Part shown: piece after piece, positions 1 through 64,000 of the stretch | How the letters are laid out: the number at the start of each line of letters is the position of its first letter | Position numbering within the stretch: position 1 is the first letter of the stretch | Assembly: GCA_021741145.1 (NCBI GenBank) | Contig: JAIOYK010000024.1 | Coordinates: 1 to 64,000, forward strand | DNA: 64,000 nt | Direction: 5' to 3' | Source: Rhodospirillum sp. | Lineage (GTDB): Bacteria; Pseudomonadota; Alphaproteobacteria; Rhodospirillales; Rhodospirillaceae | Translations under genes and position numbers: made by a program | The notes under the pieces: generated by a model | What the model was told of the DNA's origin: nothing | Databases searched by the model: none | The model's input: the letters and a program-made list of their open reading frames with translations, nothing else

Positions 1-17
1 CCTATTATCAAATCGCG

Positions 18-57
18 CCATCACCCTGTCCGGGGCATGCCCCGGACAGGGTGATGG
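18..57. repeat. Perfect 40-bp palindrome CCATCACCCTGTCCGGGGCATGCCCCGGACAGGGTGATGG
   Basis: Left half is the exact reverse complement of the right half, no loop. Confidence 0.9.
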
Positions 58-288
58 GTGCAGCGCTGGCGGCATGATCATCAAACCGGGAACAGCTTAA
101 CAAAGCCGCCAAGCTGTCCAAACAATGGGGACCACCTCTCGCCGCCTGTCGTCGTCATGCGGGGGATCGTCACGGGATGTCTCCTTCCTCTCGGATGTCT
201 CGTTCGCAAGCACTGCTCGCCACACCAATGAGGATGACGCCCAGACGTTCCAAAGTGAAATTGGACGTTTCAAGAGATTTAATAGACT

Positions 289-2040
289 TTATCGATCAAA
301 ACCCGATCCATTCCCCTCGGACTCGCGCCTTTGGGAGTCCCAGAGGGCCGCGTAAACACCGCCCGCGTCGATCAGCTCTCCATGGGATCCGCTTTCCACC
401 AACCGTCCGGCCTCGAAGACAAAAATCCGGTCATAGCCCCGAATGGCGTGGAGACGGTGGCTGACGGAGACCAGGGTCTTGCCCGCCGCCCAGGCGAGGA
501 TGGCGCGGTTCACCCGCTCCTCGGACGTCGGGTCCAGGGCCGAGGTGGCCTCATCCAGCATCAGGATATCCGGATCCCGCAGAAGCGCCCGGGCGATGGC
601 CACCCGTTGCCTCTGCCCCCCGGACAGCCCCCCTCCTCCGGCGCCGACCCGGGTGTCATAACCCTCCGCCAGGACCAGGATGTCGTCATGGACGGACGCG
701 GCGCGGGTGGCCGCCACCATCTCCTCCTCCGTGGCGTCGGGCTTGGCCAGCAACAGGTTTTCCCGCAGGGTCGCGTCGAAAAGGAGTGGGGTTTGGAGCA
801 CCACCCCCATGCGCTGGCGCAGGCTTTCCTCGGTCAACGCTCCCAGGTCCAGGCCGTCCACCCGGATCCGTCCCGCGTCGGGGCGATAGAGACGCATCAA
901 CAGGGCCAGAAGGGTCGACTTGCCGCAGCCCGAGGGACCGACGAATGCCACCTTCCCCCCCCTGGGGATTGTCAGGTCAATGCCCTTGAGGATGGGTGCG
1001 CCCTCCCCATAGCCGAACGACACCCCGTCCACGGTGATCGCGGTTTTTAGAGCGGCCATGGGCCTGGCATCCGGGGTCTCCAGACGGTCTGAAGCGATGG
1101 CCAGCAGGTCCTCCACCCGCCGCAATCCGGCCCGGCCCTGGATCATCAGGGGAATGGCGCCGTTCAATTGGGCGATGGCGCCACCGATGTTGAACATCAA
1201 CCCGATGAAGGCCACCAGAAGGCCCGGCGTCATGGCGCCCGCCAGCACGAGATATCCACCGAAGCCGATGATCACCAATTCCATGAAGCCCGTCGCCACA
1301 TGGGCCGACCGCCCCACCACCCCGGCGAGGACATGGGCCCGAACCGCGAGGGGGGAAAGGGAGGCGAGGATCCTGTCCAGGACAGCCAGACGGTCGGCCT
1401 TCATATGGAACAGGCGGATCACCAGATGGGCGGCCGCGGTTTCCTGGACCAGTTGGACCATCCGCGCGGAGTCCCGCCGCAGGACGTCGTTGGCGACGGA
1501 AGCCCGGGTGCCGAAGGGACGCGACGCGAAGAAAATCAGCGGCATGCAGGCCAGGGTCACCAGGGCCAGCCGCCATTCGATCAGGAACAGAACCACCACG
1601 CTCAGACCCGCCGACAGGCCATGGGTCAGCAACTGTGGCACCCCGCGCACCAGGGCCGTTTCCATGGCCCCCAGGTCGGTGGAGAACCGGTCGGTCAAAT
1701 CTCCGGCCCGGCTCTCCCCATGGACCCGCGTGGGCAGGGACAACAGATGCGCGAACAGATGGCGGCGGAGACGGTTCATGCCGTTCACGGCCAACCGTCC
1801 GCCCACCCATTCGTGGCCGATATTCGCGAGGGCGAAAACGACGAGCAAGCCCGCCAAAGCGCCAATGGCCGTAAGAAGCGCGGCCGGATTCGCGCCCATG
1901 ATGCCCGCGTCGAAAATGACCTTCCACACCAGCGGCGCGCCGATGAGATAGGTGACCTGAAGAACGGTGAAAAGACCCAACAGAGCCAGCAGCCCCTTCC
2001 AACGGACAACCGTCCGGAGCGCCCAGGCCAGGAAATCCAT
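289..2040 (-). CDS. ABC transporter, fused permease and ATP-binding domains (exporter type)
   Basis: N-terminal TM domain; Walker A GPSGCGKST, signature LSGGQRQRVAIARALL, Walker B ILMLDEATSALD, H-loop SVSHRL; start at 2040, 7 bp after the upstream gene. Confidence 0.93.
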   Translation of the reverse strand: MDFLAWALRTVVRWKGLLALLGLFTVLQVTYLIGAPLVWKVIFDAGIMGANPAALLTAIGALAGLLVVFALANIGHEWVGGRLAVNGMNRLRRHLFAHLLSLPTRVHGESRAGDLTDRFSTDLGAMETALVRGVPQLLTHGLSAGLSVVVLFLIEWRLALVTLACMPLIFFASRPFGTRASVANDVLRRDSARMVQLVQETAAAHLVIRLFHMKADRLAVLDRILASLSPLAVRAHVLAGVVGRSAHVATGFMELVIIGFGGYLVLAGAMTPGLLVAFIGLMFNIGGAIAQLNGAIPLMIQGRAGLRRVEDLLAIASDRLETPDARPMAALKTAITVDGVSFGYGEGAPILKGIDLTIPRGGKVAFVGPSGCGKSTLLALLMRLYRPDAGRIRVDGLDLGALTEESLRQRMGVVLQTPLLFDATLRENLLLAKPDATEEEMVAATRAASVHDDILVLAEGYDTRVGAGGGGLSGGQRQRVAIARALLRDPDILMLDEATSALDPTSEERVNRAILAWAAGKTLVSVSHRLHAIRGYDRIFVFEAGRLVESGSHGELIDAGGVYAALWDSQRRESEGNGSGFDR

Positions 2041-2047
2041 CACACCC

Positions 2048-3145
2048 TCACTCCCCCGCCGTTCCCGGACGTTGGCCCAGGCCATCGTGGGCGTGGGCCA
2101 ACCGCTCGGCCAGGATAACGGCCATGTTCCGGTAGAGCCGGACGGCGATATCGGGTTCCTTGCGCAGCAGGTGTTCCATCACCGCGGTGGGGAGCATCGC
2201 GACTTCGCATTCTCCCAGGGCGGTCACCGTGGCGCTCCGGGGTTCGTCACGGAGGAACCCCATTTCGCCGATAACCTGCCCCCGGGAATAGAGGGCGACC
2301 ACCTGATCCTTGCCATCGAGATGCTGGGTCACCGCGGCCCGGCCCTTGACGATCACGCCGAACTCCCAACTGGGGGCGCCTTCAACGAAGATGGCTTCCC
2401 CATCGGCGTAGGTCTTGAGGGAGGCCGCCCGGAAAGCCAGGGCCAGTTGCTCGGATGTCAGGCCATCGAAGACCCGGACAGCGGTCCGATCCCCGGCGCC
2501 CTGGGACCAGATGGGGAACACCTCTCCATCCTCGGCGCCGCGACTGGCCAGATAGGCGTCGATATGGCCCTGATCGTACTGGGTCAGCACCCGGCGGACA
2601 GGACTGCGGATGCGCTCCAGGTAATCGATATCCGTCAAGTCGATCCGCATGGGGGCGACGACGCCATGGGTCTCGGTCTCCACGTCGTCCGTATAGGGGA
2701 CGAACCCGATCTTTTCATAGAAGGGGATGAGATCGAGGGAACAATCCAGATAGGCCTGGGAGATCCCATCCCGCAGCCCCCTAGCGAAGGCCCAGAGCAG
2801 CATGCGGGGCACGGCCATGGAGCGGCGATGGGCCGTCGCGACGAAAAGCTTGGTGAGAATGCCGATCCGGTCTGGATAGAGGATCCCCTCCCGGTCGATG
2901 GCGTAAAGGTCCTCGTAGTCCCCAAGCCCGCCGTCCCGCGCGAGATTGATCCGCAGGGCCCCCCAGAGCGCGTCGCCTTCATAGGCACCGACCAGAATCC
3001 CGGTCTTGTCCAGGGGGTCGGAAAATTGCTTGGCCCGATGATCGGCCTCGGCGATGGTCCACCCCAGTTCCTCGACGAGGACGTGATAGCGCAAACGATA
3101 GATCTCGACCTTCTCGGCGGGCGTTACCGCTTCCCGAATATCCAT
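2048..3145 (-). CDS. GNAT/acyl-amino-acid-synthase-like domain fused to a C-terminal cyclic-nucleotide-binding domain
   Basis: N-terminal acyltransferase-like region (YRLRYHVLVEELGW...); C-terminal cNMP fold (ADGEAIFVEGAPSWEFGVIVKGRAAV...GQVIGEMGFLRDEPRSATVTAL). Confidence 0.78.
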   Translation of the reverse strand: MDIREAVTPAEKVEIYRLRYHVLVEELGWTIAEADHRAKQFSDPLDKTGILVGAYEGDALWGALRINLARDGGLGDYEDLYAIDREGILYPDRIGILTKLFVATAHRRSMAVPRMLLWAFARGLRDGISQAYLDCSLDLIPFYEKIGFVPYTDDVETETHGVVAPMRIDLTDIDYLERIRSPVRRVLTQYDQGHIDAYLASRGAEDGEVFPIWSQGAGDRTAVRVFDGLTSEQLALAFRAASLKTYADGEAIFVEGAPSWEFGVIVKGRAAVTQHLDGKDQVVALYSRGQVIGEMGFLRDEPRSATVTALGECEVAMLPTAVMEHLLRKEPDIAVRLYRNMAVILAERLAHAHDGLGQRPGTAGE

Positions 3146-3224
3146 GTCGTCGCCGTTCCCCTGATCAGAGAGAGCCTTCCTTCACCACGCATGGTATTCG
3201 GAAACCGCCTCCCCAACCAGCCCG

Positions 3225-4574
3225 TTACCCCTCGTCCCCGAATCCCGCCACCCGCAACGCCTTGGCCTGACGGGCCGCGAGTTTGTCCACGTCGAAATCA
3301 CCGATCAATTCGTGGAACAGCTGGTACCAATTGATCTCCGCCCTCAGGCGCCAGAAGACGCTGCCCAAGCCGATCGCCGCCCGATCCATCAACACGAATT
3401 CCCGGGGTGGCGTGACCCCCCCCATGGACCGCAGGTCGGCGTGCACCTTCTCGGCCACCATCCGTCCCTGATTCCCCCCGTTGGGCAGGTCCTCCTGGAT
3501 GCGCCGGGGGCGATCCTCCAGCAGGGGGCCGTAGACGAAGAGCGCCCATTGGTTCAGAACGGCGATCAGCTCCTTGGACAGGTTCTGGAAACCCCAGGTC
3601 TCATAGGCGTGCACCGCCCGCTCCGGATCGTCGTTGGCCAGGGCGAAATAGAGATCGATTACCCCCTTGACGAAGGAGGGCTTGAAGACCCGGATGGTTC
3701 CGAAATCCAACAGGTTCACGCTGAGATCATCGGGACGGACGGTATAATTCCCCAGATGCGGGTCTCCGTGGATCACCCCGTATTCGTAGAAGGGCACATA
3801 CCAGGCCCGGAACATGTTCATGGCCAGCCTCTGGCGTTGGTCCGGATCCCGGTCCACGAAGCTCAGAACCCGCTCGCCCTCCATCCAGGTCATGGTCAGC
3901 AAGCGTTTGGAGGACAGCTCCGAAACGCATTCAGGGATATGCACCCCGGCTTCGTTCCGCAGCATATGGGCGTAAAGGGCCATGTTCTTGGCCTCACGCT
4001 CGTAATCCAGCTCTTCCCGCAGGCGTTCGGCCAGCTCGGCCTGGACTTCCGACGGATCAATGGCCTTGTCGTACCGCCGATAGACCCCAATGATCACCTT
4101 GAGCTGCTTCAGGTCCGCTTCGACCGTGCTCTCCATGTCCGGGTACTGGAGTTTGCAGGCCAGTTTCCGCCCATCGTGGTGGACCGCCCGGTGGACCTGC
4201 CCCAAGGAGGCCGCGGCCGCGGCCTCCTTCTCGAAGGACTGGAACTTGGATGGCCAGCCCGCCCCCAACTCGCTGGTCATCCGCCGCTTGACGAAGGGCC
4301 AGCCCATGCGCGGAGCATCGGCCTGCAACTGGGTCAGTTCGGCGGTATACTCCTCGGGCAGGACGTCGGGGATGGTCGACAGGATCTGGGCCACCTTCAT
4401 CAGTGGTCCCTTAAGCCCCCCCAGGGCGTCGCGCAGGTCGACGGCCATGCGGGCCGGATCGCCCTTCATCCCCAGGTATTTCTCCCCCGCGGCCCGGGCC
4501 GCGATGCCGCCCATGGCCGTCGAGACCTTGGCGTAGCGGCGCAGCCGACCACCGATGGTATTTCCTTCAGCCAT
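3225..4574 (-). CDS. ABC1/AarF/UbiB-family atypical kinase
   Basis: KxGQ-like N-terminal region, EAAAAASLGQVHRA, HGDPHLGNYTV, NLLDFG motifs. Confidence 0.92.
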   Translation of the reverse strand: MAEGNTIGGRLRRYAKVSTAMGGIAARAAGEKYLGMKGDPARMAVDLRDALGGLKGPLMKVAQILSTIPDVLPEEYTAELTQLQADAPRMGWPFVKRRMTSELGAGWPSKFQSFEKEAAAAASLGQVHRAVHHDGRKLACKLQYPDMESTVEADLKQLKVIIGVYRRYDKAIDPSEVQAELAERLREELDYEREAKNMALYAHMLRNEAGVHIPECVSELSSKRLLTMTWMEGERVLSFVDRDPDQRQRLAMNMFRAWYVPFYEYGVIHGDPHLGNYTVRPDDLSVNLLDFGTIRVFKPSFVKGVIDLYFALANDDPERAVHAYETWGFQNLSKELIAVLNQWALFVYGPLLEDRPRRIQEDLPNGGNQGRMVAEKVHADLRSMGGVTPPREFVLMDRAAIGLGSVFWRLRAEINWYQLFHELIGDFDVDKLAARQAKALRVAGFGDEG

Positions 4575-4611
4575 GCCGATCAGCCCTTCGCCGCCAGGGT
4601 CCCCGGCCCGA

Positions 4612-6408
4612 TCAGGCCAGGGTTTCCAGTTCATCGATAAAGCCCTTGAGCACACCCAGGCCCCGCTTCCAGAAGTCGGGGTCGGAGGCATCAAGGCCAA
4701 AGGGTGCCAGAAGCTCCTTATGGCGCAAGGTTCCCCCAGCGGCGAGCATCTCCATGTATTTGCCCTGGAAGTCGCCGACAACGCCGTCCTGGTAGACCGC
4801 GTAGAGGGAGTTCACCAAGCAGTCCCCGAAGGCATAGGCATAAACGTAGAAGGGAGAATGGATGAAGTGGGGGATATAGGTCCAGTAGCTCCGGTAGTCC
4901 TCGTGGAATTCGAAGGCGGGACCCAGGCTTTCCACCTGCACATCCATCCAGATCTCGCAGATCCGGTCCGGGGACAATTCCCCTTCCCGCCGCTCGGCGT
5001 GGACCTTGGCCTCGAAGGTGTGGAAAGCAATCTGGCGGACCACGGTGTTGATCATGTCCTCCACCTTGCCCGCCAGCATGGCCCGGCGGCGCTTCGGGTC
5101 GTCCTTGGCGGCGTCGAGCATGGCCCGGAAGGTCAGCATCTCGCCGAACACCGAGGCCGTCTCCGCCAGGGTCAGGGGCGTGTCGGACATGAAGGTGCCC
5201 TGCTTGGCCGCCAGCACTTGGTGCACGCCATGGCCCAGCTCGTGGGCCAGGGTCATCACATCCCGGGTGCGACCCATGTAATTGAGCAGCAGGTAAGGAT
5301 GGGCCGAGGGCACGGTGGGATGGGCGAAGGCGCCGGGCGACTTGCCCGGACGGGCGGGCACGTCGATCCAGGCGTTATCGAAGAAGCGCTTGCCGACCGT
5401 GGCCATCTCCGGGGAGAAGGCCCCATAGGCCCCCAGCACGGTCTCCCGCGCCTGATTCCAGGTGAATTTGGTGTCGTCGCTGTCGGGCAGGGGCGCGTTG
5501 CGGTCCCAGAACTGGAGCTTGTCCTTGCCGAACCATTTGGCCTTCAGGGCGTAATAGCGGTGGGACAGGTCCGGATAGCTCTCCCGCACGGCGGAGACCA
5601 GGGCGTCGACCACCCCGTCCTCCACCTGATTGGACAGGTTCCGCGCGGCCATGGGGTGGGCGTAATGGCGCCAGCCGTCCTCGATCTGTTTGTCCTTGGC
5701 CAGCGTATTGGTGATGCGGGAGAACAGGCGCAGGTTGTCGCCAAAAACACCCCCGATGGCATGGGCGGCGGCCTCCCGCCGGGCGGGATCCGGATCGGAC
5801 AGGCGATCCAGGGCCTCGGTGGAGGACAGGGTCTCCCCCTCGACGGGAAAGGTCAGATGGGCGATGGTCTCGTCGAACAGGCGCATCCAGGCGGCCTTGC
5901 CCGCCACATCCTTCTCGTGGAGCAACCGCTCCATCTCATCGGAAAGCTGGTGGTCGCGGTAGAGGCGCAGGTCATTGATCCAGGGCGCGTAGCGGCCAGC
6001 GGTCGGATCCGTCAGGCAGTCGGCCAGATGGGCCTCCTCCATCAGGTTCAGTTCCAGGGTGAAGAACAGCGTCTGGCTGGAAATCTCCGTGCCCTTTTCG
6101 CTCATGGCCTGATGGAACTGACCGATGGCCACATCGGTTACATCCCCGGCGTGCATTAACTGGGCATAGCTGAGCACACGATAGAGGATTTCGGAAATCC
6201 GCTCGAATTCCGCGATGGCCGCGCCCAGGGCGGCGCCATCGAGGGAGGCCACCTTGCCCAGATAGGCCGCCCGGAAAGCCTCGGCCCCCTTGCTGGCCTC
6301 GGCCAGACCAGCCTTCAGTTCCGGAGACTCGGGCGCGGGATAGAGGTCGGCCAGATCCCATTCGGGCAGGTCGGGGGTCGCGCTCGGCTTGGCGGCCATA
6401 TGGGTCAT
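4612..6408 (-). CDS. pepF: M3-family oligoendopeptidase F
   Basis: HELGH zinc motif (TLAHELGHGVHQ) and PepF-like full length. Confidence 0.92.
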   Translation of the reverse strand: MTHMAAKPSATPDLPEWDLADLYPAPESPELKAGLAEASKGAEAFRAAYLGKVASLDGAALGAAIAEFERISEILYRVLSYAQLMHAGDVTDVAIGQFHQAMSEKGTEISSQTLFFTLELNLMEEAHLADCLTDPTAGRYAPWINDLRLYRDHQLSDEMERLLHEKDVAGKAAWMRLFDETIAHLTFPVEGETLSSTEALDRLSDPDPARREAAAHAIGGVFGDNLRLFSRITNTLAKDKQIEDGWRHYAHPMAARNLSNQVEDGVVDALVSAVRESYPDLSHRYYALKAKWFGKDKLQFWDRNAPLPDSDDTKFTWNQARETVLGAYGAFSPEMATVGKRFFDNAWIDVPARPGKSPGAFAHPTVPSAHPYLLLNYMGRTRDVMTLAHELGHGVHQVLAAKQGTFMSDTPLTLAETASVFGEMLTFRAMLDAAKDDPKRRRAMLAGKVEDMINTVVRQIAFHTFEAKVHAERREGELSPDRICEIWMDVQVESLGPAFEFHEDYRSYWTYIPHFIHSPFYVYAYAFGDCLVNSLYAVYQDGVVGDFQGKYMEMLAAGGTLRHKELLAPFGLDASDPDFWKRGLGVLKGFIDELETLA

Positions 6409-6546
6409 GGTACGGGATCTCCCTTGAACTTTCACAATGACCCGTAATATGGGGCGGAACGGGCCGAGGGGAAAGAGTCGGTTTCCAATGGGAAACGAGG
6501 CATACTCCGGGTATCAAATCAGAGTTCTGTTAGGGAAGGAACAGCC

Positions 6547-8358
6547 GTGAGCGACGACCACACTCCCGCCGTGGACTACGGCAAGACCGGGGACCTGCTG
6601 TCCATGTTCCTGGCCCAGGCCGACCGCTTTGGCGAGGACCCCCTGCTTTGGGGCAAGGTGGATGGCGCCTACCGGTCCCATTCCTGGGCATCCGTGCGCG
6701 ACGAGGTCACCGCGCTCGCCAATGCCCTGGTCGCCGAGGGGCTCCAGCCCGGCGAGCGGGTGGTGCTGGCCTCGGAAAACCGACCGGAATGGACCATCGC
6801 CGACTTGGCGATCCTCGCCGCGGGCGCCATTCCCGCCCCGGCCTATCCATCCAGCACGGAATACGACTACCTCCACGTTCTCGACAATGTGGAGGCGGCC
6901 GTTGTCATCGTCTCCACCCCGACCGTCGGCGCGCGGATCATGGCCGCGGGCCTACGCGCCAAGCGCCGCCCCCTGGTCATCATGATGGACCACGGACCCG
7001 AGGTCACCGCGCCCGAAGGGATCCGTCTGGTGTCCTGGAACGCCTTGATGGCCCAGGAGGAAGGCAAGGACATCCCCGCCTGCGCCGCGCGCATCAAACG
7101 CGACGACCTGGCCACCATCATCCACACCTCCGGCACGGGAGGGGCGCCCAAGGGGGTGATGCTCAGCCACCGGGCCATCCTGCACAACTGCATGGGCGCC
7201 TACCACCTGCTGGAAAGTCTTGGGCTGGAACGGGAAACCTTCCTCTCCTTCCTGCCGCTCTGCCATTCCTATGAACATACGACCGGGCTGTTCTTCCCCA
7301 TATCCCTGGGCGCCCAGGTCTATTTCGCCGAAGGGGTGGAAACCCTGGCCTCCAATATGACCGAAGCCCAACCGACCGTCATGACCGCCGTGCCGCGCCT
7401 GTACGAAATGATGCGCATGCGGATCCTGCGGGGAATCGAGAAGGAAGGGGGCAAGAAGAAGGACTTCTTCCTCAAGGCCGTGGACCTGGGCACCCGGCGC
7501 ATGACCGATCCAAAGTCCCTGGGCATCAAGGATCGCCTCTATGACCTTGTGCTGGACAAGCTGGTCCGCGCCAAGGTCCAGGAGCGGTTCGGCGGCAGGC
7601 TGAAAGCCATGGTGTCCGGCGGCGGCCCGCTGAACCCGGAAGTGGGTTCCTTCTTCCGCGCCCTTGGGGTGCCCATCCTGCAGGGCTACGGCCTGACGGA
7701 GACCGCGCCGGTGGTGTCCTGCAATCCGCCCTACCAGGTCAAGATGCATACTGTCGGCCCCGCCTTAAAAGGGGTGGAGGTCAAGATCGCCGAGGAGGAC
7801 GGCGAGATTTTGATCCGCGGTCCACTGCTGATGGACGGCTATTGGAACGACCCGGAGGCCACCCGCCAGACCATCGACGCAGAGGGTTGGCTACACACGG
7901 GCGACGTGGGCAAGATCGACGAGGATGGCTTCATTCAGATCACGGACCGCAAGAAGGACCTGATCGTCAACTCCGGCGGCCAGAATATCTCGCCCCAGCG
8001 GGTGGAAGGAATCATCGCCCTGGAGCCGGAAATCGGCATGGTCATCGTCTTTGGCGACAACATGCCCCATCTGGTGGCCCTGATCGTGCCCTCCCAGGAG
8101 TTCCTGACCACCTGGGCACGCGACCACAAGAAGCCCAGCGAATTGGGGCGGATCCATGATGACCCCGAGTTGCGGGTGGCCATCGGCGCGGCGCTCGACC
8201 GGGCCAACGCCAAGTTGACCCTGACGGAGAAAGTCCGTCGCTTCACCATCCTCTCCGAACCACCAAGCATCGAAAACAACGAGATGACCCCGACCATGAA
8301 GGCCCGGCGCTTCATGCTCCGCCAGCGCTACGCCAAGGAGATCGAGGGCATGGGCTGA
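6547..8358 (+). CDS. AMP-dependent synthetase / long-chain acyl-CoA synthetase
   Basis: IIHTSGTGGAPKGVMLSH, GYGLTETAPV, GWLHTGDVG motifs. Confidence 0.93.
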   Translation: MSDDHTPAVDYGKTGDLLSMFLAQADRFGEDPLLWGKVDGAYRSHSWASVRDEVTALANALVAEGLQPGERVVLASENRPEWTIADLAILAAGAIPAPAYPSSTEYDYLHVLDNVEAAVVIVSTPTVGARIMAAGLRAKRRPLVIMMDHGPEVTAPEGIRLVSWNALMAQEEGKDIPACAARIKRDDLATIIHTSGTGGAPKGVMLSHRAILHNCMGAYHLLESLGLERETFLSFLPLCHSYEHTTGLFFPISLGAQVYFAEGVETLASNMTEAQPTVMTAVPRLYEMMRMRILRGIEKEGGKKKDFFLKAVDLGTRRMTDPKSLGIKDRLYDLVLDKLVRAKVQERFGGRLKAMVSGGGPLNPEVGSFFRALGVPILQGYGLTETAPVVSCNPPYQVKMHTVGPALKGVEVKIAEEDGEILIRGPLLMDGYWNDPEATRQTIDAEGWLHTGDVGKIDEDGFIQITDRKKDLIVNSGGQNISPQRVEGIIALEPEIGMVIVFGDNMPHLVALIVPSQEFLTTWARDHKKPSELGRIHDDPELRVAIGAALDRANAKLTLTEKVRRFTILSEPPSIENNEMTPTMKARRFMLRQRYAKEIEGMG

Positions 8359-8361
8359 TCC

Positions 8362-9306
8362 ATGGCCCTGGAGATATCGGTTATCATTCCCGCCTATCGG
8401 ACCCAGGCGCTCCTGACCGACTGTCTGGGCTCCCTGGACAGCGAGATCGAGGATATCGCCGAGGTTATTGTCATCGACGACGGGAGCGAGCCGCCCCTGT
8501 CGGTCCAGACTTCGGAGCGGGTGAAGCCCAAACTCGTCACGGCGCGCCTGAACCGGAACCAGGGCGTGGCCACCGCCCGGCAATGGGGGATTGATCTGGC
8601 TCGGGGAGACTGGATCAGCTTCCTGGACAGTGATGACCTGTGCCTACCCGGGCGGTTTAAGAACATTCGCGCCTTTATCGACGACCACCCGGAAATCGGC
8701 CTCTTCGGGGGCGAATTCACGGTGGTGTCGGGAGAGAAAGAAACCTACGGCCACCTGGACCCGAAAGCGCCGGAGGAGATTTTCTTTGAAAGCCTGGTCA
8801 CCTGCCCTTTCCTGATGTCCACCCTGACCGTCCGGACGGATCTCGCCCGGTCCACCCCCATGAACACCGATTACCGAGTGGGGGACGACTATCTGTTCAT
8901 GGTGGATTGTCTGTGGAAGGCCCCTGGCGCTTACCTGAAGGCGCCCCTCGCCCAGCGGCTGACCCGACCGGACAGCCTGATCAACAGCCATCCGGATCGG
9001 GACGCGGAATACCGTCATACGATCCGCGCCAATTTCTCGAAGCTCGGCCTGGACGTGGCGGACGATCTCATTCCCCTGCTCGCCATGGCCATCACCAATG
9101 AAGAGGGTTTCCTCGATTGGGCCCGGCAGGACCCACGCCACATGGGGCCGGCCCTGGCTTCGATCGAGCTTCTCTTTTCCGCTTTGGATGCCCTAAGGCA
9201 CCGCCTCCCCTACGGTGGAGCGGACGGACTCGCCGCCGTGGAACGGAGAGTGATCGCCTTGGGCGAAACCTTGGTCATGCTCTCTCCCATAGCCTCCGTC
9301 CCGTGA
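8362..9306 (+). CDS. Glycosyltransferase family 2
   Basis: SVIIPAYRTQALLTDCLGSL, IDDGSEPP, FLDSDD motifs. Confidence 0.92.
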   Translation: MALEISVIIPAYRTQALLTDCLGSLDSEIEDIAEVIVIDDGSEPPLSVQTSERVKPKLVTARLNRNQGVATARQWGIDLARGDWISFLDSDDLCLPGRFKNIRAFIDDHPEIGLFGGEFTVVSGEKETYGHLDPKAPEEIFFESLVTCPFLMSTLTVRTDLARSTPMNTDYRVGDDYLFMVDCLWKAPGAYLKAPLAQRLTRPDSLINSHPDRDAEYRHTIRANFSKLGLDVADDLIPLLAMAITNEEGFLDWARQDPRHMGPALASIELLFSALDALRHRLPYGGADGLAAVERRVIALGETLVMLSPIASVP

Positions 9307-9360
9307 CGCGAGAGCGGGCCTCCCAGCTTTCCGAACCCTCTCTCCATCCCCAACTGGTGA

Positions 9361-9870
9361 CGGACGTCCACGCCCTTTGGCCCCAAGCGCCTGATCGAGG
9401 AACCGGGCAAGACGGCGGTGGAAGATCTGGCCCGGCCCATCGGCTTCGCGGCGGACGGCTTCCCTATCCTGGCGTTCGGCTGGTTCGAGCCGAAGCACGA
9501 CATCCAGGGACTGCTGGACTCCCGCCGGGGCGCGACGGACGCCAAAGGCCGTTATTTCTACAACGTGGAGCACGGTGGGACGCAAGCCGTGCTGAATTGC
9601 TTCTCTGGGACGGAACGGGGTTTTGCCCGGGACAGTTGGACCCAACGGCGGGATACCCAGGGGCGGGCGATCATCGGCCTGCCCATCCATTTCGACATCA
9701 CCGAGGCCTACGACGACCCTCAAGGCACGCAGACCTGCCATGTGATGATCGGAGTCTTTCGGGACGAACAAGTGCTCCCCACGGTCGGCCCGGCGATGCG
9801 GGTGGCGGCGAGGGAGGGCGCGATCCTTTACCGTGATCCGGGCTGTTACGGCCAGGTCTCGGAGGTCCAG
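9361..9870 (+). pseudogene. 5'-truncated YHYH-domain-like protein remnant
   Basis: GFAADGFPI...SRRGATDAKGRYFYNVEHGGTQAVLNCFSG resembles YHYH-domain core; in-frame TGA at 9358-9360, no ATG and no N-terminal half. Confidence 0.45.
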
Positions 9871-9955
9871 GCGCCAGGAGGGGATCAGCTATCTCCGGAA
9901 CACTCCCGGCCTGGGCGGCCCTCCACCCAGTCAACAGGGATTCGGGAAGGCCCGG

Positions 9956-10034
9956 CCTCCCCGATGGGGTTTGGGGAGGCCGAGCCTCCCCGATGGGGTT
10001 TGGGGAGGCCGAGCCTCCCCGATGGGGTTTGGGG
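9956..10034. repeat. 29-bp tandem repeat, about 2.7 copies (CCTCCCCGATGGGGTTTGGGGAGGCCGAG)
   Basis: Two full identical units plus a partial third. Confidence 0.93.
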
Positions 10035-10052
10035 CAAGGCCCCAAAAGGGCG

Positions 10053-11864
10053 TCAGCCCTCCGCCTTCTCTCCGGTATCGACCTTCAGGGCCTTCTTGGG
10101 CAGGTCGAGCTTGATGTGCAGCTCCTTAAGTTGCTTGTCGGAGACGGTGTTGGGGGCGTGCATCAGCAGGTCCTGGGCCTGTCCATTCATGGGGAACAGG
10201 ATGACCTCGCGGATGTTGGGCTCGTCGGCCAGCAGCATGACGATGCGGTCGACACCCGGGGCGGATCCCCCATGCGGCGGAGCGCCGTACTTGAAGGCGC
10301 GGAGCATGCCGCCGAACTTGTCCTCCACGACCTCCTTGCTGTAACCGGCGATCTCGAAGGCCTTGTACATGATCTCCGGACGGTGGTTCCGGATGGCGCC
10401 CGAGGACAACTCCACGCCATTGCAGACGATATCGTACTGGAAGGCCTTGATCTCCAGCGGGTCCATGGTCTCCAGGGCTCCCATCTCGCCCTGGGGCATG
10501 GAGAACGGGTTGTGGCTGAAGTCGATCTGCCCGGTGTCCTCGTTCATCTCGTACATGGGGAAGTCGACGGTCCAGCAGAACTTGAAGACCCCATCCTCGC
10601 GCAGGCCCAGGTCGTCGCAAACCCGCTCGCGGACCAAACCGGCGAATTTGGCGGCCTTGAGCGCCTTGTCGCAGGCGAAGAAGACGCTATCCCCGGCCTT
10701 CAGGTCCAGGGCGACGCGGATGGCGTCCACCCGGTCGGCTTCCAGGTTCTTGGCGATGGGCCCCTTGGGACCGGCTTCGTCGAAGATGATATAGCCCAGG
10801 CCCCCGGCCCCGTTCTCGCGCGCCCATTCGTTGAGCTTGTCGTACCAACCACGCGGGCGGCTCGCGGCGCCCGGGGCGGGGATGGCGCGGACCGCGTTGC
10901 CCTTCTCCACCTGCTTGGCGAAGAGGCCGAAGCCGCCCCCAGCGAACTGTTCGGAGACATCGGCGATGACCAGCGGGTTGCGCAGGTCAGGCTTGTCCGA
11001 GCCGTATTTCAGCATGGACTCGTCATAGGGGATACGCGGGAAGGGTCCCTCGGTCACGGCCTTGCCGTTGCCGAAGGTCTTGAAGCAATTGCGCAGAACC
11101 GGCTCGATGGCGTTGAACACGTCGTCCTGGGTGACGAAACTCATCTCGAAATCGAGTTGGTAGAACTCGCCGGGGCTGCGGTCGGCGCGGCCGTCCTCGT
11201 CCCGGAAGCAAGGGGCGATCTGGAAATACTTGTCGAAGCCGCTGACCATCAGCAGTTGCTTGAACTGCTGCGGCGCCTGGGGCAAGGCATAAAACTGGCC
11301 CGGATGCAAGCGCGAGGGCACCAGGAAGTCGCGGGCGCCTTCGGGGCTGGAGGCGGTCAGAATCGGCGTCTGGTACTCCAAAAAGCCCTGGTCGATCATC
11401 GACTGGCGCAGGAAGGAGATCACCTTGGAGCGCAGCACCATATTGGCATGCACCTTCTCCCGCCGCAGGTCGAGGAAGCGGTAGGTCAGGCGCATCTCCT
11501 CGGGGAACTCCTGGTCCCCGGCCACCATCATCGGCAGAACCTCGGCGGCGGAAAGCACTTCGACCTCGGCCGCGCGCATCTCGACCGCGCCGGTGGGCAG
11601 GTTGGGGTTCACGGTCTCGGCTGTGCGGGCGATGACCTCGCCGGTCACGGCGACGACGCTTTCCACCCGGGCGCTTTCCAAGGTCTTGAAGACCTCGCTG
11701 GAGACGTCGCAGACCACCTGGGTCAGGCCGTAATGGTCGCGCAGGTCGACGAACAGCAGGTTGCCGTGGTCGCGCTTGCGGTGGATCCAGCCCGACAGGC
11801 GCAGGGTCTGGCCCACATGCTCGGGGCGCGGCTGGTCGCAGGTGTGGCTACGGTAACGGTGCAT
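10053..11864 (-). CDS. aspS: Aspartyl-tRNA synthetase
   Basis: Class II aaRS motifs ([39 protein letters not shown]), N-terminal OB fold [19 protein letters not shown]. Confidence 0.97.
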
Positions 11865-12010
11865 GGTGGCGTATTCCTGGCGTAGGTGATCGGCTCCGTA
11901 CACGGTTCATGTACAGGTTTCGGTCGGAAAGGACACCCTGGGCGCGGATTTGTCAAGCCGCCCCCATCGTGGCCCTTGCCCAGAACCGCGGCTAAGGCTA
12001 TACGCGTGGG

Positions 12011-13171
12011 ATGCCCTTGATTTCAAACACTCAGGATCTCGCCGCCTTCTGTGACCGCCTGAAGGGAGAAACCTTCATCACGGTGGACACGGAGTTCATG
12101 CGCGAGAAGACCTATTGGCCCATACTCTGCCTCATCCAGGTGGGGGGGACCGAGGAAGCCCGCTGTATCGACCCGCTTGCCCCGGGGATCGATCTGGCGC
12201 CCCTGTATGAGCTGATGGCCGACGAGAGGATCCTCAAGGTCTTCCACGCCGCGCGGCAAGATCTGGAGATCTTCCTCCACGAATCCGGCAAGCTGCCCAA
12301 GCCCCTGTTCGACACCCAGGTGGCGGCCATGGTCTGTGGCTTCGGTGATTCCGCGGGCTATGAAACCCTGGTGACCAAGCTGACCAAGGCGCGCATCGAC
12401 AAGTCCCTGCGCTTCACCGACTGGTCACGGCGCCCCCTGAACGACAAACAGGTCAAATACGCACTCGGCGATGTCACCCACCTGCGGGTCATCTACGAAA
12501 AGCTCGCCGCCATGTTGGAGCAAAGCGGGCGGGAGAACTGGCTGGCCCAGGAAATGGACATCCTGACCACCCCGTCCAGTTACATTGTCGAGCCCGAGGA
12601 GGCCTGGCTGCGCATCAAGGCCCGGTCACGGTCCAGCAAGTTCCTGGGCATGCTGCGGGAACTGGCCGCCTGGCGGGAACGCACCGCCCAGGACCGGGAC
12701 CTGCCCCGCAACCGTGTCATTCGAGACGAGGGCCTGCTGGAGATCGCCGCCAGCGCCCCGACCACCTCCGATGCGCTGTCCCAATTGCGCAGCGTGTCCA
12801 AGGGCATGGCGGATGGTTCCATGGGCCAGGGGATCCTGGCCGCTGTCAAGACCGCGCTCGCGCTCTCGGAAAGGGATCTGCCCCTGCCGCCCAAGAAGGA
12901 TGACCTCCCCCAGGGCCTGGGCCCGGTGGTCGATCTTCTGAGGGTTTTGCTCAAAATGAAATGCGAGCAGGAGGGGGTGGCCCAGAAGTTGGTCGCCAAT
13001 ATGAGTGACCTGGAATTGATCGCCGCGGACGATAACGCCCAGGTCGCGGCCCTGGAGGGTTGGCGCCGTGATCTGTTCGGCGAGGACGCCCTGCGCCTGA
13101 AGCATGGTGCCCTGGCCATCGCCCTGACCGAGGACGGCCAGGGCCTGCGCATGATTCCCCTGGGAGACTGA
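12011..13171 (+). CDS. rnd: Ribonuclease D
   Basis: DEDD exonuclease: FITVDTEFMREKTYWPILCLIQVG, VFHAARQDLEIF, YALGDVTHL; HRDC-like C-terminus. Confidence 0.95.
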   Translation: MPLISNTQDLAAFCDRLKGETFITVDTEFMREKTYWPILCLIQVGGTEEARCIDPLAPGIDLAPLYELMADERILKVFHAARQDLEIFLHESGKLPKPLFDTQVAAMVCGFGDSAGYETLVTKLTKARIDKSLRFTDWSRRPLNDKQVKYALGDVTHLRVIYEKLAAMLEQSGRENWLAQEMDILTTPSSYIVEPEEAWLRIKARSRSSKFLGMLRELAAWRERTAQDRDLPRNRVIRDEGLLEIAASAPTTSDALSQLRSVSKGMADGSMGQGILAAVKTALALSERDLPLPPKKDDLPQGLGPVVDLLRVLLKMKCEQEGVAQKLVANMSDLELIAADDNAQVAALEGWRRDLFGEDALRLKHGALAIALTEDGQGLRMIPLGD

Positions 13172-13311
13172 TCGGGACGGGGGAGCAGGGGCTCCCCTCG
13201 CCTAAAGTCTCCCTTTTCCCAAGGCCCAGTCGTCTCCACTTGTTCCCTGTATCCCTCTCCCCCATGGCCCTGGGCGAGAGAGAAAAGAAGCAAACATCGG
13301 GGGGACGACCC

Positions 13312-13671
13312 ATGTGCCAGATCTTCGCCGGACAACCCACCTCCAACTACGAGCCCGAGCGCCGCTCGGTGCGCCTGGACGGCTATTCCACCTCCATCCA
13401 ATTGGAGCGCATCTTCTGGCGCATCCTGGAGGAAATCGCCGAAAAGGACGGAAGCAGCGTCGCCCGGTTCATCGCCAAGCTCCATGACGAGGTCATCGTC
13501 ACCCATGGGGAAGCACGGAATTTCACCTCCATGCTGCGCTGTTGCTGCCTGATCTACATGGACCAGACCAACGGGGAGGGGAATCGCGGCGTTTCCGTTC
13601 CCCGGGGCAACCCGGCGGCCCACCCCACCGCGCTCGCCATGGCGAAAACCGCCGCCTTGGCGGTGGGTTAA
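13312..13671 (+). CDS. Ribbon-helix-helix domain protein
   Basis: RRSVRLDGYSTSIQLERIFWRILEEIAEKDGSSVARFIAKLHDEV resembles RHH_4-type domain. Confidence 0.75.
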   Translation: MCQIFAGQPTSNYEPERRSVRLDGYSTSIQLERIFWRILEEIAEKDGSSVARFIAKLHDEVIVTHGEARNFTSMLRCCCLIYMDQTNGEGNRGVSVPRGNPAAHPTALAMAKTAALAVG

Positions 13672-13690
13672 AGCGTCCCGATCACATACC

Positions 13691-14150
13691 TTATCCGGCT
13701 CGGATGCTGTCCATGAACCGCGCCAAGTCCTGGCGGATGGCCGTGTCGCCGTCGCTCAGGGCCGAGGAGGTGGACATCAAGCGTTCGGCCTCGGGCATCA
13801 TAGCGGGGGCTTCCGACGGCCCGCTCACCGAGCGGACGCACCATCTGGAAGCGTCGCGGAAGCCACCCGGCAAGGGCCGAGGCTTGCTCAACGACGGGGA
13901 TCGGGGACGGGGACGGGGATCGGGGTGTCATCGCTATACTCCCAAATCGTCCGATCAATGTCCTGGACAAGCCGGTCGAGCTCTCGAACGGACGTCACGG
14001 CGCGCATCGTCTCGCCACTCGCCGTCACCTGTTCCGAAACGCGAGAGAAGCCGTATAGGGCAAGTCCCGCGAGTCCTACCAGCAACCACAAAATCACCGA
14101 AAAGCCACCGACGATCTTTTCTCGAAGACCAAACCGAGCCGTTCGGCTCT
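13691..14150 (-). pseudogene. Possible degraded N-terminus of a membrane sensor/chemoreceptor
   Basis: FGLREKIVGGFSVILWLLVGLAGLALYGFSRV...TSVRELDRLVQDIDRTIWEYS then stop; a second frame continues with EAERLMSTSSALSDGDTAIRQDLARFMDSIRAG. Confidence 0.35.
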
Positions 14151-14166
14151 GGTCCGTCGGTACACT

Positions 14167-14250
14167 CCCATGGGGGCATCCCTTTGACCCATGGGGGCTT
14201 CCCTTTGACCCATGGGGGCATCCCTTTGACCCATGGGGGCATCCCTTTGA
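14167..14250. repeat. 21-bp tandem repeat x4 (CCCATGGGGGCATCCCTTTGA)
   Basis: Four adjacent units, one substitution in unit 2. Confidence 0.96.
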
Positions 14251-14571
14251 TTTTTTCCCGGCTCCCCATTGGCGATGGCCGGATTTTCGTTTGCATTTTC
14301 TTGATCACGGGACGCGGTCTAGCCCTGCCTTCCCTGGAACAAATCCCTTCGGGACCATGGGAATAGGGCAACATAATACCGCTGACCTTCCTGGTTTAAA
14401 GACACCATCGCCGAGGTGGGGAAAGTCACAATGAGGGGGGGAGAGGGAGAGACCGGCAACGTAGTAACATGTTGCCACCACGGGGTCCGGTGAACACCTT
14501 ACCCTTCTTCTCGGATACACCACCCGAGCCTGGGAGCCCCCCTCCCCTCACCGGCAAGAAGGAGCCATCCC

Positions 14572-14967
14572 GTGGCGAAAGCCATCCACACCATGATCCG
14601 GGTCCTGGACGAGGACCGCTCCGTCGCGTTCTACCGGACCGCCTTCGGTCTGGAGATCGCCGATCGCTTTCCCTTCGACGGCTTCACCCTGGTTTACCTC
14701 CGCAACGCCGAGGCTGACTTCGAAATCGAACTGACCGTCAACCACGACCAAACCGAGCCCTACACCCATGGCACCGGCTATGGTCATGTGGCCGTGGTGG
14801 TCGACGATCTGGAGGCCGACCACGCACGGATGATCGCCAGCGGCCTCGCCCCCACGCCCATCAAGGAGTTCCATCGGGACAATGCCCTGATGGCCAAGTT
14901 CTTTTTCATCCAGGACCCCGATGGCTACAAGATCGAGGTTCTGTGGAAACACGGACGCTACCAATAG
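14572..14967 (+). CDS. gloA: Lactoylglutathione lyase (glyoxalase I), VOC family
   Basis: HTMIRVLDEDRSVAFYRTAFGLE...GYGHVAVVVDD...FFIQDPDGYKIEVL. Confidence 0.92.
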   Translation: MAKAIHTMIRVLDEDRSVAFYRTAFGLEIADRFPFDGFTLVYLRNAEADFEIELTVNHDQTEPYTHGTGYGHVAVVVDDLEADHARMIASGLAPTPIKEFHRDNALMAKFFFIQDPDGYKIEVLWKHGRYQ

Positions 14968-15070
14968 GGATAGCCGTCCGACCCGATCCGACCGGGGGCC
15001 AACCCCGGCGGATCTCTTAGACGAAAAGGACCCCCATTCAATAAGGGTCCACCCACAGGGAGAACATCCA

Positions 15071-15619
15071 ATGACCCACTCCATGGGGTACACGCCCCTA
15101 TCCCGTCGTGGTTTCCTTCGGGGAAGCGCGGCCACCGCCGGACTGGTCGCCATGACCCTGGCCGGCGGTCTCCTCTCCGCCCCCAATGGGGCCTGGGCCT
15201 TCGCGCCCAAGACCCTGAAGCCCGAAACCGCCCGGGTTCTCGTCCAGATGGCCAGGGACACCTACCCCCATGATCGGTTTTCCGACGCCATCTATGCCCA
15301 GGCTGTCGCGGGATATGACGACAAGGCCGCCACGGACGCGGCTTTCCAGGCCCTTCTGGAAGACGGTGTGGCCGATCTGAACAGCCGGGCCAAGGACGGC
15401 TTCGGCGCGGGGAGCTATGACCGCGTCGGTTGGGAGGAGAATCGTCTGTCGATCCTCCGCGCCATCGCCGAAGGCCCCTTCTTTCAGGCGGTTCGCTCCG
15501 ACCTGGTGGTGTCGATCTACAACAACCACGCGGTCTGGGAGATCCTCGGCTACGAGGGATCCTCGGCCGACAAGGGTGGATATATCGACCGCGGCTTCAA
15601 CGATCTGGATTGGGTGTAG
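15071..15619 (+). CDS. Tat-signal small subunit of a membrane sugar/alcohol dehydrogenase (gluconate 2-dehydrogenase subunit 3-like)
   Basis: SRRGFLRGSAATAG twin-arginine signal; immediately precedes a GMC oxidoreductase. Confidence 0.72.
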   Translation: MTHSMGYTPLSRRGFLRGSAATAGLVAMTLAGGLLSAPNGAWAFAPKTLKPETARVLVQMARDTYPHDRFSDAIYAQAVAGYDDKAATDAAFQALLEDGVADLNSRAKDGFGAGSYDRVGWEENRLSILRAIAEGPFFQAVRSDLVVSIYNNHAVWEILGYEGSSADKGGYIDRGFNDLDWV

Positions 15620-15623
15620 GACC

Positions 15624-17195
15624 ATGAGCGCGCCATATGACCTGAACGACGACAGCGTGGTCGTCATCATCGGCTCGGGCGCCGGGGGTGGCACCCTCGG
15701 CACGGAACTGGCCCTGAAGGGCATCGATACGGTGATCCTGGAAGCCGGAGCCCGCCAGGAAATCGAGGATTTCGTCAACGACGAGTGGGAAAGCTTCGGT
15801 AAAATCGCCTGGCTCGACAAGCGGACCACCTCGGGCACTTGGCGGGTCTCGAAGGATTTCCCCAACCTGCCCGCCTGGATCGTCAAGGCCGTGGGGGGCT
15901 CCACCATCCATTGGGCGGGCGCCTCCTTGCGCTTCCAGGAGCATGAATTCAAGACCGCCACCACCTACGGCCCCGTGGAGGGCGCCAACTTGCTCGACTG
16001 GCCCCTCACCCTGAAGGAGATGGAGCCCTATTACGACAAAGCCGAATTCAAGATGGGCGTAACCCGCACCAATGACATTCCTGGCCTGCCCGGCAACAAC
16101 AACTTCAAGGTGATGAAGGCCGGGGCCGACAAGCTCGGCTACAAGGAATGTCACACGGGGCGCATGGCCATCAATTCCCAGCCCCGGGACGACCGGGGAT
16201 CCTGCCAACAGATTGGCTTCTGCTTCCAGGGCTGCAAGTCGGGCGCCAAATGGTCCACCCTCTACGCCGAAATCCCCAAGGGCGAGGAGACCGGCAAGCT
16301 GGAGGTCCGTCCGAACAGTCAGGTGCTGCGCATCGAGCATGACGCCAAGGGCAAGGCCACCGGCGTGGTCTACGCCGACAAGGACGGCAATCAGCACCTG
16401 CAGAAGGCCCGAGTGGTCTGCGTGGCGGGCAATTCCATCGAAAGCCCCCGGTTGCTGCTCAACTCCGCCAGTGCCCAGTTCCCCGACGGGTTGGCCAATT
16501 CCTCGGGTCAGGTGGGACGAAACTACATGCGCCACACCACGGGCAGCGTCTACGGCGTCTTCGAGAAGCCCGTGCACATGTACCGGGGCACCACCATGGC
16601 CGGGATCATCCAGGACGAGGCTCGATTCGACCCCTCCCGGGGGTTCGTTGGGGGCTACGAGTTCGAGACCCTCTCCCTGGGCGTTCCCTTCATGGCGGCC
16701 TTCCTCGACCCGGGATCCTGGGGGCGGAGCTTCTCCTCGGCGATGGACGACTACGCCAACATGGCCGGCATGTGGATCGTCGGCGAGGATATGCCCCAGG
16801 AAAGCAACGCCATCACGCTGCACCCGACGGAGGTGGATCCCTTTGGTCTCCCCATCCCCAACGTGAATTACGACGATCACGCCAACGACGTGGCCATGCG
16901 CGACCATGCCTATCGCCAGGGCGCGGCCCTCTATGACGCCGTCGGCGCGGTGCGGACCTTCCCCACGCCGCCCTATCCCTCGACCCACAACCTGGGTACC
17001 AACCGCATGAGCGAGAAGCCCCGGGACGGGGTGGTGAACCGCTGGGGACAGACCCACGACATCGCCAACCTGTTCGTCTCCGACGGCAGCCAGTTCACCA
17101 CCGGCGCGGCGGAGAACCCGACGCTGACCATCGTCGCCCTGGCGATCCGTCAGGCCGACCACATCGCCGAGCGGATGGGCCAGAAGACCCTGTAG
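15624..17195 (+). CDS. GMC-family FAD oxidoreductase (large subunit)
   Basis: VVIIGSGAGGGTLGTELALKGIDTVILEAG; C-terminal NLFVSDGSQFTTGAAENPTLTIVALAIRQADHI. Confidence 0.92.
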   Translation: MSAPYDLNDDSVVVIIGSGAGGGTLGTELALKGIDTVILEAGARQEIEDFVNDEWESFGKIAWLDKRTTSGTWRVSKDFPNLPAWIVKAVGGSTIHWAGASLRFQEHEFKTATTYGPVEGANLLDWPLTLKEMEPYYDKAEFKMGVTRTNDIPGLPGNNNFKVMKAGADKLGYKECHTGRMAINSQPRDDRGSCQQIGFCFQGCKSGAKWSTLYAEIPKGEETGKLEVRPNSQVLRIEHDAKGKATGVVYADKDGNQHLQKARVVCVAGNSIESPRLLLNSASAQFPDGLANSSGQVGRNYMRHTTGSVYGVFEKPVHMYRGTTMAGIIQDEARFDPSRGFVGGYEFETLSLGVPFMAAFLDPGSWGRSFSSAMDDYANMAGMWIVGEDMPQESNAITLHPTEVDPFGLPIPNVNYDDHANDVAMRDHAYRQGAALYDAVGAVRTFPTPPYPSTHNLGTNRMSEKPRDGVVNRWGQTHDIANLFVSDGSQFTTGAAENPTLTIVALAIRQADHIAERMGQKTL

Positions 17196-17269
17196 GGGAC
17201 CCGGGCGATCCCGCGACGGCCGGTCCTCCGCGCCGTCGCGGAGCCTTCCCTGGCGGGTCGGAGAGGTCT

Positions 17270-17845
17270 TCACTGTCTCCCGACGAGGGGCAGGAAAATG
17301 GTGTCGACCCAGGCCGTCCGCAAGGACGGCGGCGGGGGCGAGAACGTCATCAGGACATGGTGCCGGAACAGGTCGCCCAACAAGGTGACGACCGGTGGAA
17401 CAAGCTTGGCCGGATCGATCTCACCGCGGTCCGCGGCCCTCCCCAGGATCTGGGCGAGGATGTCCGTGTCGCCCTTGATCAGCGCGGCGCGCAGGTCCTG
17501 GGGCGTGGACGGCTCGTCCTGAAAATAGTCGCTCATGAACAGGGTAAACACCACCGCCATCCCGACCGCGCGCCTGGAGAGGTTCTCCAGGTACTCCAGC
17601 AATTCGGCGCGCAGATCACCCCGGTCCGCCACCTCCAGGGGATGCGCCGCCCTTCGCCGCCGGATCGCCGCGATCGCCAGCTCGGCCTTTCCGTCCCAGC
17701 GCCGGGCCAGGACCGGCCGGCTCGTGCCGGCCCGGTTGGCGACACCCTCCATCGTCAACCCGGCATACCCCTGTTCCGTGAGTTCCGCCCAGGCGGCATC
17801 CAGGAGGGCCGCCTCCAGGTCCGCGCCACGACGCCGTCCCTTCAT
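17270..17845 (-). CDS. TetR-family transcriptional regulator
   Basis: LLDAAWAELTEQGYAGLTMEGVANRAGTSRPVLARRW HTH. Confidence 0.9.
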   Translation of the reverse strand: MKGRRRGADLEAALLDAAWAELTEQGYAGLTMEGVANRAGTSRPVLARRWDGKAELAIAAIRRRRAAHPLEVADRGDLRAELLEYLENLSRRAVGMAVVFTLFMSDYFQDEPSTPQDLRAALIKGDTDILAQILGRAADRGEIDPAKLVPPVVTLLGDLFRHHVLMTFSPPPPSLRTAWVDTIFLPLVGRQ

Positions 17846-17947
17846 GGGATCCTCCCTTCGGAAATAAGACTCATCTTCGCATCTTGACGGCGGAAAGTTC
17901 CAGCCCCTATAAGATCCATACATGCATCTTATTTATGGAGCGACACG

Positions 17948-18808
17948 ATGACAAGAGCATCCAGGCCGAAGCGGCCGATCCCCGCCGGCGCATGGTTCAC
18001 CCTGACCCTGCTGGTCCTGGGCACCCCAATCGCGGCGAGGGCGGAACCGGACATCAAGCTGGGTCCGCTGGATGGCGTGACCATCGGCGCGGCCGAAACC
18101 CCGGAAGAGCCGACTTCGGACGATTGGGATTGGACCTTGGAGGCAACCCTCGGCGCGGGTGTCGCCGCGGTCCCCCTGTACCAGGGATCGGACGAGTACA
18201 CGGCGCAACCACTGCCGCTCGTGGATGTGACTTACGGTCCCTTCTTCGCGAAGGTCGGCGAGGGGATCGGCCTCAATGTCATCGACACCCCCATGGTCAC
18301 GGCGGGGGCGAGCGTCACCTGGATGCAGGGCTACGACGAGGATGACACGCCCGCCGGAATCGACGGCCTGGACAGCGCCATGGGCGCGCGCCTCTTCGTG
18401 ACGGGGCGGTACAAAGGAGCGGTCGCCACCCTCGCCGCCACCCAGGCGGTAACCGACACCGACCGCGGCCTGCTCGTCGACGCCAAGCTGGCCTATCCGA
18501 TCCATCCGATCGAGCGGTTGACGATCATCCCAAGCCTTGGCGCCACCTGGGCGGACGAACGCTACATGGACGGCTATTTCGGCGTCAACGGGTCCGAAGC
18601 CGCGGCCTCTGGATTGGGCCGGTACGAGCCCTCGGCCGGGTTCAAGGACATCGACTTCCGTCTCGGCGCGAGCTACCGCGTCACGGACAGCATCGGCCTG
18701 ATCGGAATGGTTGGCGTGACCCAGCTGGTCGGCGAGGCCGCGGACAGCCCCCTGGTCGAGCAAAGGACCCTTCCCTTCGCGCTCGTGGGGCTGACCTATA
18801 CGTTCTGA
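17948..18808 (+). CDS. MipA/OmpV-family outer membrane protein
   Basis: Signal peptide, PLYQGSDEYTAQPLPLVDVTYGPFFAKVGEGIGLNV, terminal aromatic TYTF; divergent from TetR. Confidence 0.85.
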   Translation: MTRASRPKRPIPAGAWFTLTLLVLGTPIAARAEPDIKLGPLDGVTIGAAETPEEPTSDDWDWTLEATLGAGVAAVPLYQGSDEYTAQPLPLVDVTYGPFFAKVGEGIGLNVIDTPMVTAGASVTWMQGYDEDDTPAGIDGLDSAMGARLFVTGRYKGAVATLAATQAVTDTDRGLLVDAKLAYPIHPIERLTIIPSLGATWADERYMDGYFGVNGSEAAASGLGRYEPSAGFKDIDFRLGASYRVTDSIGLIGMVGVTQLVGEAADSPLVEQRTLPFALVGLTYTF

Positions 18809-19096
18809 AGCGGCGCGCGGTGAGTGGATCCAGTTTTCCGCGTCCACTCACCGCCCGCTCCTTCCCCGCTTTTCAGGACCACCAGGGATAGGGCGGCCAC
18901 CAGGGCCACCGGACGCCAGCCCAGGGTGGAAGCAGATAGCAGTCGCGGTCGACGCGACAGGTGCGCCTTTTACCGACGACATCGAAATAAACCATGGAGT
19001 CCCGCGTTCTCGGGAATGACGGATTAAAATAACGATGTAATAAAATTCAGGGCGAAACAGGACCTATTTTGCATTTTTACTTTCATCCTTGCCGCG

Positions 19097-21013
19097 TCAC
19101 CCTCTCTCCGCCTCCGTCAGGCGGCGGTAGAGGGTCGACCGGTGGACACCCAGGCGCCGCGCGGCCTGGGAAACATTGCCGCCACAGGCGTCCAGGGCGG
19201 CGCGCATGGCCTCCCGCGTCAGAGTCTCCAGGGCGCCCTCCCCCACCCCCGATGGGGGACGGAAGACCGGCGGCGGCGCCTCGGGGGACGGCGAGCCGAC
19301 CTCCCTCCGTCCCAGGATCCCCTCGGGCAGATGGTCCGGGGTCAGGCATTGGCCCGGGTCGGCCAGGGCGGCCAGGACCTTCAGGGCCGAGGTGAGCTGT
19401 CGAAAATTTCCGGGCCAGGACTGACCGGCCAAAAGGTCGATGCTCCGGGGGTCCAGGGTGATCCCCCGGGATCCGCCGATTTCGTCCCAAAGCCGGGGGA
19501 TCACCTCCCGCCTGTCGGGCATGTTTCGAAGGGGTGGCAGGGTGACCGTGAACTGGGCGACGCGGAAGAACAGATCCTGGCGGAAGCGCCCTTCGGCCAC
19601 CAGGGTGTCCAGATCCCGGTGACTGGCGCAGGCGAGCGCGATGTCCACGGGGATGCGGCGGCTGCCGCCCAGGGGGGTCACCTCCCGCTCTTGCAGGACG
19701 CGCAACAGCCGGGCCTGGTGCTCCAGGGGCATGTCACCGATTTCATCCAGGAACAGGACGCCGCCGTCGGCGTCCCGCAACAGGCCCTTGTGGCCCTTGC
19801 GACGGGCGCCGGTGAAGGCGCCTTCCTCATAGCCGAACAGCTCGCTTTCGATCAGGCTTTCGGGTAAGGCGGCGCAGTTGACCGCCACGAAGGGTTGGGC
19901 GGCGCGGGCCGAAAGGGCATGGAGGCGGCGGGCGAAAACTTCCTTGCCCACGCCGGTCTCGCCACGGATGAAGACCGGGACGTCCGCCTCGATCAAGCGC
20001 CGCGCCCGCTCCAGGTCCGCCCGGGTGGCGGGGGTCAGATAGGGACCGGACCGGCCCTCGACCGGAAAACGGGCAGCGGGCAGGGGCCGGGCGACCGGAC
20101 GATCCAACCGGGCGTGGAAGGACCGGCCCCGGTGGTCCCGGGGACCACCGCTCCCATCCCGTTTCCAGGCGCCAAGGGGGCCATCGAACAGATCCTCCCA
20201 GCGGGAGCGGTTGAGGGCGTCCCAGGACAGGTCCAGAAGCCCCAGGGCATGGCGGTTGGCCGCGATCAGCCGGTCCCCCTCGAAGACCAGGATGCCCTCC
20301 CGATGGGTGCCCAGAAGGTCCCGGGAGCCATGGAGGCGCAGGACCTCGCAATGGGAAAATTGGCCCTCGAACAGGCGGTGCTCGATCTGGGAAACGGCCA
20401 GACCCACCAGCCCCATGGCGTGGTTGGTCCCCCCCGTCCCCTCGATCCCCGCATGCCCCGCCCCCGCGCGCCCAGACAGGTCCAGGATCCCCAGCGCGCG
20501 CCCGTCGGGGCCACGGATCGGCATGGCCGAGCAGGTGAGAAAGGCATGGGGCTCGAAATAGTGCTCCGCCCCACGGACCTCCACGGCCCGACCCTCCGCC
20601 AGGGCCGTGCCGATGGCGTTGGTCCCCAGGTGCGCCTCGTTCCAGGATACACCCGGACGCAGGGAGACCCGGGCGGCCTTGCGCTGGAAGTGCTCCGCCC
20701 CGCTGGCCTCCAGGATCAAGCCATCGGCGTCGGAGAGCAGGACCACCCCACCGGAGCGCGCCGCCTCGCCGCGCAACAGGTCCATCTCCGCCCGGCTGAC
20801 CCGACGCAGACGGGCATGGCGCTCCGCCTCCCGGGCCATTTCCCGCTCCGTCAGCGCCGCCACCCGGGGGACCGCGGTCAGGTCCAAGCCCATGTCGGCG
20901 CAGCGCCGCCAGGACCGCGCGATGGGCGTGCCCTCCAGGTCCGGCGGCAGGGCGCCCCGGTCCAAAAACAGGCGGCGGGCGCTGTCCAGAGGGGGCGAAA
21001 CCGAGACGTTCAT
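19097..21013 (-). CDS. Sigma-54-dependent Fis-family activator, AcoR-like
   Basis: [47 protein letters not shown]-terminal Fis [23 protein letters not shown]. Confidence 0.93.
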
Positions 21014-21055
21014 GGGCGAAATCCTTCCCAACTTTTCTTGGGGATAGCGCCGACC

Positions 21056-21106
21056 TGTCGCGTTCCGCGACGGGTGTCGCGTGCTCCCTGTCGTTCTTGG
21101 CGACAG
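21056..21106. promoter_or_regulatory. Inverted repeats, probable upstream activator sites
   Basis: TGTCGCGTTCCGCGACG at 21056-21072 and CTGTCG-N7-CGACAG at 21088-21106, in the divergent intergenic region. Confidence 0.65.
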
Positions 21107-21260
21107 TCTGCCACGCGGGCGAAAACCAAGTCCAGGCACGGCCCCTTATCAATAAGTCTAAGAGACGCCGCCGTGCTTCTCCTGCTCTCCGTCCTTTTCA
21201 AGGACTTAGCCCTGGGGCGATGGGGTGGACGGCGGTGGACGGAGCGACCCCCGCCAAGGC

Positions 21261-21276
21261 TGGCACGGGCCTTGCC
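21261..21276 (+). promoter_or_regulatory. Sigma-54 (-24/-12) promoter
   Basis: TGGCACGGGCCTTGCC matches TGGCACG-N4-TTGCW except at the last base; 46 bp upstream of ALDH start. Confidence 0.85.
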
Positions 21277-21322
21277 ATTTGGGGAGTGGTTTCAACAAGA
21301 AAGTCCCAAGGGAGGACCCACC

Positions 21323-22843
21323 ATGAACAAGCCCGTCGACCTGTCGACCCTGCAATCCCCGCCCTTCGCCACCCAATACGGCAACTTCATCAATGGCGAG
21401 TGGATCGCCCCCGCGGATGGTCAATACTTCGACAACACCTCTCCGATCACGGGCAAGGTGATCTGCTCCATTCCCCGCTCCAAGGCCGCCGACATCGAGC
21501 TCGCGCTCGACGCCGCCCACGCCGCCAAGGACGCCTGGGGCCATACCTCCCCGGCCGAGCGCGCCAATATCCTGAACGCCATCGCCCAGCGCATGGAAGA
21601 CAACATCGAGCTGCTCGCCCGGGCCGAGACCTGGGACAACGGCAAGCCGATCCGCGAGACCATGGCCGCCGACATGCCGCTGGCCATCGACCATTTCCGC
21701 TATTTCGCGGGCTGTATCCGCGCCCAGGAAGGCACCCTGTCGCAGATCGACCAGGACACCGTGGCCTACCACTTCCACGAACCCCTGGGCGTCGTCGGCC
21801 AGATCATTCCCTGGAACTTCCCGATCCTGATGGCCGTGTGGAAGCTGGCTCCGGCGCTGGCCGCCGGAAATTGCGTGGTCCTGAAGCCCGCGGAACAGAC
21901 CCCCGCTTCCATCCTGGTGCTGGCCGACCTGGTCGGCGACCTGCTGCCCAAGGGCGTGCTGAACATCGTCAATGGGTTTGGGTTGGAAGCGGGCAAGCCC
22001 CTGGCCTCAAGCCCCCGCATCGCCAAGATCGCCTTCACCGGCGAGACCACCACCGGCCGCTTGATCATGCAGTACGCCAGCCAGAACCTGATCCCGGTGA
22101 CCCTGGAGCTGGGCGGCAAATCCCCGAACATCTTCTTCGCCGACGTGATGGCCGAAGACGACGACTTCCTCGACAAGGCGATCGAGGGGTTCGTGATGTT
22201 CGCCCTGAACCAGGGCGAGGTCTGCACCTGCCCCTCCCGCGCCCTGATCCACGAGTCCATCTACGACAAGTTCATGGAAAAGGCCCTGGCCCGTGTCGCC
22301 GCCATCGTCCAGGGGAACCCGCTGGATCCGAGAACCATGATCGGTGCCCAGGCCTCCAGCGAGCAGATGGAGAAGATCCTCTCCTACATCGACATCGGCA
22401 AACAGGAAGGCGCCGAGTTGCTGATCGGTGGCGAGCGGAACGTCCAGGGCGGTGACCTGGCCGGTGGCTTCTACGTGAAGCCCACGGTGTTCCATGGCAA
22501 CAACACGATGCGCATCTTCCAGGAAGAGATCTTCGGCCCCGTGGTTTCCGTCGCCACCTTCAAGGACAACGACGAGGCCCTGCATATCGCCAACGACACC
22601 CTCTATGGGCTGGGCGCGGGTGTGTGGAGCCGCAGCGCCGACACCTGCTACCGCTTCGGTCGGGCCATCCACGCCGGTCGCGTGTGGACCAACTGCTACC
22701 ACGCCTATCCGGCCCACGCGGCCTTCGGTGGCTACAAGCAGTCCGGCATCGGGCGCGAAACCCACTCCATGATGCTGGACCACTACCAGCAGACCAAGAA
22801 CCTGCTGGTTTCCTACTCTGGGAAAGCCTTGGGCTTCTTTTAA
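21323..22843 (+). CDS. Aldehyde dehydrogenase, acetaldehyde dehydrogenase II/ExaC-like
   Basis: [31 protein letters not shown], full-length 506 aa. Confidence 0.95.
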
Positions 22844-22857
22844 GTCCGTCAGACTGG

Positions 22858-22881
22858 AAGGGGACCCTAGTGGTCCCCTTT
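22858..22881 (+). terminator. Intrinsic-terminator-like hairpin AAGGGGACC-CTAGT-GGTCCCCTT-T
   Basis: Perfect 9-bp stem, 5-nt loop, T-rich tail, 15 bp after the ALDH stop. Confidence 0.7.
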
Positions 22882-22973
22882 CTTCATACTCAGTCCATGA
22901 AAACTAGGTCAAGAAAACCAGGCCAAAGCGCGCTGGGCCAAGCACGCTGGCCAAGAAAACCAGGTATGGAACC

Positions 22974-24125
22974 ATGACACAGACTGCGTTTTACATTCCC
23001 TCCGTTAATCTGATGGGGCCGGGAAGCCTTCGGAACGCCATCAATCACATCGGCGGCCAGGGGTTCACCCATGCCCTGATCGTCACCGATCCAGGTGTCG
23101 TCCGAAGCGGCATTGTCGAGAAGGTCACCGGCCTGATGACCGAGATCGGCCTCGCCTCCACGGTTTTCGACGGCACCCATCCCAATCCGACGACGGGCAA
23201 TGTCGACACCGGCTTGGCGCTTCTGCAGTCCAAGGGATGCGACCTTGTCGTCTCCGTCGGCGGTGGGTCGTCCCATGACTGCGCCAAGGGAATCGCCCTC
23301 TGCGCCACCAACGGCGGCTCCATTGCCGATTACGAAGGCGTGGACCGGTCTCCCCACCCCCAACTGCAGATGATGGCGATCAACACCACCGCTGGAACGG
23401 CCAGCGAGATGACGCGCTTCTGCATCATCACCGACGAGAGCCGTCATGTGAAAATGGCCGTGGTGGATTGGCACGTCACCCCCATCCTGTCGGTCAACGA
23501 CCCAGAGCTGATGTTGGGCAAGCCCCCGGCCCTGACCGCGGCCACCGGCATGGATGCCCTGACCCACGCCGTCGAGGCCTATGTCTCCACGGCCGCGACG
23601 CCGATCACCGACGCCTGCGCCCTGAAGGCGATCAGCCTCGTCGCCACCCATCTGCGCCAGGCCGTCGTCCACGGCGACGATCTCGCGGCACGTGACGCGA
23701 TGGCTTATGCCCAGTTCCTCGCGGGCATGGCCTTCAACAACGCCTCCCTGGGGTATGTGCACGCCATGGCCCATCAGCTTGGCGGCTTCTACGACCTGCC
23801 GCACGGCGTGTGCAATGCCGTTCTGTTGCCCCATGTCGAGGCCTACAACTCCCCGAGCAGCGCCGCCCGGCTCAAGGACGTGGCCGCGGCCATGGGCAAG
23901 AACGTTTCCGGCCTTTCCGATGACGAGGGCGCCCAGGCCGCCATCGCCGCGATCCGGACCCTGTCGTCGGATATTGGCATCCCCGCCGGATTGACGGAAC
24001 TGGGTCTCAAGGACAGCGACATCCCGACCCTGGCGGCCAACGCGATGAAGGACGCCTGCGGCCTGACCAACCCGCGCCGCGCCAGTCAGACAGATATCGA
24101 GGCGATCTTCCGGTCTGCGGCCTAA
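22974..24125 (+). CDS. Iron-containing alcohol dehydrogenase
   Basis: [59 protein letters not shown]. Confidence 0.94.
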
Positions 24126-24296
24126 AAGGCTCCATGCGACTCACTGGACAGGTCCATGGAGCCGCATACTCCTCCCGTCGCGGGCTCCGGCCCATTGGCC
24201 CGCTTCGGTGCGAGAGCGGCCCATCCTTCCTCCCAGGACCCTCCGGAGGTGGATGGGCCGCCTCTTTTCCCCCATGAACCGTCGCGAGGTTCCGCC

Positions 24297-24677
24297 ATGA
24301 CCAACTCGCCGCCCCTCCGCGTCACGGCGACTCCCGCCACTCTCGACCTGATAAAGACTCTCGTGATTGAATATGGTCCGGTCCTGTTTCACCAGTCCGG
24401 CGGCTGCTGCGATGGCTCCTCGCCCATGTGTTACGCCCGGGGTGACCTGATCATCGGCGACCAGGACGTCTTCCTGGGAGAGATCGGCGGCCAACCCGTC
24501 TACATCGGTCGGGCTCAGTTCGAATATTGGCGCCACACCCAATTGATCATTGACTTGGTCGAGGGTCGGGGCGGCATGTTCTCGCTGGAGAACAGCCGCG
24601 GCGTCCGCTTCCTCACCCGCTCCCGGGTCTTCACCGACGCCGAGACCGAGGCTCTGGATGCCCTGGGCGCCCCCTGA
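24297..24677 (+). CDS. DUF779-family protein
   Basis: GPVLFHQSGGCCDGSSPMCYARGDLIIGDQDVFLGEI; family is typically linked to acetaldehyde dehydrogenase. Confidence 0.85.
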   Translation: MTNSPPLRVTATPATLDLIKTLVIEYGPVLFHQSGGCCDGSSPMCYARGDLIIGDQDVFLGEIGGQPVYIGRAQFEYWRHTQLIIDLVEGRGGMFSLENSRGVRFLTRSRVFTDAETEALDALGAP

Positions 24678-24695
24678 GGGTCCTTTCCTTCGGCC

Positions 24696-27600
24696 CTAGT
24701 CCCCGTCGTCAACCATCCGAGGCGGCAGTTTGAAAATCCGGCGGACAAGCACATGCAGCGCCGGAACCATGAACACGCCCAGGAAGGTCGAGGCGATCAT
24801 CCCCCCCATCACGCCGATGCCGATGGAGTTCCGGGCACCCGCGCCCGCGCCCGTGGCCACCGCCAGCGGCATGACCCCCAGGATGAAGGTCATGGCGGTC
24901 ATCATGATGGGCCGGAGGCGCTGTCGAGCCGCGGTGGTCGCGGCCTCGACGATGTCCATGCCCTCGGCGTGCAGAGTCTCGGCGAATTCCACGATCAGGA
25001 TGGCGTTCCGCGCGGCCAAGCCAATGATCGTCAGAATGCCGACCTTGAAGTAGACATCGTTGGACTGACCAAAGGCCCAGGCCGCCACCAAGGCACCCAA
25101 GATCCCCACGGGCACCACCAGCATGACCGCGAGCGGGATGGACCAGCTTTCGTAAAGGGCCGCCAGGGCGAGGAAGACGATCACCGCGGACAGGGCGTAG
25201 AGCATGGGCGCCTGATCACCCGATTGCCGCTCCTGATAGCTGAGCCCCGTCCAGGAGGCGCCATACCCTCCGGGAAGGGAGGCGGTCAGCGCCTCCATGG
25301 CCTCCATGGCCGCGCCGGAACTGACGTTCGGACCGGCGGATCCCTCGATCTTGATGGCGTTGGTCGCGTCGAACCCGGTCAGGCGGGGCGGGACGGACCC
25401 CCATTCCGTGGTAATCAGGGCGCTGAGGGGCACCATCTCGCCCGTTTCATTGCGGATATACCAAGTCTCGACGTCCTCCGGCCGCATACGATAGGCCGCG
25501 GCGCCTTGCACGATCACGGGGCGCAGGTCCCCAGCCAGAACGAAGTCATTGACGTCGCTTCCGGCGAAAATCACCGACAAGGTGGTGTTCAAATCACTGA
25601 GGGAGACACCGAGACTTTGCGCCTTCTGCTGGTCGATGAGGATCCGCATGGCGCTTTCCTCTTCGGCGCCGCTGGTTCGCACCCCCATCAGTTGAGCGTC
25701 CCCTTGGGCCAGGGCAACCAGCTTTTCCGCCGCGGCGGCCAAGGCATCCCGACCATTCCCCGCCAGATCGACCAGATACATGGTGAAACCGCCCGAGGTT
25801 CCCATGCCCATGATCGCGGGCGGTTGCATGACCACGACCTGGGCATTGCGGATCGATCGGACCGCGGCATTGGCCCGTGCGGCCACCGCGCCCGCGGCGA
25901 GGGACGGATCCGTTCTCTCCTCGAAGGGACGGAGCTTCAGGAAGATCAGGGCTTCGTTTTGGCCGCTCCCATTGAAACCGAAGCCCAGGGCGGAGAAGGT
26001 GGTCGCCACCGCCTCGTCCTTGAGCAACAGTTTCTCCACCTGGGTGACCACATCCTGTGTCTGAACGAGGGTCGCGCTGTTATCCAAGGATACCATGGTC
26101 ATCAACATGCCCTGGTCCTCCGTCGGCAGGAAGGAAGAGGTCATCCGCTGCGACACAAACCAGGCCCCGGCCAGGACGACCCCCAGGACGACGATCATCA
26201 AGACGGGCCGCTTCAAGGAGCGGCGCACCGCGGCCGTATACCAGTCGGTCGCCCAGTCGAAGCCATGGTTGAACCAACGCAGGGGCGGGATCCGGGTCTC
26301 GCCGACCTTGGGTTTGAGCAGGGAGGCGCACATGGCCGGGGACAGGATAATCGCCACCGCCAGGGATAGGAGCATGGCGGCGATCATGGTGACGGAGAAC
26401 TGTCGGTATATGACGCCCGTGGACCCACCGAAGAAGGCCATGGGCAGAAATACCGCGCAAAGCACCACGGCGATCCCCACCAGGGCGCTGGTGATCTGGC
26501 CCATGCTCCGCCGGGTGGCGGTGCGTGCCGACAGGCCCTGTTCCTCCATCAGGCGCTCGACGTTCTCGACCACGACGATGGCGTCATCCACCAACAATCC
26601 GATGGCCAGAACCATGGCGAACATGGTCAGGGTATTGATGGTGTACCCGAAGAGGGACAAAACGGTGAAGGTCCCCAAAAGCACCACCGGGACGGCGATC
26701 AGGGGGACCAGGGTTGCCCGCCAGGACTGAAGGAAGACCAACAGGACCAGAATGACCAGCACCACGGCCTCGACCAAGGTCCGATACACTTGGTCAATGG
26801 ACAATTGCACGAAGGGCGATGTGTCATAGGCATAGGCAAGATCCACCCCCGCGGGCAGGGCCGCCTTCAGGCGATCCACCGTCTTCTTCACCGCGGCCGC
26901 GGTGTCCAAGGCGTTGGCCCCGGTGGCCAGGGAGACAGCGAACCCGGCCGACGGCTTGCCATTGAACCGGGAGCCGGAGCTGTAATCCTCCTGACCGATC
27001 TCGATCCGCGCCACGTCTCCCAGGAACACCGCGCCCCCGCCTTCCTCGGTCTTCAGCAAAATCCGCTCGAATTCGGCCGCCTCGGTCAACTGGCTTTGGG
27101 CGGTAATGGTCGCGGTGATCTGTTGCCCATCGACCGTCGGCTGGTCCCCCAGGGAACCCACGGAAACCGTGGTGTTCTGGACCTCGACGGCGGAAACCAC
27201 GTCGCTTGGGGTGAGCTGGTAGCGGACCAGGGCCAGGGGATCGAGCCAGATCCGCATGGCGTAACCGGATCCGAAGATGTTCAGGGAACCTACTCCCTCG
27301 GTTCGCAGGATCGGATCCTTGACCATCCCATCCAGGATATAGCCCAGCTTGGCGGAATCGTAGTCACTGGTGCTGGACTCCAAGGCCCCCACCATGAGGA
27401 TGGAGGAGGTCGACCGCGTGACGCTGACACCGCTGGTCTGGACGGTGTCCGGCAATTGGGCCTCCACCTGGTTCACCCGGGTCTGGACGTCGTTCTGGGC
27501 GTCAATGGCGCCGATGCTTTCGTCAAAGACCAGGGAAATGCTGGAAGACCCCCTGGTGGAGCTGGACTCCATGTAGAGCAGACCATCCAGCCCCGTCAAA

Positions 27601-27803
27601 CCGTCCTCGATGACCGAGGTCACGCTGTTCCGCACCGCGTCCGCCGTGGCCCCCGAATAGGTCGCCGAGATGCTGATGGTCGTCGGCGCGATGTCGGGAT
27701 ATTGGGCCACGGGTAGAGTCGTCAGGGCCCAGCCGCCGGACAGCATGGTGACAAGGGCGATCACCCAGGCAAAAATAGGGCGCTTGATGAAAAACAAGGG
27801 CAT
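24696..27803 (-). CDS. RND efflux pump inner-membrane protein, AcrB/MexB (HAE1) type
   Basis: FIKRPIFAWVIALVTMLSGGWALTTLPVAQYPDIAPTTISISATYSGA; 1035 aa. Confidence 0.96.
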   Translation of the reverse strand: MPLFFIKRPIFAWVIALVTMLSGGWALTTLPVAQYPDIAPTTISISATYSGATADAVRNSVTSVIEDGLTGLDGLLYMESSSTRGSSSISLVFDESIGAIDAQNDVQTRVNQVEAQLPDTVQTSGVSVTRSTSSILMVGALESSTSDYDSAKLGYILDGMVKDPILRTEGVGSLNIFGSGYAMRIWLDPLALVRYQLTPSDVVSAVEVQNTTVSVGSLGDQPTVDGQQITATITAQSQLTEAAEFERILLKTEEGGGAVFLGDVARIEIGQEDYSSGSRFNGKPSAGFAVSLATGANALDTAAAVKKTVDRLKAALPAGVDLAYAYDTSPFVQLSIDQVYRTLVEAVVLVILVLLVFLQSWRATLVPLIAVPVVLLGTFTVLSLFGYTINTLTMFAMVLAIGLLVDDAIVVVENVERLMEEQGLSARTATRRSMGQITSALVGIAVVLCAVFLPMAFFGGSTGVIYRQFSVTMIAAMLLSLAVAIILSPAMCASLLKPKVGETRIPPLRWFNHGFDWATDWYTAAVRRSLKRPVLMIVVLGVVLAGAWFVSQRMTSSFLPTEDQGMLMTMVSLDNSATLVQTQDVVTQVEKLLLKDEAVATTFSALGFGFNGSGQNEALIFLKLRPFEERTDPSLAAGAVAARANAAVRSIRNAQVVVMQPPAIMGMGTSGGFTMYLVDLAGNGRDALAAAAEKLVALAQGDAQLMGVRTSGAEEESAMRILIDQQKAQSLGVSLSDLNTTLSVIFAGSDVNDFVLAGDLRPVIVQGAAAYRMRPEDVETWYIRNETGEMVPLSALITTEWGSVPPRLTGFDATNAIKIEGSAGPNVSSGAAMEAMEALTASLPGGYGASWTGLSYQERQSGDQAPMLYALSAVIVFLALAALYESWSIPLAVMLVVPVGILGALVAAWAFGQSNDVYFKVGILTIIGLAARNAILIVEFAETLHAEGMDIVEAATTAARQRLRPIMMTAMTFILGVMPLAVATGAGAGARNSIGIGVMGGMIASTFLGVFMVPALHVLVRRIFKLPPRMVDDGD

Positions 27804-27807
27804 GGAC

Positions 27808-29049
27808 CTACTCCGTAACCGGAGAAGACGACGGGGCCGGTGACGCCGCGCTTTCCCCGGCTCCGGACCCGATATCCCTCACCAACCCATCCGCGGTGAT
27901 CTCCGCGGGAACCGTCTGGACCGCGTCTCCATTCTTCAGGCTCAGCAGACCATCCACGATCAACCTGTCGCCCGATTTGACCCCATTGGTCACCACCCAG
28001 GCGTTTTCGTAGACCCCCCGTTCGCCCAGAACCACCCTCACCGCCTTGCCGTCCCGCGCCACATAGGCCACCAGTTCCCCGCCAGCCTCCCGCTGGGCGG
28101 CCAGTTGGGGCAGGAGGATAGCCTCTGTGGTACCGAGCGTCGCGTCCACCCGCAGGAATTGCCCCGGCAGGATCCGACGCTCCGGGTTGGCGAAGCGGAC
28201 ACGCAATTCCGTCGTGCCCGTGGTCGTGGAGACCAACACGCCTGGGGAGAGCAGCTTGCCCACCTCGGCGTACATTTCACCGGTTTCCAGCCAAAGGCGC
28301 ATGTCCAGGTCCGAATTGAACTTCAACTCTCCCCGATCCTGCATCGCGCGGAGCCGCTGGATGCGCGCGGCGGATTCCTCAAGATCCACATAGATGGGAT
28401 CCAAGCGGGTCACCGTCGTCAGCGCATCGGTTTGATTGGCCGTCACCACGGCGCCAACGGATACGGTGGGCACGTCCGGTATGCCGTCAATGGGGCTGCG
28501 GACCACCGTCCGCTCCAGGTTCAGCCGCGCCGCCTTCAAAGACGCCTGGGCGGTGCTCAGGCTCGCCTTGGCCTGTTTCACCGCCACTTCGTAGTCAGCC
28601 ACGGTGCTGCGCGCCACCGCCTTACCCGACAACGGTTTGTTGCGGTCGTAGACGACCTGGGCCGCGGCCAGTTCCGCCTCGGCGGACACCACCGCGGCCT
28701 CCGCGGCGTCCACTTCCAGGGTGTAGGTGTCGTCCTCGATCTTGAACAGGGGATCTCCCACGGAGACCCGGCTCCCCAACTCATAGGGGATCTCGGCGAT
28801 CACCCCTTCCACCCGGGGGCGGATATCCACCTGCTCGTAGGCCACGGCCCGTCCGGGCAGAGTCACCGTATAGGGGACGGCGCTCCGCTCCAGGGTCACC
28901 ACTCCGACGGTCATGGGGCCACTGGGGCCAGGGGGGCCGTCCATTCCCGGTGGGGCCTGGGCGAAGGCGGAAGCAGCGCCAAGGGCTCCGACCAATCCCA
29001 TTAAAGGGATTTTGGCCAAAAAGCGAAATATGGCGACGGTCATGGGCAA
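27808..29049 (-). CDS. RND efflux membrane fusion protein, AcrA/MexA type
   Basis: DIRPRVEGVIAEIPYELGSRVSVGDPLFKIEDDTY, coiled-coil hairpin; 4-bp gap to pump gene. Confidence 0.94.
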   Translation of the reverse strand: MPMTVAIFRFLAKIPLMGLVGALGAASAFAQAPPGMDGPPGPSGPMTVGVVTLERSAVPYTVTLPGRAVAYEQVDIRPRVEGVIAEIPYELGSRVSVGDPLFKIEDDTYTLEVDAAEAAVVSAEAELAAAQVVYDRNKPLSGKAVARSTVADYEVAVKQAKASLSTAQASLKAARLNLERTVVRSPIDGIPDVPTVSVGAVVTANQTDALTTVTRLDPIYVDLEESAARIQRLRAMQDRGELKFNSDLDMRLWLETGEMYAEVGKLLSPGVLVSTTTGTTELRVRFANPERRILPGQFLRVDATLGTTEAILLPQLAAQREAGGELVAYVARDGKAVRVVLGERGVYENAWVVTNGVKSGDRLIVDGLLSLKNGDAVQTVPAEITADGLVRDIGSGAGESAASPAPSSSPVTE

Positions 29050-29080
29050 ACCCTTGATTTCGGAAACTGGGAAGAGGAGT

Positions 29081-29100
29081 TTATCTTTCTGGAAAGATAA
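29081..29100. promoter_or_regulatory. Palindromic operator candidate TTATCTTTCTGGAAAGATAA
   Basis: Perfect 9-bp inverted arms around TG, between divergent MFP and MarR genes. Confidence 0.75.
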
Positions 29101-29184
29101 TCCTCCATACTACAGGCCTCCCCCATGCCTTCAAGAGTGCGCACAATTAATGACCCAAATGTAATGGACGTAAGAGGGACCAGT

Positions 29185-29703
29185 ATGGACATGGCCGAAG
29201 TGCGTCGGAGGTTGGAACGGACATGGCCGGAGGCCTTGGCCCCGCACACGCGGTTCTCCGCCCTGGTTCTGCGTCTCGCCGCCCTGTTGCGGGACAACAG
29301 CGAGCATATCCTGAGGACCCAGAACCTGACCTTCAAGGAATTCGAGACCCTCGCCGCCCTGCGGATCCACGCGCTGGACGGCCCGCTGGTCCCCTCGAAT
29401 CTCTATGACGCGATCCTCATCAGTTCGGGTGGATTGACCAAGGTTCTGAAGACATTGGAGCACCGCGCGCTGATCAAACGGGGGACGGACGACAGGGACA
29501 CCCGCCGCCGCCCCTTCTCCCTCACCCCTCAAGGCCGCGCGGCCGTGGACGCCGCCTTCTCCGCCCTGCGCGAGGCGGACAAAGCGTTCCTCGGAGACGC
29601 CCTGGCCTCGGAAATGGGCCTATCGGCGCTGATTGGTCAACTTGAAACCATTCTGCCGATCCTTGAGAAAAGGAGGCGCCCGCGAAGTGGCCGAGAAGGG
29701 TGA
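29185..29703 (+). CDS. MarR-family transcriptional regulator
   Basis: FETLAALRIHALDGPLVPSNLYDAILISSGGLTKVLKTLEHRALIKRGTDDRDTRRRPFSLTPQG wHTH; exact start uncertain. Confidence 0.88.
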   Translation: MDMAEVRRRLERTWPEALAPHTRFSALVLRLAALLRDNSEHILRTQNLTFKEFETLAALRIHALDGPLVPSNLYDAILISSGGLTKVLKTLEHRALIKRGTDDRDTRRRPFSLTPQGRAAVDAAFSALREADKAFLGDALASEMGLSALIGQLETILPILEKRRRPRSGREG

Positions 29704-30489
29704 TCACCGCGCGCCATTCCGGGCATAGGTTCCGGGCGTCACGCCCAGGGCATTCCGGAACATGGCGATGAAAGCGCTGGTGGAGTCGTAGCCCAGATCC
29801 AGGGCGACGGCGGTCACCGACGCCCCCGCTCCCAACCGCTCTAGCGCCGCGAGCAGGCGAAGCCGCTGGCGCCACTGGCCGAAGGTCAGGCCACAGTCCC
29901 GCTGGAACAACCGGGCGAGCGTCCGCGCCGAAGCGCCCGCTTCCCCCGCCCAGGCCTCCAGCGGGCGGTTGTCCGCCGGGTCCGCCTCCAGCCCCCGGGC
30001 CACGGCCAAGGCGCGACCGTCCTTGGGCCAAGGCAGGTTTAACGGCACCTCCCGCAAGCCGGCCAGCCGGTCCAGGATCACGTGCGCCAAGCGACCATCC
30101 GGCCCCGCCTCGTCGTATTCCTCCGGTAGATGGCCGAATTCCAGAATCAATTCACGGACCAGGGGTGGGATCGCCACCACCCGGCACTGCTCTGGCAATC
30201 CCCAACGGCGAGCCGCCGTGCTGGTAATGTACAGGCTGCGGTTCCGCCCCCCCTTGGGAGCGCGCACCTGATGCAACACCCCCGCCGGAACCCAGACAGC
30301 CCGGTCGGGGGGAACCACCCAGGTCTCCTCGTCCGTTTCAACGGAAATCACCCCGCTCTCGGAATAGACCAATTGCCACCACTCATGGGAATGGGGGCGG
30401 ATATGGGTCCCATGCGCCCAATCCACCACCCGGGTGAGGATATCCCGTCGAGGCGCCGGAAAAGGACGCTTCACGTCAGCGCCGGGCAT
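29704..30489 (-). CDS. AraC-family regulator with N-terminal cupin
   Basis: HIRPHSHEWWQLVYSESGVI...; SARTLARLFQRDCGLTFGQWRQRLRL...LGYDSTSAFIAMFRNALGVTPGTY. Confidence 0.92.
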   Translation of the reverse strand: MPGADVKRPFPAPRRDILTRVVDWAHGTHIRPHSHEWWQLVYSESGVISVETDEETWVVPPDRAVWVPAGVLHQVRAPKGGRNRSLYITSTAARRWGLPEQCRVVAIPPLVRELILEFGHLPEEYDEAGPDGRLAHVILDRLAGLREVPLNLPWPKDGRALAVARGLEADPADNRPLEAWAGEAGASARTLARLFQRDCGLTFGQWRQRLRLLAALERLGAGASVTAVALDLGYDSTSAFIAMFRNALGVTPGTYARNGAR

Positions 30490-30619
30490 CGGTCCCGCCT
30501 CCGCTGCCCTGATGATGTCCGTTTTCCATTATCCTTTGTCCATATGCCGTGAGACAGGCGAAGAAGACCACCTTATTTTAAGCGCGAGTTATTCGCAATC
30601 TTCCTGTTCGGAGGTCGTC

Positions 30620-31885
30620 ATGGCCCGCTCTTCTCCCTTCGCTTTCCTTCACCGCTTCCGGGGGGGCCGCTTCCTGGAGGGACTGGATCCCCGGGGTCCC
30701 GAAGCGTTCCTGCTGTTGTCCGCGGCGGCTATGCCAGTGGCCTTTTCCACTTGGCAAGCATTGCTCAACAACTTCGCCATCGAGCGCGCCGCCTTCACCG
30801 GCGAAAACATGGGTCTGCTCCAGTCCATCCGCGAGATCCCGGGCTTTCTGGCCTTTGGCGTCGTCTTCGTGCTGCTGCTCTGTCGGGAGCAAACCCTGCT
30901 TCTGGCCAGCCTCTGCCTTCTGGGGGTGGGCACGGCGATCACCGGCCTGTTTCCCTCGGTCCTCGGGCTCTACCTGACGACGGTGCTGATGAGCATCGGC
31001 TTCCACTACCAGGAAACCCTGCAGCAGTCCCTGACCCTGCAATGGATTGGCAAGGAGCGGGCGGCCGCGGCCATGGGAAAGCAGCTCGCCGCCCGGGCGA
31101 CATCGGGCGTGGCGGCCTTCGCCGTGGTCTGGATCCTGTTGGAAGTCCTGAAGGTCGACTATGCTTGGGTCTATGCCTTTGGAGGAAGCCTGACCGTCGT
31201 TTTCGCCCTGATCGCCTGGCGGATCTTCCCCCGATTTCCCCAGGCAACGGTGCAAAACAAGCGGCTGTTCCTGCGCAAGCGCTATTGGCTGTACTACGCC
31301 CTGACTTTCATGAGCGGCGCCCGACGCCAGATCTTCACGGTTTTCGCGGGGTTCATGATGGTGGAGAAGTTCGGTTTCTCCGCCGCGGAAATCACCCTCC
31401 TGTTCGTGGTCAATCAGATCATCAACATGCTGTTCGCTGGCCGCATCGGCAAGGCCATCGGCCATTGGGGCGAACGCAAGGCCCTGACCTTTGAATACAT
31501 CGGCCTGATCGGCATCTTCCTGGCCTACGCGGTGGTGGACAATGCCTGGCTCGCCGGGGGGCTTTACGTGGTCGACCACCTGCTGTTCGCCATGGCCATC
31601 GCCATCCGCGCCTATTTCCAGAAGATCGCCGCGCCGGAAGATATCGCGTCCTCTTCTGGCGTCAGCTTCACCATCAACCACATCGCCGCGGTGATCATCC
31701 CGGCTGTCTTCGGGATCATCTGGCTGACCAATCCGGCCGCGGTCTTCCTGGCGGGCGCTGGCATGGCCTGCCTCTCCCTGGTGCTGGCCCGGCTGGTGCC
31801 CAGCCAACCGGAACCTGGACGGGAAACGGTGCTCATCCGCCCCCACCCCGCCTCCGTGCCCGCCTCCGTGCCCGCCGGGGAATAG
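30620..31885 (+). CDS. MFS transporter
   Basis: Multiple TM helices; divergent from AraC gene. Confidence 0.85.
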   Translation: MARSSPFAFLHRFRGGRFLEGLDPRGPEAFLLLSAAAMPVAFSTWQALLNNFAIERAAFTGENMGLLQSIREIPGFLAFGVVFVLLLCREQTLLLASLCLLGVGTAITGLFPSVLGLYLTTVLMSIGFHYQETLQQSLTLQWIGKERAAAAMGKQLAARATSGVAAFAVVWILLEVLKVDYAWVYAFGGSLTVVFALIAWRIFPRFPQATVQNKRLFLRKRYWLYYALTFMSGARRQIFTVFAGFMMVEKFGFSAAEITLLFVVNQIINMLFAGRIGKAIGHWGERKALTFEYIGLIGIFLAYAVVDNAWLAGGLYVVDHLLFAMAIAIRAYFQKIAAPEDIASSSGVSFTINHIAAVIIPAVFGIIWLTNPAAVFLAGAGMACLSLVLARLVPSQPEPGRETVLIRPHPASVPASVPAGE

Positions 31886-31913
31886 GCCGGTGAAAGGCTC
31901 CGCCAGAGCCCCC

Positions 31914-32294
31914 TTACGCCGGGGAGTCTTCCCGAGACTCCAGCCCCTTGGGCTTTCCGTATAGGCCGATGTTCTCGTCCCCCCAAGCCTTGAGGGCGAG
32001 AAGGATCGGCCCCATGCTCCGCCCCAGGGGAGAGAGGCGATACTCCACCTTGGGCGGCACCTGGGGATACACCGTCCGCTCCACCAGTCCGTCCGCTTCC
32101 AGGTCCCGCAACTGGTTGGTCAGCATACGGGGCGTAACGTTCGGAACCTGGCGCCGGATTTCATTGAAACGCAGGGTTCCGGACATCAGGTGGAACAAGA
32201 CCACGGATTTCCATTTGCCATCGATCAAGCCAATCGCCGCTTCCACCGAGCACCCGGGGCTGCAATCGAAACGGCTATGCCGCGCCTTGGCCAT
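31914..32294 (-). CDS. HxlR-family transcriptional regulator
   Basis: CSPGCSVEAAIGLIDGKWKSVVLFHLMSGTLRFNEIRRQVPNVTPRMLTNQLRDLEADGLV. Confidence 0.95.
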   Translation of the reverse strand: MAKARHSRFDCSPGCSVEAAIGLIDGKWKSVVLFHLMSGTLRFNEIRRQVPNVTPRMLTNQLRDLEADGLVERTVYPQVPPKVEYRLSPLGRSMGPILLALKAWGDENIGLYGKPKGLESREDSPA

Positions 32295-32396
32295 CACAGT
32301 ATCCTTTACGACACTATAGGCGGTTTTTGTGCGTATTTACCTTTGACGACGGTATCGCCATCTGGACTCCGTATCAACCCAACACGGAGCAAACCG

Positions 32397-33416
32397 ATGA
32401 AAGCCATCGCCTACCAGACAGCGGGTCCCATTGACGGAGCGGACTCCCTGGTTGACATCGAATTGGAGTGTCCGACCGCCCAGGGTCGGGACCTGTTGGT
32501 GGAGGTTCTGGCCGTTTCGGTCAATCCCGTCGACACCAAGGTTCGCCGGTCGGTTTCCGCCGAGCCAGGGGCCTGGAAGGTCCTGGGCTGGGACGTGGCG
32601 GGCCGTGTGGTCGCCGTGGGGGACGCGGTCCAGACCTTCAAGCCCGGGGACATGGTCTATTACGCCGGATCCCTGACCCGGCCCGGGGCCAACGCCGAAT
32701 TCCATCTGGTCGACGAACGGATCGTCGGACACAAACCCGCGAGCCTCTCTCCGGAAGAAGCCGCCGCCCTGCCCCTGACCAGCATCACCGCCTGGGAAAT
32801 GGTATTTGATCGCCTGGATGTGACCAAATCCGTTCCCGGCGCGGCCAAGGCCATTCTGGTCGTCGGGGGCGCCGGCGGCGTGGGGTCGATCACCATTCAA
32901 TTGGTGCGCGCCCTGACCGATCTGACGGTGATCGCCACGGCCTCCCGTCCGGAAACCAAGGCCTGGGTGCGCGAGCTGGGGGCCCACCATGTCCTCGACC
33001 ACGGCCACCCCCTCGCCGCTCAGGTGGCCGACCTGGATCTGGGCGCGCCCGCCTTCGTCTTCTCGACCACGGAGACCCAAAGGCATTTGGAGGACATCGC
33101 GAACCTCATCGCACCCCAGGGCCGGTTCGGCCTGATCGACGATCCAGAGGCCCTGGACATCAAGCTGTTCAAGCGGAAAGCCGTCTCCGTCCATTGGGAG
33201 TTCATGTTCACCCGCCCCCTGTTCGAGACCGCCGATATGGACGAACAGGGACGCTTGCTCGACAAGGTCTCGACCCTGGTGGACGAGGGACGGATCCGAA
33301 CCACGGTAACGCAAGTCACCCGCCCCATCGAAGCAGCGACCCTAAAAGCCGCCCATGCCTTCATCGAAAGTGGCAAGGCCAAGGGCAAGGTCGTGCTGGC
33401 TGGCTTCTCATCCTGA
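32397..33416 (+). CDS. Zinc-type alcohol dehydrogenase-like / quinone oxidoreductase
   Basis: VLAVSVNPVDTKVRR, ILVVGGAGGVGSITIQLVRAL; divergent from HxlR. Confidence 0.92.
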   Translation: MKAIAYQTAGPIDGADSLVDIELECPTAQGRDLLVEVLAVSVNPVDTKVRRSVSAEPGAWKVLGWDVAGRVVAVGDAVQTFKPGDMVYYAGSLTRPGANAEFHLVDERIVGHKPASLSPEEAAALPLTSITAWEMVFDRLDVTKSVPGAAKAILVVGGAGGVGSITIQLVRALTDLTVIATASRPETKAWVRELGAHHVLDHGHPLAAQVADLDLGAPAFVFSTTETQRHLEDIANLIAPQGRFGLIDDPEALDIKLFKRKAVSVHWEFMFTRPLFETADMDEQGRLLDKVSTLVDEGRIRTTVTQVTRPIEAATLKAAHAFIESGKAKGKVVLAGFSS

Positions 33417-33491
33417 CCGAAAGAACGGACCACGAAAGGAAGGGAAAGGCGCCGGGCGCCGCGGCGCCCGCGGATGCCTCCTTCCCCCCGG

Positions 33492-35279
33492 TCAGGTCCG
33501 GGTAAGCCCCGCCTCCCGTTCCACCTTGGCCTCGAGGTCCCGGGATAGGGCCTCGAGGGAGGAAATAATCACCTTACTCTCGTCGTGGAGCTTGTGGAGG
33601 CTCTCGTGGGCCTCGTCCGTCCGACCGCCATGGTGGGCGTCCAGGGCCGCCTTGGCATGGGCATGGACCCGGGCGTGGGGCTCCTTGATCGCCCGCCACA
33701 GGGGATGGTTCACCAGGGTGGGCTCGGTCTGGTCATCAAACCATTTCCCGAAGCGACAGAGGTGGTGATCGGGAACGTCGCCGCTGGCCAGGTTCTGACT
33801 GCCCATCACCGTGTCGATGATCGTCTTGCGGAACAGGATGTGGTCGACCTTGGCCGTTTCCAGCATGTAGAGGGCCGAATCATCGCGCATCCAGTGGTTC
33901 ACCCGATCGGCCACCAGCGTGTTGGCACCACCGATATAGCGGGCGATGTCCTCCACCAGGGTGTTTGAGCGCTGGGCTTTCTGGGCGATGCCACCAATGC
34001 CATCGCTGATTTCCTGGGTGGCGCTTGTCTGCTGCCCCAAGATTCCACTCATGTCGGCCATGCGGGCGGTGACCTGAGCCACCCGCTCCGCGGCCTGGGC
34101 CATATCCGCTCCGGTGCGGGTAATGGCCTCGTTGCCTTGGCCCACCGCGGTCCCACTTTCGCCCATGGCCTCGATGATGGCGTTCATCTCCGTGCGCAGG
34201 GTGTCGATGCGCAGGCGGATATCCTCCGTGGCCTTGGCGGTCTGGTTGGCCAGGAGTTTCACCTCTCCGGCGACAACCGCGAAGCCCTTGCCCGCGTCGC
34301 CCGCCCGGGCGGCTTCGATGGTGGCGTTCAGCGCCAGAAGGTTGGTTTGCTTGGCGATCGCCTCGATGGAGACCAGGATTTCTCCAATCTGCTCGCTGGC
34401 CCCGCGCAAATCGTTGATGCGTCCCGCGGTCGCCGCGACCACCTCGGCGATGCGGGACATGCGCCCCATGGCCTCCTCGGCGCCGTCGCGCCCGGCGCCA
34501 ACCGTGCTCTCGACGTCTCGGGCGTCCGCCGCGGCATCGCCACTGGAGCGAGCGATCTCTCCAACGGAGACGACCAATTTTTCGGATGCCGTGGCGATGG
34601 TTTGGCTGGCGGAATTTACCTCCCGAGACTCGCGGATCAGCTCCGCCAACAGGATCATCGCATCGTTGATGGTCTCCGTCAGCTTGGCCAGATGGCGGAT
34701 GTTGTTGATATTCTCGCCCAGGCCAAAGTGGTCCAGGCTCAGTTCGGTGATATCTCGCCCATAGACGGAAAGGACCAGCTCCATGTCCAGCAGGACCAGC
34801 TTTTGAACGGCCTCGACCATGCGCTTGGAGGCCTCGCCCCGGCGCTTGTCAAGGACCAGTCGAGTAAAGTGGTTCAGGGCCTTGGTATAAGCCCCCATAT
34901 ACCAGCGTTCATCCAGGCCAATCCGGGCGTGGACATTGCCCACCGCCCGGGCCCGGGCCACATAGGCCCCATCCAGGCGACCCTCGAACAGGGCCATCCA
35001 ATGGTCCGCCTCCGCGGCCATGATCTTGTCCAGATCCTCGGGCGAGGCGGCGAACCGCTTCAAGGGCGGAAAAGCCGCCAGTTCCTTGTACAGATCCTTG
35101 AGGATTCCCGGCAGGTACTCCCGGAGCAGGGTCCGGAAATCCGCGATTCGAGCCATGTCATCCGGTGTCAGCTTGATGAAGGCCATGTACTCTTCCAAGG
35201 CCCGCCGGTCCGCGTCTTCCGTCGCCTTGGTCATCCCGCGATTGTTCGTCATGTCGTGCCACTTTCCAAAAGCATCCAT
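33492..35279 (-). CDS. Globin-coupled methyl-accepting chemotaxis protein with C-terminal CZB domain
   Basis: N-terminal protoglobin-like region; MCP hairpin [49 protein letters not shown]-like DHILFRKTI...[10 protein letters not shown]...HARVHAHA. Confidence 0.88.
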
Positions 35280-35407
35280 CGCCGGTTGGTTTTCGGCAAT
35301 TTATTTATGGATATTAAAACACAGACAGACTGACCAGTCATACGTCCTTTGACGCACCAAGCTCCAGGCGTTGGATCCACTATATTGGATCAGAACTATT
35401 TATAATT

Positions 35408-36565
35408 TCAACCCATGCGTTCCCAAACTTGGTCCGCGGCCACGCCCAGGGTGGAGAGATCGGCCAGGAAGCGATCCGGGTCGCAGAACAGGCCTTGCTG
35501 CATGACACCTCGGTCGGCGTCGGGATCCAGGATCTGGGCGACACAGGCGGTCAGACAGGCCGCGGGCAAGTGGCCTGGGTCCCGGTGGGAGAGAGTCAAC
35601 GTCCCCTTCGCGGGGACCCCCTCGCGGGATCCTTCCGCCTCCAGGGCCACCAGGATCCCGGCATGGCTGCCCGGTCGGGTCAGGGCACGGGTCAGCAGAG
35701 CCTCCGACAGGCGCCTTGCACCGACTCGGTCCAGGATCTGGGACAGGGGAGCGGCCCAGTAGTCGGCCCAGGGACCAAATCCACAAAGGTAAAAGCCGCA
35801 GTCCTGGAGGGCGGGCAGACGGTCGCGCAGGCCTCGCAACTCCCCTAGAAGAACCGGATACCCCACCCGCTTCCCGAAGGGCTCGGGAAAGCGGAAGACC
35901 GGGAAATAGCGGGATTGGAGCTTGCTCCATCGCCTCTCCGACAGGGTGACCGGGTTCCCCTTGCGGGCCAGCAGCAAATGCTCCCGGATCCGATCCATGC
36001 CCAAGGTCGACGGATCCTCCCCCACGGACAGGGCCAGGGCGACGGTGAGGCGCTCCACCCGGTCCATGCGCGCCGCGGACCAACGGCCCAAGAGGGCCGC
36101 CAGCCCGGGCCGGGCTCCGCCATCGGTGACGAAAGTCAGGTTGGCCTGGGCCACCCGGTTGGACAACTCGACCATACCCTTGAGCTTGAGCGGCATGCTG
36201 AATTGGGCGTCGAGGAAATGGGCGCCCACCCGCAGGGTGGCCTGGGCCAGGGCAACCGCGGGGATAGCCTTCGGCCCGGCGGTCAACACCACCAGTCGCG
36301 CGCCCTCCAAAACATGGGCCGCCCCATCGGGGGTAGCGAGATCGGCGGTCACCAGCTCGGCCTTGGGCAAGCGCGCGCGGAGCCGCTCCAGGGCGATGGG
36401 ATCCCGGTCGATCACCCGCAACGGCGCGCCGGTCAACTCCGAGATGAGCGCCGCGGTGCGGGCCCCCAGCCGTCCGGCGCCGACCAGGGCAATGGGCCGG
36501 GGATCGAACAGATCCTCCCTCGGTGGAACGGTGGCCTCTCCCGACCCGGCTTCGGTCGTCATCAT
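35408..36565 (-). CDS. Saccharopine-dehydrogenase-like NAD(P)-binding protein
   Basis: IALVGAGRLGARTAALISELTGAPLRVIDRD Rossmann motif. Confidence 0.65.
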   Translation of the reverse strand: MMTTEAGSGEATVPPREDLFDPRPIALVGAGRLGARTAALISELTGAPLRVIDRDPIALERLRARLPKAELVTADLATPDGAAHVLEGARLVVLTAGPKAIPAVALAQATLRVGAHFLDAQFSMPLKLKGMVELSNRVAQANLTFVTDGGARPGLAALLGRWSAARMDRVERLTVALALSVGEDPSTLGMDRIREHLLLARKGNPVTLSERRWSKLQSRYFPVFRFPEPFGKRVGYPVLLGELRGLRDRLPALQDCGFYLCGFGPWADYWAAPLSQILDRVGARRLSEALLTRALTRPGSHAGILVALEAEGSREGVPAKGTLTLSHRDPGHLPAACLTACVAQILDPDADRGVMQQGLFCDPDRFLADLSTLGVAADQVWERMG

Positions 36566-37290
36566 AGCAGGTGCTGGCCCCCGGTGATGTAGACCTCCGT
36601 ACCGGTCACATAACCGAACTCCTCTGTGCAGAGGCGAAAAACACAGGCGGCCACGTCCTCGGGGGCGCCCATGCGGTCGAGCGGGATCCGGGGAATCAGG
36701 GCCTCGTATTCCGGGGCGATCATGCCGGTCTTGATCTCACCCGGGGCCACGGCGTTGACACGGACCCCCAGGTTGGCGAATTCCACGGCCATTTCCCGGG
36801 TCAGCCCCGACAGGGCGGCCTTGCTGGTGGAATAGGCCGATCCGGCGAAAGGATGCACGTAATGCCCGGCGATGGAGGTGATATTGACGATGGCGCCCTT
36901 GCTCTTGCCCAGGGGTGTCGCGAAAGCCCGAGCCAGACGCAGGGGAGCGAAGAAGTTCAGTTCGAACACCTCCCGCCAGCGATCGATCGCCCCATTCAGG
37001 ACGCCCAGACGCTCCTTGAAGGAGGTCTTGGGGGAAATCCCGGCGTTGTTAACCAGGGCATGGAGGGGATCCCCGTCCAGATGGTCGAGCACCCGTTTGG
37101 TGAACCCCTCGATGGCGGTGGGATCGGACAGGTCGACGGGAAAATGGGCGGTCCAGTTGCGGTCCAGCTTGCATTCCGCGGGCACTTCGGCCCGGGCGCA
37201 TGTGATGACCCGCCAGCCTTCCGCCAGGAAGCGGACGGCGGTGGCATGGCCAATACCTCGGCTGGCGCCGGTAATGACAACGGTTTTCAT
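36562..37290 (-). CDS. SDR-family oxidoreductase
   Basis: VVITGASRGIGHATAVRFL, NNAG, YSTSKAALSGLTREMA. Confidence 0.94.
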   Translation of the reverse strand: MKTVVITGASRGIGHATAVRFLAEGWRVITCARAEVPAECKLDRNWTAHFPVDLSDPTAIEGFTKRVLDHLDGDPLHALVNNAGISPKTSFKERLGVLNGAIDRWREVFELNFFAPLRLARAFATPLGKSKGAIVNITSIAGHYVHPFAGSAYSTSKAALSGLTREMAVEFANLGVRVNAVAPGEIKTGMIAPEYEALIPRIPLDRMGAPEDVAACVFRLCTEEFGYVTGTEVYITGGQHLL

Positions 37291-37357
37291 GGAGGAATGC
37301 GTCCCAGGGGCGAGAAGGTTGAACCGACAGGGCCTTCCTTTCAGGTAACATCTTCGC

Positions 37358-37461
37358 GGCCGGTTTCAAAGGGGCCTTGCCCCGGCCGATTTCAAAGGGG
37401 CCTTGCCCCGGCCGATTTCAAAGGGGCCTTGCCCCGGCCGATTTCAAAGGGGCCTTGCCCC
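37358..37461. repeat. 26-bp tandem repeat x4 (GGCCGATTTCAAAGGGGCCTTGCCCC)
   Basis: Four contiguous units, one substitution in unit 1. Confidence 0.96.
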
Positions 37462-37489
37462 TGGGCGCCCCCCGGGCCAATTTATCGGC

Positions 37490-38116
37490 ATGTGCGCGCG
37501 CTATGATCTTAACAGCCCGGCCATCCGCCTTGTCGAGCGGTTCGGCCTGACCATTCCGCCGGAGGTGTTCCGCGGGGGCGAGGTGCGCCCGACGGACGCC
37601 GCGCCGATCATCGCACCCGACCGCAAGGCCCGGATGTTCCGCTGGGGCCTGACGGTGGATTGGGATCGCAAGCCCCTGATCAACGCCCGAGCCGAGAGCC
37701 TGGAGGAGAGGGCGACCTTCCGCCCTCTCCTCCCCTTCCGCTGCCTGATACCCGTGGACGGCTGGTATGAATGGCGCAAGGAGGGCGCGACCCGGATCAA
37801 GACGCGCATCGCCCCACCGGAGGATGGCCCCTTCGCCCTCGCGGGTCTCGTCGATCCGGACCGGGAGGTGTTCACGGTGATCACCTGTGCCCCCGCGCCC
37901 AGCGTCGCCCCCGTGCATTCCCGGATGCCCGTTCTACTCGCCGGACAGGAAGCCGAGGCCCGGTGGCTGGACTTGGGCTTGGCTTTTTCGGCGGCGGCGA
38001 CGGTTCTCGTACCCTATGCGGGCGCCCTGGAGGTGGTGGAGGAATCACCGCCCTCCCCCCGGCAAGCCCGCCTGTTCCGACACCCGTTTCCAATCCGACG
38101 CGAAGACCTCCCCTAA
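37490..38116 (+). CDS. SOS response-associated peptidase (SRAP/YedK/HMCES family)
   Basis: MCARYDL N-terminus, RWGL, INARAES, CLIPVDGWYEW, VHSRMPVLL. Confidence 0.95.
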   Translation: MCARYDLNSPAIRLVERFGLTIPPEVFRGGEVRPTDAAPIIAPDRKARMFRWGLTVDWDRKPLINARAESLEERATFRPLLPFRCLIPVDGWYEWRKEGATRIKTRIAPPEDGPFALAGLVDPDREVFTVITCAPAPSVAPVHSRMPVLLAGQEAEARWLDLGLAFSAAATVLVPYAGALEVVEESPPSPRQARLFRHPFPIRREDLP

Positions 38117-38234
38117 CCACGTCATCCGTCTGGTTGGCGTGGCTGGTGTTGGGGCAACAGCCCTGTTAAAGGAGACTTATGCCGGGGCGCTCCCTCCGGA
38201 ATGACGATCGACCAGCCAGGGAAAGGACCGACGG

Positions 38235-38897
38235 ATGACTCGCGACCCAGACAGCACGCGGACTCGCCATTTGGAGGCCGGGCGGGAGGAATTCACCCCA
38301 GTCGGTCCCGCTGGCGCCCGGGTCAATCGAATCGCCGAACGGGCCGGGATGAACAAGAAACGCATCCTGGCGCGCCTCGTCCCCCGTCTGATCCAGGACA
38401 TCTCCCCTGAAGGCGCGGCTGGGGCGGATCCATCCCTTCGCCTGCGAACGCTCACGCCCGACGACACGGTCCATGTGGCACGCATCTTCTTTTGCGCGGT
38501 CCATGAGGGAGCACGGGAGCACTACACCTTCGAGCAACGACTTGCCTGGGGGGGAGAAACGGTGGATCCGGACGCTTGGCGCGACCGCCTAGAGGAGGCG
38601 ATGGGCTTCCTGGCTGAACGGAACGGCGAGCCCGTGGGTTTCATGACGGTGGACGAGACGGGTCTCATCGACTTGGCGTTTGTCTTGCCTTCAATGGCTG
38701 GACAGGGAATTGGCACACGGCTTTACAGGGCGGTCGAGGACCAAGCCCGCGCCCTTGGCCTCCAGGCCCTGACAACCGAAGCCAGCAAGGTGTCCAAACC
38801 CTTTTTTGAGCGCCAAGGCTGGGAAGTCATCACGGAACAAAGCGTCGAAAGAGAGGGCGTCTCTCTCACGAACTACAAAATGCGGAAGCCGCTTTAG
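38235..38897 (+). CDS. GNAT acetyltransferase with N-terminal TetR-HTH-like segment
   Basis: RHLEAGREEFTPVGPAGARVNRIAERAGMNKKRI then GNAT domain (IDLAFVLPSMAGQGIGTRLYRAVEDQARALG). Confidence 0.8.
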   Translation: MTRDPDSTRTRHLEAGREEFTPVGPAGARVNRIAERAGMNKKRILARLVPRLIQDISPEGAAGADPSLRLRTLTPDDTVHVARIFFCAVHEGAREHYTFEQRLAWGGETVDPDAWRDRLEEAMGFLAERNGEPVGFMTVDETGLIDLAFVLPSMAGQGIGTRLYRAVEDQARALGLQALTTEASKVSKPFFERQGWEVITEQSVEREGVSLTNYKMRKPL

Positions 38898-38958
38898 CAG
38901 CTTCGCGGGGTCCGGGGAGGTCGCCCCTCCCCGGCGGGGATCGGGGCGGAGCCCCGCT

Positions 38959-39165
38959 TTAGTGAAACGCGCAGCCCGGCTTGAAACCGACCTTCTTCAA
39001 GATGATGGCCAGCGGGCACAGTCCGGTAAACGCGGCCTGGAACATATTCAGCCCGACGAAGGCGGTGATCCAGAGGGCCCAGGTGATCCCGGCGAAATGG
39101 GCAAGCGCGAGGGTGGCCAGGATGACGATCCCGGCGAAGGCGAAGACAACACGGTCGATGGACAT
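38959..39165 (-). CDS. DUF2892 (YgaP-type transmembrane) protein
   Basis: GITWALWITAFVGLNMFQAAFTGLCPLAIILKKVGFKPG. Confidence 0.88.
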   Translation of the reverse strand: MSIDRVVFAFAGIVILATLALAHFAGITWALWITAFVGLNMFQAAFTGLCPLAIILKKVGFKPGCAFH

Positions 39166-39217
39166 ACTCAAACTCCATTGAATGCGGGGCGGAGGGTCCA
39201 CCCTCCGCCCGGTGGGT

Positions 39218-40513
39218 TTATTCGGCGGGGATCTTCAGCTTGTCCTTCAGCTTGACGATTCCCAGTGTTTTCAGGACATAGCGCTCGTAGATGGGTTCCG
39301 AGACGCCCTTCTTGATCTTGCGGATGAAGTATTTTTCGAAGGCCACCTTGGCCAGATGGACCCATTTGCCCTCGCCGAACCAATTGGTGTTCCGGGGTGG
39401 GATCTGCGGCAGGGCGACAAAGGCCGCGCCCCCGTCGCCGAAGTCGGCGAGGCAGATGGCGTTCCAGGTCGCCTCGCGGTCCGGCTCCCGCCCATCGATC
39501 AGGGAGCGGATGTTGTGGGCCGTGGCGGTCACCATGGACTCGATCATATAGCCGGTCTTGGGCGTGCCCACGGGCACCGGCGTCGGCTCCACCGGCGGGA
39601 TGGCGACGCAGACACCGACCGAAAACACATTCTTATGGGTTGGGTTGCGTTGGTGCTTGTCGGCCAGGATGAAGCCCCGGGGGTTCACCAACCCCTCCAC
39701 ATCGCGCACGGCGTCAATGCCCCGGAAAGCGGGCAGCATCATGGAATGCTTGAAGGGCAATTCGTGGCGTTTCTTTTCCTTGCCGTCCTCGTCGCACTCG
39801 ATGACGTGCATCAGGCCGTCCTCGACCTTCTCCACCCTGGCGTTGCAGATCCATTTGATGTGGCGGCCACGCATGATGGACTCTATCATGCCCTTGGAAT
39901 CGCCCACTCCGCCCAGGCCCAGATGGCCGATATAGGGTTCGGGGGTGACGTAGGTCATTGGGACCCGGTCGCGGATTTTCCGCTTGCGCAGGTCGGTGTC
40001 CATGATCATGGCGAACTCATAGGCCGGACCGAAGCAGGACGCCCCCTGGACCGCGCCCACGACAACCGGGCCGGGGTCGGCGCAGAAGGCCTCCCAGGCT
40101 TCGGCTGATTTGGCCGCGTGGTCGACATGACAGATGGACTGGGTGAAGCCGCCATGGGGACCCAGCCCCGGCACCTCGTCGAACGCCAGTTGGGGGCCGG
40201 TGGCGATCACAAGATAGTCATAGTCCATGCTGGACCCATCGCCCAGGTCCACCCGATTTTCCGTGGGATGGACCCGTTTGACGCCCAGGGGAGAGAAATC
40301 GATCTTCTTGCGCTTCAGGTATTTCTCCACGTCGATTTCGATATCGTCGCGGGAGCGCCAGTTGACCGCCACCCAGGGGTTGGACGGCACGAAATGGAAT
40401 GTTGGACTATTCGATATCACCGTAACGGTGTCTTCCGGGCGCAGCAGTTCCCGGACCTCGTAGGCCATCGGCATGCCGCCGATGCCCGCGCCAATGATCA
40501 CCACATGGGCCAT
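39218..40513 (-). CDS. Sulfide:quinone oxidoreductase-like FAD protein
   Basis: VVIIGAGIGGMPMAYEVRELL; GASCFGPAYEFAMI; TGYMIESMVTATAHNI. Confidence 0.88.
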   Translation of the reverse strand: MAHVVIIGAGIGGMPMAYEVRELLRPEDTVTVISNSPTFHFVPSNPWVAVNWRSRDDIEIDVEKYLKRKKIDFSPLGVKRVHPTENRVDLGDGSSMDYDYLVIATGPQLAFDEVPGLGPHGGFTQSICHVDHAAKSAEAWEAFCADPGPVVVGAVQGASCFGPAYEFAMIMDTDLRKRKIRDRVPMTYVTPEPYIGHLGLGGVGDSKGMIESIMRGRHIKWICNARVEKVEDGLMHVIECDEDGKEKKRHELPFKHSMMLPAFRGIDAVRDVEGLVNPRGFILADKHQRNPTHKNVFSVGVCVAIPPVEPTPVPVGTPKTGYMIESMVTATAHNIRSLIDGREPDREATWNAICLADFGDGGAAFVALPQIPPRNTNWFGEGKWVHLAKVAFEKYFIRKIKKGVSEPIYERYVLKTLGIVKLKDKLKIPAE

Positions 40514-40528
40514 GACCTAATTCCTCCC

Positions 40529-40930
40529 TTACACGGTTTTGACCTGTTCCGTCACTATTGAATGGATCTCCGGGGCCTGTTCCCCCGCTGATCCTTGGCC
40601 GACATCCGAACCCGCGGCTTCCAAGTCCGCTTTCGATCCGGGGCAATAGAGACCAGCCAGGACCTCGACGATCCTTTGGGCCTCTTCGTTGGCGAGGGCG
40701 TAATGAATGAAGTGCGCTTCCCGACGGGTTTTCACGATCCCTTCCTTGCGGAGGCGCGCCAAATGCTGGGACAGGGCCGATTGGCTCAACCCCACCACCT
40801 TTTCCAGTTCCCCAACGGTCTTTTCCCCACTCGCCAGTTCACAGACGATCATCAGGCGGCGATCATGGCCGAGCGCCTTCAGGAGGGCGGCCGCCTTTTC
40901 AGCGACCCGATGAAGCTCTGTGACTTTCAT
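40529..40930 (-). CDS. ArsR-family repressor, SqrR/BigR/YgaV-like
   Basis: wHTH VGLSQSALSQHLARLRKEGIVKTRREAHFIHYAL; only two Cys, in IVCELASGE and LYCPGS. Confidence 0.88.
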   Translation of the reverse strand: MKVTELHRVAEKAAALLKALGHDRRLMIVCELASGEKTVGELEKVVGLSQSALSQHLARLRKEGIVKTRREAHFIHYALANEEAQRIVEVLAGLYCPGSKADLEAAGSDVGQGSAGEQAPEIHSIVTEQVKTV

Positions 40931-41026
40931 GGTTGCTAATTTAGTATTTGCTTATATTATATGTCAATGGCGTTTATACCGGAGGGCCGGATACAACCGG
41001 TTCTGGACCAGAGAGGGGAGAGCACC

Positions 41027-42133
41027 GTGATCAAGGCGACAATTTTCAAGGGACAGATCGGACTCTCCCGAACCACCACTTCGAGCGCGATGGGTCCGAC
41101 CCTGTTCGCCGTTCTTTTCCTGACGGGGACGGCTTTCCTGGCGGTCCCACCGCAAGCTTGGTCGGCGGAGACGGTCTCCGGCCCCCTGACCGTCGAACGG
41201 GTCTCCCTGCCGGACCGCAAGGCGGTTTTCGCCACGGTGGAAAGCACCGATATCCTCCTTGCCCGGGCGCGGATCGGCGGTACGGTGGGGGAACTGTCCG
41301 TCGACGAGGGCGACTCGGTGACCGCGGAACAGAAGCTCGCCGTGGTCGGGGACCAGAAGTTGATCCTACAGATGCAAGGCGTGGACGCGCGCATGCGCTC
41401 CATGACCGCGGAGTTGAACCAGGCCCAGGTGGACCTGGGCCGGACCAGTCAACTGCGCAAGCAGGGGGTCGTGGCTCAGGCCCAGTTGGACATGGCGAAC
41501 ACCCAGGTCCGGGTTCTGAAGCAGAATCTGGAAGCCCTGGACAAGGAGCGCGCCGTGCTCGCCCAGCAGGTGACGGAGGGCGCCATCCTGTCCCCCGGCG
41601 CGGGCCGGGTGCTGGAGGTGACCGCCACCGACGGCGCCGTGATCATGGCCGGAGAGTCCATCGCCACGATCGCCAGCGACAGCTACATTCTGCGCATGCG
41701 TCTGCCCGAGCGCCACGCCCGTTTCATCAAGATCGGCGACGCCGTGGAGGTCGGTCCCCGGGGCCTGGGCGCCTCGGAAACCGGAACATGGACCAAGGGC
41801 CAGGTGGTCCAGGTCTATCCCAAGCTCGACGCGGGCCGGGTGGTCGCAGATGTGAAGGTCGCCGGCCTGGGCGACTACTTCGTGGGCGAACGGACCCTGG
41901 TCCATGTGGCCACCGGCGCCCGGGAAACCATCCTGGTGCCCGCGGCCTACCTGGAAAATCGCCATGGCCTGACCTATGCCACCCTGGAGAACGGGACCCC
42001 GGTGGTGGTGCAAACCGGCCCGGCCCGCTCCGATGGGGTGGAAGTCCTGTCGGGTCTGCGCGCCGGTGATGTCCTCGTTCCGCCCGGCGCGGTCCTGGCG
42101 GAGACCGCTCCGGCGGCGGGAGACGCTCAATGA
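41027..42133 (+). CDS. RND membrane fusion protein
   Basis: Lipoyl/barrel-sandwich hybrid halves, RIGGTVGELSVDEGDSVTAEQKLAVV; overlaps pump gene by 4 bp. Confidence 0.9.
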   Translation: MIKATIFKGQIGLSRTTTSSAMGPTLFAVLFLTGTAFLAVPPQAWSAETVSGPLTVERVSLPDRKAVFATVESTDILLARARIGGTVGELSVDEGDSVTAEQKLAVVGDQKLILQMQGVDARMRSMTAELNQAQVDLGRTSQLRKQGVVAQAQLDMANTQVRVLKQNLEALDKERAVLAQQVTEGAILSPGAGRVLEVTATDGAVIMAGESIATIASDSYILRMRLPERHARFIKIGDAVEVGPRGLGASETGTWTKGQVVQVYPKLDAGRVVADVKVAGLGDYFVGERTLVHVATGARETILVPAAYLENRHGLTYATLENGTPVVVQTGPARSDGVEVLSGLRAGDVLVPPGAVLAETAPAAGDAQ

Positions 42134-45100
42134 AACTCGGGATCTCCGGAGGCATCACCAAGGCCTTCATCACCGCGCCCCTGACCCCCCTGCTTCTTCT
42201 GGCATCCCTGGCGGTGGGGCTGATCGCGCTGTCGGCCCTGCCCCGCGAGGAAGAACCCCAGATCTCCGTGCCCATGGTGGACATCATGGTCAACGCCAAC
42301 GGTCTGAAGGCCGTGGACGCGGTGGAACTGGTGACCAAGCCGCTCGAGGATATCGTCAAGGGCATCGACAATGTGGAGCACGTCTACTCCCAGACCGTCG
42401 ATGACTATGTGACCGTCACGGCCCGCTTCGACGTGGGCACGGACGAGGACGTCGCCATGCTGCGCGTCCACGACACCATCCGCGCCAATATCGACGCCCT
42501 GCCCATTGGCATCCCCGAACCGCTGATCGTCGGTCGGGGGATCAATGACGTGCCCATTGTCGTCCTCACCCTCTACGGCGAGGGAGCGGCCGCGGACCGC
42601 TGGGACCAGAACACCCTCCATGGGGTGGCCGACGAACTGCTGCCCGAGCTGATCAAGGTGGACAACATCGGCCTGACCTTCCTGGTTGGCGGCGCCCCGG
42701 ATCAGATCCGCGTGGAGCCCGATCCGGAGCGGCTGGCGGCCATGGGGATCACCCTCAACCAGCTCGTCGACAAGATCGAGAACGCCAATCGCTCCTATAT
42801 GATCGGACGCCTGCGCCAGAACAACGCCTCCATCCCCGTGGTCGCGGGCCAGACCCTGGAGGGCGTGCCCGACATCGGCCTGCTCTTGATCACCGCCCTG
42901 GACGGTCGGCCGGTCTACGTGAAGGACGTGGCCACCGTGATCGTCGGCGCCAAGCCCGTGGAAAACCGGGTCTGGCAGGTGAGCAAGGGCGAGACCGGAA
43001 CCGACGTCCGCCCCGCCGTCTCCATCGCCCTGGCCAAGCGCAAGGGCGCCAACGCGGTCGACGTGGCCGACGCCGTCCTGGCGCGGCTGGACACCCTGCG
43101 CGGCGACCTGATCCCCCCCGGCGTGGCCGTGGAGGTCACCCGGAACTATGGCGAAACCGCCCTGGAAAAGGCCGACGAACTGCTCTTCCACCTGGGGCTG
43201 GCGACGGTCTCCATCGTCATCCTGATCACCTTCGCCATTGGCTGGCGGGAGGGCATCGTGGTGGCCGTGGTCATCCCGACCACCATCTTGCTGACTCTCT
43301 TCGCCAGTTGGTTGATGGGCTACACCATCAACCGGGTGAGCCTGTTCGCGCTGATCTTCTCCATCGGTATCCTGGTGGACGACGCCATCGTCATCGTCGA
43401 GAACATCGCCCGCCATTGGGGCATGAAGGACGACCGGACGGTCCTGCGAAAGGCCATCGAAGGCGTGGCCGAGGTGGGCAACCCCACCATCATCGCGACC
43501 CTGACCATCGTCGCGGCGCTGTTGCCCATGATGTTCGTTTCCGGCCTGATGGGGCCGTACATGAGCCCCATCCCGGCCAATGCCTCGGCGGCGATGATCT
43601 TTTCCTTCTTCGTCGCGGTGATCCTGACACCCTGGCTGCTCTACCGGGTTTCGGGCCGCAAGATCGAGCGGGATCTCGCCGCGGGAAAACCCCCGAGCCA
43701 CGCCGAGCACGAGGGTCGCATGGGGGCGTTCTACCGCAAGATCGCCGCCCCCCTGCTCATGGGACGGACGAGGTCCAAGGTCTTTCTGTTGACCGTGGGC
43801 GTCGCCACCATCGCCGTGTGCGGCCTGTTCTACACCAAACATGTGACGGTGAAGCTTCTGCCCTTCGACAACAAGTCGGAAATGCAGGTGATCGCCGACC
43901 TGCCCGAGGGCACCTCGCTGGAGGAAACGGAGCGGGTGTTGCTCGCCGCGGCCTCCCGGCTGGTGGACCTGCCCGAGGTCACCGACATCCAGGCCCATGC
44001 GGGCACGGCGGGTCCCTTCAACTTCAACGGTTTGGTGCGCCACTATTACCTGCGCTCCAGTCCGGAAATGGGCGACCTGCAAATCAACCTCGCGCCCAAG
44101 GGTGAGCGGGACCGGGACAGCCATGACATCGCCCTGGACGCGAGGGCGCGCCTGTCCGGCCTCTCCCTGCCCGAAGGCACGAGCTTGAAGGTGGTGGAGG
44201 TTCCCCCCGGTCCGCCGGTCCTGGCGACCCTGCTGGCGGAGATCTACGGCCCCGATGATAAAACCCGCCTCGCCGTAGCCGACAAGGTGAAGGAGATCTT
44301 CCGAGAGGTTCCTTTCATCGTCGACGTGGACGACTTCGCGGGCCAGCCGAGCCAACGCCTACGCATCGCCATCGACCAGGAAGCCCTCGAATACCATGGG
44401 GTTGAGCAGGAGGCCGTGCACGACACCATCCAAGCCCTCCTCGGCGGCATGAGCGTCGGCTATTCCCACCGGGGCCATGGGGCCAACCCGGTCGAGATCG
44501 CCATCCGCCTGCCCAAATCCGACCTGACCCCCGGTGAGCGTCTGCTCGCCACGCCCATCCCCGGGGCCAATGGCATCGTGGAATTGGGCGACGTGGTCCA
44601 CGTCTCCACCGAGGACAGCTCCCGGACCATTTTCCGACGGGACGGCCATTTCGCGGAAATGGTCACGGCGGACTTGGCCGGAGACTTCGAGGCCCCGATT
44701 TACGGCATGTTCGCCGTCGAAGACCTCATCGCCAAGCAAGACTGGGGCAACCTGGAGGCGCCGGACGTCACCTACCACGGCCAACCCCTGGATGACAGCC
44801 ATCCCACACTGCTGTGGGACGGGGAATGGGAGATCACCTATGTGACCTTCCGGGACATGGGCGCGGCCTTCATGGTGGCGATCCTGGGCATTTACCTGCT
44901 GGTGGTCGGCCAATTCGGCAGCTTCAAGGTGCCCCTGGTGATCCTTATCCCGGTGCCGCTGACCCTGATCGGCATTGTTCTCGGCCACTGGATGTTCGGA
45001 GCGCCCTTCTCGGCAACCTCGATGATCGGGTTCATCGCGCTGGCGGGAATTATCGTTCGCAACTCGATCCTGCTGGTGGACTTCATCAACCACCGCCGCG

Positions 45101-45330
45101 CCCTGGGCGGAACCCTGAGGGAAGCCCTGTTGGACGCGGGCGCGATCCGATTCAAGCCGATCTTTTTGACCGCCGTGGCGGCGATGATCGGCGCGGCGTT
45201 CATCCTGGCCGACCCGATCTTCCAAGGATTGGCGATCTCACTGGTCTTCGGACTGGCCTCGTCCACGGCGCTCACCCTGCTGGTGATCCCGGCGATCTAT
45301 GTCTGGCTGCGGGACGATGGGCAGGGGTGA
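42130..45330 (+). CDS. RND-family efflux pump inner-membrane protein
   Basis: 1066 aa; FSIGILVDDAIVIVENIARH and C-terminal FIALAGIIVRNSILLVDFINHRRA. Confidence 0.95.
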   Translation: MKLGISGGITKAFITAPLTPLLLLASLAVGLIALSALPREEEPQISVPMVDIMVNANGLKAVDAVELVTKPLEDIVKGIDNVEHVYSQTVDDYVTVTARFDVGTDEDVAMLRVHDTIRANIDALPIGIPEPLIVGRGINDVPIVVLTLYGEGAAADRWDQNTLHGVADELLPELIKVDNIGLTFLVGGAPDQIRVEPDPERLAAMGITLNQLVDKIENANRSYMIGRLRQNNASIPVVAGQTLEGVPDIGLLLITALDGRPVYVKDVATVIVGAKPVENRVWQVSKGETGTDVRPAVSIALAKRKGANAVDVADAVLARLDTLRGDLIPPGVAVEVTRNYGETALEKADELLFHLGLATVSIVILITFAIGWREGIVVAVVIPTTILLTLFASWLMGYTINRVSLFALIFSIGILVDDAIVIVENIARHWGMKDDRTVLRKAIEGVAEVGNPTIIATLTIVAALLPMMFVSGLMGPYMSPIPANASAAMIFSFFVAVILTPWLLYRVSGRKIERDLAAGKPPSHAEHEGRMGAFYRKIAAPLLMGRTRSKVFLLTVGVATIAVCGLFYTKHVTVKLLPFDNKSEMQVIADLPEGTSLEETERVLLAAASRLVDLPEVTDIQAHAGTAGPFNFNGLVRHYYLRSSPEMGDLQINLAPKGERDRDSHDIALDARARLSGLSLPEGTSLKVVEVPPGPPVLATLLAEIYGPDDKTRLAVADKVKEIFREVPFIVDVDDFAGQPSQRLRIAIDQEALEYHGVEQEAVHDTIQALLGGMSVGYSHRGHGANPVEIAIRLPKSDLTPGERLLATPIPGANGIVELGDVVHVSTEDSSRTIFRRDGHFAEMVTADLAGDFEAPIYGMFAVEDLIAKQDWGNLEAPDVTYHGQPLDDSHPTLLWDGEWEITYVTFRDMGAAFMVAILGIYLLVVGQFGSFKVPLVILIPVPLTLIGIVLGHWMFGAPFSATSMIGFIALAGIIVRNSILLVDFINHRRALGGTLREALLDAGAIRFKPIFLTAVAAMIGAAFILADPIFQGLAISLVFGLASSTALTLLVIPAIYVWLRDDGQG

Positions 45331-45367
45331 GGGGGGGGGCTCCCCGCCCCCCATCTCGGGCGGTGCC

Positions 45368-45629
45368 TTACGCGAGAACCGAAGACAACCTCTCAAATAT
45401 CAGTTTGCCGCCAGTCAGCGCCAGAAACGTATGGATGATGGTCGCCAATCGCCCCTGGTCAACGACCCGACGCGGCTTCACGCCCAGAACGCTTCACGCC
45501 CAGAACAATGCCGATGACGAGCATCGGGGACAGAATCGCGCCGACCTCGAGACTCTCCTCGGAGAGTTGTCCCATACCGAATCGTCGCTCCGGCCCGGCC
45601 TTAGCCAAAACCGACAGACTCACGGACAT
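45368..45629 (-). pseudogene. Small membrane protein disrupted by 16-bp tandem duplication
   Basis: Removing one copy of GTTCTGGGCGTGAAGC (minus strand) restores an 81-aa ORF ending IVLGVKPRRVVDQGRLATIIHTFLALTGGKLIFERLSSVLA. Confidence 0.7.
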
Positions 45630-45788
45630 TCTGAACGCGGAGATCACAAGGGCGCCCCCTTGACATCGGAAAGGATCGGGCCACGCCCTTGACACCCCTT
45701 CCCTCCACCCCCTTCCCCGTGCCATCCTCGTCTTTCGCCCCCAAGCATATCCGCCCCCATGGCCACACCTCTTCGCGGCCCGAGACCA

Positions 45789-47330
45789 ATGACCCCAGAT
45801 TCCCAACGCGACGTCTACGCCTTCCTCTCCACCGGCGGGGCCCATGGCCATCCCGGTGAGCGGGTCGAGCAGATCCACACCCATATCTCCGCCCTCTTCC
45901 TCTGCGGTGACCGTGTTCTCAAGCTGATGCGGGCCATTGCCCTGCCCTATCTGGATCATACCACCCTGGCCGCGCGGAAAGCCTGCTGCGAGCGAGAGGT
46001 CGAGATCAATGGCCCAGGCGCCCCCGGCCTCTACTTGGGCGTTGTCCCCATCACCCGCGACGCCGATGGCCAACTGGCCGTGGATGGGGCTGGCGAGCCC
46101 GTGGAGTACGCGGTCTTGATGTACCGCTTCAAGCAGGGTGCCCTCTTCGACCGTATGCTTGGTCGGGGCCAACTCGACCGTCACCAGATGTGCGACTTGG
46201 CCGAGGCCGTGCTGGCCAGCCATGACCATGCCCCTTCTATCAAAGGGGACGGTGGACGGAATTTCACGGCCATCGTTGAAAACTCCCTGGTTTCCCTGGC
46301 CGAGACCGCCGATGCTCTGGGGTCCGAGCCGGTCCAGACCCTGGACCGGGCCATTCGCGCGGCCCTGGAGCAGGCCCAGCCGGTCCTCGCCAAGCGGGCC
46401 GAAGAGGGCAAGGTCCGGCGCTGCCATGGCGACCTCCACCTGCGCAATATCCTGTGGTGGGACGGCAAACCCACCCTGTTCGACGCCATCGATTTCAACG
46501 ACATGTTCGTCACCATCGACGTCCTCTACGACCTCGCGTTCCTGCTGATGGACCTGGACCACCGGGGCCAGCGGCGCCTCGCGTCCATCACCTTCAACCA
46601 CTACATGGAATACGCCGGAGACACAGGCGGCCTTTCGGTCCTGCCCCTCTTCCTGGCCCTGCGGGCAATGATCCGGGCCTTCGTCCAAGCCACCGCGGCC
46701 CGTGGGTTGAGCGATCCCGAAAAGGCCGCCCGAGAGGTCGAGGAGGGCAAGGCATATTTGGCCCGCGCCCTGGAATACCTCTCCCCACCCGCGCCGCGCA
46801 TGGCAGCGGTTGGCGGGCTATCGGGCAGCGGAAAATCCCGACTCGCCCGGGAATTGGCCTGCCACTTCGGCGCCGCGCCCGGCGCCCTGGTCCTGCGCAC
46901 CGACGTCCTGCGCAAGCGCATCATGGGCAAGAAACCCTACGAGAAGCTGGGACCAGAGGGCTACACGCCGGAGACCCATGCCCGGGTCTATGAAACCCTC
47001 ACGGCCGAGGCCCAGGCCGCGCTGGCCGCGGGCCATTCGGTCATCCTGGATGGAGTCCACGCCCGCCAGCACGAGCGGGAACAGGCCGAAGCCGTGGCCA
47101 CCGAGGCGGGTGTTCCGTTCACTGGACTCTGGGTCCATACGCCCGTCGAAGTGGCCATGAAACGAATCGAAACCCGAGTCCGCAACCCCTCGGACGTGAC
47201 CCTGGAAATCCGGGCCGAACAAGAAAACTTCGACCTGGGGGCGGTCACCTGGACCCGCGTCGACTCCTCCGGCTCCAAGAAGGAAACCCTGGCCCAGGGC
47301 CTCGCCGCCCTGGGGATAGCAAACGCCTAG
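45789..47330 (+). CDS. Bifunctional aminoglycoside-phosphotransferase-like kinase / P-loop ATPase
   Basis: CHGDLHLRNILW...FDAIDFND; GGLSGSGKSRLARELA. Confidence 0.88.
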   Translation: MTPDSQRDVYAFLSTGGAHGHPGERVEQIHTHISALFLCGDRVLKLMRAIALPYLDHTTLAARKACCEREVEINGPGAPGLYLGVVPITRDADGQLAVDGAGEPVEYAVLMYRFKQGALFDRMLGRGQLDRHQMCDLAEAVLASHDHAPSIKGDGGRNFTAIVENSLVSLAETADALGSEPVQTLDRAIRAALEQAQPVLAKRAEEGKVRRCHGDLHLRNILWWDGKPTLFDAIDFNDMFVTIDVLYDLAFLLMDLDHRGQRRLASITFNHYMEYAGDTGGLSVLPLFLALRAMIRAFVQATAARGLSDPEKAAREVEEGKAYLARALEYLSPPAPRMAAVGGLSGSGKSRLARELACHFGAAPGALVLRTDVLRKRIMGKKPYEKLGPEGYTPETHARVYETLTAEAQAALAAGHSVILDGVHARQHEREQAEAVATEAGVPFTGLWVHTPVEVAMKRIETRVRNPSDVTLEIRAEQENFDLGAVTWTRVDSSGSKKETLAQGLAALGIANA

Positions 47331-47536
47331 CCACCGACGCGAAACGGGTTTTATAGCCCGGAATGAAAAGCGGTGAAAAGTCCGCGATTCCAGTTTATCC
47401 AAAAGCCAACTAGGGGCATAATTCCTTTTATCAAAAGTGTTTACCCCTGCCTTCTAGAACGAGGCGGCGAGTGAAGCGGAAAACCGCGCCCCTTCCGCCC
47501 ACCGCCGCGACCTTTACCCCCAAGGAGGATCCCGCC

Positions 47537-48421
47537 ATGTCCGGAATCAAGACCATTCTCTCCGTTATTGGCGACGAGACCACTGGGGAGTCCCCCCTGC
47601 GCGTCGCCCTGACCATCTCCAAGGTCCACGGCTGCCATGTCGAGGGCTTCCATGTGATGATCGACGCCGCGGCCGCCATCCCCTACGTCGGCGAAGCGAT
47701 GGCTGGCGCCCTGGTGGAAGACATGGTGGAAGCCGCCGAGAAGGACGCAAGGGACCGCGCCGACAAGGCCAAGGCCCTGTTCGACCGGGTCACGTCCGAG
47801 TTGGGTGTCTCCCAGGACGGGACTCCACCGGGAGACGGCTCGGCCACGGCCACATGGCGGGAAACCTCGGGTCCGGAGCCCGAACAGGTGGCCCTGCGTG
47901 GTCGCGTGGCCGACCTGTTGGTCCTTGGCCAGCCCGGCTCCAACGGCGAGCCCCCGTCCCTGTTGACCCTGAACGCGGCTCTGCTCGAAAGCGGCCGCCC
48001 CGTTCTCGTGGCGCCACCGGAGAGCACCGGCGGCACCGTGGGCACCCGAGTGGCCATCGCCTGGAACGGCAGCGCCGAGGCCGCCCGCGCGGTCATGGGC
48101 GCCATGCCCTTCCTGGTGGCCGCCGAAAAGGTAACGGTGCTGATCGCCGAGGCCGACGACAATGACGACGCCGCCGACGCCACCGCCCATGAGCTGGAAA
48201 CCCATCTGGCGTGGCACGGCGTGCAAGCGGACATCAAGGTCCTGCGCGCCGGGCCGGGCTCCAAGGCCGGGGAAGCCCTTATCCAAGCCTGCGAGTCCAT
48301 GGGCGCCGACCTGCTGGTGATGGGCGCCTATACCCACTCCCGTCTGCGCCAGCTTATCCTGGGCGGCGTGACTCGTCATATCCTGTCCAGCGCCCTGTTC
48401 CCGGTGCTGCTGTCCCATTAA
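47537..48421 (+). CDS. Universal stress protein (UspA-like, tandem)
   Basis: ADLLVMGAYTHSRLRQLILGGVTRHILSSALFPVLLSH. Confidence 0.93.
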   Translation: MSGIKTILSVIGDETTGESPLRVALTISKVHGCHVEGFHVMIDAAAAIPYVGEAMAGALVEDMVEAAEKDARDRADKAKALFDRVTSELGVSQDGTPPGDGSATATWRETSGPEPEQVALRGRVADLLVLGQPGSNGEPPSLLTLNAALLESGRPVLVAPPESTGGTVGTRVAIAWNGSAEAARAVMGAMPFLVAAEKVTVLIAEADDNDDAADATAHELETHLAWHGVQADIKVLRAGPGSKAGEALIQACESMGADLLVMGAYTHSRLRQLILGGVTRHILSSALFPVLLSH

Positions 48422-48475
48422 ACAGGCATCCATCCACGGGCCATGGGGCCGGTCGCGGAAATGCCGCGTCCGGCC

Positions 48476-48943
48476 CTATTTGCTTTCGTGCTCGACCGGT
48501 TTATCGGCGCCCAGCTCATCGGCGCCCGAATGATTCGCGCCCTGCTCATCGACAACGGCACCGACGACACGCCCCTCCCCCGCCTTATGGTGGTACTGGA
48601 TCGCGACCATCAACCCCTTTACAGGTCTCAGCGGTGGAACGCTAATCAATAAAATCAGGGGCAGAGTCGTCACCAGATGCACCCAGTAGGGGGCTTGGTA
48701 GGCCAACTCAAGCCACAGGGCGAAGCCAACCGTCAGGAAGCAAGCCAGGAGCATGACGACGAAGGCCGGACCATCCGCGGCATCGGCGAAGGAATAGTCC
48801 AGGCCGCAGTGGTCGCAGGTTTCCCGGAGTGTCAGAAAACCGGTGAACAGCCGCCCCTCCCCACAGTGGGGACAGCGTCCCATGGCTCCCGCCCGAAAGG
48901 GGGCCGGAGTCGAATGAATTGAATTCTCGCGCATGTTCCTCAT
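48476..48943 (-). CDS. DUF983-family membrane protein
   Basis: GRCPHCGEGRLFTGFLTLRETCDHCGLDYSFADAADGPAFVVMLLACF. Confidence 0.88.
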   Translation of the reverse strand: MRNMRENSIHSTPAPFRAGAMGRCPHCGEGRLFTGFLTLRETCDHCGLDYSFADAADGPAFVVMLLACFLTVGFALWLELAYQAPYWVHLVTTLPLILLISVPPLRPVKGLMVAIQYHHKAGEGRVVGAVVDEQGANHSGADELGADKPVEHESK

Positions 48944-48951
48944 CCCATGTC

Positions 48952-49077
48952 TTAGAGTGAAACTGAATCAGCTTGAGTCAAGCTGGCCCAGTTTCACTCT
49001 AATCTTATAAATTTTAGAGTACCTTCGAGATCAAGTTGGGCCATGTCTTGGCCCAACTTGATCTCGAAGGTACTCTA
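48952..49077. repeat. Double-hairpin interspersed repeat, copy 1
   Basis: Hairpin 1 at 48952-49002 (14-bp outer stem, 8-bp inner stem), spacer, hairpin 2 at 49015-49077 (perfect 29-bp stem, 5-nt loop). Confidence 0.95.
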
Positions 49078-49080
49078 GGT

Positions 49081-49672
49081 TCATGACGCCAAACGCGCCA
49101 CAATACCCCAGAGGTTTGAATCCTTCACTTCGTCCGCGCCGACAAAGGTCTGGCCCGTCGCCGCCGCCATCAATCGACAGAGGGGCGAAAGAACCGTGAC
49201 CACCGGAATATCCCCCAGAGTATAGGGAATCCCCTGGTCCTCGCAGGAGGTCACGAGCCAAGCGACGGCGGCGGACAGGGGGCTTGCCGTGATGCCCAAT
49301 CGGGAGGCGACGGAGGCCGCGGCCAGGGGCCGCTCCGGTCGAATTGCCGTTTTTCGGGCGACGTCGGCGATGATCGGTTGAATCACATAAACCGTATGTC
49401 CCGTGCCCACGGCCAGGGTCATGCCATCGGTCACCAGGGGGCCAAGGAAAGTCACCGCCTTGGGGGAGCGGCGTGGCAGCCGTTCCGACAACCGTACCAG
49501 CCACTCCTTGCCCCGGGCCGCTTCCAGGGCCGACGCGGCCAAGACGGCGGCGAGGATGATCAACGTCACCGAAATCGGCGCGCCGCCCGGGGACAATCCC
49601 CATGCCCAAGCCACCGATCCACGCGCCCAGATACAGCGCGAGAAGCGTCATCGCCCATTCGATCCAGATCAT
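49081..49672 (-). pseudogene. Truncated, frameshifted Dcu-family (DcuA/DcuB-like) C4-dicarboxylate transporter
   Basis: MIWIEWAMTLLALYLGAWIGGLGMGI in one frame, then PGGAPISVTLIILAAVLAASALEAA...GTGHTVYVIQPIIADVARKTAIRPERPLAAASVASRLGITASPLSAAVA in another; C-terminal half absent. Confidence 0.75.
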
Positions 49673-49825
49673 GGCAATCCCCGGTTCAACGTTGTCCGAA
49701 CGGACCCGTCGACAGGGCCGTGTCTCCAACCCTACCCCATTCGACGGGTCTGGGGCCATGGTGCCGCATTGACCCCCGCGTGACCAATCCGGACAGTGAC
49801 TCGAATGTCACGGTCGAAAGCGCCG

Positions 49826-50701
49826 TCACACGAATTTCCGAAACAGCTTCGTCTGATCGAACAACTCTTCCAGGTCTTTCATACGGGTGTGGGTTTCGCT
49901 CCACATGGCGTTCTGAACCGCGGCGATCAGGGCCTCGAGCAGGAAGAGCGTGACCGCCGAACTGTCCCAGGCCGAGGGCGCCTCGATGCGGGCGCGGAAA
50001 GCATGCTTGGCGTATTTCGCCGCCGGCGAGCCCCATTGGTCGGTGAACAGCACGACATCCACCCCTCGCCCCGTGGCCATCTCCGCCAAACGGATAATAT
50101 CATGCTCGTAGCGGCGCACGTCGAAGGCAACCAGGACGTCACCCGGCTTCATGTTCAGCACGTAGTGGGGCCAAGTGTTGGAATTGGGCGCCACCAAGGT
50201 CACCCCACCCCGGATCACCTGCATATGCGTGTAGAAGTAATCGGCCAGGGACCGGGAAATGCGGCCGCCCACGGTATGGATGGTCCGATCCGGATCGGTG
50301 AGCAGACGGGCCACCGAATCGAAAGTCTCCGTACCGATATTGCGCAAGGATTGGCGCATATTGTCCATCACCACGTCGGCGAAGCGATTGAGGATATGGG
50401 TATCCGGCGCGTTCTCCGCCCAGCGGTCATGCTTGGAAATGGGGCTCGAAATGGTGGCTTCCAGCTCCCCCCTCAGGGCCCCCTGCAGGTCGGGAAAGCC
50501 GCCAAAGCCCAGTTTTTTGGCCATGCGCGCCACCGTTGGGGTCGACACGCCCGAGGCCTCGGCCACCGTGGTGATACTGCCCAGGCCGGATACTGGATAA
50601 TTCTCGAGGATGGTATTGGCCAATTGCCGCTCGGCCCGGGTGAGGTCATCGAACCGCGCGCGAATCCGCTCGGCCACCGTCTGGCCTTCCTCCCGATTCA
50701 T
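49826..50701 (-). CDS. MurR/RpiR-family transcriptional regulator
   Basis: N-terminal HTH SITTVAEASGVSTPTVARMAKKLGFGGFPDLQGALRGEL, SIS domain. Confidence 0.93.
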   Translation of the reverse strand: MNREEGQTVAERIRARFDDLTRAERQLANTILENYPVSGLGSITTVAEASGVSTPTVARMAKKLGFGGFPDLQGALRGELEATISSPISKHDRWAENAPDTHILNRFADVVMDNMRQSLRNIGTETFDSVARLLTDPDRTIHTVGGRISRSLADYFYTHMQVIRGGVTLVAPNSNTWPHYVLNMKPGDVLVAFDVRRYEHDIIRLAEMATGRGVDVVLFTDQWGSPAAKYAKHAFRARIEAPSAWDSSAVTLFLLEALIAAVQNAMWSETHTRMKDLEELFDQTKLFRKFV

Positions 50702-51070
50702 TCCACCCTCCCCGATACCAATGTTTCATTTTCAAGGAACCAGACCGCGCCGGGAAACAGGTCATCCTCCGTCCCGGTTTAAACGGGCCGTCCTCCGTCT
50801 TTTATTTCCCGTTCGGCGGACCGCTTCGCTGGTGCCTCTGACATGGGCGGACTTTGCCCGGCGCTCGGACCGCCGAAATCCGCTCCCCGTGATTTCCGCG
50901 GAGTCTCCCTCGGTGAACCGGCGGGATCACTCTGAAAAGGATGCGCCAAAAATTCTGGATGTGAAGAAATATTTTCAAAATGGGTTTGCGGCGGTCCGAT
51001 TTTGTGAAAAGCTGATACTCGATTTTCACGGATCGGCCCCGGGGGAACCGGGATTAGGGGGAAGGGGCGC

Positions 51071-51892
51071 ATGGCCTTGGCGATGGGACAGCGGATGGAC
51101 GCGGAACGGATTCCGGGGGCGGTCGAGATCGTCAATCCCTTGGGTCGGTCCTCCCTTCTTCTGGTCTGCGAGCACGCCTCCCACCACATCCCGCCGGAGT
51201 TCGGATCCCTGGGGTTGAGCGAGGAAGCCCTGACAAGCCATATCGCTTGGGACCCCGGTGCCCGGGACTTGGCCTTCGCCTTAGCCGAGAACCTGGACGC
51301 GACCCTGGTGGCCGCCCGCGTCTCCCGACTGGTTTACGACGTGAACCGGCCGCCGGACTCGGACTCGGCCATCCCCGAGGTCAGCGAAGCCTGGCGCATC
51401 CCCGGCAACGAAAACCTGAGCCCCACCGAGCGGGCGGAGCGGGTGGACCGGATCTATCGGCCGTTCCGCGATGGTTTGGCCGAGACCCTGGACCAACGGA
51501 CTCACGACCGGCGTCCCGTGGCCCTGGTGACCATTCACTCCTTCACTCCGGTTTACAACGGGGTCGCCCGGCAGGTTCAGGTCGGCGTGCTCCATGACAG
51601 CGACACCCGGCTGGCCGACGGCTTCCTCGCGCGCATGGGGGACGGCCGGTTCGACCTGCGCCGCAATGAGCCCTACGCCCCCGCGGACGGAGTCACCCAT
51701 ACCCTGCGGGAACACGGCATTGCCCGGGGTCTGCCCAATATGATGATCGAAATCCGCAACGACCTGCTGGCCAATTCAAGCGATCGGAGCACCATGGCCG
51801 CTTGGCTGGCCTTGGGTCTTCGGTCCACCCTGTCCACTTTCACCGCGGAAGCCTGGGGCACCGCCGACACTTGGGGAGGTGCCCATGCCTAG
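51071..51892 (+). CDS. N-formylglutamate amidohydrolase-family protein
   Basis: LLVCEHASHHIPPEFG, RLVYDVNRPPDSDSAIP, VTIHSFTPV. Confidence 0.9.
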   Translation: MALAMGQRMDAERIPGAVEIVNPLGRSSLLLVCEHASHHIPPEFGSLGLSEEALTSHIAWDPGARDLAFALAENLDATLVAARVSRLVYDVNRPPDSDSAIPEVSEAWRIPGNENLSPTERAERVDRIYRPFRDGLAETLDQRTHDRRPVALVTIHSFTPVYNGVARQVQVGVLHDSDTRLADGFLARMGDGRFDLRRNEPYAPADGVTHTLREHGIARGLPNMMIEIRNDLLANSSDRSTMAAWLALGLRSTLSTFTAEAWGTADTWGGAHA

Positions 51893-52424
51893 CGCCCTGA
51901 TCGCCTATGTCCGGGTGGTCAACAAGATCAACCGGACCATCGGGCGGATCGTCATGCTCGGGATCTTCGTGATGATGGGGGTGCTGCTTTACGCCTCCTT
52001 CACCAAGACCTTTTTCATCCCACCCCTGTGGTCCCTGGAAGTCTCCCAATTCCTGATGGTTGGCTATTTCCTGCTGGGGGGCGCCTACTCCCTGCAAATG
52101 GGCGCCCATGTGCGCATGGATCTGGTCTATGGCAACTGGCGGCCCCATACCCGGACCTGGGTGGACGCCTTTACGGTCCTGTTCCTGATTTTCTATCTCG
52201 CCCTACTTCTTTACGGCGCCATTTCCAGCACCACCTATGCCCTGGAATACGGCGAGCGCAGTTACTCCGCCTGGCGCCCCTATATGGCGCCGATCAAGAT
52301 CATCATGACCTTCGGCATCCTGATGACCCTGCTGCAATCCATCGCCATCCTGATCACCGACGTGGCCCGGCTGCGGGGGATCGAGATCCATGATGGCCTG
52401 AACGAGGAAGAGCGCGAACAATGA
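51885..52424 (+). CDS. TRAP transporter small permease (DctQ)
   Basis: Four-TM small permease; overlaps neighbours. Confidence 0.9.
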   Translation: MPSALIAYVRVVNKINRTIGRIVMLGIFVMMGVLLYASFTKTFFIPPLWSLEVSQFLMVGYFLLGGAYSLQMGAHVRMDLVYGNWRPHTRTWVDAFTVLFLIFYLALLLYGAISSTTYALEYGERSYSAWRPYMAPIKIIMTFGILMTLLQSIAILITDVARLRGIEIHDGLNEEEREQ

Positions 52425-53743
52425 GTTACGAGATGATCGCCCTTCTCATGTTCGCCTCCCTGATGGTCATGATGTTGACCGGTCAGAGGGTTTTCGCCGC
52501 GATTGGTGTCGTCGGCGCCGCCGCGGCCCTGCTGCTGTGGGGCGACGGCGGGGTGGAACTGAGCTTCAGCGCGGCCATGAAGCTGATGAAGTGGTACCCC
52601 CTGCTGACCCTGCCGTTGTTCGTTTTCATGGGCTATATGCTCTCGGAATCGGGCATCGCCGAGGACCTCTACAAGATGTTCCACGTGTGGATGGGGCCGC
52701 TTCACGGCGGACTGGCCATCGGCACGATTGCCCTGATGGTCGTGATTTCGGCGATGAACGGCCTGTCCGTGGCGGGCATGGCCATTGGTGCGTCCATCGC
52801 CCTGCCCGAGCTGTTACGGCGGGGCTACGACAAAATCATGGTCACCGGCGTGATCCAGGCGGGCAGTTCACTGGGTATTCTGGTGCCCCCCTCGGTGGTG
52901 CTGGTGCTCTACGGTATGATCGCCCGCCAGCCCGTCGGTCAACTTTGGCTCGCCGGGGTGTTCCCCGGTCTCCTGATGGCCGCCCTGTTCATCCTGTACG
53001 TGGTCGTCCGCTGTAAGCTCAATCCAGAGCTGGGACCGGCCCTGTCCAAGGAAGAGCGGAATGTTCCCCTGGGCGAGAAGCTGGCCCTGCTTCAGGCGGG
53101 CGTCATTCCCCTGGCCATCTTCTTCTGCATGACCGGCCTGTTCCTGATGGGCATCACCAGCCTGGTGGAAAGCTCGGCGGTGGGCGCGCTCTCGGCCATG
53201 GCCGCGGCCCTGTTCAAGGGGCGCCTGACCAAGAAGATCGTGGAAGACACCCTACGCAAGACCCTGGCCATTTCCTGCATGTTCATGTGGATCATTCTAG
53301 CCGCCCTGTGCTTCGGCTCGGTTTTCGACGGCCTGGGCGCGGTGAAATCCATCGAGGGGCTTTTCGTCGACGACCTGGGATTGTCCCCCTGGGAGGTGCT
53401 GATTCTGATGCAGCTCTCCTACCTGATCATGGGAACCTTCCTCGACGACACGGCCATGCTGGTGATCGTCGCGCCCCTTTATATTCCGCTGGTCGGAGCC
53501 TTGGGCTTTGATTTGGTCTGGTATGGCGTGCTTTACACCATCACTTGCCAGATCGCCTATATGACTCCGCCCTTCGGCTACAACCTGTTCCTCATGCGGG
53601 CCATGGCGCCACCGGAGATCACCCTGGTGGACATCTATCGATCGATCATCCCCTTCGTTATGGTAATGGTCGCCGCCCTGGCCCTCGTGACCGCGTTCCC
53701 AGAGATTGCCCTTTGGCTGCCCCAGCATTTCTACACAAAATAG
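52421..53743 (+). CDS. TRAP transporter large permease (DctM)
   Basis: LTGQRVFAAIGVVGAAAALLLW, GSSLGILVPPSVVLVLYGMIARQPVGQLWLAGVFPGLLMA. Confidence 0.96.
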   Translation: MSYEMIALLMFASLMVMMLTGQRVFAAIGVVGAAAALLLWGDGGVELSFSAAMKLMKWYPLLTLPLFVFMGYMLSESGIAEDLYKMFHVWMGPLHGGLAIGTIALMVVISAMNGLSVAGMAIGASIALPELLRRGYDKIMVTGVIQAGSSLGILVPPSVVLVLYGMIARQPVGQLWLAGVFPGLLMAALFILYVVVRCKLNPELGPALSKEERNVPLGEKLALLQAGVIPLAIFFCMTGLFLMGITSLVESSAVGALSAMAAALFKGRLTKKIVEDTLRKTLAISCMFMWIILAALCFGSVFDGLGAVKSIEGLFVDDLGLSPWEVLILMQLSYLIMGTFLDDTAMLVIVAPLYIPLVGALGFDLVWYGVLYTITCQIAYMTPPFGYNLFLMRAMAPPEITLVDIYRSIIPFVMVMVAALALVTAFPEIALWLPQHFYTK

Positions 53744-53853
53744 ATCCGGGTCAGCCCAGAAGCGTCCCCCCATCAAAGGGGGGAGAGCACCGGACGTATT
53801 CCGGTCCGAGAACACCACTGACCGATTGTTCAACCAGGGAAGGGTTTCGTGAT

Positions 53854-54906
53854 ATGACCAACAGACGGGATTTCATCAAAAAAGCGGGCGTCGCCTCCGC
53901 CGTCGTGGGCGCCGCCTCGCTGTCCGCTCCGGCCATTGTCCGGGCCCAAGCGCCGATCAAGTGGCGCTTGCAGACCTATGCTGGCGCCGCGCTTGGCGAA
54001 TATGTGATCAAGTCCTCCATCGACAAGTTCAATGAAGTGGCCGATGGCCAGATGGAGATCGAACTCTATTACGCCGACCAGCTTGTCCCCACTGGCGAGT
54101 TGTTCCGTGCCATGCAGAACGGCGTGATCGACGCCGTGCAGTCCGATGATGACTCCATGGCCGCGCCGGTCGATGTCTCCGTTTTCGGCGGCTATTTCCC
54201 CTTCGGTACCCGCTACAGCCTGGACGTGCCCGTGCTGTTCGAGAAATACGGCCTGAAGGAAATCTGGCAGGAAGCCTATGGCGAGGTCGAGAACGTCACC
54301 TGGCTGTCCGCCGGATCTTGGGATCCCTGCCATTTCGCCACCAAACAGCCGATCAACACCCTGGACGACCTCAAGGGCAAGCGGGTCTACACCTTCCCCA
54401 CCGCCGGTCGCTTCATGTCCCGTTTCGGCGTGGTGCCGGTGACCCTGCCCTACGAGGACGTGCCCGTCGCCATCCAGACCGGTGAGTTGGACGGCGTCTG
54501 CTGGTCGGGTATCACAGAGGACTACACCGTTGGCTGGGCCGACGTCTGCGACTACTTCCTGACCAACAACATCTCCGGCGCCTGGATCGGCTCCTACTTC
54601 GCCAACACCGAGAAGTGGAATGCCGTCCCCGCCCACCTACAGACCCTGTTCAAGCTCTGCATGGACAGCAGCCATTACCATCGCCAGTGGTGGTACTGGG
54701 GCGGCGAGGCCGACCTGCGCGTCAACGGCTCCAAGCTGAAGCTGACCACCCTGCCCGACGCCGAATGGAAGAAGGTGGAAGACGCCGCCCACGAGTTCTG
54801 GGACGAAATCGCCAAGGAATCCGATCGCAGCGCTAAAATCGTCCAAATTCTGCGCGACTATTCCGCCCTGATGCAGAAGGCTGGACCTCCGTACCGCTTC
54901 GGTTGA
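53854..54906 (+). CDS. TRAP transporter substrate-binding protein (DctP), Tat signal
   Basis: NRRDFIKKAGVASAVVGAASLSAPAIVRAQAPIKWRLQTYAG. Confidence 0.93.
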   Translation: MTNRRDFIKKAGVASAVVGAASLSAPAIVRAQAPIKWRLQTYAGAALGEYVIKSSIDKFNEVADGQMEIELYYADQLVPTGELFRAMQNGVIDAVQSDDDSMAAPVDVSVFGGYFPFGTRYSLDVPVLFEKYGLKEIWQEAYGEVENVTWLSAGSWDPCHFATKQPINTLDDLKGKRVYTFPTAGRFMSRFGVVPVTLPYEDVPVAIQTGELDGVCWSGITEDYTVGWADVCDYFLTNNISGAWIGSYFANTEKWNAVPAHLQTLFKLCMDSSHYHRQWWYWGGEADLRVNGSKLKLTTLPDAEWKKVEDAAHEFWDEIAKESDRSAKIVQILRDYSALMQKAGPPYRFG

Positions 54907-55075
54907 TCCGGGATTTGATCCAAGGGTTGGTCCCCACCGCTCCCCCTGCCTCCAATCGGAGAGGGCCAACTCCAAATCCACGAACCCGCCCCACCTGGGC
55001 CTTGGCTTCAGGTGGGGCGGCGCGTGGTTGTCGAGTAAAGCTCCAAGACGCGAGGCACACCGTGGGAAGGACGCC

Positions 55076-56446
55076 ATGCCCGGAAAACTGACCCTAGAAG
55101 ACCTCCGTACCGCCGCCGGTACGGGTGACATCGACACCGTCCTGGTGGTCCTGGTGGATATGCAGGGCCGCCTGATGGGCAAGCGGTTCCATGTGGATTT
55201 CTTCCTGGACAGCGGCTGGGAGGAGACGCACTCCTGCAACTATCTGCTGGCCACGGACATGGAGATGGAGACCGTTGGGGGCTACAAGGCCACCAGTTGG
55301 GAAAAGGGCTATGGCGACTACATCATGAAGGCCGACCTGACCACCCTGCGCCGGATCCCCTGGTTGGAGGGAACCGCGCTGGTGCTCTGCGACGTGCTCG
55401 ACCACCACACCCACGCCGACGTGCCCCATTCCCCCCGGGCCATTCTCAAAAAGCAGGTGGCCCGCCTGGAAGCCATGGGCTTGAAGGCAATGATGGCCAG
55501 CGAGCTGGAGTTCTTCCTGTTCGAGGAGAGCTTCGAGGACCTGCGCCACATGGGCTACCGGGGCATGACCACCATCAGCGGCTATAACGAGGACTATCAC
55601 ATCTTCCAGACCACCAAGGAAGAAGACGTGATGCGGGCCATCCGCAATGGTCTGAACGGCGCGGATATCCCCGTGGAGAACTCCAAGGGCGAGGCCAGCC
55701 CCGGGCAGGAGGAAATCAACGTCCGCTACGCCGATGCCTTGACCATGGCCGACCGCCATGTGCTGATCAAGAACGGCTGCAAGGAAATCGCCTGGTCCAA
55801 GGGCCGGGCGCTGTCGTTCATGGCCAAGTGGTCCGACACCGCCGCGGGCAATTCCTCCCACCTGCACCAGTCGCTTTGGAGTCTGGACGGAAAGCCCCTC
55901 TTCTTCGATCCAGACCGCCCCCATGGCATGTCCGAGATAATGGAACAGTTTCTCGCCGGACAATTGGCCCACGCCGGGGAGATCACTGTCTTCCTCGCCC
56001 CCTATATCAACAGTTACAAGCGCTTCTCCGCGGGTACCTTCGCGCCGACCAAGGCTATCTGGTCGATGGACAACCGCACCGCCGGGTTCCGGGTCTGCGG
56101 CGCCGAGTCCAAGGGCGTGCGCGTGGAATGCCGGATCGGAGGCGCCGACCTCAACCCCTATCTGGCCGCCGCCGCCCTGATCGCCGCGGGACTGGATGGG
56201 ATCGAAAAAGCACTTCCCCTGGAGCCGGAATTCAAGGGGGATGCCTACAAGGGCGGGAAGGAAATCCGGGAGATCCCCGGCACCCTGCGCGCCGCGGCCG
56301 ACAGCCTGGATGGTTCGGAGCTGATGCGCGTGGCCCTTGGCGACGACGTCGTGGACCACTATGTCCACGCCGCCCGGTGGGAACAGACAGAGATGGACCG
56401 CCGGGTTACCGACTGGGAAGTCATGCGCGGCTTTGAAAGGGCCTGA
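55076..56446 (+). CDS. Glutamine-synthetase-family protein (gamma-glutamylamide synthetase-like)
   Basis: MASELEFFLF, NSSHLHQSLWSLDG, APYINSYKRFSAGTFAPTKAIWSMDNRTAGFR, VECRIGGADLNPYLAAAALIAAGLDGI. Confidence 0.92.
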   Translation: MPGKLTLEDLRTAAGTGDIDTVLVVLVDMQGRLMGKRFHVDFFLDSGWEETHSCNYLLATDMEMETVGGYKATSWEKGYGDYIMKADLTTLRRIPWLEGTALVLCDVLDHHTHADVPHSPRAILKKQVARLEAMGLKAMMASELEFFLFEESFEDLRHMGYRGMTTISGYNEDYHIFQTTKEEDVMRAIRNGLNGADIPVENSKGEASPGQEEINVRYADALTMADRHVLIKNGCKEIAWSKGRALSFMAKWSDTAAGNSSHLHQSLWSLDGKPLFFDPDRPHGMSEIMEQFLAGQLAHAGEITVFLAPYINSYKRFSAGTFAPTKAIWSMDNRTAGFRVCGAESKGVRVECRIGGADLNPYLAAAALIAAGLDGIEKALPLEPEFKGDAYKGGKEIREIPGTLRAAADSLDGSELMRVALGDDVVDHYVHAARWEQTEMDRRVTDWEVMRGFERA

Positions 56447-56451
56447 CTGGA

Positions 56452-57840
56452 ATGTCATCCGTATTGAAGTGTATCTCCCCCATTGACGGGTCCGTTTACG
56501 CGGAGCGTCCCGTCGCCACGCCGGACGCGGCCAGGGAGGCCATAGCCAAGGCCCGGACCGCCGGGAAACTTTGGGCCAAGCGCCCCCTGTCCGAGCGGAT
56601 CGCGCTGGTGCTCCAGGGTGTCGCCCGCCTGGGCGAAATGACCGACGAGATTGTCCCCGAGCTGGCCCATATGATGGGCCGTCCGACGCGCTATGGCGGC
56701 GAGTTCGGTGGCGTGACCGAGCGCGCCACCTACATGGCCAAGATCGCCGAAAGCGCGCTCGCGCCCCTGGTTTACGAGACTTCCGACCGCTTCGAGCGGC
56801 GGATCGAGCGGGAGCCCCATGGCGTGGTCTTCGTCATCGCGCCCTGGAACTACCCCTATCTGACAGCCATCAACACCGTCGCTCCGGCCCTGATGGCGGG
56901 CAACGCGGTGGTCATCAAGCATGCCACCCAGACCCTGCTGGTCGGCGAGCGCATGGTGCGTGCCTTCACCGAAGCGGGCCTGCCCGAACACCTGTTCCTC
57001 AACCTGTTCCTTGACCACGCCACCACCGAAACCCTGATCAAGGACCGGGCCTTCAACTTCATCAACTTCACCGGATCCGTCGGCGGCGGCGCGGCCATCG
57101 AGCGCGCGGCGGCGGGCACCTTCACCGGCCTGGGGCTGGAGTTGGGCGGCAAGGACCCCGGCTATGTGATGGAGGACGCCGACCTGGACGCCGCCGTCGA
57201 CACCCTGATGGACGCGGCCATGTTCAACTCCGGCCAGTGCTGTTGCGGGATCGAGCGCATTTACGTGGTCGACTCCCTCTATGATGCCTTCGTGGAGAAG
57301 GCCGTCGCCCTGACGCGGGGCTACAAGCTGGGCAACCCGCTGGATCCGGAAACCACCCTGGGTCCCATGGCCAATGCGCGCTTCGCCAAGGAAGTCCGCG
57401 CCCAGACCGCGGAAGCCCTGGTCCAGGGCGCCAAGGCCCTGATCGACCCGGCCCTTTTCCCCCAGGACGACGGGGGCGCCTATCTGATGCCCCAGATCCT
57501 GGTGGACGTGACCCATGACATGCGGGTCATGCGCGACGAAAGCTTCGGCCCCGTCGTCGGCATCATGCGCGTCTCCGGCGACGAGGAAGCGCTGGCGCTG
57601 ATGAACGACTGCGCCTATGGCCTGACCGCCTCCCTGTGGACCAAGGACGCAGCCCGCGCCGCGACCCTGGGCGCCCAAATCGAGACCGGCACCGTGTTCA
57701 TGAACCGGGCCGATTACCTGGATCCCGCCCTCTGCTGGACCGGCTGCAAGGACACGGGCCGGGGCGGTGGCCTGTCCGAAATCGGCTACCACAACCTGAC
57801 CCGTCCCAAGTCCTACCATCTCAAGAAGGTGACGAAATGA
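56452..57840 (+). CDS. Aldehyde dehydrogenase family protein
   Basis: VIAPWNYPYLTAINTVAPALMAGNAVVIKHA, GLELGGKDPGYVMEDADL, FNSGQCCCGIERIYV. Confidence 0.94.
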   Translation: MSSVLKCISPIDGSVYAERPVATPDAAREAIAKARTAGKLWAKRPLSERIALVLQGVARLGEMTDEIVPELAHMMGRPTRYGGEFGGVTERATYMAKIAESALAPLVYETSDRFERRIEREPHGVVFVIAPWNYPYLTAINTVAPALMAGNAVVIKHATQTLLVGERMVRAFTEAGLPEHLFLNLFLDHATTETLIKDRAFNFINFTGSVGGGAAIERAAAGTFTGLGLELGGKDPGYVMEDADLDAAVDTLMDAAMFNSGQCCCGIERIYVVDSLYDAFVEKAVALTRGYKLGNPLDPETTLGPMANARFAKEVRAQTAEALVQGAKALIDPALFPQDDGGAYLMPQILVDVTHDMRVMRDESFGPVVGIMRVSGDEEALALMNDCAYGLTASLWTKDAARAATLGAQIETGTVFMNRADYLDPALCWTGCKDTGRGGGLSEIGYHNLTRPKSYHLKKVTK

Positions 57841-58985
57841 GCCCGACCGCCAACTGGTCCTACCCCACCGCGATCCGCTTTGGCGCCGGACGCATCAAGG
57901 AACTCGCCGAGGCTTGCTCCGCCTGCGGCATGAAAAAGCCCCTGCTCATCACCGACAAGGGCTTGGCGCCCCTGCCGATCACCACGGCGACCCTCGACCT
58001 GCTGGAAGAGGCTGGTTTGGGCCGGGGCCTGTTCTCCGAGGTCGATCCCAACCCCACGGAGCACAATTTGGCTGCCGGCATCGCCGCCTATAAGGCCGGC
58101 GGCCACGACGGGGTCATCGCCTTCGGGGGCGGCTCTGGCCTGGATCTGGCCAAGTTGGTGGCCTTCATGGCCGGTCAAACCCGCTCCGTCTGGGATTTCG
58201 AGGATATCGGCGACTGGTGGACCCGGGCCGACGCCTCGGCCATCGCCCCGATCATCGCCGTACCGACCACGGCGGGCACTGGATCGGAAGTGGGCCGCGC
58301 GGGCGTTCTGACCAACTCCGAAAGCCATGTGAAGAAGATCATCTTCCACCCGAAGATCCTCCCCGCTGTCGTGATTTGCGATCCTGAGCTGACCGTCGGC
58401 ATGCCGCCCGCCATCACCGCGGGCACCGGCATGGATGCCTTCATCCACTGCCTGGAGGCCTATAGCAGCCCCTTCTACCACCCCATGTCCCAGGGCATCG
58501 CCTTGGAGGGCATGCGGCTGGCTTACGAATTCCTGCCGAAAGCCTTTAAGGACGGTGGGGACATCGAGGCCCGGGCCCATATGATGAGCGCCGCGGCCAT
58601 GGGCGCGGTCGCCTTCCAGAAGGGTCTGGGCGGCATCCACGCCCTCTCGCACCCCGTGGGCGCCCTCTACAACACCCACCACGGCACCACCAATGCCGCG
58701 GCGATGGCCCCGGTCCTGCGCTTCAACCGCCCGGCCATCGAGGATAAGCTGGCCGCCGCGGGCGCCTACCTGGGCCTGTCCGGTGGGTTCGACGGCTTCG
58801 TGGAGGCCATCCTGGCCCTGCGGGAGTCCGTCGGAATCCCCTCGAACCTGAAGGCACTGGGCGTCGGCACGGACAAGATCGACCTCATGGCCGAGATGGC
58901 CGCCGTCGATCCCTGCGCCGGGGGCAACCCCGTGGACCTGACCCCCGCGGCCGCCCGCGCCCTCTATGAGGAATTGGTGGCATAA
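57837..58985 (+). CDS. Iron-containing alcohol dehydrogenase
   Basis: GVIAFGGGSGLDLAKLVAFM, VPTTAGTGSEVGRAGVLTN, GIHALSHPVGALYNTHHGTTNAAAMAPVL; ATGA overlap with ALDH. Confidence 0.94.
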   Translation: MSPTANWSYPTAIRFGAGRIKELAEACSACGMKKPLLITDKGLAPLPITTATLDLLEEAGLGRGLFSEVDPNPTEHNLAAGIAAYKAGGHDGVIAFGGGSGLDLAKLVAFMAGQTRSVWDFEDIGDWWTRADASAIAPIIAVPTTAGTGSEVGRAGVLTNSESHVKKIIFHPKILPAVVICDPELTVGMPPAITAGTGMDAFIHCLEAYSSPFYHPMSQGIALEGMRLAYEFLPKAFKDGGDIEARAHMMSAAAMGAVAFQKGLGGIHALSHPVGALYNTHHGTTNAAAMAPVLRFNRPAIEDKLAAAGAYLGLSGGFDGFVEAILALRESVGIPSNLKALGVGTDKIDLMAEMAAVDPCAGGNPVDLTPAAARALYEELVA

Positions 58986-59012
58986 GGATTTTCCGACAGG
59001 CTCCGAGCATCG

Positions 59013-59050
59013 AACCCCCGTCCGCATTCAGGGCGGGGGTTTCGTCTTTT
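59013..59050 (+). terminator. Intrinsic terminator of the 51-59 kb operon
   Basis: AACCCCCGTCC-gcattca-GGGCGGGGGTT followed by TCGTCTTTT. Confidence 0.8.
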
Positions 59051-59388
59051 ACGCTGCGCGTGCCTTTTTCGTGGAGGAACATGGTCCCTCCACACCTCTC
59101 CTGTCGTTTTGATGCGTCGCAATACGCGAATCAATAGTCACAATATATCTACTGGTGCTATAATTTCCTCCGAAATCCGGCCGCGCGGCCGACGAACAAA
59201 AAAACAATGTTCGACCGGGTCTCAAGGGAGGTGCTGTCCGTAGGGGGGTGGAATTCCGTGGCGACTCGAGTCGGCCATCGCGCGGAAGGTCCATCCCAGT
59301 CGTCTTCCCCCAGGGATCGTAACCCAGGGGCGTTAGGACAGCCGCCCTCCCAGTTTGGTTATCGAACCGGACACCTAGGGAGGACGTC

Positions 59389-59637
59389 ATGATTTCCATG
59401 GATGATTGCATCGGATTTAGCGGTCTCAACGCCGATCAGGTGGACCTCGTGGCCCACCGCATGCACATGCACCCCGTTATCGCCTCGGAATGGATCGAGA
59501 CGGTCCTGGATCAACCGGGCGGTGAAGCTTTGGTGGCATGCTTCCTGGTGGATGAACGGCCCTTCCGCGATCACACCACCGCTGGACAATTCGCCTGTGA
59601 ATGTCTGCGGTTGTTGCGCAAAGAGGCGGTGCAATAG
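59389..59637 (+). CDS. Small hypothetical protein (82 aa)
   Basis: ORF with GGGAGGACGTC ribosome-binding-like sequence just before ATG. Confidence 0.55.
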   Translation: MISMDDCIGFSGLNADQVDLVAHRMHMHPVIASEWIETVLDQPGGEALVACFLVDERPFRDHTTAGQFACECLRLLRKEAVQ

Positions 59638-59859
59638 AGCGCTTCGCGGAGAGGCCCAGTTGGTCTTGAATTTCACGCACGGCCCAATCCGCTGGATCCT
59701 GACCCAACCGGGTCAACCGGAAGAACCGCTTGATTCACGTCCCATCAACAATTGTCAATGCATCTTCTTCCGTCCGTCCCTACCGTGAGTATTCCTTGCC
59801 TAAAAGCCCCGAACGCAACAATGGGGCGAGGCAGGGAATAGCAAGGGAGGACGACACCA

Positions 59860-61425
59860 TTGAAAAACGCCCTATACGCGGTTTTCTTCATGGCGCTGCT
59901 GACGGCACCATCCATATCGGTCGCAAGTACGGCTGACCATTCCAAATTCGACCAATTAAATGGCCCCTTCTCCACGGCGGAGAGCGTCACCAAGGCCTGT
60001 TTGAGTTGCCACACAAAATCCAGCGCCCAGGTGATGGACTCGCTCCATTGGACTTGGGACACGACCCATCCCGTCACCGGCCAAGCGCTTGGTAAGAAGC
60101 GGATCATCAACAGCTTCTGCGGCTCTCCCCTCTCCAACGAGCCCCGATGCACCTCCTGCCATGCCGGCTATGGCTGGACGGACTTGCGTGACTCCGCCCC
60201 GACGGATCCGACCAAGGTTGACTGTCTCGTCTGCCACGACACATCGGGAGCCTACGAGAAGATCCCCACGGACGCCGGATATCCACAGCTCGCCCCGCGC
60301 ATGATCGGGGGCAAACTGGTCCAACCGCCGGATCTCTCAAAGATCGCCAGAAGCGTGGGAAAGTCCGGACGGGAAAACTGTGGCGCTTGCCATTTCAATG
60401 GCGGCGGCGGCGACGGTGTCAAACACGGGGACCTGGATACATCGCTGATCAACCCACCTCTGGACCTGGACGTGCACATGTCCGCCGACGGGGAGAATAT
60501 GTCCTGCTCCCAGTGCCACACCTTCAATGACCATATCCCCTCGGGGTCGCGCTATAGGACCACCGCGGTTGACACCCACGGTCTTGACCTGCCCCATGAC
60601 GACCATGACCGGGCCACCTGTGAATCGTGCCATGGCGGAACGCCCCACCAGGACGCCAAACTCGACGACCACACGGATCGGGTGGCCTGTCAAACCTGCC
60701 ACATCCCCGAATTCGCCCGGGGCGGGGTCGCCACGAAGACCTGGTGGGACTGGTCGACTGGCGGCCGCAAGGACGCGGACGGCAAGCCCCTTTACATCAA
60801 GGATGAGCACGGCCACTTGTCCTATTCGGCCCAGAAAGGCGACTTCAAATATGAAGAGAACGTCCGCCCCGCCTACCTCTGGTACAACGGATTGATCGAG
60901 CAGACGGCCGTCACGGATAAGCTCGACAGCCATATGACAGACGGGATCCTGATCCTCAATAGGATCGAGGGTAGCGCCACGGACGGTAAATCCCGAATCT
61001 GGCCCTTCAAGGAAATGCGGGGCAAGCAACCCTACGATCCCGTCAACAACACCCTGGTCGTCAACCACGTCTTCGGCGACGATGACAGTGCCTTCTGGAC
61101 CAACTTCGACTACCCGAAGGCCATCGCATATGGCATGGCCTACGCGGGCCTTCCGTGGAGTGGGACCCTCGACTTCATCGAAACCCGCATGTACTGGCCC
61201 ATCACCCATATGGTCGCGCCCAAGGAACAGGCCCTACGCTGCGGGGCCTGCCATACCACGGACCCCGGAGGCCGCATGGCCACCCTTTCGGGCTTTTACT
61301 TACCTGGGCGGGACCACGCCCTGCTCCTCGACATCCTTGGCTACCTGATGCTCGGCGGGTCTCTCGTCGGCGTGTTTCTCCACGGTGCCGTCCGGATCCT
61401 TCTGCGCAAGAGGCCCTCGCCATGA
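59860..61425 (+). CDS. Octaheme c-type cytochrome, tetrathionate-reductase (OTR) family, with C-terminal TM anchor
   Basis: Eight CXXCH motifs (CLSCH, CTSCH, CLVCH, CGACH, CSQCH, CESCH, CQTCH, CGACH); signal peptide; TTG start. Confidence 0.93.
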   Translation: MKNALYAVFFMALLTAPSISVASTADHSKFDQLNGPFSTAESVTKACLSCHTKSSAQVMDSLHWTWDTTHPVTGQALGKKRIINSFCGSPLSNEPRCTSCHAGYGWTDLRDSAPTDPTKVDCLVCHDTSGAYEKIPTDAGYPQLAPRMIGGKLVQPPDLSKIARSVGKSGRENCGACHFNGGGGDGVKHGDLDTSLINPPLDLDVHMSADGENMSCSQCHTFNDHIPSGSRYRTTAVDTHGLDLPHDDHDRATCESCHGGTPHQDAKLDDHTDRVACQTCHIPEFARGGVATKTWWDWSTGGRKDADGKPLYIKDEHGHLSYSAQKGDFKYEENVRPAYLWYNGLIEQTAVTDKLDSHMTDGILILNRIEGSATDGKSRIWPFKEMRGKQPYDPVNNTLVVNHVFGDDDSAFWTNFDYPKAIAYGMAYAGLPWSGTLDFIETRMYWPITHMVAPKEQALRCGACHTTDPGGRMATLSGFYLPGRDHALLLDILGYLMLGGSLVGVFLHGAVRILLRKRPSP

Positions 61426-62075
61426 CCCACAAACGCGATGTGATGATCTATACGCGCTATGAGCGCTTTTGGCACTGGTCCCAGGCCGTGCTCATCTTCA
61501 CCCTATTCTTCACCGGCTTCGGCATTCACGGAACCCACGATCTGCTTCCCTTCGGCTTGGCTGTCATGATCCACCAGACGGCGGCCATTGTGCTCATCGG
61601 TCTATGGATCTTCACCACGTTCTGGAACTTCACCACCGGCCAATGGCGGCAATACCTGTTCAAGAAGGGGATCCTCAAGATCATCCGCTTCTACGCCTAT
61701 GGCATTCTCAAGGGCGAGCCTCATCCCTACAAAAAGTCCCTGCAACGCAAGCAAAACGCCTTGCAATCCCTGGCCTATATGACCTTCATGACCGTGATCG
61801 GCCCGGCCCTCTGGGCTACCGGGATTGTCTATTTGCTCTACAACGAATGGAGCCATTTCGACGGGGCGGGCGAGGCCCTCGGTATTGTCGCCCTATTGCA
61901 CACCGCCGCGGCTTTCGCCATGGGCACATTCGTGATCATCCACATTTACATGACGACGACGGGCAAAACCCCCTTGCACTACGTCAAAACCATGATCACC
62001 GGCTACGACAGGATCGAACTCAGCGAAGTCGAGGAGGCCTACTTGGCCGAAACCAAGGCCGCCGAGATGAAATAA
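61422..62075 (+). CDS. Cytochrome b (b561/NapC-partner-like) membrane subunit
   Basis: YTRYERFWHWSQAVLIFTLFFTGFGIH; ATGA-type overlap with the octaheme gene. Confidence 0.88.
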   Translation: MTHKRDVMIYTRYERFWHWSQAVLIFTLFFTGFGIHGTHDLLPFGLAVMIHQTAAIVLIGLWIFTTFWNFTTGQWRQYLFKKGILKIIRFYAYGILKGEPHPYKKSLQRKQNALQSLAYMTFMTVIGPALWATGIVYLLYNEWSHFDGAGEALGIVALLHTAAAFAMGTFVIIHIYMTTTGKTPLHYVKTMITGYDRIELSEVEEAYLAETKAAEMK

Positions 62076-62372
62076 GGTTCCTTTCATCCCATCGCGGGAG
62101 CAGTCTTCCAGTCGAAAGACTGCTTCCACCGTCAAAATTCCAGAACCCATCGCGTGGCGGTATTCCGGTTCGCCAATGGATCGACTGTCTGGGAAGTGCC
62201 GAACCTATCGAAGCCTCGCCACTCCAGCGTGATCCGCCCGCAGGCGGATCAGGTGTCCGTGACGGGATGGTCCATCGGCTTTGGCTATGCTGGACGCCAT
62301 GCCCAGGACACCCGCGACCATGCCTTTCGGATCGGGGCAAAGCTCATCTTTTAGCCCTGTCCCATAAGAAAA

Positions 62373-62394
62373 CGGCCCGCCGAAGCGGGCCGTA
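62373..62394 (-). terminator. Terminator for the rpoA-rplQ transcript
   Basis: Minus strand reads ACGGCCCGC-TTCG-GCGGGCCGT followed by TTTCTT. Confidence 0.85.
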
Positions 62395-62421
62395 TCCATT
62401 TCAGGACAACCGTGAAACCCC

Positions 62422-62545
62422 AGAGTGCTCCGAAATCAAGTTGGGCCACGTCTTGGCTCAACTTGATCTCGAAGGCACTCTCAAATTTATAAGATTAGAG
62501 TGAAACGGGGTCAGCTTGACTCAAGCTGATTCAGTTTCACTCTAA
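62422..62545. repeat. Double-hairpin interspersed repeat, copy 2 (inverted relative to copy 1)
   Basis: Hairpin 2 at 62422-62481, spacer, hairpin 1 at 62495-62545; reverse complement of copy 1 with a few substitutions. Confidence 0.93.
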
Positions 62546-62952
62546 TCGTCGTTCTGTTCGGCGGTGGGGCCCGAATCGGTGCCTTTGGCATCCGGGTCGC
62601 GGTCCATCAGCTCAATGACGGCCATCGGCGCGGCGTCACCATAGCGGAAGCCCGCCTTCAGAACGCGGGTATACCCACCCTGACGGTCTTTGTAGCGTTC
62701 GCCCAGGACAGAGAACAGCTTGGCCACCACGGCTTCGTCGCGCAGCATGGCGAAGGCTTGACGGCGCTCGTGCAGACCGCCCTTCTTGCCCAGGGTGATC
62801 AGCTTCTCGGCGATGGGGCGCAGATCCTTGGCCTTGGGCAAGGTCGTCTTGATCTGCTCGTGTTTCAGCAGGGAAGCCGCCATGTTGGCGAACATCGCCT
62901 TGCGGTGGGTGCTGGTGCGGTTCAGTTTCCGGCCGGACATACCATGACGCAT
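62542..62952 (-). CDS. rplQ: 50S ribosomal protein L17
   Basis: [54 protein letters not shown]. Confidence 0.98.
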
Positions 62953-63068
62953 GACGCGGGTCCTTTCTCTCTATCCTGGTTTCGCGCGCGAAACCGATTG
63001 TGAACACCCCACCCTCCCGAAATGACCCGGTCAAGCAATGGAGCGACGGCCCGGTGATGGACCGATTT

Positions 63069-63102
63069 AAAACCCCGTCCCCGTATTGGAGCGGGGACGG
63101 GG
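63069..63102 (-). terminator. Terminator-like hairpin between rpoA and rplQ
   Basis: Plus strand CCCCGTCCCCG-tattggag-CGGGGACGGGG; on the minus strand it is followed by TTTTAAAT. Confidence 0.75.
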
Positions 63103-63112
63103 GCTTTCCAAC

Positions 63113-64000
63113 CTAATAGGGCTCTTCCAACTTCTTGGCCAGATCCTCGATGTTCTCGGGAGGCCAGTTGGTGATTTCCATACCGAGGTGCAGCCCCATC
63201 TGAGCCAGCACTTCCTTGATCTCATTGAGCGACTTGCGGCCGAAGTTCGGGGTCCGCAGCATCTCGGCCTCGGTTTTCTGAACCAGATCGCCAATGTAGA
63301 TGATATTGTCGTTCTTCAGGCAATTCGCGGAGCGGACGGACAGCTCCAACTCGTCGACCTTGCGCAGCAAGTTCTTGTTGAACGGCAGTTCATCGTCCTT
63401 CTTCTCTTCGGTGACCGCCTGGGGCTCCTCGAAGTTGATGAACAGCTGCAACTGGTCCTGCAAAATCCGCGCGGCGAGCGCCACGGCGTCATCCGGAGTC
63501 ACCGACCCGTTGGACTCCACCACCATTGTCAGCTTGTCGTAATCGGTGACCTGACCAACGCGGCTGTTCTCGATCTTGTAGGACACCTTGGTCACCGGAG
63601 AAAAAATGCTATCCACGGGGATGAACCCAATGGGAGCATCCTCGGGCCGATTTTGCGTGGCGGGGACGTAGCCCTTCCCCATGCCAACGGTGAATTCCAT
63701 GGACAGGGTCGCGCCCTCGTCCAAGTGGCAAATCACCAACTCGGGGTTCATGATTTCAATGTCGGCGCCGGTCTCGATCTGAGCGGCGGTCACTTCGCCC
63801 GGACCGGAGGCCTTCAGGCTCATACGACGGGGACCCTCGCTGTGCATCAGCAGGGCCAAGCCCTTGATGTTCAGGATCACATCGGTGACGTCTTCCCGCA
63901 CGCCGGGAATCGAGGAAAACTCATGCAGCACACCGTCGATCTGAATCGCGGTCACCGCGGCACCCTGCAGGGAAGACAACAGCACACGGCGCAGAGCGTT
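63113..64000 (-). CDS. rpoA: DNA-directed RNA polymerase alpha subunit (5' end outside window)
   Basis: [38 protein letters not shown]...; C-terminal [47 protein letters not shown]. Confidence 0.98.

Follow-up and report, generated by a model that had tools for sequence, protein, structure and literature searches.

A predicted Eto-type ethanolamine-utilization operon in Rhodospirillum sp. and the apparent exchange of back ends among related loci

The gene cluster described here, carried by Rhodospirillum sp. on contig JAIOYK010000024.1 and analysed within a 64,000-nt window of that contig (the window), is very likely an Eto ethanolamine-utilization operon, whose products would convert ethanolamine to glycine via gamma-glutamyl intermediates. 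It is a member of an already known and published operon type. In the accessible portion of Westermann et al. 2023 (PMC10132767), the Phaeobacter sp. MED193 operon MED193_10021-10056 is given as RpiR, GGAH, EtoV, EtoW, EtoX, ETAGA, GAADDH and GETADH. Compared by this published gene list, the same eight genes occur in the same listed order here, in a different host.

According to the same portion of that paper (PMC10132767), MED193 EtoX binds ethanolamine with a Kd of 7.9 uM and is the one protein of the operon tested biochemically; levels of EtoX and of all four enzymes, five proteins in total, are higher on phosphorylethanolamine. It also describes the MED193 genes as closely related to ethanolamine-pathway genes of C. 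salexigens and A. tumefaciens C58 (citing Vetting et al.), and places etoX in ~5-10% of marine bacteria. Neither the TRAP importer nor the FGase-like deglutamylase is new, as both are assigned to the pathway in MED193 (as EtoVWX and GGAH), contrary to an earlier sequence-only reading of this DNA that had offered the two as new parts; the structure of Csal_0678 with ethanolamine (4UAB) had likewise been solved earlier.

Layout and proposed pathway

Seven tightly packed genes lie on the + strand between positions 51071 and 58985, with overlaps, in the order that the sequence-only reading had described, and each has Pfam support. They encode an FGase-family hydrolase, predicted to be a gamma-glutamylglycine amidohydrolase or GGAH (51071-51892; PF05013, 153 bits), the TRAP small permease DctQ, or EtoV (51879-52424; PF04290, 65 bits), the TRAP large permease DctM, or EtoW (52421-53743; PF06808, 234 bits), and the TRAP solute-binding protein DctP, or EtoX, a predicted ethanolamine binder (53854-54906; Pfam DctP, 69.5 bits; 4uab/4xf5). 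These are followed by a GS-like ligase, the predicted ethanolamine gamma-glutamyl ligase ETAGA (55076-56446; Gln-synt_C, 333 bits; 5dm3), an ALDH, predicted to be the gamma-glutamyl-acetaldehyde amide dehydrogenase GAADDH (56452-57840; PF00171, 381 bits), and an Fe-ADH, predicted to be the gamma-glutamylethanolamide dehydrogenase GETADH (57837-58985; PF00465, 162 bits; PF25137, 132 bits). Overlaps of 14 bp join FGase to DctQ, of 4 bp DctQ to DctM and of 4 bp ALDH to Fe-ADH, and gaps of ~110 bp and ~169 bp separate DctM from DctP and DctP from the ligase gene. The likely starts of DctP, the ligase and Fe-ADH are 53854, 55076 and 57837; the longest open reading frames would give 53545, 55028 and 57636.

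The seven-gene unit stands as proposed, but its extent was drawn too short, since it left out a divergent RpiR gene (49826-50701, - strand) and the intergenic region before FGase, to which the unit extends. Our scan of genome contigs returned at least 584 candidate EtoX relatives, of which the best 80 loci were analysed. The arrangement is not chance, because the complete eight-gene order recurs in 23 of these 80, with the divergent RpiR gene preceding FGase.

The enzymatic steps of this pathway are ones that we infer from homology, residues and gene neighbourhood. EtoX would capture ethanolamine and EtoVW would import it, and the GS-like ligase would form gamma-glutamylethanolamide from ethanolamine, glutamate and ATP. 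The Fe-ADH would then oxidize the alcohol of gamma-glutamylethanolamide to an aldehyde, the ALDH would convert this aldehyde to gamma-glutamylglycine, and the FGase-family hydrolase would split gamma-glutamylglycine into glycine and regenerated glutamate. The evidence fits the earlier proposal of import, gamma-glutamylation, oxidation from alcohol to aldehyde to acid, and amide hydrolysis, and the amino-alcohol substrate that it put forward narrows to ethanolamine, a compound on its list. Ethanolamine stems from phosphatidylethanolamine, a main bacterial membrane lipid. Once the operon is recognized, its genes need no longer be mislabelled as glutamine synthetase, HutG and a dicarboxylate transporter.

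Likeness to the C. salexigens and A. tumefaciens C58 pathway is at the protein level, with the closest solved relatives being 4uab for DctP, 5dm3 for the GS-like ligase and Atu2144 (2ODF) for FGase. The actinobacterial GlnA4 of Streptomyces coelicolor (PMC6529630) shares the first step, formation of gamma-glutamylethanolamide by a GS-like enzyme. The E. coli Puu pathway shares the logic of GS-like gamma-glutamylation, oxidation, ALDH and deglutamylation, but it uses the amine oxidase PuuB and the class-I GATase PuuD where the present cluster has Fe-ADH and FGase; the Puu putrescine pathway is rejected here, as no PuuB-type amine oxidase or PuuD-type hydrolase is found among the seven operon genes. 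The Eut system (EutBC, microcompartment) acts on the same substrate through an ammonia-lyase, with no gamma-glutamylation. This route is also rejected here, since EutB was not found in the host's own genome by a search in which the E. coli control was positive.

Importer, ligase and substrate

The closest solved chain to DctP is by far 4UAB/4XF5 (E=7.1e-161; runner-up 5e-17). 4UAB is Csal_0678 of Chromohalobacter salexigens with bound ethanolamine, and Glu220 and aromatic residues line the ligand (PMC12410723); Csal_0678 is without Arg-147, the residue by which TRAP binding proteins hold carboxylates (PMC4646407). We aligned the window's DctP with 80 homologues and with 20 further DctPs of its own genome. 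The carboxylate-Arg column holds Tyr179 in the window's DctP, Phe or Tyr in 80/80 homologues, and Arg in all 20 other DctPs, and with Tyr179 as the equivalent of Arg-147, a carboxylate TRAP transporter is rejected. Glu222 is conserved in all 80 homologues and is probably the ethanolamine-site Glu, corresponding to Glu220 of 4UAB under an assumed offset. By its match to 4UAB and its missing carboxylate Arg, this DctP, which carries a Tat-type signal (TIGR01409 model), is EtoX-type and is predicted to bind ethanolamine; such binding is shown for its homologues in C. salexigens and MED193. The 5.5-Mb genome has a large TRAP repertoire, with 39 DctP-family binding proteins, alongside 7 GS-family genes. 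DctM is 65-85% identical across the related loci that retain it.

Three related loci in MAGs, L056 (Opitutaceae) and L085 and L087 (Zoogloeaceae), carry the EtoX importer followed by EutB and EutC, which are 53-56% and 34-40% identical, respectively, to their E. coli counterparts. This pairing is an independent pointer to ethanolamine as the importer's substrate. Probes of the related loci with E. coli PuuA, PuuD and PuuB gave no informative match, and EutB/EutC alone were informative. The same pathway could act on another substrate, L-alaninol, 3-aminopropanol or isopropanolamine, and yield alanine or beta-alanine, not glycine, but we regard this as improbable. Such substrates have some appeal, as ethanolamine-binding sites accept analogues (CqsR has crystal structures with L-alaninol and serinol), as 4xf5, a second entry of the Csal_0678 chain, presumably carries an aminopropanol, and as isopropylamine/alaninol catabolism runs via gamma-glutamylation. 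Against them stand the pairing of the importer with ethanolamine ammonia-lyase in three genomes and, in the accessible text on MED193, the induction of Eto proteins by phosphorylethanolamine and the binding of ethanolamine by EtoX at 7.9 uM.

The best solved relatives of the ligase predicted to glutamylate ethanolamine are 5dm3 (E=1.9e-191), which we take to be Csal_0679, the neighbour of Csal_0678, and 11zs (E=5.3e-187). Relative to E. coli GlnA, it keeps E129, E131, E212, E220, H269, R321, R339, R344, E357 and R359, in a comparison that leaves out Asp50 because the N-terminal alignment is unreliable. The sequence-only reading had named a ligase without GS catalytic residues as evidence against itself, and the ten residues tested are all intact. 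In GlnA, Glu327 handles ammonium (deprotonation). The corresponding position is Phe in the window's ligase and in 32/32 close homologues, and Tyr in E. coli PuuA, a gamma-glutamyl amine ligase. GlnA identity is rejected on this replacement, although the catalytic residues are present, and the residue pattern is what one would expect of an amine ligase rather than of an enzyme that makes glutamine. Six further GS-family genes occur in the genome, one of which (L005) is a canonical GlnA with Glu327 and every tested residue intact. It is most improbable that the window's gene encodes a standard glutamine synthetase for ammonium assimilation, with generic dehydrogenases and a functionally separate carboxylate TRAP importer as its neighbours, a view favored by the Pfam Gln-synt_C match and by PDB records that label its relatives 'glutamine synthetase', but opposed by the Phe at position 327, the canonical GlnA elsewhere in the genome, scores far under the NCBIfam GlnA cut-offs, a DctP without the carboxylate Arg, and a gene order conserved between loci.

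Within the Eto pathway, the FGase is predicted to be the gamma-glutamylglycine amidohydrolase on the basis of its position, its family and its replacement by a GATase at other loci. Its closest solved relative is 2ODF, Atu2144 (E=1.4e-74; Agrobacterium by locus prefix), and H35, H57, D61, H156 and E227 are invariant in 36 rows of its alignment. HutG, the N-formylglutamate deformylase, is rejected as an identity, with a score of 29.5 bits vs the NCBIfam cut-off of 278.75. The putative metal-site residues of the Fe-ADH (D200, H204, H268 and H282) are invariant in 49 rows, and E230, C264 and C265 of the ALDH in 51 rows; the ALDH had no match to solved structures at E<=1e-90.

Related loci and probably exchangeable back ends

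Across the 80 loci analysed, FGase follows the type of GS gene. In 32 loci the GS gene is close to that of the window, and 28 of these loci have FGase (one of the four without it is on a short contig). A second GS lineage is present in 24 loci, where FGase occurs in 0/24 and a class-I GATase in 12, and no locus of the 80 has FGase and GATase together. The association of FGase with GS type has a Fisher p=9e-12, for loci that share ancestry and are not phylogenetically independent. The simplest reading of this pattern is that FGase and GATase would perform the same deglutamylation. Four loci with no GS gene (L014, L041, L021 and L038) showed no ethanolamine enzyme among the importer neighbours scanned, and their catabolic genes may lie elsewhere.

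We consider it likely that the EtoX importer serves as a common entry for ethanolamine, joined to one or another of three exchangeable back ends: the GS-like ligase with FGase, as here; the second GS lineage with a class-I GATase, in Vibrio, Thalassospira and others; and the EutB/EutC lyase of Opitutaceae and Zoogloeaceae. On this view, the FGase family would contain a genuine gamma-glutamylglycine hydrolase that takes the place of PuuD without being homologous to it, and TCTGAAAANNNNTTTTCAGA would be the operator particular to this group of RpiR regulators. Such exchange, whether of the hydrolase or of the entire back end, opens the way to direct tests of the role of the FGase-family member. 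Within the accessible papers, we found no description of the swap of FGase for a class-I GATase together with a different GS-like ligase.

Among relatives of Rhodospirillum sp., the operon was present in 5 of 79 genomes, its own genome counted, and it was not found in the one other same-genus genome searched. Gain or loss of the operon by transfer could explain this patchy spread.

RpiR regulator, predicted operator and flanking genes

The RpiR-family regulator (HTH_6, 58 bits; SIS, 78 bits) is the counterpart of MED193_10021. Between its gene and FGase lies a predicted operator, TGTGAAGAAATATTTTCAAA (50960-50979), with 3 mismatches to the palindrome TCTGAAAANNNNTTTTCAGA. This palindrome comes from perfect palindromes in a small number of the intergenic regions between rpiR and FGase, and it was scored on the same set of regions that supplied it, so that its shuffle values are optimistic. 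Of 32 regions, the 22 with an RpiR at least 57% identical, the window's included, match it at 11-16 of 16 positions, and the 10 whose RpiR is 35-42% identical match it at 9-11 of 16. The 64-kb window contains one match, at 50960-50979, where 0.04 would be expected. RpiR probably controls the operon via this palindrome, and in the accessible literature, we found no description of such an RpiR operator.

The flanks of the operon hold several other genes. Adjoining the RpiR gene is a truncated DcuA/DcuB C4-dicarboxylate transporter (49081-49611, - strand) that matches profile positions 35-195 of 368, probably a gene remnant. Further out, at 45759-47327, an APH-like phosphotransferase region is fused to an AAA_33 kinase-like domain, with a weaker Zeta_toxin Pfam match. 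Directly 3' of the operon, 59860-62075 holds a gene for a cytochrome c of the octaheme tetrathionate-reductase family (TIGR04315, 623 bits) and, after it, a cytochrome b561-type gene.
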